Notes under the pieces: generated by a model
Seen by the model: only the letters and a program-made list of their open reading frames with translations
What the model was told of the DNA's origin: nothing
The model's database searches: none
Part shown: positions 1 through 35,811 of the stretch, one piece after another
Position numbering within the stretch: position 1 is the stretch's first letter
How the letters are laid out: the number at the start of each line of letters is the position of its first letter
Translations under genes and position numbers: made by a program
Assembly: GCA_029239905.1 (NCBI GenBank)
Contig: JARBUB010000003.1
Coordinates: 1 to 35,811 of the forward strand
Direction: 5' to 3'
Length of the DNA stretch: 35,811 bases
DNA from: Clostridia bacterium
Lineage (GTDB): Bacteria > Bacillota > Clostridia > Lutisporales > Lutisporaceae

Positions 1-13
1 AGATTGATATTTT

Positions 14-43
14 AGCATCCATATTTACTGTGGATGCTTTTTT
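14..43 (+). terminator. Rho-independent terminator of a gene upstream of the window
   Basis: AGCATCCA-N9-TGGATGCT followed by a T run. Confidence 0.8.
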
Positions 44-141
44 ATGTATAATCAATATGTTTTGTACTATATATCTTATATTGAATTCACATAGGCAAAA
101 TATAACTCATATGTTTTAAATTATAGATTAGTGGTGATTGT

Positions 142-327
142 ATGAAAGAAAATGTAAATTGTCTTAAATGTAAATATTACATGGTAACATGGGATCCCCG
201 TTTTCCCAGAGGCTGTAAGCTATTTGAATTTAAAGGGACCGTAATGCCTTCAATAATGGTTTATAAATCAACTGGTGCACAATGTCAAAACTTCATTCTA
301 AGGCAAGTACATGTAAGTGAAGTCTAA
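142..327 (+). CDS. Small conserved Cys-containing protein of unknown function
   Basis: 61-aa ORF with CLKCKYY...WDPRFPRGCKLF...C pattern, typical of a small clostridial hypothetical family. Confidence 0.6.
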   Translation: MKENVNCLKCKYYMVTWDPRFPRGCKLFEFKGTVMPSIMVYKSTGAQCQNFILRQVHVSEV

Positions 328-386
328 AGTGTATAAATATTAGAAATATGGAAATAATACCCTCCATAAAGGTTTGGAGGGATTTT

Positions 387-1052
387 ATGTTTGAGAATAG
401 ATCAAGAAAAAGAAGAAGAAACATTTTGCTATTGATTGTCGCTTTAATATTTGTCTCAGCCTTTGGTTTAGGATACTATTTAAACTTTAGTGGTGATACA
501 GATTTACCTGAAAATAAATTAGGTCAAAAGGAAGCTTCGGGATATAAGATTCCCAGTGCATTAAAGAATCCTATAGTAGGTGGAATTCAGGCCGAAGCAG
601 ACTCTAACGTAGTTCAAGAGAAAGAACAGCCAGCAAATGCAATTCCTAATGATTTGATTACGGCAAGTACAAAAATTACTTTTAAGACTTATTTCACTCT
701 TTGCAGCCATATCATTGATAAAGAGCCCGATAATGGGTCAGGTTTTATAAATCTTTCAAAGTCTGACTTAATGGATAAATTACCGGATTGGACTATAAAT
801 GAATTTTCTTCACAGCAGGTTATTTTGAAAAGAGAAATTCAAACCTACTGTCCAAGACATTATATTATTGGGTCAAAGGATGGATACATTGCTATTTATG
901 TCTACAATGATGATGGTATTAAAATCCTACACGAAATGACTGAGAGTCCGATATCTATTTTAACAACAGAGGATCAAAATAATTTAGAATATGGTATCGT
1001 TGCAGACAGTGAAGAAGAACTGCAGCAAAAACTGGAGGGCTTGAGCGACTGA
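387..1052 (+). CDS. Membrane-anchored protein, BofC C-terminal-like domain
   Basis: N-terminal TM ([24 protein letters not shown]) after a basic stretch; C-terminal region resembles BofC-like proteins found upstream of ruvC; ATG at 387 preferred because of GGAGGG upstream. Confidence 0.6.
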
Positions 1053-1059
1053 TACCCCT

Positions 1060-1100
1060 AAAGGCTTGTATGCTAAAACGCATGCAAGCCTTTACTTTTT
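1060..1100 (+). terminator. Rho-independent terminator
   Basis: AAAGGCTTGTATGC-TAAAAC-GCATGCAAGCCTTT (one G.U) then ACTTTTT. Confidence 0.8.
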
Positions 1101-1156
1101 ATTTGAAAAAGGGTATATTTAATATACAAGTGCGAATATATGTTTGGGGTGATACT

Positions 1157-1648
1157 TTGCTTATTATGGGGATAGACCCGGGAATTGCAATTTTAGGATA
1201 TGGTTTGGTGGAGTATAAGGGTAATAGCTTTAAAACGATTGAATACGGTGCAGTTACAACCCTAGCCGGAACTCCAATGTCACAGCGATTAAGTATAATA
1301 CACTGTCAGCTTACGGAACTGTTATTGAAATATAAACCGGATGCTTTTGCAGCTGAGGAGCTATTTTTTAATAAAAACATCAAAACAGCGCTAACGGTGG
1401 GACATGCTCGAGGGGTTGCTATAGTGGCTGCAGCGAATCTAGGGGTGCCAATATATGAATATACACCTTTGCAGGTAAAACAAGCTATTACAGGCTATGG
1501 AAGAGCAGATAAAAAACAAATGCAGCAGATGGTTAAAATGTTATTAAATTTAAAGGAAGTACCCAAGCCTGATGATGTGGCTGATGCTCTTGCGGTAGCC
1601 ATCTGCCACGGTAATTCCTCTAATTTTGCCCATTTATTTAAACTGTAA
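1157..1648 (+). CDS. ruvC: Crossover junction endodeoxyribonuclease RuvC
   Basis: MGIDPGxAxxGYGLVEY start, [24 protein letters not shown]; start probably TTG 1157 or ATG 1166; ruvA-ruvB follow. Confidence 0.93.
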
Positions 1649-1660
1649 AGGAGCATAATT

Positions 1661-2245
1661 ATGTACGAATATTTAAAAGGAAAGCTTGATTCAATAGAAG
1701 CAGATTATTTAGTAGTTGATGTAAATAATATAGGCTATAAGGTATTTACATCACAAAATACAATTAGAAATGCAGTTGTAGATTTAAGTATGAAGGTTTT
1801 CACACAGCTTATTGTAAAAGAAGATGAGATGGTTATATATGGCTTTGATACAAGGGATGAACTAAATATGTTTAAACTTCTTAATACAGTATCAGGAGTG
1901 GGACCAAAGGCTGCAGTATCACTTTTAAATCATTTCAAGCCACAAGATATTGCTTTGGCGATAATTTCTAAGGATATTTCTAAGATAACCAAAGCGCAAG
2001 GCATAGGCAAAAAGACTGCTGAAAGAATAATACTAGAGCTTAAAGATAAAATAGATACAGAAAGTGCTATAGGAATGCAGGGTTCAGACGGTTTTGGAGG
2101 GGACGTTTCAGAAGTTATAGAGGCTCTTACTACTTTAGGCTATAACTATAATGACGCGGCACAAGCCGTAGCTAAATTAAAGGATAAAGAAGCTCCGATT
2201 GATGTAATGATTAAAGGAGCGCTTAGGATACTTGCAGTAATGTAA
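1661..2245 (+). CDS. ruvA: Holliday junction DNA helicase subunit RuvA
   Basis: MYEYLKGKLDSIEADYLVVDVNNIGYKV; SGVGPKAAVSLL and GIGKKTAERIILELKDK HhH motifs. Confidence 0.97.
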   Translation: MYEYLKGKLDSIEADYLVVDVNNIGYKVFTSQNTIRNAVVDLSMKVFTQLIVKEDEMVIYGFDTRDELNMFKLLNTVSGVGPKAAVSLLNHFKPQDIALAIISKDISKITKAQGIGKKTAERIILELKDKIDTESAIGMQGSDGFGGDVSEVIEALTTLGYNYNDAAQAVAKLKDKEAPIDVMIKGALRILAVM

Positions 2246-2259
2246 AGTGAGGTATAAAT

Positions 2260-3255
2260 ATGGAAGATAGATTGATAACCCCTAAGATAATAGACGATGA
2301 TAATGAAATAGATACAGGGTTACGACCAAAAACTCTTGATGAATATATAGGGCAATCCTCCGCAAAGGAAAAGATCGATATATTTATACAGGCTGCAAAT
2401 CAGCGTAAGGAAACCTTGGACCATGTATTGCTTTACGGACCGCCAGGCCTAGGTAAAACTACATTGGCAAGTATAATTTCTAACGAACTAGGAGTAAACA
2501 TAAGAATTACCTCAGGACCGGCGATTGAAAAGCAAGGGGATTTGGCTGCTATTTTAACAAACCTGAACCCTAACGACGTACTGTTTATAGATGAGATACA
2601 TCGATTAAACAGAAGCGTTGAAGAAATATTATATCCTGCCTTAGAGGATTTTGCATTGGATATCATCATAGGTAAGGGACCTAGCGCAAGATCGATAAGA
2701 TTGGATTTGCCCAAATTCACTATGATAGGAGCAACTACAAGAGCTGGGATGCTTACAAATCCTCTTAGAGATAGATTTGGTGTCATATGTAGACTTGATT
2801 ATTATGACGAGAAAGATTTATATCAAATAGTTACTCGCTCCGCAAAGATACTTAAGATTCATATAGAGGATGCAGGAGCTTGGGAAATAGCTAAAAGGGC
2901 TAGAGGAACACCAAGAATAGCAAACAGATTGCTAAAAAGAGTTAGAGACTATGCTCAAGTTAAGGCAGAAGGCATCATTGATAAGGATACTGCTGATAAA
3001 GCATTAAAGATGCTTGAAGTAGATGATAGAGGATTAGATGATATAGACAAGAAGATGATTCTTGCAATTATCCAGAAATTTGCTGGAGGACCTGTAGGAT
3101 TAGACACCTTAGCTGCTTCAATCGGCGAAGACAGCGGTACTATTGAGGATGTGTATGAGCCCTATTTGCTTCAAATAGGATTTATAAACAGAACGCCAAG
3201 GGGTAGAACAGCAACAGATCTTGCATATAAGCATTTTGAAATTTCACGAGATTAA
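2260..3255 (+). CDS. ruvB: Holliday junction DNA helicase RuvB
   Basis: [14 protein letters not shown] Walker A, DEIHR Walker B, RuvB C-terminal winged helix. Confidence 0.98.
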
Positions 3256-3282
3256 TAGATCATTTTGAATATCACATTATTT

Positions 3283-3348
3283 AAAAGTCATGCATACAAA
3301 TAAAATGCCCTGTCATAGGGTCCATTTTATTTTGGCGCATGACTTTTT
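3283..3348 (+). terminator. Long three-part hairpin terminator after ruvB
   Basis: Nested arms AAAAGTCATGC/GCATGACTTTT, AAATAAAATG/CATTTTATTTT and inner CCCT/AGGG, ending in TTTTT. Confidence 0.75.
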
Positions 3349-3502
3349 ATTGCATATAAACTCATATTAAGTCAAAATAAGACCTATTGTTCATTTTAAA
3401 ATGTTGAAATATATTGTATAATGGGATTACATGTTTTGCACATTCTGATTTATGTAAAATGTTTTGAGCAAAACATACAGCATGTTAGAGGGGGGAATTA
3501 AA

Positions 3503-5170
3503 ATGAAGCAGTACATACTTAGAAGCGGAAGCAGAATTATTACACTAATTATAGTGACAATAATTATTTTTAGCAGTTTTAGCACTACATATGCAGCACC
3601 TATTGTACCTCAAAACATCAAAGTAGGCTTAAGTTTTAATAATGCGGCGAATAATAATTTTATCTTAAAAAGCGATTATGGTATAAAACTAAGCAGTAAA
3701 ACCAGTGCTGGTTATGCTGAAATCTTAACTTTCCCGGCAGCAACAGGCTTTAAGGTTCGGAAGGATGCTTATTATAATATTGTAAACAACAAAGAAACTG
3801 AGATTAATTATACCAAAGCAGGTCTTTACAATGGAGAATTGGAGGGGCCCTACCACATTCAAATAGGAGATGTGTATCCTGATTTGAACTCAGCAAAAGT
3901 AGTCGCTGATAGTATGATTTCCTTAAGTCAAACAGTATTTGTAGCATATGAAAATGGCTGGAGAGTCTGGTCGCAGCTTTACCTTGAAGAGAGCGAATGT
4001 TTAACGCAAATACAAATTTTTAAGAATGAAATGCCTAACTATACTTATACAGTGGTTGCCCCAAACAAAAGTAGAATTCAGCTATTCGATACAGTAACGG
4101 GGAAGCTGATGTACATAATCAATGCAGAGCAAGAGATCAAGCTTGAACCAGTTGCAAAAGATAATATAACACCAGTAATAAGCTTTGGTACTTTAAAATA
4201 TAGAGGAGTCTTATTTTTAAAACGGGTAGCAGCTGGGCATATTAATATATATAATGAGCTGCTATTTGAACAATATCTATATGGCGTAGTGCCTGCAGAA
4301 ATGCCAAACTCTTGGCATATAGAAGCTTTGAAAGCACAAGCAGTTGCAGCTAGAAATTACGGAATCATCAATATTGGCAGACATACAGCTGATGGCTTTG
4401 ATGTTTGCAATGGCACTCATTGTCAAGCATATCGAGGTTTTGGACATGAGAATCCCAGAACCAATCAAGCTACTGACGAAACAAAAGGAAAACTTGTGCT
4501 TTATAATGATAAGGTAATACCTACCTATTTCCATTCTAGTAGTGGAGGACGTACTGAGAATAGTGAAAACGTTTGGTCAACGGTACTCCCCTACATGAAA
4601 GGCGTAGATGATAAATATGGACTAGGTAGTCCTTATGATAACTGGACGAAGCAATATAATAAAAAAGATATTCAAACAAAATTATTGGCAAACAGCATAG
4701 ATGTTGGTGAAATAAATGATATCGTGCCTTTAACAATAAGTGAAAATGGCAGAGTCACATGTCTTGAGGTTAGAGGAACCAAAGGGAATGCAAAGCTGGA
4801 TAAAGAAAAAATCAGAACAATATTGGGAAGCTCCGATATTAAAAGTACTTGGTATAAAATAACCACGGATGCAGATATGTCTGTAATTAACAGTGTGACA
4901 GGAAAGTCAGAAACCGCAAGACCAGGAAGCCTTTATGTCATGTCGGCCAACGGCGTAAGCAAACTAAGTACTACAAATAATAAAGTTTATCTGAAAGATC
5001 AAGTTGCCTTATCGAGTATGAGCGTTATACCTCAGACTTATTTATTCGCCGGCAAAGGTTGGGGACATGGCTTAGGCATGAGTCAATATGGTGCAAAGGG
5101 TATGGCAGAAGCGGGGTTTAATTTCATCCAAATATTAGAACACTACTATACAGGGACTAAAGTTAATTAG
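3503..5170 (+). CDS. spoIID: SpoIID/LytB domain protein (sporulation stage II)
   Basis: Signal peptide, [74 protein letters not shown] before ATG 3503. Confidence 0.88.
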
Positions 5171-5184
5171 AGAGAAGGATAAAA

Positions 5185-6210
5185 ATGAACGTAAAGGACT
5201 TTTACTTTGAGTTGCCAGAGGAGCTTATTGCACAGGAACCGTTATTAGAAAGAGATGCTTCTAGGCTACTAGTATTAGATAAAAACAGCGGGCAAATAAA
5301 GCACAGCACTTTTAGAGATATATTAAAATACTTCAATAAGGGTGATTGCATTGTTCTTAACAATACAAGGGTCATTCCGGCCAGGCTGTTTGGAGTTAAA
5401 AAGGAAACGGGCAGCAATATCGAGTTTTTGCTTCTAAAACGTATTGAAAGAGATATCTGGGAAGTTTTACTTAGACCGGGTAAGAAGGCAAAGATCGGAG
5501 CAAGATTTTTATTTGGACAGGGTGAGCTCGAAGCGGAAATAATAGACATAGTAGAAGGTGGCAACAGGATAGTCAAGTTCTATTATGAAGGTCTATTTGA
5601 AACAGTTTTAGATAAATTAGGGAATATGCCTCTTCCACCTTATATTACGAAAACACTGGAGGATAAAGAAAGATATCAGACCGTATTTTCTAAAAATGAA
5701 GGATCAGCGGCGGCACCAACTGCTGGCTTGCATTTTACTCCGGAGCTGCTTGAAGAACTTCAGAAAATGGGAGTAAAGCTTGCGTATATTACTTTACATG
5801 TTGGTTTAGGAACCTTCAGACCTGTAAAGGTAGAAAATATATTAGAGCATACCATGCACAGCGAGTACTTTGATGTTAGCAGTGAGGCTGCTGAAATAAT
5901 CAATGGTACAAAGGCAGCAGGTGGTAAAATAATTTGTGTAGGCACAACTTCTACCAGAACATTAGAATCTATAGCTGATATTAATGGAAAAATTAAACCT
6001 GGCAGCGGGTGGACTGATATATTTATTTATCCAGGTTATAAATTTAAAGTTGCGGATACACTTATTACAAATTTTCATCTTCCGGAATCTACATTGGTAA
6101 TGTTGGTAAGTGCAATGGCAGGAAGAGAAAATGTGATCAATGCATATAATGAAGCAGTAAAAGAAAAATATAGATTTTTTAGCTTCGGGGATGCTATGCT
6201 TATTATATAA
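5185..6210 (+). CDS. queA: S-adenosylmethionine:tRNA ribosyltransferase-isomerase QueA
   Basis: [50 protein letters not shown]. Confidence 0.97.
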
Positions 6211-6230
6211 TGATAATAAAAAAACTAATT

Positions 6231-6302
6231 AAAGTTAACTTTATGTATATTGTTTCTCCGTGATATTAATGAAACTTGAGAAACAAACGTAAATTTAACT
6301 TT
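6231..6302. repeat. Long imperfect inverted repeat
   Basis: AAAGTTAACTTTATGT-ATA-TTGTTTCTC / GAGAAACAA-ACGTAAATTTAACTTT, 19-nt loop. Confidence 0.8.
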
Positions 6303-6325
6303 ACTGAGTTTGTAGGGGGTTTATA

Positions 6326-8097
<1,772 letters not shown>

Positions 8098-8174
8098 ATT
8101 AGAAGGATTTTGAGCTTGAATATTGAATACTAAAATTAGCCAAACTAAATCAAAAGCAGCAAGGGGGGAAAAAC

Positions 8175-8441
8175 ATGGGTCAACTAACGACAGTACTTAT
8201 ATACGTAGCAATTTTGGGTGGATTATGGTTCGTAATGATCAGACCACAACAAAAGAAAGAAAAAGCAACACAAAAAATGCGTAATGAAGTTGCAGATGGA
8301 GATGAAATCGTAACTATCGGCGGCATATATGGAAAAATTATAAGTCAAAAGGACGATACAATCACAATTGAAGTTGGAGCTGACAAAGTTAAATTGAAAA
8401 TAGCTCGTTGGGCAATAGCAAGAGTAGAAAACACAAAGTAA
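8175..8441 (+). CDS. yajC: Preprotein translocase subunit YajC
   Basis: Single N-terminal TM then MIRPQQKKEKATQKMRNEVADGDEIVTIGGIYGKI. Confidence 0.95.
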   Translation: MGQLTTVLIYVAILGGLWFVMIRPQQKKEKATQKMRNEVADGDEIVTIGGIYGKIISQKDDTITIEVGADKVKLKIARWAIARVENTK

Positions 8442-8467
8442 CTTGATATCAAGTTACTTTTCTTTTT
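8435..8467 (+). terminator. Terminator overlapping the yajC stop codon
   Basis: 26-bp perfect palindrome AAAGTAACTTGATATCAAGTTACTTT then TTCTTTTT. Confidence 0.75.
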
Positions 8468-8559
8468 GCAGTGATACTTTTTCATAATATATATAGCATA
8501 TTTCCCCCTTGTACAGAATAGATTTCTATAAAAAGATATGAATAATTGGGGGGGACTAT

Positions 8560-8988
8560 ATGAAAAGCAGGAAAGACTATATGAAAAAAGTATATTCCAG
8601 TAAATCAGATGATGAAAGTAATAATAACAGTACATATATGGTTATGCTAAAATCACTTTTGATTTGTTTTATCATTTCGTTTGTGATGATACTTGTTTAT
8701 GCATTGATACTATCCTTCTCTTCGATTTCTGATGCATCGATGTCTAAGGTTACTCAAACAATATTGATAATCAGTGTAGCAATATCCAGTGCATATGGCG
8801 GCAAGAAAACTCGCCGTAGAGGATGGATGTTTGGCTCAGTACTTGGTCTAATATTTGCAGCACTTCTGATTCCCTTTGGAATGGCCGTTGGTCAAGCCTT
8901 TGTAATGGATATGTTTCTTGTAGCAAAGCTGCTTGTTACAGCCGCAGTAGGAGCAATTGGTGGTATAATAGGAGTAAATTTAAATTAA
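8560..8988 (+). CDS. TIGR04086-type membrane protein
   Basis: Four predicted TMs, glycine-rich; characteristic position between yajC and scfA. Confidence 0.75.
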   Translation: MKSRKDYMKKVYSSKSDDESNNNSTYMVMLKSLLICFIISFVMILVYALILSFSSISDASMSKVTQTILIISVAISSAYGGKKTRRRGWMFGSVLGLIFAALLIPFGMAVGQAFVMDMFLVAKLLVTAAVGAIGGIIGVNLN

Positions 8989-9065
8989 AGCTGGTAAATA
9001 TCTCTTTCCTACCCATTTTTAATATGGTATAATCTTTAAGTAAAATGTTAGGAGGAGGATTGTAA

Positions 9066-9251
9066 ATGAAGCATATAATGACACTAAACAACAGAACATT
9101 AAGCGATAGTTCAGTAAAAGGCGGTTGTGGAGAATGCCAAAATTCTTGCCAATCAGCATGTAAAACATCCTGTACCGTTGCAAATCAAAAGTGTGAAAAC
9201 GTTGAAAACGGCAGAGTACATAAGGCAGAGAGTCGTAAGATAACGCTGTAA
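9066..9251 (+). CDS. scfA: SCIFF (six-cysteine) ranthipeptide precursor
   Basis: MKHIMTLNNRTL...GGCGECQNSCQSACKTSCTVANQKCENV: six Cys in SCIFF spacing; RBS AGGAGGAGG. Confidence 0.93.
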   Translation: MKHIMTLNNRTLSDSSVKGGCGECQNSCQSACKTSCTVANQKCENVENGRVHKAESRKITL

Positions 9252-9270
9252 TTTAAATATTTTTATACAT

Positions 9271-9300
9271 TAAGCAGTAGCAATTCGTTGTTACTGCTTA
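9271..9300. repeat. 13-bp UUCG-capped hairpin downstream of scfA
   Basis: TAAGCAGTAGCAA-TTCG-TTGTTACTGCTTA, one G.U pair, no T tract. Confidence 0.75.
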
Positions 9301-9401
9301 AAATGTTCTATGATGATAATTGTTGTTGAATAAGACAAGCCTTGATATAGAACTATAATAGTATTTAGGAAAAAAATAACACGGATTAAACGAGGTACAT
9401 T

Positions 9402-9908
9402 ATGATAATTAAATATAAGAACTTTAGTCCCCAAATAGCCAATGATACTTTTATTGCAGAAAATAGTACAATAATAGGAAGGTGTACAATTGAGGCTAAC
9501 TCAAGTGTTTGGTTTAATGTAGCTATACGCGCGGATGTAAACGAGATTGTAATTGGAAAAAATGTTAACGTTCAAGATGGAAGTGTTATACACTGTGATC
9601 ATGAATATGCAGTATCAATTGCTGACAATGTTACAATAGGTCATAACGCAATTATACATGGCTGTAAAATAGCTAGTAATTGTATAGTAGGAATGGGTTC
9701 TACTATATTAGACGGAGCGACAATTGGAGAAAACTGTATAATAGGTGCAAACTCTCTGATAACCTCCGGTAAAGTAATTCCTGCAGGATCTTTGGTAGTA
9801 GGCAGTCCAGGAAAGATAATAAGGGAACTAACTGTTGAAGAAATTGAGGGTATAAAGAAGTCTGTTGCAGAATATGTGATTTTATCCAAACATTATCTAT
9901 CTGAATAA
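9402..9908 (+). CDS. Gamma-carbonic anhydrase-like left-handed beta-helix protein
   Basis: Hexapeptide repeats, DGSVIHCDHEYAVSIADNVTIGHNAIIHGCKI with metal-binding His residues. Confidence 0.9.
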   Translation: MIIKYKNFSPQIANDTFIAENSTIIGRCTIEANSSVWFNVAIRADVNEIVIGKNVNVQDGSVIHCDHEYAVSIADNVTIGHNAIIHGCKIASNCIVGMGSTILDGATIGENCIIGANSLITSGKVIPAGSLVVGSPGKIIRELTVEEIEGIKKSVAEYVILSKHYLSE

Positions 9909-10012
9909 AGATAAATATTATTTGATAAGAATTGCAAATAAAACAAGGGTGACTTGTCCTTCCTGAAGGTTAGATTTAGCATAAGCCGTAACTTTATGTG
10001 AAGGTAATTAGT

Positions 10013-10041
10013 TTGACTATGACAAGCAAAAATTATATAAT
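10013..10041 (+). promoter_or_regulatory. SigmaA-type promoter for secDF
   Basis: TTGACT-N17-TATAAT; flanked by GGTAATTA (10003-10010) and TAATTACC (10038-10045). Confidence 0.7.
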
Positions 10042-10076
10042 TACCATTGTGAAATAATAAAAGGGGGAGTTTACAA

Positions 10077-11327
10077 ATGAAATCCAAAAGTATAGCAAAA
10101 TTTACAGCAATAATGCTGCTGATTGCATTTTTAGCATACTTAGCAGCATTTGGAATGCCATTAGGCAATTACAGTATTGTTCCAGTAAAAGAAAATATAA
10201 AGCTAGGCCTTGATTTAAGAGGTGGAGCTACAGTTATTCTTGAAGCAAAGGATGATCCTGCGGACCCATTAACTGATGAAAAAATGGATAGAGCCGTAGC
10301 GACATTAAGAGAGCGTGTTGACTCCCTTGGCGTAGCAGAGCCTACAATAGTTAGACAGGGCAAAAACAGAATTGAAGTTCAATTACCAGAAATTAAGGAT
10401 ACACAAAGAGCATTAGAGGTTATTGGACAGACAGCTCAACTAGAGTTCAAAGATGAAGCTGGCAAAGTCGTAATAACAGGTGCTGATATAGACAAAGCAA
10501 ATGCAGTAACTGGCGACGGAATCGGACAGTCTTATGTAGTTGCTTTTGAACTTAAACCAGAAGGTGCAAAGAAATTTGCTGAAGCTACAAGAAACAATGT
10601 TGGAAAACCAATTGGTATATATCTAGATGAGAAACTTATTTCTAATCCTGTAGTTGAAAATGCTATAGAAGATGGCAAAGCTCAAATCACAGGGCAAAGC
10701 ACAAGAGAAGAGGCTCTTGACCTGGCAACATTGATCAGAGCTGGAGCACTACCTGTTAAGCTTGATGTTTTATCAGTAACAGCAGTAGGACCACAACTTG
10801 GGGCGAATTCATTTGAGAAGAGCGTATACGCTGGAACAATCGGTATTATATTAGTTATGATTTTTATGGTTGCCTTTTATAGACTTCCAGGTCTAGTAGC
10901 AAACATTACCCTAGTTTTATATACTATTATAACTTTAGGTGCAATGGCGGGTATAAACGCAACTCTTTCACTGCCAGGTATTGCAGGTTTAATTTTATCT
11001 GTGGGTATGGCAGTTGATACAAACGTTATCATATTTGAGAGAATTAAAGATGAAATAAAGGTTGGAAAGTCCTTAAGAGCAGCTATTGATGCTGGATTTA
11101 GAAGAGCCTTCCTGACAATAATAGACTCCAACGTAACAACACTGTTAGCAGCTGCGATACTTTTCTACTTCGGAGCTGGCCCAATCAAAGGCTTTGCGGT
11201 AACACTTTCGATAGGTATTATAGCAAGTATGTTTACAGCAATTACTGTTACTAAGTACTTGATGGGACTTTTAGTAAAAAGCGGCGTGGAAAACAAGCGC
11301 TTGTATGGAGTAAGGGAGGGGAAATAG
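10077..11327 (+). CDS. secD: Protein translocase subunit SecD
   Basis: LGLDLRGGATVILEA; C-terminal TM domain with SVGMAVDTNVIIFERIKDE. Confidence 0.96.
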   Translation: MKSKSIAKFTAIMLLIAFLAYLAAFGMPLGNYSIVPVKENIKLGLDLRGGATVILEAKDDPADPLTDEKMDRAVATLRERVDSLGVAEPTIVRQGKNRIEVQLPEIKDTQRALEVIGQTAQLEFKDEAGKVVITGADIDKANAVTGDGIGQSYVVAFELKPEGAKKFAEATRNNVGKPIGIYLDEKLISNPVVENAIEDGKAQITGQSTREEALDLATLIRAGALPVKLDVLSVTAVGPQLGANSFEKSVYAGTIGIILVMIFMVAFYRLPGLVANITLVLYTIITLGAMAGINATLSLPGIAGLILSVGMAVDTNVIIFERIKDEIKVGKSLRAAIDAGFRRAFLTIIDSNVTTLLAAAILFYFGAGPIKGFAVTLSIGIIASMFTAITVTKYLMGLLVKSGVENKRLYGVREGK

Positions 11328-12209
11328 ATGAGAGTTTTCAATTTTATGAAATACAAAAAAATCTGGTTTGGTATTTCTGGTTTTATAATTGCAGTAGGTC
11401 TTGTATTTCTTATAATAAATGGTGGTTTAAACCTTGGAATAGATTATACAGGCGGAACATCCATACAAATTGATTTTGATAAGGAATATGATTTAGAAAA
11501 AGTGAGAGATATAGTATCAAAATATGATAAAGATGCTATTGTTACCTATGCTGGAAATGATAATGAGTTAGCTCTTATAAGAACAAATATAGGTTTAGAT
11601 GTTGAGAAACAAGGTGAACTAAAAAGTACACTTAAAGAAAACCTAGGCGTTGAAGAGACAAATATTCAGATTGAGTTCATAGGACCTTCAATAGGCAGTG
11701 AATTAATGAAGAAAGCGTTAATTGCTTTGATACTTGCAAACTTAGGTATTTTACTTTATGTTTCAGTAAGATTTGAATGGAGATTAGGTTTATCTGCAAT
11801 CGTCGCGCTTGTACATGATATATTAATAATGATTACCGTATTTGCAGTATTACAAATACCTGTAGGCTCATCATTCTTAGCAGCATTGTTAACTATTATC
11901 GGTTATTCAATCAACGATACTATAGTTATTTTTGACAGAATTAGAGAAAATATGAAGAGTCATAAGAAGATGGATGAAGATGACCTTGTTAATTTAAGCA
12001 CATCACAGTCATTGACTAGAACTATAAATACCTCAGTTACTACTTTAATTACTATTTTAGCTCTATATATTTTAGGGGTACCAGCTATTAGAGATTTCGC
12101 TTTACCGATGATAGTAGGTATAGTTAGTGGGGTTTACTCAACGATATTTATTGCAAGCCCAGTATGGGTTATGTTGAGAAAAGTTCGTAAAACAGCTTCA
12201 AATCATTAA
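11328..12209 (+). CDS. secF: Protein translocase subunit SecF
   Basis: LGIDYTGGTSIQI; SINDTIVIFDRIREN; directly follows secD. Confidence 0.96.
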   Translation: MRVFNFMKYKKIWFGISGFIIAVGLVFLIINGGLNLGIDYTGGTSIQIDFDKEYDLEKVRDIVSKYDKDAIVTYAGNDNELALIRTNIGLDVEKQGELKSTLKENLGVEETNIQIEFIGPSIGSELMKKALIALILANLGILLYVSVRFEWRLGLSAIVALVHDILIMITVFAVLQIPVGSSFLAALLTIIGYSINDTIVIFDRIRENMKSHKKMDEDDLVNLSTSQSLTRTINTSVTTLITILALYILGVPAIRDFALPMIVGIVSGVYSTIFIASPVWVMLRKVRKTASNH

Positions 12210-12221
12210 AAAAAACTGCAA

Positions 12222-12250
12222 GGTAACTGCTAAAGCAGTTACCTTTTTTA
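12222..12250 (+). terminator. Rho-independent terminator after secF
   Basis: AGGTAACTGC-TAAA-GCAGTTACCT then T run. Confidence 0.9.
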
Positions 12251-12338
12251 TTTTTATTGCGCAACATAATAAATTGTTAAATACATACTAAGAATATATA
12301 TTTAGAAAATTAACATAGAAAGTAATGTAGGTGGCATT

Positions 12339-14042
12339 GTGAGAAAAAAATGGGTTCCATACAATAAGAGCTATGAACTGACAGAACAATTGAAGAGTAT
12401 GTATAATGTAAGTGAAATGTTTGCAAGGACTCTTATTAACAGAGGTCTTGACGACATAGATAAAGTAAATAGGTTTTTAAAAGCTGACATAAGTGATTTA
12501 TATGATTCTTTTCTGCTGACCGATATGGAAAATGCAGTAGATCGAATTCTTATGGCAATTGAAGAAAATGAAAAAATTTGTATTTATGGCGATTATGATG
12601 TGGATGGAATAACTTCAACTGCCCTCTGTGTAAATATACTGCGAAAGCTAGAGGCAGACGTAATGTATTATATACCGGTCAGAGCTGAAGAGGGCTATGG
12701 CCTGAACAGCGAAGCTATTGACTACATTGCAGAGCAGGGTGTTAATTTAATAATAACTGTTGATTGCGGAATACGATCAGTAGATGTAGTTGAAAAGGTT
12801 AACGAAAAAGGCATGAATATAATTATCACGGACCACCATGAGTGTGGGGACATACTACCTGATGCATGCGCTGTAGTCAATCCTCACCGAAATGACAGCG
12901 GTTATCCCTTTAAAGAATTGGCCGGTGTAGGGGTAGCTTTTAAACTTATGCAGGGGATCACAGAAAGTATTGGCTATAGAGAACTTTTATATGATGTAAT
13001 AGATATTGCTGCAATTGGAACTATTGCAGATGTTGTGCCTTTGCTGGATGAAAATAGAATCATAGTAAAAAATGGCTTAGAAAAGCTTATGAGTACTGAA
13101 AACATTGGGCTGAAAGCTCTTATTGATACTTGTGATTTAGCAGATAAGCAAATATCATCATATAACATAGCATTTATAATTGCACCAAGAATAAACGCTG
13201 CAGGCAGATTAGCTGATGCTGGCAGGTGTGTAGAGCTTTTGATTACTGATGATGAGGCTCTTGCATATGAAATCGCGAAAGAGCTTGAAGTTGAAAATAA
13301 GGAAAGACAGCGAATTGAGGCAGAAATTTTAGAACAGGCAATAGCAAAAGTGAATGAAGATAAAGACTTTGCGAATAGCAGAGTACTTATATTGGATGAA
13401 CTGAACTGGCATCCTGGAGTGATAGGTATTGTCGCATCAAGAATAGTAGAGCAATTCAGCAAGCCTGCAGTTTTAATAGGCAGGGACATGGAAGTTGGAA
13501 AAGGCTCTGGCAGAAGTATGAGTGGATTTAATTTATATGAAGCCATGAATAGGTGCAGTGAATTATTTGAAAAGTTCGGTGGTCATGAAATGGCTGCTGG
13601 ATTAACAATTAAATCAAATAAGATTGATGCATTTAGAAAGAAAATAAACGAAATTGCTGATGAAATGCTGCAGGGAAAAGAGTTATTGCCTGAAATATTA
13701 GTTGATTATAAGCTAGAACCAACGGATATTAACCTGCAGGTTGCTAAACAGCTGAAAGAGTTAGAACCCTTCGGCATGGGGAATCCAAATCCGAACTTTG
13801 TATGTAGAAACATGCAGGTTATAGATAAAAAGCAGGTGGGTGCAAATAATAAACATCTGTCACTAAATCTTTATGATGGAAACAATAATGTGAAAGCAAT
13901 TGCTTTTAATATGGGAAATTTATATAATGTATTATCAAGTAGTAGAAAAATTGATATAATATGTTGTATGGATATAAACCAGTGGAATGATAATGAAACT
14001 GTTCAATTAGTCATAAAAGATATCAAGATAAATAAAAACTAA
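12339..14042 (+). CDS. recJ: Single-stranded-DNA-specific exonuclease RecJ
   Basis: [12 protein letters not shown] (DHH), [31 protein letters not shown] (DHHA1); GTG start. Confidence 0.96.
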
Positions 14043-14062
14043 GTGCGGGGGTATTAACAAAT

Positions 14063-14578
14063 ATGAATTTTGAAAAATATATTAGAGTTATTGAGGATTT
14101 TCCAAAGGAAGGCATTAGCTTTATGGATGTAACAACATTAATCAAGGACGGCGAGGCATATAGAGCCGCGATTAAGGAAATTGCAGAAAAGATTAAACCT
14201 TTGAATGTTGATGTTATAGTTGGTCCAGAAGCCAGAGGCTTTTTATTTGGGGCGCCTGTTGCTTATGAACTAGGAATCGGGTTTGTACCTGTGAGAAAAC
14301 CAGGTAAGCTTCCTGGTGAAACGATAAAGTATGATTATGCCCTCGAATATGGTACAGATGCATTGGAAATCCATAAAGATGCTATAACAAAAGGTATGAG
14401 AGTAGCTTTGGTTGATGATCTTCTTGCGACGGGTGGTACAATACTTGCAGCTGCAAAACTTGTTGAAAGCCTTGGAGGAGAGGTAGTACACATTGGATTT
14501 TTAATAGAATTATCCTTCTTAAATGGAAAGAGCACATTAGCTGGTTATAAAACAGATTCAATAGTTGAATATAAGTAA
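14063..14578 (+). CDS. apt: Adenine phosphoribosyltransferase
   Basis: [48 protein letters not shown] motif. Confidence 0.97.
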
Positions 14579-14581
14579 TAG

Positions 14582-14623
14582 ATATTGAGAAAATAGCTGG
14601 AATACCAGCTATTTTCTCAATAT
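14582..14623. terminator. Perfect 19-bp hairpin between apt and relA
   Basis: ATATTGAGAAAATAGCTGG-AATA-CCAGCTATTTTCTCAATAT, no clean T tract. Confidence 0.6.
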
Positions 14624-14686
14624 GAGAGAATTATAGATATTTATATGTGAATTGTAATTTAGATTTTATTGAAGTTGGTGTTTAAT

Positions 14687-16858
14687 ATGCTTAATAAATT
14701 ATTAGAAAAAATAGAAAAATATAATCCTTCAGATAGCACTGCAATCATAGAGAAGGCTTATAATTATGCCAATAGTGCGCACGAAGGGCAAATGAGAAAT
14801 TCAGGTGACGATTATATTTCTCATCCCTTAGAGGTTGCGAATATTTTGGCTGATTTAAACATGGACAATGTAACAATAGCAGCAGCTATTTTGCACGATG
14901 TAATAGAAGATACAAGGTTTTCCTATGAAGATGTCAGAAATGATTTCGGGGATGAAGTTGCTATGCTTGTAGATGGTGTTACCAAGCTTGGCAAGCTGGA
15001 GTATACAACGAAGGAAGAGCTGCAGGCAGAGAACTTAAGAAAGATGTTTATGGCAATGGCTAAGGATATTAGAGTAATTATAATAAAATTAGCCGATCGA
15101 CTTCATAATATGAGGACCTTGAAATTCATGCCTGAGAAGAAGCAACGGGAAAAGGCAACTGAAACCATGGAGATTTATGCACCAATTGCCCATAGGCTTG
15201 GTATTTCAAAGATAAAATGGGAAATGGAAGACTTAGCTTTAAGGTATCTTGAGCCAACAGCATATTTTGACTTAGTTGAAAAGGTTGCCAAAAAGAGACA
15301 AGAGCGTGAAGAGTATATTAATAAAGTTATAGTAGAGCTTGATGAAAAAATTCATGAAGTTGGTATTGATGTTCATATCGAGGGAAGACCAAAAAGTTTT
15401 TATAGTATTTATAGAAAAATGTACTTTCAAAATAAATCCTTTGATCAGATATTCGATCTTACAGCCGTAAGAATAATTGTTGAAACAGTGAAGGACTGCT
15501 ATGGTGCTTTAGGAATTGTTCATACCTTGTGGAAGCCTATACCTGGCAGATTTAAAGATTATATTGCAATGCCAAAGCCTAATATGTATCAGTCCTTGCA
15601 TACAACAGTTGTCGGTCCGGATGGACAACCCTTTGAAGTGCAGATCAGGACTTGGGAAATGCATAGGACCTCAGAATTTGGAATTGCTGCTCACTGGAAG
15701 TATAAAGAGGGTAAAAACAGTCAGAACGATTTTGACGCAAAATTAAAATGGCTTCGTCAAATGTTGGAATGGCAAAATGAGATTAAAGATACAAAAGAGT
15801 TTATGGAAACTCTAAAAATAGATTTATTGGTAGATGAGGTTTATGTGTTTACCCCAAAAGGAGATGTAATAGACCTTCCTGTTGATTCTACACCCATAGA
15901 TTTTGCTTATAAGATTCATAGTCACATAGGAAATAAATGTATAGGTGCGAAGATTAACAGTAGAATCGTTACCTTAGACTATAAGCTGCAGAATGGTGAT
16001 ATTGTTGAAATTATAACCTCTGCAAATGCCAATGGGCCAAGTAGAGATTGGCTGAAGATTGCCAAAAGTAATCATACAAAAAACAAAATAAAGCAATGGT
16101 TTAAAAAAGAAAAAAGAGATGAAAATGTCCAAAAGGGCAGAGAACTATTAGAGCGTGAAAGCAAGAGGCATGGCGTAAATCCTTCTACTATATTAAAGCC
16201 TGAGCTCTTGGATATAATATATAAGAGATACAGTTTAAACAGCGTAGAAGATTTGTATGCATCTGTAGGCTATGGTGGTATCACAGCTAACTTAGTTTTG
16301 AATAAGCTTAAGGAAGAATATAAGAAGCTAATTAAACCAGAGGACAAAGATATTATTGCTGAACTGGAAGAAAAGCTTCAGAGGCCAGAAACAGCACGTA
16401 AGAAGATTAGTTCAAACGGGATTAAGGTTAAAGGCATAGAAAATGTAATGATTCGTTTTGCACGCTGCTGCAACCCTGTGCCGGGAGATGAGGTTTTTGG
16501 ATATATCACAAAGGGTAGAGGCGTATCTGTACACAGAAAGAGCTGTCCTAATGCCAACGAGTTTTTAAGACAATCAGAGCGATTGATTGATGTAGAATGG
16601 CTCACAGAAACAAAGGTTTCTTACAATGCAGATGTTGAAATTAGGGCATATGATAGGAAGGGCTTGCTTTCGGAAATTACAACCATTGTAGACGAAAGTA
16701 AAATTAACATAAATTCCTTCTACTCCAGAACGACAAAGGAACGTATGGCTATTATAAACTTTATATTAGAAATACATGATGTTGAACAGTTGAATAAACT
16801 GATTAAAAAGTTTAAAAAGATAGAAGGTATTGTTGACGTATTCAGATCGAAGCAATAG
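14687..16858 (+). CDS. relA: (p)ppGpp synthetase/hydrolase, RelA/SpoT family
   Basis: HD domain ([11 protein letters not shown]), synthetase domain ([22 protein letters not shown]), TGS, C-terminal ACT. Confidence 0.96.
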
Positions 16859-16884
16859 AAATAAACAAGTATACAGGAGGACTT

Positions 16885-17334
16885 ATGAGAGCTGTAGTGC
16901 AACGAGTTACGAAAGGGAATGTAGAAATTGAAGGCGATATTGTTGGCAGCATAGAGAAGGGCCTAGTGGTTCTGCTGGGCGTAAGCGAAAAGGATACAAA
17001 GGATGATGTCGCTTATATGGCAGATAAAATATTGAATTTAAGAGTATTTGATGATGAGGAAGGAAAAATGAACTTTTCCTTGCTTGATATAAAAGGTGAA
17101 CTGCTGGTTGTTTCGCAGTTTACTTTATACGGAGATTGTAGAAAAGGAAGAAGGCCAAATTATATGGCTGCTGCCAAACCTGAACTGGCTGATGCATTAT
17201 ATAATGATTTAGTAAAAGTTTGCAGAGCGCAAGCTGTAAAAACTGAAACAGGGGTATTCCAGGCAGATATGAAGGTTAATATCATAAATGATGGACCCGT
17301 TACACTAATAATCGACAGTGAGAAGATCATATAA
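16885..17334 (+). CDS. dtd: D-aminoacyl-tRNA deacylase
   Basis: [51 protein letters not shown]. Confidence 0.97.
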
Positions 17335-17366
17335 AGTATATATTGAGTTTGTAGGAGTGATATTTA

Positions 17367-17981
17367 TTGTTTAAGAAGCTACCCTTGGGTAAATTTGAAA
17401 CGAATTGTTATATCATTGCAGATGATGCTTCTAAGGAAGCTGCTGTAATTGATCCAGCAGATGATTTTCCTAAAATAAAGCAGTTTATCGAGGAACATGA
17501 TCTTAAGGTAAAATATATTTTATTGACCCACGCTCATGGGGATCATATTCTTGCATTGCCTGAAATAAAAGCATACTCTAAGGCACCTATAGGTTTAAAC
17601 TCTGGAGATGAGGATATGTTAATGAATGCTGCCATCAACATGTCAGGGCAATTTACACGACATCCTGTTGAAAGTAAAGCAGATTTTTATCTTAAAGATG
17701 GAGACACACTGGAGTTAGGTAGCAATAAAGTTAGTATTATACATACTCCAGGGCATACAAAAGGCGGAACATGTATACTTTTTGAGAAAGAACTAATGGC
17801 AGGAGATACCTTATTTGCAAGGGGTATTGGAAGAACCGACTTTTATGGCGGAGATTATGATACTCTAATTAATTCAATAATAACAAAGCTTTTTATTCTA
17901 CCTGAAGACACCAACGTTCATCCGGGGCATGGAAGCTCCACAACTATTTTGAGAGAGAAGCATAATAACCCTTTTATTTAA
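17367..17981 (+). CDS. MBL-fold (glyoxalase II-like) metallohydrolase
   Basis: LLTHAHGDHI, HTPGHTKGGTCIL, AGDTLFARGIGRTD, HPGHG. Confidence 0.95.
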   Translation: MFKKLPLGKFETNCYIIADDASKEAAVIDPADDFPKIKQFIEEHDLKVKYILLTHAHGDHILALPEIKAYSKAPIGLNSGDEDMLMNAAINMSGQFTRHPVESKADFYLKDGDTLELGSNKVSIIHTPGHTKGGTCILFEKELMAGDTLFARGIGRTDFYGGDYDTLINSIITKLFILPEDTNVHPGHGSSTTILREKHNNPFI

Positions 17982-18066
17982 GAAAATTGATGCATATCCT
18001 AAAAACCCCGGGCAAAACTATATTTATGTTAATGCCAATTAAAATTCTATAAACGGGAGGATAAGC

Positions 18067-18243
18067 ATGAATAATCAAAATATAAGTAATTTGAAAAGTC
18101 ACGTGGAACCCAATTTAGATTTTGATGATGTGGATATTGATTTAATTATGGAATCTGATTTAGAGGACTATGAGATAGCGGCAGAGCTTGGAATGGGTCT
18201 TTGTCAAATTTCTAAAATAAGAAGAGAACTATTTGAGGATTAG
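18067..18243 (+). CDS. 58-aa putative helix-turn-helix protein (absent from ORF track)
   Basis: Manual translation MNNQNISNLKSHVEPNLDFDDVDIDLIMESDLEDYEIAAELGMGLCQISKIRRELFED*; RBS GGGAGG; stops 3 nt before the hemZ GTG. Confidence 0.8.
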   Translation: MNNQNISNLKSHVEPNLDFDDVDIDLIMESDLEDYEIAAELGMGLCQISKIRRELFED

Positions 18244-18246
18244 ACG

Positions 18247-19731
18247 GTGAATGCAATGATCAAACTAGTAGTAAACCATACCTATGCAGCTGAAGCAGCT
18301 AATATAATTAGGTTGTTTTATGGTAAAACACAAATAGATATTGTAAACCTTGAGGCTTTGGAATACAACCAAAGCCTTTTTCAAGCTAATGAAGTTTTGC
18401 TGTATAGCCTATTAGATTATGAAGATGAGAAAATTGTTGGAAGAGCAATTCTAAATTTACATGATGAAAAAAAAGAATATAGCGAAAAGTATCCAATTGA
18501 TACTGAAAAACAAAGGAAAGAGGCTGTAAAGCTTATCATGTATAAACTATTATCCTTGCATCTTGGGAAGACTTATCCTTGGGGAATTCTGACGGGTATA
18601 AGGCCAATAAAAATAGTCCATGAGCTAATGGACAAGGGCTTTAATGATGAGTATATTGAATCATTTATGCCGGAAAATTATTTGGTATCTATAGAAAAGG
18701 CAAAGCTGGCTGTTGATATAGCACAAAGAGAGAGAAGCTTTATCTATCCCTTAGACACCAAAACAGTAAGCATATACATAGGAATACCTTTCTGTCCAAC
18801 AAGATGTCATTATTGTTCTTTTACCTCCAATTCATTAAAAACCTGCGGAGGACTCGTAGAAGGTTACTTAGATGCTTTGATATATGAAATGGAGCAAACA
18901 CATGTATTTATGAATAAATACAACCTGAAGGTACAGACTATGTATATCGGTGGAGGTACACCCACATCTTTAAATGAGGAACAGCTTGAAAGACTGTTGG
19001 CTAAGGCTTACTCGTTGTTTGGAGAAGATTTGGTTGAGTTCACCTGTGAAGCTGGACGCCCAGATACCATTACTGAAGGTAAGCTAAAAGTACTTAAGCA
19101 AGGCGGAGTCACTAGAATCAGCATAAACCCACAGACTATGAATGATGAAACCTTAAAAGCAATTGGAAGGGCTCACAGTGCAGAAGAAACAGTAAAAAGC
19201 TTTGAATTAGCGCGGAAGCTAGGGTTCGACAACATTAATATGGATATCATTTTAGGACTGCCAGGAGAAGGTATAGAGCACTTAGAGAGAACACTACATG
19301 CGATAGAGAAGCTGCAGCCTGAAAGCCTTACTGTACATACCATGGCAATCAAAAGGGCATCAATCATCAACGAGAATTTAGATATTGTTTCTAATTCAGG
19401 TAATACCTCAGAAATGATGAAGCTTACAGTTGAATTTGCAAATAAGCATGATTTACACCCATATTATTTATATAGACAAAAAAATATGGTTGAGAACCTT
19501 GAGAATATTGGTTATAGCAAAGCAGGGTATGAATGCATATATAATATACAAATTATCGAAGAGAAGCAGACAAATATTGCTTTTGGAGCAGATGCTATTA
19601 CAAAAACAGTATATACTGATGAAAATAGGATTGAACGTCAAGCTAACATCAAAGATATTAAGCTTTATATATCTAGAATTGATGAGCAGATAAATAAAAA
19701 GCTTAAGCTGCTTGAAGAGCTTTATAAATAG
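18247..19731 (+). CDS. hemZ: Oxygen-independent coproporphyrinogen dehydrogenase HemZ (radical SAM)
   Basis: IGIPFCPTRCHYCSF radical SAM CxxxCxxC; YIGGGTPTSL; NMDIILGLPGE. Confidence 0.92.
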   Translation: MNAMIKLVVNHTYAAEAANIIRLFYGKTQIDIVNLEALEYNQSLFQANEVLLYSLLDYEDEKIVGRAILNLHDEKKEYSEKYPIDTEKQRKEAVKLIMYKLLSLHLGKTYPWGILTGIRPIKIVHELMDKGFNDEYIESFMPENYLVSIEKAKLAVDIAQRERSFIYPLDTKTVSIYIGIPFCPTRCHYCSFTSNSLKTCGGLVEGYLDALIYEMEQTHVFMNKYNLKVQTMYIGGGTPTSLNEEQLERLLAKAYSLFGEDLVEFTCEAGRPDTITEGKLKVLKQGGVTRISINPQTMNDETLKAIGRAHSAEETVKSFELARKLGFDNINMDIILGLPGEGIEHLERTLHAIEKLQPESLTVHTMAIKRASIINENLDIVSNSGNTSEMMKLTVEFANKHDLHPYYLYRQKNMVENLENIGYSKAGYECIYNIQIIEEKQTNIAFGADAITKTVYTDENRIERQANIKDIKLYISRIDEQINKKLKLLEELYK

Positions 19732-19788
19732 TTATTGATAATGACAGCAAATATTTTCAACAATTTTATAAAATATTGAATATCCTAG

Positions 19789-19817
19789 TTGACACCGCAT
19801 ATTAACAGTATTATAAT
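19789..19817 (+). promoter_or_regulatory. Consensus sigmaA promoter for the hisS-aspS T-box transcript
   Basis: TTGACA-N17-TATAAT. Confidence 0.88.
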
Positions 19818-19823
19818 ATATGA

Positions 19824-20080
19824 AACTAGGATTAATATTCAAATTAGTGCATTGATTGGGAAGAGTAGTATGAAACTTCTTAACAGAGATGGAAATGCCT
19901 TGACTGTAAGCATTCCTTAAGAAAGTCATCCGAAGACACCTAGGAGCACAGCTGTTTATAATGACAGCACGTATATCCGCGTTAAGGATTTGAGTTTGTT
20001 TTTACAAGCAGGGTGGCACCACGGGAATTACTCTCGTCCCTGACGATTACGTCAGAGGCGGGGGTTTTTATATTTTTAAG
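19824..20080 (+). ncRNA. T-box leader upstream of hisS-aspS
   Basis: AGTAG / GATGG / specifier context GAA-GAC-ACC; T-box AGGGTGGCACCACGG at 20010-20024; terminator hairpin around TGACG-ATTA-CGTCA ending in TTTTT. Confidence 0.93.
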
Positions 20081-20109
20081 ACTATTTAAATTTAATTGGA
20101 GGGATTAAC

Positions 20110-21381
20110 ATGCAGATCAAGAGACCAAAGGGTACTGAAGATATTACCCCTGCACAGGTCTATAAGTGGCAATATGTAGAAGCCCTAATGAGGGAAATAT
20201 GCGCATTAAATGGATACAGGGAAATCAGGACACCAGCCTTTGAACATACAGAATTGTTTCATAGGGGTGTAGGAGAAACAACTGACGTAGTGCAAAAAGA
20301 AATGTACACCTTTGAAGATAAGGCAAATAGAAGCCTCACACTTAAGCCAGAAGGTACGGCAACAGCGGTAAGAGCATTTATCGAAAATGGGTTGTTCAAT
20401 GAACCGCAGCCAACAAAGTTGTTTTATTTCACCCCTTGCTTTAGATATGAAAAGCCACAATCAGGGCGTCTTAGAGAACATCACCAATTTGGTATAGAAG
20501 CCTTTGGATCCAGTGACCCTTCTATTGATGCAGAAATAATCAATTTAGCAATGACTGTTTACAAGAGATTGGGTGTAAGTAGCTTGCAGCTTAAAATAAA
20601 CAGCATAGGATGTCCAAAATGCAGGGTGGAATATAATAAAAAGCTGAAGGATTATTTGAGTCCTAAGCTTAACAATTTATGTGAAACCTGTCAGGATAGA
20701 TTCAATAAAAATCCTTTAAGAATAATAGATTGCAAGGAAGACAGATGCCAGCAGCAAATTACTGAAGTACCATTGATATTAGATCATATCTGTGAAGAAT
20801 GCAGCGAGCATTTCGAACAACTTAAGGTATCTCTAGACATAATAGGTCTTGAATATACAGTCGACCCAAGAATTGTTAGAGGTTTGGATTACTATACAAA
20901 AACAGCCTTTGAAATTGTAACTGACACCATAGGTGCTCAGGGTACAGTATGCGGAGGCGGACGCTATGATGGACTTATAGAACAAATCGACGGTCCTAGC
21001 ACACCTGGCGTAGGCTTTGGAATGGGTATAGAGAGACTTCTTATCGTTCTTGAAAAGGCAGGGATTGAGTTGCCAATTCCACCATCTATGGACTTATTTA
21101 TCATAGGTCTTGGGGACGCAGGAGTGAAAGAGTCAATTAAGCTGATCCACAAATTAAGAGATAATAATATTAAATGCGATAAGGATTATGCGGGCAGAAG
21201 CTTAAAAGCACAAATGAAGTATGCCAATAAAATGAATGCGAGATATATCACAGTAATCGGTGAAGATGAAATAAACAATAATAAAATTAAAGTTAAGAAT
21301 ATGGAAAACGGCAGTGAAGAAGAAATACAGCTTAATCAATTGCTGGAATACATGAAAAATATACAACAGGGGGCGAAGTAA
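20110..21381 (+). CDS. hisS: Histidyl-tRNA synthetase
   Basis: [20 protein letters not shown]-like [45 protein letters not shown]. Confidence 0.97.
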
Positions 21382-23148
21382 ATGGGTAAATTTAATAGAT
21401 CGCATATGTGCGGTGAGCTAAACGAAAGTAATATAGGACAAAAGGTTACAGTTTATGGATGGGTACAAAAAAGCAGAGATTTGGGCAGTTTGAAGTTTAT
21501 TGATTTAAGAGATAGAACTGGCATTGTGCAGGCGGTTATTAACAGGGATGCAACAGAAGATCTGTTTAATGAAGCGGCTAAGGTAAGAGGCGAATTTGTA
21601 TTAGAAATCATAGGTGAAGTTTCAAAAAGAGGCGGTGCGGTTAATACAAAGATCAGCACTGGCAGCATTGAAATCGTTGTAAGCGGCATGCAGATCATCA
21701 GTAAGGCTGAAACACCTCCAATTTACATTGAAGATGATGCCAAAGAGTCAGAGGCCTTAAGACTGAAGTACAGATATCTGGATCTCAGAAAGCCTTCCAT
21801 GCAGAAGATTTTCTTTATGAGACACAAGACTGCTAAGGTAGTTAGAGACTATATGGATGAGAAGGGATTTATAGAAGTAGAAACTCCAATGCTTACTAAG
21901 ACAACTCCTGAAGGCGCAAGAGATTATCTTGTACCTAGCAGAGTTCAACCAGGGAATTTCTTTGCATTGCCGCAATCACCGCAATTGTTTAAGCAAATAT
22001 TGATGGTTTCTGGCTTTGATAAGTACTTCCAGATAGTTAAATGCTTCAGAGATGAGGATTTAAGAGCTGATAGACAACCTGAATTTACTCAAATTGATAT
22101 GGAATTGTCCTTTGTTGATGAGGACGATGTAATGAAGGTAAATGAAGGCTTGCTTCATAAGGTATTTAAAGAAATATTAGGCGTGGAAATTCCAAAAGAA
22201 TTTGACAGATTAACTTATAAAGAAGCAATGGAGAGATTTGGTTCAGATAAGCCAGATACTCGTTTTGGATTAGAATTTAAGGATCTTGGTGATCTTGTTG
22301 CGAATGTTGAATTCAAAGTCTTTGCGGATGCATTAGCAAACAAAGGTCTTGTAAAGGCAATCAATGCAAAGGGTGTAGGCGCAAAGATTAGTCGTAAAGA
22401 AATTGACAGTCTTGGTGAATATGTTAAAGTGTACAAAGCTAAGGGCTTGGCATGGATCAATGTAACTGAAGAAGGCATAAAATCACCTATAGCAAAATTT
22501 CTAAAAGATGAAGAAATGAGTGCTATCCTTGACAGAATGCAGGCGGAGGTTGGAGATATCATTTTTATAGTTGCTGATGCGGCAAATGTAACCTATGATG
22601 CTCTAGGACAGTTGCGACTTGAAGTAGCTAGAAGATTTGGTTTAATCGATGAAAGCAAATTTAACTTCCTTTGGGTAACAGAGTTCCCATTGTTTGATTA
22701 TGATGAGGAAGAAAATAGATATGTTGCAAAGCACCACCCATTCACAAGTCCAATGGAAGAAGATATTCCACTGTTGGATACAAATCCTGCAGAAGCGAGA
22801 GCAAAAGCATATGACGTTGTTCTTAACGGCTACGAAATAGGTGGAGGCAGTATAAGAATTCATAATCAGCAATTGCAAGAGAAAATGTTTGGATTACTGG
22901 GCTTCACCAATGAGCAAGCATGGTCAAAATTCGGCTTCTTACTTGAAGCATTCAAGTATGGCACACCTCCACATGGCGGTTTGGCTTTCGGACTTGATAG
23001 ATTGGTAATGCTGCTTACCGGAACAGACAACATAAAAGATGTTGTTGCCTTCCCTAAGACGCAAACAGCAAGCTGCTTAATGACAAATGCGCCTTCTCCT
23101 GCTGATGCAAAGCAATTAGAAGAGCTTAAAATCGCGACAAAAAATTAA
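21382..23148 (+). CDS. aspS: Aspartyl-tRNA synthetase
   Basis: [75 protein letters not shown]. Confidence 0.98.
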
Positions 23149-23152
23149 TTGG

Positions 23153-23190
23153 TTCAGAAGTATCGTTTTCTGAAAGACGATACTTCTGAA
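23153..23190 (+). terminator. Hairpin after aspS
   Basis: TTCAGAAGTATCGT-N10-ACGATACTTCTGAA, 14-bp perfect stem, weak T tract (ATATTTTG). Confidence 0.7.
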
Positions 23191-23244
23191 ATATTTTGAG
23201 ACGAATTAAATTTAAAAGTTATGCAAAAACTAAAAATGTAGAAT

Positions 23245-23281
23245 AAAGTCCTGCTGTACTAACTTTATGGCAGGACTTTTT
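23245..23281 (+). terminator. Terminator-like hairpin abutting the tcdA RBS
   Basis: AAAGTCCTGC-N15-GCAGGACTTTTT immediately followed by GGAGG. Confidence 0.75.
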
Positions 23282-23291
23282 GGAGGTTAAA

Positions 23292-24044
23292 ATGGATTGG
23301 TATTCTAGAACAGAACTATTAATAGGTAAAGATGGCGTGGACAAGTTAAATAATAGCAAAGTTGCCATATTTGGCATAGGTGGTGTTGGCTCATATACTG
23401 CTGAAGCTTTGTGCAGAGCAGGTGTAGGAAATCTTGTTCTTATCGATTATGACGACATATGTTTAACAAACTTAAATAGACAGATTCATGCTACCAGAAA
23501 GACGGTTGGGAAATCAAAGGTAGACATGATGAAGGAAAGATTATTAGAGATAAATCCTAAAATTAATGTTATTACTTTTAAAGAGGAGTACAGCGAAAAA
23601 AACGCAGAAATGCTTTTAACATCAGATCTTGATTATGTTGTTGATGCAATTGATATGGTAACAGCAAAGCTTGATTTGATTATTAGAAGTCAGCAAATGA
23701 ATATTCCAGTTATAAGCTGTATGGGAGCTGGCAATAAATTTGACACTACGAAGATAGAGATTACTGACATACACAAAACTTCAATGTGTCCACTAGCGAG
23801 AGTTATTAGGCAAGAACTCAAAAAGAAAGGGATCAAAAAACTAAAGGTAGTTTTTTCTACTGAACAGCCGGTAACACCGATTGAAACAGAGAAAAACTGC
23901 AAGAACAATTGTGTTTGCAGCAATAAAGATCTTGCAAAGTGCAATCATAGGAGACAAATTCCTGGAAGCATTTCCTTTGTACCTTCTGCCTTTGGATTGA
24001 CACTTGCTTCGGCAGTTGTGAGAGACCTATTAGGATTAAAATAA
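23292..24044 (+). CDS. tcdA: tRNA threonylcarbamoyladenosine dehydratase (ThiF/E1-like)
   Basis: VAIFGIGGVGSYTAEALCRAGVGNLVLIDYDDICLTNLNRQIHA; SISFVPSAFGLTLASAVVRDLL. Confidence 0.93.
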   Translation: MDWYSRTELLIGKDGVDKLNNSKVAIFGIGGVGSYTAEALCRAGVGNLVLIDYDDICLTNLNRQIHATRKTVGKSKVDMMKERLLEINPKINVITFKEEYSEKNAEMLLTSDLDYVVDAIDMVTAKLDLIIRSQQMNIPVISCMGAGNKFDTTKIEITDIHKTSMCPLARVIRQELKKKGIKKLKVVFSTEQPVTPIETEKNCKNNCVCSNKDLAKCNHRRQIPGSISFVPSAFGLTLASAVVRDLLGLK

Positions 24045-24089
24045 TATTATATTGATAAAAAATAGACGTATTATGTGAAGCATAAAATA

Positions 24090-24117
24090 TTGACAAAGAT
24101 ATATAAAGTTATATAAT
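24090..24117 (+). promoter_or_regulatory. SigmaA-type promoter of the CsoR-family operon
   Basis: TTGACA-N16-TATAAT. Confidence 0.8.
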
Positions 24118-24127
24118 TAGATTATAG

Positions 24128-24144
24128 ATACCACTGGGGGGTAT
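24128..24144. promoter_or_regulatory. CsoR/CstR-type operator
   Basis: ATACCACTGGGGGGTAT: ATACC...GGTAT inverted repeat with central G tract, between promoter and RBS. Confidence 0.75.
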
Positions 24145-24157
24145 GGGAGGATTGGCC

Positions 24158-24442
24158 ATGGAAGAAAATCAAATAACTCGAGATGAACTTCTAAGCAGGC
24201 TAAAAAAAATTGAAGGCCAAGTAAAAGGCATTCAAAGAATGATAGAAGAGGAAAAGTGCTGTACTGATGTTATGGTGCAAATTTCTGCTATAAGATCTGC
24301 TATCAATAAGGTCGGGGGGATTATGATAGAGAAATATATCACGGAATGTATGCAGAGTGGATTAAAAGCCTCCATACAACATTCTGAGGTAGACGCTAAT
24401 GTTAAGAGTGTAATTGACACCATCGTGAAATATGTTAGATAG
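24158..24442 (+). CDS. CsoR/CstR/FrmR-family transcriptional repressor
   Basis: LLSRLKKIEGQVKGIQRMIEEEKCCTDVMVQISAIRSAINKVGGIMIEKYITECMQSG. Confidence 0.93.
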   Translation: MEENQITRDELLSRLKKIEGQVKGIQRMIEEEKCCTDVMVQISAIRSAINKVGGIMIEKYITECMQSGLKASIQHSEVDANVKSVIDTIVKYVR

Positions 24443-24456
24443 ATAGGGAGAATACT

Positions 24457-24894
24457 ATGAAACAAACAGGGATAGTAGTAGGGTTAGAAGGGGACAAAGC
24501 AAAAATCAAAATGCAAAGACACACTGCCTGCGGTGACTGTGGGGCTTGTCAAGTAAGTAAAAATCAACTGACTTTGGTTTTGGATGCTGAGAATAATGTG
24601 GGGGCTAAAACCGGAGACTTTGTTGAGGTAGACTTAGAAACTGTAGATTTTCTCTCAGCAGTAATGTTAATGTATGTAATTCCTTTAATAACACTAATAG
24701 TAGGTATTTTTGCTGGATACTATGGCATGTTGGCCTTAGGCATAGAGGATAGATCAGCACAAGGCTTTGGAGCTGTAATAGGTATTCTCGCAGCGGCTAT
24801 GATATATTTGATAATCAAGTTAAAAGAAGGTAAGCTGCAAGGCATGAAGAAGTACAAACCAGCAATTACAGGTATCATAAATAAAGACGAGTAA
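24457..24894 (+). CDS. RseC/MucC-like SoxR-reducing-system protein
   Basis: N-terminal TACGDCGACQ cysteine motif then two TM helices. Confidence 0.85.
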   Translation: MKQTGIVVGLEGDKAKIKMQRHTACGDCGACQVSKNQLTLVLDAENNVGAKTGDFVEVDLETVDFLSAVMLMYVIPLITLIVGIFAGYYGMLALGIEDRSAQGFGAVIGILAAAMIYLIIKLKEGKLQGMKKYKPAITGIINKDE

Positions 24895-24910
24895 GTAAAG
24901 GAGAATGAAA

Positions 24911-25234
24911 ATGAGTAATGTAACAGCAGTAACTTCAAACAATTTTGAAAACGAGGTATTAAAGTCCGATATTCCTGTATTGGTTGATTTCTGGGCAGCT
25001 TGGTGCGGACCTTGCAGAATGTTGACTCCTGTAATAGACCAACTAGCGGAACAGTATGCAGGGAAGGTTAAGGTAGTAAAGTTAAATGTAGATGAAAACC
25101 CTGAAATATCTGGGAAATATCAAATTTTGAGTATACCAACTGTATATCTATTTAAGAATGGCGGCAAGGTTGAAGAATTGGTAGGCGCTAGACCAAAGCA
25201 AAGCTTTGAAGAAATGATAAATAAGCACGCTTAA
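24911..25234 (+). CDS. trxA: Thioredoxin
   Basis: VLVDFWAAWCGPCRMLTPVIDQLA; SIPTVYLFKNG; ATG 24911 fits AAAGGAG spacing (24905 possible). Confidence 0.97.
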   Translation: MSNVTAVTSNNFENEVLKSDIPVLVDFWAAWCGPCRMLTPVIDQLAEQYAGKVKVVKLNVDENPEISGKYQILSIPTVYLFKNGGKVEELVGARPKQSFEEMINKHA

Positions 25235-25268
25235 TAATTACATTTAAAAAGATAATAAACATTGTTAT

Positions 25269-25304
25269 AATATAGGTAGATGTGATAATGCATCTACCTA
25301 TATT
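25269..25304 (+). terminator. Terminator-like hairpin after trxA
   Basis: AATATAGGTAGATG-TGATAATG-CATCTACCTATATT then AATTTTG. Confidence 0.65.
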
Positions 25305-25358
25305 AATTTTGTTATATATATCAGCCACTTTTACTAAAAGAATTGCGGGGTGCAGAAG

Positions 25359-26774
25359 ATGACAATGAATTTGATTTATAAATCAATCATAGAAACCATA
25401 ATACAGAATATAGATGTTGGTATTCACGTCATAGATGACAAAGGCACTACCGTCATATACAACCAAGCCTTAGGGGATATGGAAGGTCTTCAAATCAATG
25501 ACGTAGTAGGAAAGAAGCTTTTAGATATATTTCCTAGCTTAACAGCTGAAACCAGTACTTTATATAGGGTTTTGAATTCTAGAAAGCCCATTTATAATAC
25601 AAGGCAGACTTATCTAAATAAACACGGAAAGCAGATAAAAACGATAAACAGCACAATACCAGTAAAGATTACGGCATCCAAATATGGGGCTTTGGAAATA
25701 GCCAAAGATATTACCAAGGAACAAGAGTTATCCAAAAGAGTTGAGTATTTGCAGCATGAACTTGCAACAAAGGAATTAGAAGACGATAAATTGAAGGGCT
25801 ATACATTCAAGAGTCTTATGGGCGAGGATGAGAAATTTCAGGCAAGTATCAGCATAGGTAAAAAAGCAGCTAATTCAGCTTCTACTGTACTAATATACGG
25901 AGAAACAGGAACTGGCAAGGAGCTTTTTGCGCAGAGCATACACAATGAAAGCATCAGGAGCGATAAGCCGTTTATTGCACAGAACTGTGCAGCACTACCC
26001 GAAACCTTATTAGAAGGGATATTATTTGGTACTGTAAAAGGCAGCTTTACTGGAGCAATTAACAGACCGGGGTTGTTTGAGCAAGCTAGCGGCGGCACAT
26101 TATTGCTGGATGAAATCAATTCCATGGGATTGCCTCTTCAAGCAAAGCTTTTACGTGTATTGCAGGAAGGCTATGTAAGAAGAGTAGGCGGATTAAATGA
26201 AATACCTCTAGATACGAGAATAATTGCAACTACCAATGAAGATCCACAAGAGTTGGTGAACAAAGGGCTTTTACGTAAGGATCTTTACTATAGATTAAAT
26301 GTTATTGCCCTGCACATACCGCCTCTACGCGAGCGCAAGAAAGATATACCAGCCCTAGTAGACCACTTTATCAAGAAATATAATGTCAGGCTGAAAAAGG
26401 ATATTTGGTATTTGGCAAATGATGTAAAAGAAGCATTTTTACATCATGATTGGCCAGGGAACGTAAGAGAGTTGGAGAATTTAATAGAAAGTGCAATGAA
26501 CATGGTAAACAATGAACACATTATTAAGCCAGAGCATTTTTCTTATGAAATATATCATAAAATGTTTTCAAATATCCAGAACACATACAGCATCAAAATG
26601 GAGGAAAGCAAATCCTTGGATGATATATTAGAGCAGATTGAGAGAAGCTTAATTAGTGAAGCAATGACAAGTTGCGACAGAAACATATCAAAAAGTGCTG
26701 AAAAGCTAGGAATCAAACGCCAAACCTTACAGCACAAATTAAAGAAATATGGAATGTTAAATGAAGAGGAATAG
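25359..26774 (+). CDS. PAS-domain sigma54-dependent transcriptional activator (RocR-like)
   Basis: PAS N-terminus; IYGETGTGKELFAQSIHNES, GSFTGA, GGTLLLDEIN, HHDWPGNVRELENLIES; Fis-type HTH at C-terminus. Confidence 0.93.
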   Translation: MTMNLIYKSIIETIIQNIDVGIHVIDDKGTTVIYNQALGDMEGLQINDVVGKKLLDIFPSLTAETSTLYRVLNSRKPIYNTRQTYLNKHGKQIKTINSTIPVKITASKYGALEIAKDITKEQELSKRVEYLQHELATKELEDDKLKGYTFKSLMGEDEKFQASISIGKKAANSASTVLIYGETGTGKELFAQSIHNESIRSDKPFIAQNCAALPETLLEGILFGTVKGSFTGAINRPGLFEQASGGTLLLDEINSMGLPLQAKLLRVLQEGYVRRVGGLNEIPLDTRIIATTNEDPQELVNKGLLRKDLYYRLNVIALHIPPLRERKKDIPALVDHFIKKYNVRLKKDIWYLANDVKEAFLHHDWPGNVRELENLIESAMNMVNNEHIIKPEHFSYEIYHKMFSNIQNTYSIKMEESKSLDDILEQIERSLISEAMTSCDRNISKSAEKLGIKRQTLQHKLKKYGMLNEEE

Positions 26775-26814
26775 AAATAGAAAAAGGCTTTAATAGCCTT
26801 TTTCTATTTCTATT
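26770..26814. terminator. Bidirectional terminator between convergent genes
   Basis: 20-bp perfect inverted repeat AATAGAAATAGAAAAAGGCT-TTAAT-AGCCTTTTTCTATTTCTATT. Confidence 0.88.
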
Positions 26815-27731
26815 ACATTTGCCAACTTCTCACCTGCAATATATCTTTTTAGGTTATTATAGATAATATCAAATCTTCTTTCGTTTCTCATCTCGGATAT
26901 CCAAGAATTATGAGGCGTAATGATTATATTATCCAGATTCCAGAGGGCACTATCAGGAGGAAGTGGTTCTTCTTCAAATACGTCTAGAGCAGCACCTCTG
27001 AGGTTGCCTAAGCCAAGTGCTTCAATCAGAGCAGATTCTTTTATAACACTGCCTCTTGAGATATTAATTAAGCAGGCCCCCTTTTTAAAATGACTTAGGG
27101 TAGCTTCATTAATTAAGTGATAGGTTGCTTCTGTTGACGGTATAGAAAGTATAACAACATCTGATTGTGCTAATGCCTGATTTAGCTCAGTCATTTTATA
27201 GCAGCTGTTAAAATGCGTTATACTCTTACCTGTTGTATTGATACCAATTATATTTACATCAAAGCCCTGTAGTCTTTTGGCAGCCTCTGAAGCAATACTT
27301 CCAGTACCCACAAAACATACAGTCTTATTATATAACTCTAATAATGATGTATCCATCTGCCATTTTCTTTCGCTTTGCTTTTGGTATAAGCTCTTACTGT
27401 TTTTTAGCAGTTCAAGTATTTTCATAACGATCCATTCACCCATAGGGATGGAATAGCCAGAACGATTGTTTGTTACCAGAATATCGTGTTCTTTCACCTT
27501 ATCCTTTGGCACCTGATCGATACCAATACTCGAAAGTTGAATCCATTTCAGCTGTTTCAACTTGGAGATATCTAGTTTCTCGAAAGGGTTATAACAGACA
27601 AGTACATCAATATCAGAAATATCCCCAGTATTAGAGACAACATGCTCATCAACGTAAATGAGTTCATACCCTAGTTCCTTTATAGCATTCATTTTCTCAG
27701 TGCCATAGTTATAAGTAAACAAAGCTTTCAT
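26790..27731 (-). CDS. D-isomer-specific 2-hydroxyacid dehydrogenase
   Basis: VGTGSIASEAAKRLQG NAD-binding, CLINISRGSVIKESALIEAL, DVFEEEPLP, IITPHNSW. Confidence 0.93.
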   Translation of the reverse strand: MKALFTYNYGTEKMNAIKELGYELIYVDEHVVSNTGDISDIDVLVCYNPFEKLDISKLKQLKWIQLSSIGIDQVPKDKVKEHDILVTNNRSGYSIPMGEWIVMKILELLKNSKSLYQKQSERKWQMDTSLLELYNKTVCFVGTGSIASEAAKRLQGFDVNIIGINTTGKSITHFNSCYKMTELNQALAQSDVVILSIPSTEATYHLINEATLSHFKKGACLINISRGSVIKESALIEALGLGNLRGAALDVFEEEPLPPDSALWNLDNIIITPHNSWISEMRNERRFDIIYNNLKRYIAGEKLANVIEIEKGY

Positions 27732-27939
27732 AATCTCACCTCAATGCTTCAATTTAGATATATCATTATTATATTACAAAATCATTTAGAAAACCAAATC
27801 CCTAATTTTTAGAGCCTGATACGGATATATCTTTTGGTGTCATGGAACGGTGTAGCTAGATTCAAAAAAAAGGGGAATTTGCGGCTGCTTTTATACATAA
27901 TAGATATAAAAATTGAAATTTATTAATGACCAGGTAATA

Positions 27940-28082
27940 AATGTGATATAATATAACGAGGCAAAAAGATGTCCCCCACTTCTATAAGTGGTGGGTTCCA
28001 ATTTCGTATATGGCAGTGGGCATATATCCCCCGCCTCGTTGAAACGCTCGGGTAGTTTTTTTGCAATAGTGCAAAAAAACCT
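27940..28082 (+). ncRNA. Candidate structured intergenic RNA or relict IS200/IS605-type end
   Basis: Extended -10 TGATATAAT, then ACGAGGC...GCCTCGT closing arms enclosing CCCCCACTT-CTATA-AGTGGTGGG and TATATG...CATATA, then TTTTTTT. Confidence 0.45.
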
Positions 28083-28141
28083 CATTAAAATCTTGTTATA
28101 ATATGATTTAAATTGGGAAAATAGTACAGGAGGAAGTCAGA

Positions 28142-29476
28142 TTGAAAATAAATGAAGTACATATAAAAGATGTGCTTCCGGGAAGCATAGCTGAGGAATT
28201 AGAAATAGAAAAAGGTGATAAGCTTGTATCAATAAATGGTGCAAGTGTATTAGATATAATAGAATACAAATACCTTATAACAGATGAATATTTGGAGCTA
28301 GAAATCAGGAAGCCTGACGGACAAATCTGGGAGTTTGAAATTGAAAAGGAATATGACGATGATTTGGGAATCATATTTGATGGTATTATAGATAATCCAA
28401 AGTCTTGTCATAACAAATGCATATTCTGTTTTATTGACCAAATGCCAAAGGGTATGAGGGAAACCTTGTATTTTAAGGATGATGATACTAGATTATCGTT
28501 TTTAATGGGAAATTTCATAACCTTGACGAATATGAAGCAATCAGAAATAGATAAGATCATAAGATATAGGATTAGTCCTATTAATGTCTCTGTACATACT
28601 ACAAACCCTGAACTCCGTGCTCAAATGCTGAACAACAAGAACGCTGTAAAAATAATGGATTATCTCAAGCTTCTGACAGAGAACGAAATTGAAGTTAAAG
28701 CACAAATCGTACTTTGTCCCGGCGTAAATGACGGAGTTGAGTTAGAGAGAACACTGCGTGATTTATCAAAAATGTATCCTTCACTCAGCACAGCGGCTAT
28801 TGTGCCCATAGGTCTTACAAAGTACAGAGAGGGGCTATATGATTTAAAGGAAGTTTCAAAGGAGAAGGCAGAAGAGATAATAAATCAGGTAGAAATACTC
28901 CAGAAGGAATTCTATGCTAAGATGGATACTAGATTTGGATTCTTATCAGATGAGTTTTATCTAATTGCAGAAAAGGAACTGCCTGATTATGATACATATG
29001 AGGACTTTAAACAGCTGGATAATGGTGTGGGCTTGATTACCTTGTTTAGAGACGAAATTACGAACTCCTTAGAACTATTAGAGAATAAGGATTATAACGT
29101 AGCAAACAAAAAACTTTATATAATAACTGGCAGCTATGCATATCCTATCATACAGGAAGCTGTAGAAGGTATAAAGGCAAGAGTACCAGCAATGAGTATC
29201 GAAGCAGTTGCAATTTCCAATGATTTCTTTGGGCATAGTGTGAAGGTGTCGGGGCTAACAACCGGACAGGATATCATAGCACAAATGAAAGGTAAAATCG
29301 AGGCAGGGACTGAAAACATTTTCTTAATACCTGACAGTATGCTTCGAAAAGACGAAGAAGTGTTTTTAGATGATCTGACGATAATTGACATCGAAAAACA
29401 GCTGGAAATCAAAATGTCTGTCTGTATGCAGGATGGCAGCGACTTAATTGAAAAGATACTGAATATAATTAAATAA
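28142..29476 (+). CDS. DUF512 radical-SAM-related protein with N-terminal PDZ-like domain
   Basis: N-terminal IKDVLPGSIAEELEIEKGDKLVSINGASV; CHNKCIFCFIDQMPKGMRETLYFKDDDTRLSFLMGNFITLTN; upstream of der. Confidence 0.93.
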   Translation: MKINEVHIKDVLPGSIAEELEIEKGDKLVSINGASVLDIIEYKYLITDEYLELEIRKPDGQIWEFEIEKEYDDDLGIIFDGIIDNPKSCHNKCIFCFIDQMPKGMRETLYFKDDDTRLSFLMGNFITLTNMKQSEIDKIIRYRISPINVSVHTTNPELRAQMLNNKNAVKIMDYLKLLTENEIEVKAQIVLCPGVNDGVELERTLRDLSKMYPSLSTAAIVPIGLTKYREGLYDLKEVSKEKAEEIINQVEILQKEFYAKMDTRFGFLSDEFYLIAEKELPDYDTYEDFKQLDNGVGLITLFRDEITNSLELLENKDYNVANKKLYIITGSYAYPIIQEAVEGIKARVPAMSIEAVAISNDFFGHSVKVSGLTTGQDIIAQMKGKIEAGTENIFLIPDSMLRKDEEVFLDDLTIIDIEKQLEIKMSVCMQDGSDLIEKILNIIK

Positions 29477-29607
29477 TATATGTTTTGCATGAAGTCAAAA
29501 TGTGCAAAATATTTTCCTTGGTTCATATGATGCGAAAAATACATCTTAATTAGTATTTTGCAACACATATAAAGATACATAAGAAAAGTTAAATTGGAGG
29601 TTTTATA

Positions 29608-30921
29608 ATGGCAAAGCCAGTAGCAGCAATTGTAGGTAGACCTAATGTTGGCAAGTCCACATTATTCAATAAAATGGCAGGTAGAAGAATTTCAATCGTA
29701 GAGGATACACCGGGAGTAACAAGAGATCGTATTTATACAGAAGTAGAATGGTTGGACAAAAAGTTTACACTCATTGATACAGGGGGTATTGAACCCTACA
29801 GTGAGGATGTTATTATGGTCCAGATGAGAAGACAGGCAGAAATAGCTATTGAAATGGCACAAGTAATAATTTTTATCGTTGATGGTCAAGAGGGTATAAC
29901 TCCTGCGGATCAAGAAGTAGCTACTATGCTTCGCAAGTCCAAAAAGAAGATTATTCTCGTGGTAAATAAAATTGATGCGCCGAAATTTAAGGATAATGTA
30001 TATGAATTCTATAACCTAGGATTGGGTGAACCCATTGGAATTTCAGCTGCTCAACAATTAGGACTAGGGGATATGCTTGATGAGATATTAGCTGGGTTCC
30101 CAGAGTCAGATGAAGAAGACTATGATGAATTCACTACAAAGGTAGCTATTGTTGGTAAGCCTAATGTAGGGAAATCATCCTTGATTAATAAAATTATAGG
30201 TGAAGAAAGAGTAATTGTAAGTGATGTTGCTGGTACAACTAGAGACGCTATTGATACTCCTTTTGAGTTTGGCGAGGATAAGTATGTGTTTATAGATACG
30301 GCAGGAATGCGTAAGAGAAAGAAGATATTTGAGAACATTGAACATTATAGTGTAGTTAGATCTCTGACAGCTATCGAACGGTCAGATGTTTGCCTCATTT
30401 TAATTGATGCAGAGGAAGGCGTTACAGAGCAAGACACAAAGATTGCCGGCTTTGTTAATGAACAAGGAAGGGCAGCCATTATTGTAGTAAATAAATGGGA
30501 CCTTGTAGAAAAAGATGAAAAGACCATGAATAGATTCATTGAAGATATTAGAAGAGAACTGCCTTTTATGGCATATGCACCAACGATATTTATATCCGCT
30601 CTAACAGGGCAAAGAGTTACAAAGCTGTTTGACCTGATAAAGAGTGTATCTAACCAGCACGCTCTGAGAATTTCTACAGGAATGGTTAATGATATTATAA
30701 ATGAAGCAGTACTAATGAATCAGCCTGCAATATCAGGGGGCAGAAGACTTAAGATACTATATACAACACAAGTATCGGTTAAACCACCGACATTTGCATT
30801 GTTTGTAAATGATCCTGAAATACTGCATTTCTCCTACCAAAGATATTTAGAAAACCAACTCCGAAAATCCTTTGGATTTGAGGGAACGCCTATTAGATTC
30901 TTAATTAGAAAAAGAGATTAG
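29608..30921 (+). CDS. der: GTPase Der (EngA)
   Basis: Two G domains ([26 protein letters not shown]), NKID and NKWD, C-terminal KH-like domain. Confidence 0.98.
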
Positions 30922-30931
30922 GAGGATAGCC

Positions 30932-31546
30932 ATGGATTCAACAATAATATTCAAGTATGTATTGGTGAGTGTGATAGCTTATTTTCTAGGAAATTTTGCA
31001 ACCTCTTACATAGTGTCTATGCGTTCGGCACATATTGATATCAGAAAGCATGGGAGCGGCAATGCAGGAGCAACTAACGTTCTAAGGGTACTTGGTGCAA
31101 AAGCGGCAGCACTTACTTTTCTAGGTGATGCCCTAAAAGGGATAATAGCTGTATTAATAGGACGGTATTTAGTAGGCAGCAATGGTGCGCTTCTTGCCGG
31201 CTTATTCGTTGTAATTGGGCATAATTGGCCTATTACACTTGGATTCAAAGGTGGAAAGGGAGTTGCAACAACCATAGGGTCAATGCTTGCGATAAACCCT
31301 CTTCTAGTTTTGATTGTATTTGCAGTGGGAGTAGCCGTGTTAATGATAACAAAATATGTTTCTTTGGCATCCATCACAGGAATGGTGATTTTTCCAATTG
31401 CAATGATTGCTTTTAAGCAAAGCACAGAGTATGTCGCTTTTAGCTTAATACTTGCTTTAATAGCTATTTTTAAACATAGAAAGAATATAGTTAGATTAAT
31501 AAAGGGTACAGAATCAAAGATTGGAAATAAAACAAAAGCAGTTTAG
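30932..31546 (+). CDS. plsY: Glycerol-3-phosphate acyltransferase PlsY
   Basis: GSGNAGATNVLRVLG; GHNWPITLGFKGGKGVATT. Confidence 0.97.
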   Translation: MDSTIIFKYVLVSVIAYFLGNFATSYIVSMRSAHIDIRKHGSGNAGATNVLRVLGAKAAALTFLGDALKGIIAVLIGRYLVGSNGALLAGLFVVIGHNWPITLGFKGGKGVATTIGSMLAINPLLVLIVFAVGVAVLMITKYVSLASITGMVIFPIAMIAFKQSTEYVAFSLILALIAIFKHRKNIVRLIKGTESKIGNKTKAV

Positions 31547-31556
31547 GAGGGAACTA

Positions 31557-32582
31557 ATGTATAACGTATCGATAATCGGCGCAGGAAGCTGGGGAACAGC
31601 TATTGCCGTCATGCTTGCAAAAAAAGGCTGTCACGTAAAGCAGTGGGTTAGAAGAGAAGAGCTATGCAAGCAAATAAAGGAAACGAAAGAGAACATTCCA
31701 TATTTGCCGGGTGTAGTTTTGCCTAGCAATATTGACATATCAAGTGATTTAGAATATTGCTGCAAGGACAGTGATATATTGGTTATTGCAACACCGTCTC
31801 ACGCTGTAAGAGAGACAGTAAACACAATGAAACCCTATGTTAACAATAATAAAATAATCGTTAACTTAGCAAAGGGAATAGAAAACGATACTTTAATGAG
31901 AATGTCTCAAATAATTGAAGAAATATTACCGAATAACAAAGCGGTTGTATTGTCTGGACCTTGTCATGCAGAGGAAGTAGCGAAGGACATCCCTACAGCT
32001 ATCGTAGCTACAGCGAGAGAGCGTAAGACAGCGGAATACATACAGGACGTATTTATGACTCCTAAATTTAGAGTCTATACAAATCCAGATATGATAGGTG
32101 TGGAACTTGGCGGAGCTTTGAAAAACATTATTGCTATCGGGGCTGGTGTAATTGATGGTTTGGGCTTTGGAGACAACACCAAGGCTGCACTTATGACAAG
32201 AGGAATTGTTGAAATATCAAGACTTGGAGAATCCTTAGGAGCAAATAAACTCACTTTTGCAGGTCTGTCCGGTATAGGAGACTTAATAGTTACTTGTACA
32301 AGTATGCATAGTAGAAATCGTAGGGCAGGGATTGCCATAGGCGAAGGGAAATCCCTTGAGGAGATTCTTGGTGGAACAAGCATGGTTGTAGAAGGTATTC
32401 GGACAACGAAGTCAGCCTTTGACCTAGCCACTAAAATGGGCGTGGAGATGCCAATTACTCAGGAAATATATAATGTGCTTTATAACAAGGCAGATGTTAA
32501 AAATTCAGTAATAAACTTGATGATGAGGGCAAAAACTCATGAGTCAGAGGATATAGATGGAATTTACGGCGTAGAGTGGTAA
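31557..32582 (+). CDS. gpsA: NAD(P)H-dependent glycerol-3-phosphate dehydrogenase
   Basis: MYNVSIIGAGSWGTAIAVMLA; LSGPCHAEEV; GALKNIIAIGAGVIDGLGFGDNTKAALMTRG. Confidence 0.97.
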   Translation: MYNVSIIGAGSWGTAIAVMLAKKGCHVKQWVRREELCKQIKETKENIPYLPGVVLPSNIDISSDLEYCCKDSDILVIATPSHAVRETVNTMKPYVNNNKIIVNLAKGIENDTLMRMSQIIEEILPNNKAVVLSGPCHAEEVAKDIPTAIVATARERKTAEYIQDVFMTPKFRVYTNPDMIGVELGGALKNIIAIGAGVIDGLGFGDNTKAALMTRGIVEISRLGESLGANKLTFAGLSGIGDLIVTCTSMHSRNRRAGIAIGEGKSLEEILGGTSMVVEGIRTTKSAFDLATKMGVEMPITQEIYNVLYNKADVKNSVINLMMRAKTHESEDIDGIYGVEW

Positions 32583-32651
32583 CATAAGCAATGAGACTGC
32601 AGATAACAAAAGGGTTGCGCAAAAATCGAAAAATACTTTGATTTACACTAT

Positions 32652-32690
32652 ATACAGTACAAAGGATAATGCTTTGTACTGTATTTTTTT
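32652..32690 (+). terminator. Rho-independent terminator after gpsA
   Basis: ATACAGTACAAAG-N7-CTTTGTACTGTAT then TTTTTT. Confidence 0.93.
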
Positions 32691-32771
32691 GTAATAATCT
32701 TTGTTTGATTACATATATATATATTGCTAATACATATAAGTTGGAAGTATATTTTTAAGGAGGTAGAGCAA

Positions 32772-34250
32772 GTGGAAGGATTCGATGTTTATCGAGATAT
32801 AGCCGAGAGAACTGACGGTAGTATTTACATAGGTGTGGTAGGGCCTGTTAGAACCGGCAAATCAACCTTCATCAAAAGATTTATGGAATTACTGGTTCTC
32901 CCAAACATAGAGAATGAATTTAAACGCGAGAGAGCCAAAGATGAATTACCCCAAAGTGCGAATGGAAAGACTATAATGACAACAGAGCCAAAGTTTGTGC
33001 CTAACGAAGCCATAGAACTAACCTTAAGAGCAAATGCTACGTTTAAGGTAAGAATGATTGACTGTGTTGGTTATCTGATAGAGGGAGCTATGGGCCATCT
33101 TGAAAATAATTCTGCGAGATTGGTTAATACTCCATGGTTTGAAAATCAAATACCATTTGAAGAAGCTGCAGAGATAGGTACAAGAAAGGTTATAGCTGAT
33201 CACTCAACTATAGGACTTGTAGTTACTACTGACGGCTCAATAACTGAACTCCCAAGAAGAAGTTATATTGAAGCTGAAGAAAGAGTTGTAAGAGAGCTAA
33301 AGGAATTAGAGAAACCTTTTATTATCGTATTGAACTCCTCAAAGCCAACAGCTCAAGAGACTATCGAGCTGCGTGAAGCATTAGAAACAAAATATGGTAC
33401 ACCAGTAGTGATTGTAGACTGTCAAAGAATGCAGATGGAAGACTTAGATGCAATACTTGAAAAGGTATTATTCGAATTCCCTGTAAGAGAAATCAATTTC
33501 CATCTACCAAGATGGTTTGATTCATTGGAGTTGGATCACTGGCTCAAAACAGATATGGTAAATGGTATCAGAACAAATATTAGTGATGTGTATAGACTAA
33601 GAGACATAGACACAACCATAGCAAATATTAGAGAATTAGATAATCTTGATAATGTATCTATTGGCGATATGCGCTTAGGCGAAGGTGTAGTAAACGTTGA
33701 CCTTGATCTTAAGCAAGGCTTGTTCTACAGAGTATTAGGTGAGGTATCAGGCTATAGCTTAGATGGCGATTATCAGCTTATCACTTTAGTAAAAGATTTA
33801 TCACAAGCAAAGCGTGAATATGATAAGGTTAAGGATGCTTTGAGAGATGTTAAAGAGTATGGCTATGGTATGGTAGCTCCATCGGTTGAAGAAATCAGAT
33901 TGGAACAGCCGGAAATAACAAAACAAGGAAATAAATTTGGTGTAAAATTAAGGGCTAGTGCTCCATCACTCCATATAATAAGGGCAGATATTGAAACAGA
34001 AATATCACCGCTGATTGGTACCGAAAAGCAAAGTGAAGAGTTCGTAACTTATTTTATGAATGAATTTGAAAGTGATCCAGAAAAGATTTGGAACTCTAAT
34101 ATGTTTGGTAAGTCATTGTATGATATGGTAAAAGAAGAGCTGCAAGGCAAACTTTATAAGATGCCGGAAGATATACAAGGTAAACTCCAGTTGACTCTTA
34201 ACAAAGTTGTTAATGATTCAAAAGGTGGTATAATTTGCATAATCATATAG
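32772..34250 (+). CDS. spoIVA: Stage IV sporulation protein A (spore coat morphogenetic ATPase)
   Basis: VEGFDVYRDIAERTDGSIYIGVVGPVRTGKSTFIKRFME; GTG start 32772 gives 492 aa; RBS AAGGAGG. Confidence 0.97.
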   Translation: MEGFDVYRDIAERTDGSIYIGVVGPVRTGKSTFIKRFMELLVLPNIENEFKRERAKDELPQSANGKTIMTTEPKFVPNEAIELTLRANATFKVRMIDCVGYLIEGAMGHLENNSARLVNTPWFENQIPFEEAAEIGTRKVIADHSTIGLVVTTDGSITELPRRSYIEAEERVVRELKELEKPFIIVLNSSKPTAQETIELREALETKYGTPVVIVDCQRMQMEDLDAILEKVLFEFPVREINFHLPRWFDSLELDHWLKTDMVNGIRTNISDVYRLRDIDTTIANIRELDNLDNVSIGDMRLGEGVVNVDLDLKQGLFYRVLGEVSGYSLDGDYQLITLVKDLSQAKREYDKVKDALRDVKEYGYGMVAPSVEEIRLEQPEITKQGNKFGVKLRASAPSLHIIRADIETEISPLIGTEKQSEEFVTYFMNEFESDPEKIWNSNMFGKSLYDMVKEELQGKLYKMPEDIQGKLQLTLNKVVNDSKGGIICIII

Positions 34251-34264
34251 TGTATTAGCTAATG

Positions 34265-34294
34265 AAAGCTCCTGATTTACATCAGGAGCTTTTT
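34265..34294. terminator. Terminator between convergent spoIVA and speD
   Basis: AAAGCTCCTGAT-TTAC-ATCAGGAGCTTT then TT. Confidence 0.9.
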
Positions 34295-34299
34295 GACAT

Positions 34300-35118
34300 T
34301 TATACTTTAGTAACATTCTTACCGTAGAATATTTCGGACATTTCTTTCTTAAGCTTAGCCTTGATTTTCTTCTTTTCACCGGCTAGAAGATCTTTCTTTG
34401 TGATTCCAAATAGATAATTATCCAAATCGAATTCTTTAAGAATCATTTTAGTATGGAATATGTTATCTTGATATACATTAACGTCTATCATTTGGAATCT
34501 GTCTTTTATATCTGTTGAGATATAATTTTGTATAGAATTTATTTTATGATCTATGAAAAACTTCTTACCGTTTACGTCTCTTGTAAAGCCCCTAACTCTA
34601 TAATCGATGGTCATAATATCTGAGTCAAAGCTATGAATCAAATAATTCAATGCTTTAAGAGGAGAAATTCTTCCACAGGTAGAGACATCTATATCAGCTC
34701 TAAATGTGCTTATACCATCATCTGGATGACTTTCTGGGTATGTATGAACTGTAATATGACTTTTGTCAAGGTGTGCAACAACGGCATCTGGTATTGGTCC
34801 TGGCGTTTCTGCATCATGTGAGTCATGGACAACTTCTTCATGAACACCCTCTTCAGCAACAAGCATTGTAACACTAGCCCCTTGCGGATCATAGTCTTCC
34901 TTTGCAATGTTTAGAATATTAGCACCAATTATATTAGCAACGCTTGTAAGTATATTTGTCAATCTATCTGCATTATATTGTTCATCAATGTATTCAATAT
35001 AACCCTTGCAATCTTCAGTTGTTTTAGCATAACATATGTCATACATATTGAAGCTCAATGTCTTCGTTAGATTGTTAAACCCATATAGCTTTAATTTTTT
35101 GATATTTTTAATCTCCAT
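34300..35118 (-). CDS. speD: S-adenosylmethionine decarboxylase proenzyme, Escherichia coli-type (about 270 aa)
   Basis: [72 protein letters not shown]; start at MEIKNIKK after AGGGAGG. Confidence 0.95.
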
Positions 35119-35242
35119 TTTGGCCTCCCTATGTGTGCAATGTAACACAAACCATATTATTATATTTACCCACTTTTTCAATTATAAACCTAAGTACCAT
35201 AGATATCAAGTATTTGAGGGAAATTGGAGGATAAGGAAATAA

Positions 35243-35266
35243 AAAGCACGGCATTTGCCGTGCTTT
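35243..35266 (-). terminator. Terminator of the aminopeptidase gene
   Basis: Minus strand AAAGCACGGC-AAAT-GCCGTGCTTTTT. Confidence 0.85.
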
Positions 35267-35279
35267 AATTGCAGCTTAG

Positions 35280-35811
35280 TTACTTTAAATTCTCTGGATT
35301 TAATACCTTTAATGAGTCTAACACAAACATTCCATCTTTTCTGATTAGCGTATCATCAAACCAGATTTCTCCACCACCGTATACTGGTGTTTGGATGAAT
35401 ACCAAGTCCCAATGGATAGCTGACTTGTTGCCATTGTCGCAATCGTCATAGGAATTTCCAGGAGTGAAGTGGATACTGCCCATTATTTTTTCGTCAAACA
35501 ATGTGTCTTTCATTGGCTTTGTGATGTAGGGATTAACGCCGATAGCGAATTCACCAACATATCTTGCACCGTCGTCTGTATCAAATACCTTGTTTATTCT
35601 ATCAGTATCATTAGCAGTAGCCTTAATGATCTTGCCATCCTTGAATTCTAGTCTTATGTTTTCATAAGTAAAGCCTTGATATTCAGCTGGTGTATTGTAG
35701 GTAATATAGCCGTTTACTGAATCTTTAACTGGTGCGGAGAAAACCTCTCCATCAGGTATGTTCAATTCACCTGCACATTTAATTGCTGGTAAGCCTTTGA
35801 TTGAGAAGGAA
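35280..35811 (-). CDS. M29-family aminopeptidase, C-terminal part (runs off the window end)
   Basis: Frame stays open to 35811 ([34 protein letters not shown]...); [43 protein letters not shown]. Confidence 0.9.

Follow-up and report, generated by a model that had tools for sequence, protein, structure and literature searches.

The SCIFF locus and its neighbourhood

The window, i.e., the whole stretch of 35,811 nucleotides that was analysed, carries at 9066..9251 of the forward strand scfA, a gene for a SCIFF six-cysteine ranthipeptide precursor of 61 residues (MKHIMTLNNRTLSDSSVKGGCGECQNSCQSACKTSCTVANQKCENVENGRVHKAESRKITL) that ends at a TAA stop; a profile search of its own genome (G000, a MAG with 343 contigs and 77% completeness) found no other SCIFF. 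SCIFF peptides are found in most Clostridia, and in the products of the ranthipeptide class a cysteine is joined by a thioether to a non-alpha carbon. The open reading frame matches the TIGR03973 profile with 81.3 bits (cut-off 50) over model positions 1-43 of 43, and both the six SCIFF cysteines and the 18-residue tail are as the original prediction described them. The leader (residues 1-20, 9066..9125) is assigned by family alignment, and its role by CteA/CteB; it is followed by the six-cysteine core C21-C43 (9126..9194) and, after the sixth cysteine, by the C-terminal tail ENVENGRVHKAESRKITL (residues 44-61, 9195..9248). In the alignment, the six cysteines in conserved spacing, the donor C32 and the acceptors T34 and T37 are all present; across the family the six cysteines, C32 and T37 are invariant, and the core pN/pS is 0.007. 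Usually no more than a few residues come after the last cysteine of these peptides, a trait that lies outside the model, and here 18 residues follow. Since a short C-terminus is not a defining SCIFF feature, membership in TIGR03973 stands.

Upstream of the gene lie an extended -10 promoter element (TGGTATAAT, 9025..9033) and a ribosome-binding site (AGGAGGAGG, 9050..9058), both recognized by sequence, and the GGAGG core of the latter is conserved upstream in relatives. TATAAT stands at the matching place in all 17 Lutisporaceae SCIFF loci; a generic promoter-consensus scan gave no more sites than expected by chance. A usual upstream neighbour of SCIFF, a TIGR04086 membrane protein (8560..8988), is also present, preceded by tgt and yajC. 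Downstream, 9252-9401 (the rest of the interval initially considered) is intergenic with a strong hairpin and leads to a gene for a gamma-carbonic-anhydrase-like hexapeptide-repeat protein (9402..9908), in the place taken by the maturase gene scfB in most Clostridia, and then to secD and secF (10077..12209), the usual context downstream of SCIFF-scfB. All of these features are on the forward strand. The gamma-carbonic-anhydrase-like (gCA) gene is an ancestral neighbour and is not known as part of the pathway. As predicted, no SPASM maturase adjoins the precursor, and neither of the two radical-SAM proteins of the window, HemZ (TIGR03994) and one of TIGR03279/DUF512 type, is such an enzyme. Between queA and tgt, a 208-residue membrane-type protein (6326-6952) without an NCBIfam match keeps its place in most of Lutisporaceae and in family f58.

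The SCIFF stop is followed by a 14-bp hairpin (TTAAGCAGTAGCAA-TTCG-TTGTTACTGCTTAA, 9270..9301, forward strand), a likely terminator or 3'-end hairpin that is conserved in sequence. Sixteen of the 17 family members carry the form ARGCAGTAAYA ... TRTTACTGCTT behind this stop, with loops of 4 to more than 30 nt, and among 15 aligned family hairpins none of the eleven predicted pairs is broken and four have both sides changed. The hairpin occurs once in its own genome, which rules out a dispersed repeat, and Rfam gave no match for it. Among the non-family loci compared, a covariance model placed it only after SCIFF in G040, G060 and, weakly, G147, and a pattern search added G050. In G050, G060 and G147 it separates SCIFF from scfB, and in such adjacent pairs it may set the ratio of precursor to maturase; a T run accompanies it in G040 and G010. 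Loci with the GCAGTAA...TTACTGC hairpin, from Lutisporaceae and a few further families, are L061-L076, L008/L185, L099, L019 and L240, in addition to 9270-9301 of the window. The hairpin stays at 14-40 nt from the stop in the family, much as in tail-less lineages (6-27 nt), and this kept spacing indicates that the tail is extra sequence rather than simple read-through of the old 3' end. Judged from sequence, the hairpin would be a terminator or attenuator after scfA that is older than the tail, and it probably ends the SCIFF transcript.

A selected C-terminal tail confined to Lutisporaceae

The family sample comprised 22 searched genomes, including Lutispora thermophila (G013), L. saccharofermentans (G021) and Go_SlDig_bin_83 (G011). 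SCIFF was found in 17 of them, and the homologue alignment that had been proposed as a check revealed a tail of 12-19 residues in every one of these precursors. E44, N48 (9207-9209) and R50 (9213-9215) are invariant in all 17, and position 51 is occupied by V, I or L, giving the pattern C-E-[NS]-[VIL]-x-N-x-R-[VIL] followed by about 10 less conserved residues. The distal half differs between genera, and the tail of G006 has only 12 residues. The tail is indeed longer than the usual SCIFF end, for outside the family 155 of 156 distinct precursors have 2-9 residues after the last cysteine and one has at least 11. This lone exception (G023) carries an unrelated Ala-rich tail of 19 residues and an adjacent scfB. 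When an HMM that contains the tail was run against Clostridia (335 positive genomes), the match reached position 59 or 60 in Lutisporaceae only, among the matches listed, and elsewhere among these it ended at or before position 50 or crossed a stop codon.

Nonsynonymous and synonymous differences per site were counted within genera in the style of Nei and Gojobori. The resulting pN/pS of the tail is 0.08 for the genus of the window, 0.30 for genus g2 and 0.41 for Lutispora, similar to the leader (0.25-0.33), with 0.00-0.02 for the core. Synonymous variation in the tail is as high as that of the core, which places the constraint on the protein; the tail is under purifying selection within genera. 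A misread stop codon, which had been considered as a source of the tail, is ruled out because four congeners keep an identical tail length despite diverged synonymous sites. The tail is thus a genuine variation of a known precursor family, specific to Lutisporaceae. Our literature search found no report of a tailed SCIFF and none on Lutispora ranthipeptides.

A second family trait is residue 26 (9141-9143), which is Asn in 17/17 Lutisporaceae precursors vs. 2/156 outside, where the usual residue is Thr or Ala; G040 and G060 likewise have Asn, and the remaining precursors Thr, Ala, Ser or Val. In NxxcA, another ranthipeptide, an Asn is the cross-link acceptor (PMC8326336). In CteA, Cys32 forms its link with Thr37 or Thr34, with the gamma carbon named in later work (PMC8326336), and the CteA leader is bound by the RRE of its maturase CteB, according to structural work as relayed in PMC8326336. 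Products of SCIFF precursors have been reported in quorum sensing (PMC8326336, PMC8102284), and peptide arginases are known with some SCIFFs (PMC12703449). It is conceivable that an arginase of this kind would act on the conserved Arg of the tail.

The maturase at a distant locus

The original prediction had suggested that the maturase might have relocated and might act in trans, and had proposed a whole-genome search with TIGR03974. This search returned one match over the cut-off, of full length and 669 bits (cut-off 425), on contig C53, which is not that of scfA (gene at 949-2304, profile match at 952-2280). This supports relocation, and ScfB would act in trans. Against the NCBI exception model 'not_ScfB' the protein scores 580 bits, of 855 needed, and it aligns over 446 residues (574 bits) with PDB 5wgg, CteB of Clostridium thermocellum. 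The 5wgg structure is named as CteB in PMC8326336. An RRE (assigned from the N-terminal alignment to CteB), a radical SAM domain, a SPASM domain and the cluster cysteines are all present, and all 12 family members compared retain the 13 cysteines that are invariant in other ScfBs. The family ScfBs also share 34 fixed substitutions, some of them replacing residues that are invariant elsewhere; 13 of the 34 are in the SPASM part, and several adjoin cluster cysteines. Given these substitutions, their chemistry may differ from that of CteB.

Upstream of this scfB, a G+C-rich hairpin with a T run follows a trxB-like gene, and GGGGG and a TTG start come next, which makes scfB look like a separate transcription unit. 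The order trxB-like, scfB, pduL, deoC is found wherever a family contig is long enough. Directly upstream of scfB in the family are genes for a CAAX-protease-like (Rce1/CPBP) membrane protein (6669-7649 of L084) and a thioredoxin-reductase-like flavoprotein (5789-6649 of L084). The former was not seen in genus Lutispora; it is possible that the two neighbours are processing or redox partners.

An ScfB over the cut-off is present in 16 of the 22 genomes, with a broken or partial scfB in three further ones (G010, G014 and G019), and in none of the Lutisporaceae loci does scfB adjoin SCIFF. For example, on a 1.7-Mb contig of G007 one of the genes is at 21 kb and the other at 695 kb, which makes a distance of 674 kb. 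The family ScfBs form a single clade in the tree (support 100/99) on a long stem branch, consistent with a single relocation and vertical inheritance thereafter. The searches of G009 (94% complete) and G015 (84% complete) yielded no SCIFF and no true ScfB, and it is possible that these two lost the whole system.

Linkage and gene order outside the family

Of the other named loci, 76 have a readable SCIFF; in all 73 of these with room downstream, scfB starts within 650 bases, and in 56 of 60 further genomes it lies within 450 bases of SCIFF. The order SCIFF-scfB-gCA-secD occurs in L147, L227 and L232, and SCIFF-scfB-gCA in L225, L228, L248 and L253. In a tree of QueA, Tgt, RuvB, SecD and SecF, the closest outgroups among the genomes compared are L147 and G040 (support of 100% for their group with Lutisporaceae and of 80% for the pair). 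From this ancestral order in related lineages it follows that scfB left and that gCA did not fill the slot. The original prediction correctly placed a gamma-carbonic anhydrase in the scfB slot as an observation, but insertion of that gene is ruled out, gCA being the ancestral neighbour of scfB. In genus Lutispora gCA is gone as well, and secD directly follows SCIFF. Because pduL, with or without deoC, is found near lgt without scfB in other lineages, scfB probably moved into an existing pduL-deoC neighbourhood.

Unlinking has also occurred elsewhere. An unlinked scfB with a tail-less precursor was found in G024, G032, G033, G040, G047, f58 (G152 and G262) and f44 (G123), and the families with an unlinked scfB and no tail number seven (f4, f12, f13, f20, f27, f44 and f58). 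In G262 a single contig carries both genes, at a distance of 64 kb. In G040 the order is SCIFF-hairpin-gCA, the precursor stops after CEKN, and scfB stands beside a feoB-like gene. The ScfBs of G024, G032, G033 and G040 (L098, L186, L187 and L097; four families) constitute a deep clade of their own, apart from the operon-linked ScfBs (100/100, 600-621 bits to TIGR03974), so these unlinkings were probably separate events; the clade may represent a horizontally spread type of maturase. Since scfB is unlinked without a tail in seven other families, the tail is probably not a mere consequence of unlinking. The notion that it is a scar of relocation found no support, G040 being unlinked yet tail-less; nonetheless, unlinking in G040 was probably a separate event, its ScfB belonging to another clade, and this notion probably survives that one case.

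Two further loci should be mentioned. A second ScfB over the cut-off in G050 (L288, G050:C11:55149-56474; 613 bits) groups with the ScfB of G060; no SCIFF was seen beside it, and the genome already has an adjacent pair. At about 1163-1440 of L038 (G025:C84), a tandem-duplicated SCIFF encodes one precursor of 89 residues that contains two full leader-like/core units (CENTGRIRTLNTRNLVSGEGGCGEC...), with scfB directly after it.

Function of the tail and competing explanations

It appears highly probable that an ordinary SCIFF system, likely a working one, is fixed in Lutisporaceae, with ScfB acting in trans and the tail as a lineage-specific follower or processing element. The SCIFF precursor would be made from its own short transcript, from the extended -10 promoter to the 3' hairpin. 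The distant ScfB would bind the leader with its N-terminal RRE and form one or more Cys32-Thr thioether links, as in CteA/CteB; since all residues of the CteA reaction are present here, the same reaction in trans is to be expected. On the stem of the family, scfB would have left the SCIFF-scfB-gCA-secDF string for its present place upstream of pduL-deoC, where it has a ribosome-binding site of its own and is preceded by a terminator-like hairpin, and on the same stem the precursor would have gained its coding C-terminal tail. Placed after the core, the tail is distinct from the segment that the RRE is known to bind; it would serve, outside leader recognition, as an element of recognition or of removal after cross-linking. 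The proximal E-[NS]-[VIL]-x-N-x-R-[VIL] resembles a short element for recognition or cleavage, and the end after it is less constrained. N26 and the 34 fixed ScfB substitutions may belong with the same trait. Against this explanation, the variable distal half and the 12-residue tail of G006 may mean that most of the tail is unimportant; the incomplete state of the MAG and the fixed changes in ScfB also count against it.

The absence of scfB beside the precursor and the two MAGs without either gene (G009 and G015) could be taken to mean that the maturase was lost and that the peptide is decaying or, as the original prediction had allowed, is an orphan or has a new role. A full-length scfB in the same genome contradicts this, and so do the very low core pN/pS and the invariant cysteines (including C32) and T37; a binning error for C53 is countered by 15 relatives in which scfB has the same context. 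Orphaning is therefore extremely improbable. A neutral tail without function, drifting since a stop codon was lost, would accord with the variability of the distal part between genera and the one 12-residue version, and is nonetheless quite improbable given purifying selection in the three genera tested, E44, N48 and R50 invariant despite near-saturated synonymous sites, and the kept spacing of the hairpin. It is equally improbable that the tail arose to recruit the unlinked maturase, in compensation for lost co-expression. Tail and unlinking do coincide in all 17 SCIFF-bearing family genomes (three with a broken or partial scfB), and the stem branch of ScfB is long, but the tail-less unlinked systems listed above speak against recruitment, and so does G040, one of the two nearest outgroups, with its SCIFF-hairpin-gCA order and its precursor ending after CEKN.

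Whereas a follower or processing signal is the reading that we prefer, retention of the tail in the product is its main rival. As part of the mature peptide, the tail would alter activity or receptor and, with N26 and the diverged ScfB, create a new signalling variant; this is possible, if rather doubtful. The family-wide N26, the fixed ScfB changes next to cluster cysteines and the reported role of SCIFF products in quorum sensing favour it, whereas Asn26 may be a neutral replacement. It is likewise conceivable, although on the unlikely side, that Lutisporaceae possess a distinct ranthipeptide sub-type, with a true follower (E44..N48-x-R50), an N26 core and a co-diverged ScfB in trans, leading to a product or processing route unlike that of every other SCIFF.

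The original prediction held that an scfB gene elsewhere together with the same tail in relatives would point to a lineage variant. Both were found; the variant is an unusual one, such a tail being found in Lutisporaceae only. The distant scfB accounts for the apparent orphan, and in this respect the case is ordinary. A selected, removable C-terminal extension offers a natural probe of how SCIFF precursors are recognized and processed. The mining set of PMC5300114 required scfB within 500 bp of scfA, and genome mining with such a limit would miss whole families.

Comparison with known systems

The precursor resembles TIGR03973 members (CteA, Tte1186a; ScfA) in its leader MKHI.T, its six-cysteine spacing and C32/T34/T37, and its locus shares their tgt-yajC-TIGR04086-SCIFF-(gCA)-secDF context. 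It is unlike them in its 18-residue tail with invariant E44/N48/R50, in N26 for T/A and in the lack of an adjacent scfB. The maturase is like ScfB of TIGR03974 (CteB, PDB 5wgg/5why) in its full-length alignment, its CNIRCGYC radical SAM motif, its SPASM domain and its 13 cysteines; unlike that of CteB, however, the scfB of Lutisporaceae is distant and keeps company with trxB-like, pduL and deoC genes, and its product carries 34 family-specific fixed substitutions. In having precursor and maturase apart in the genome, the system is comparable to the unlinked systems of f4, f12, f13, f20, f27, f44 and f58. Those systems have no tail, unlike Lutisporaceae, and the ScfBs of f4, f12, f13 and f20 form a separate deep clade.
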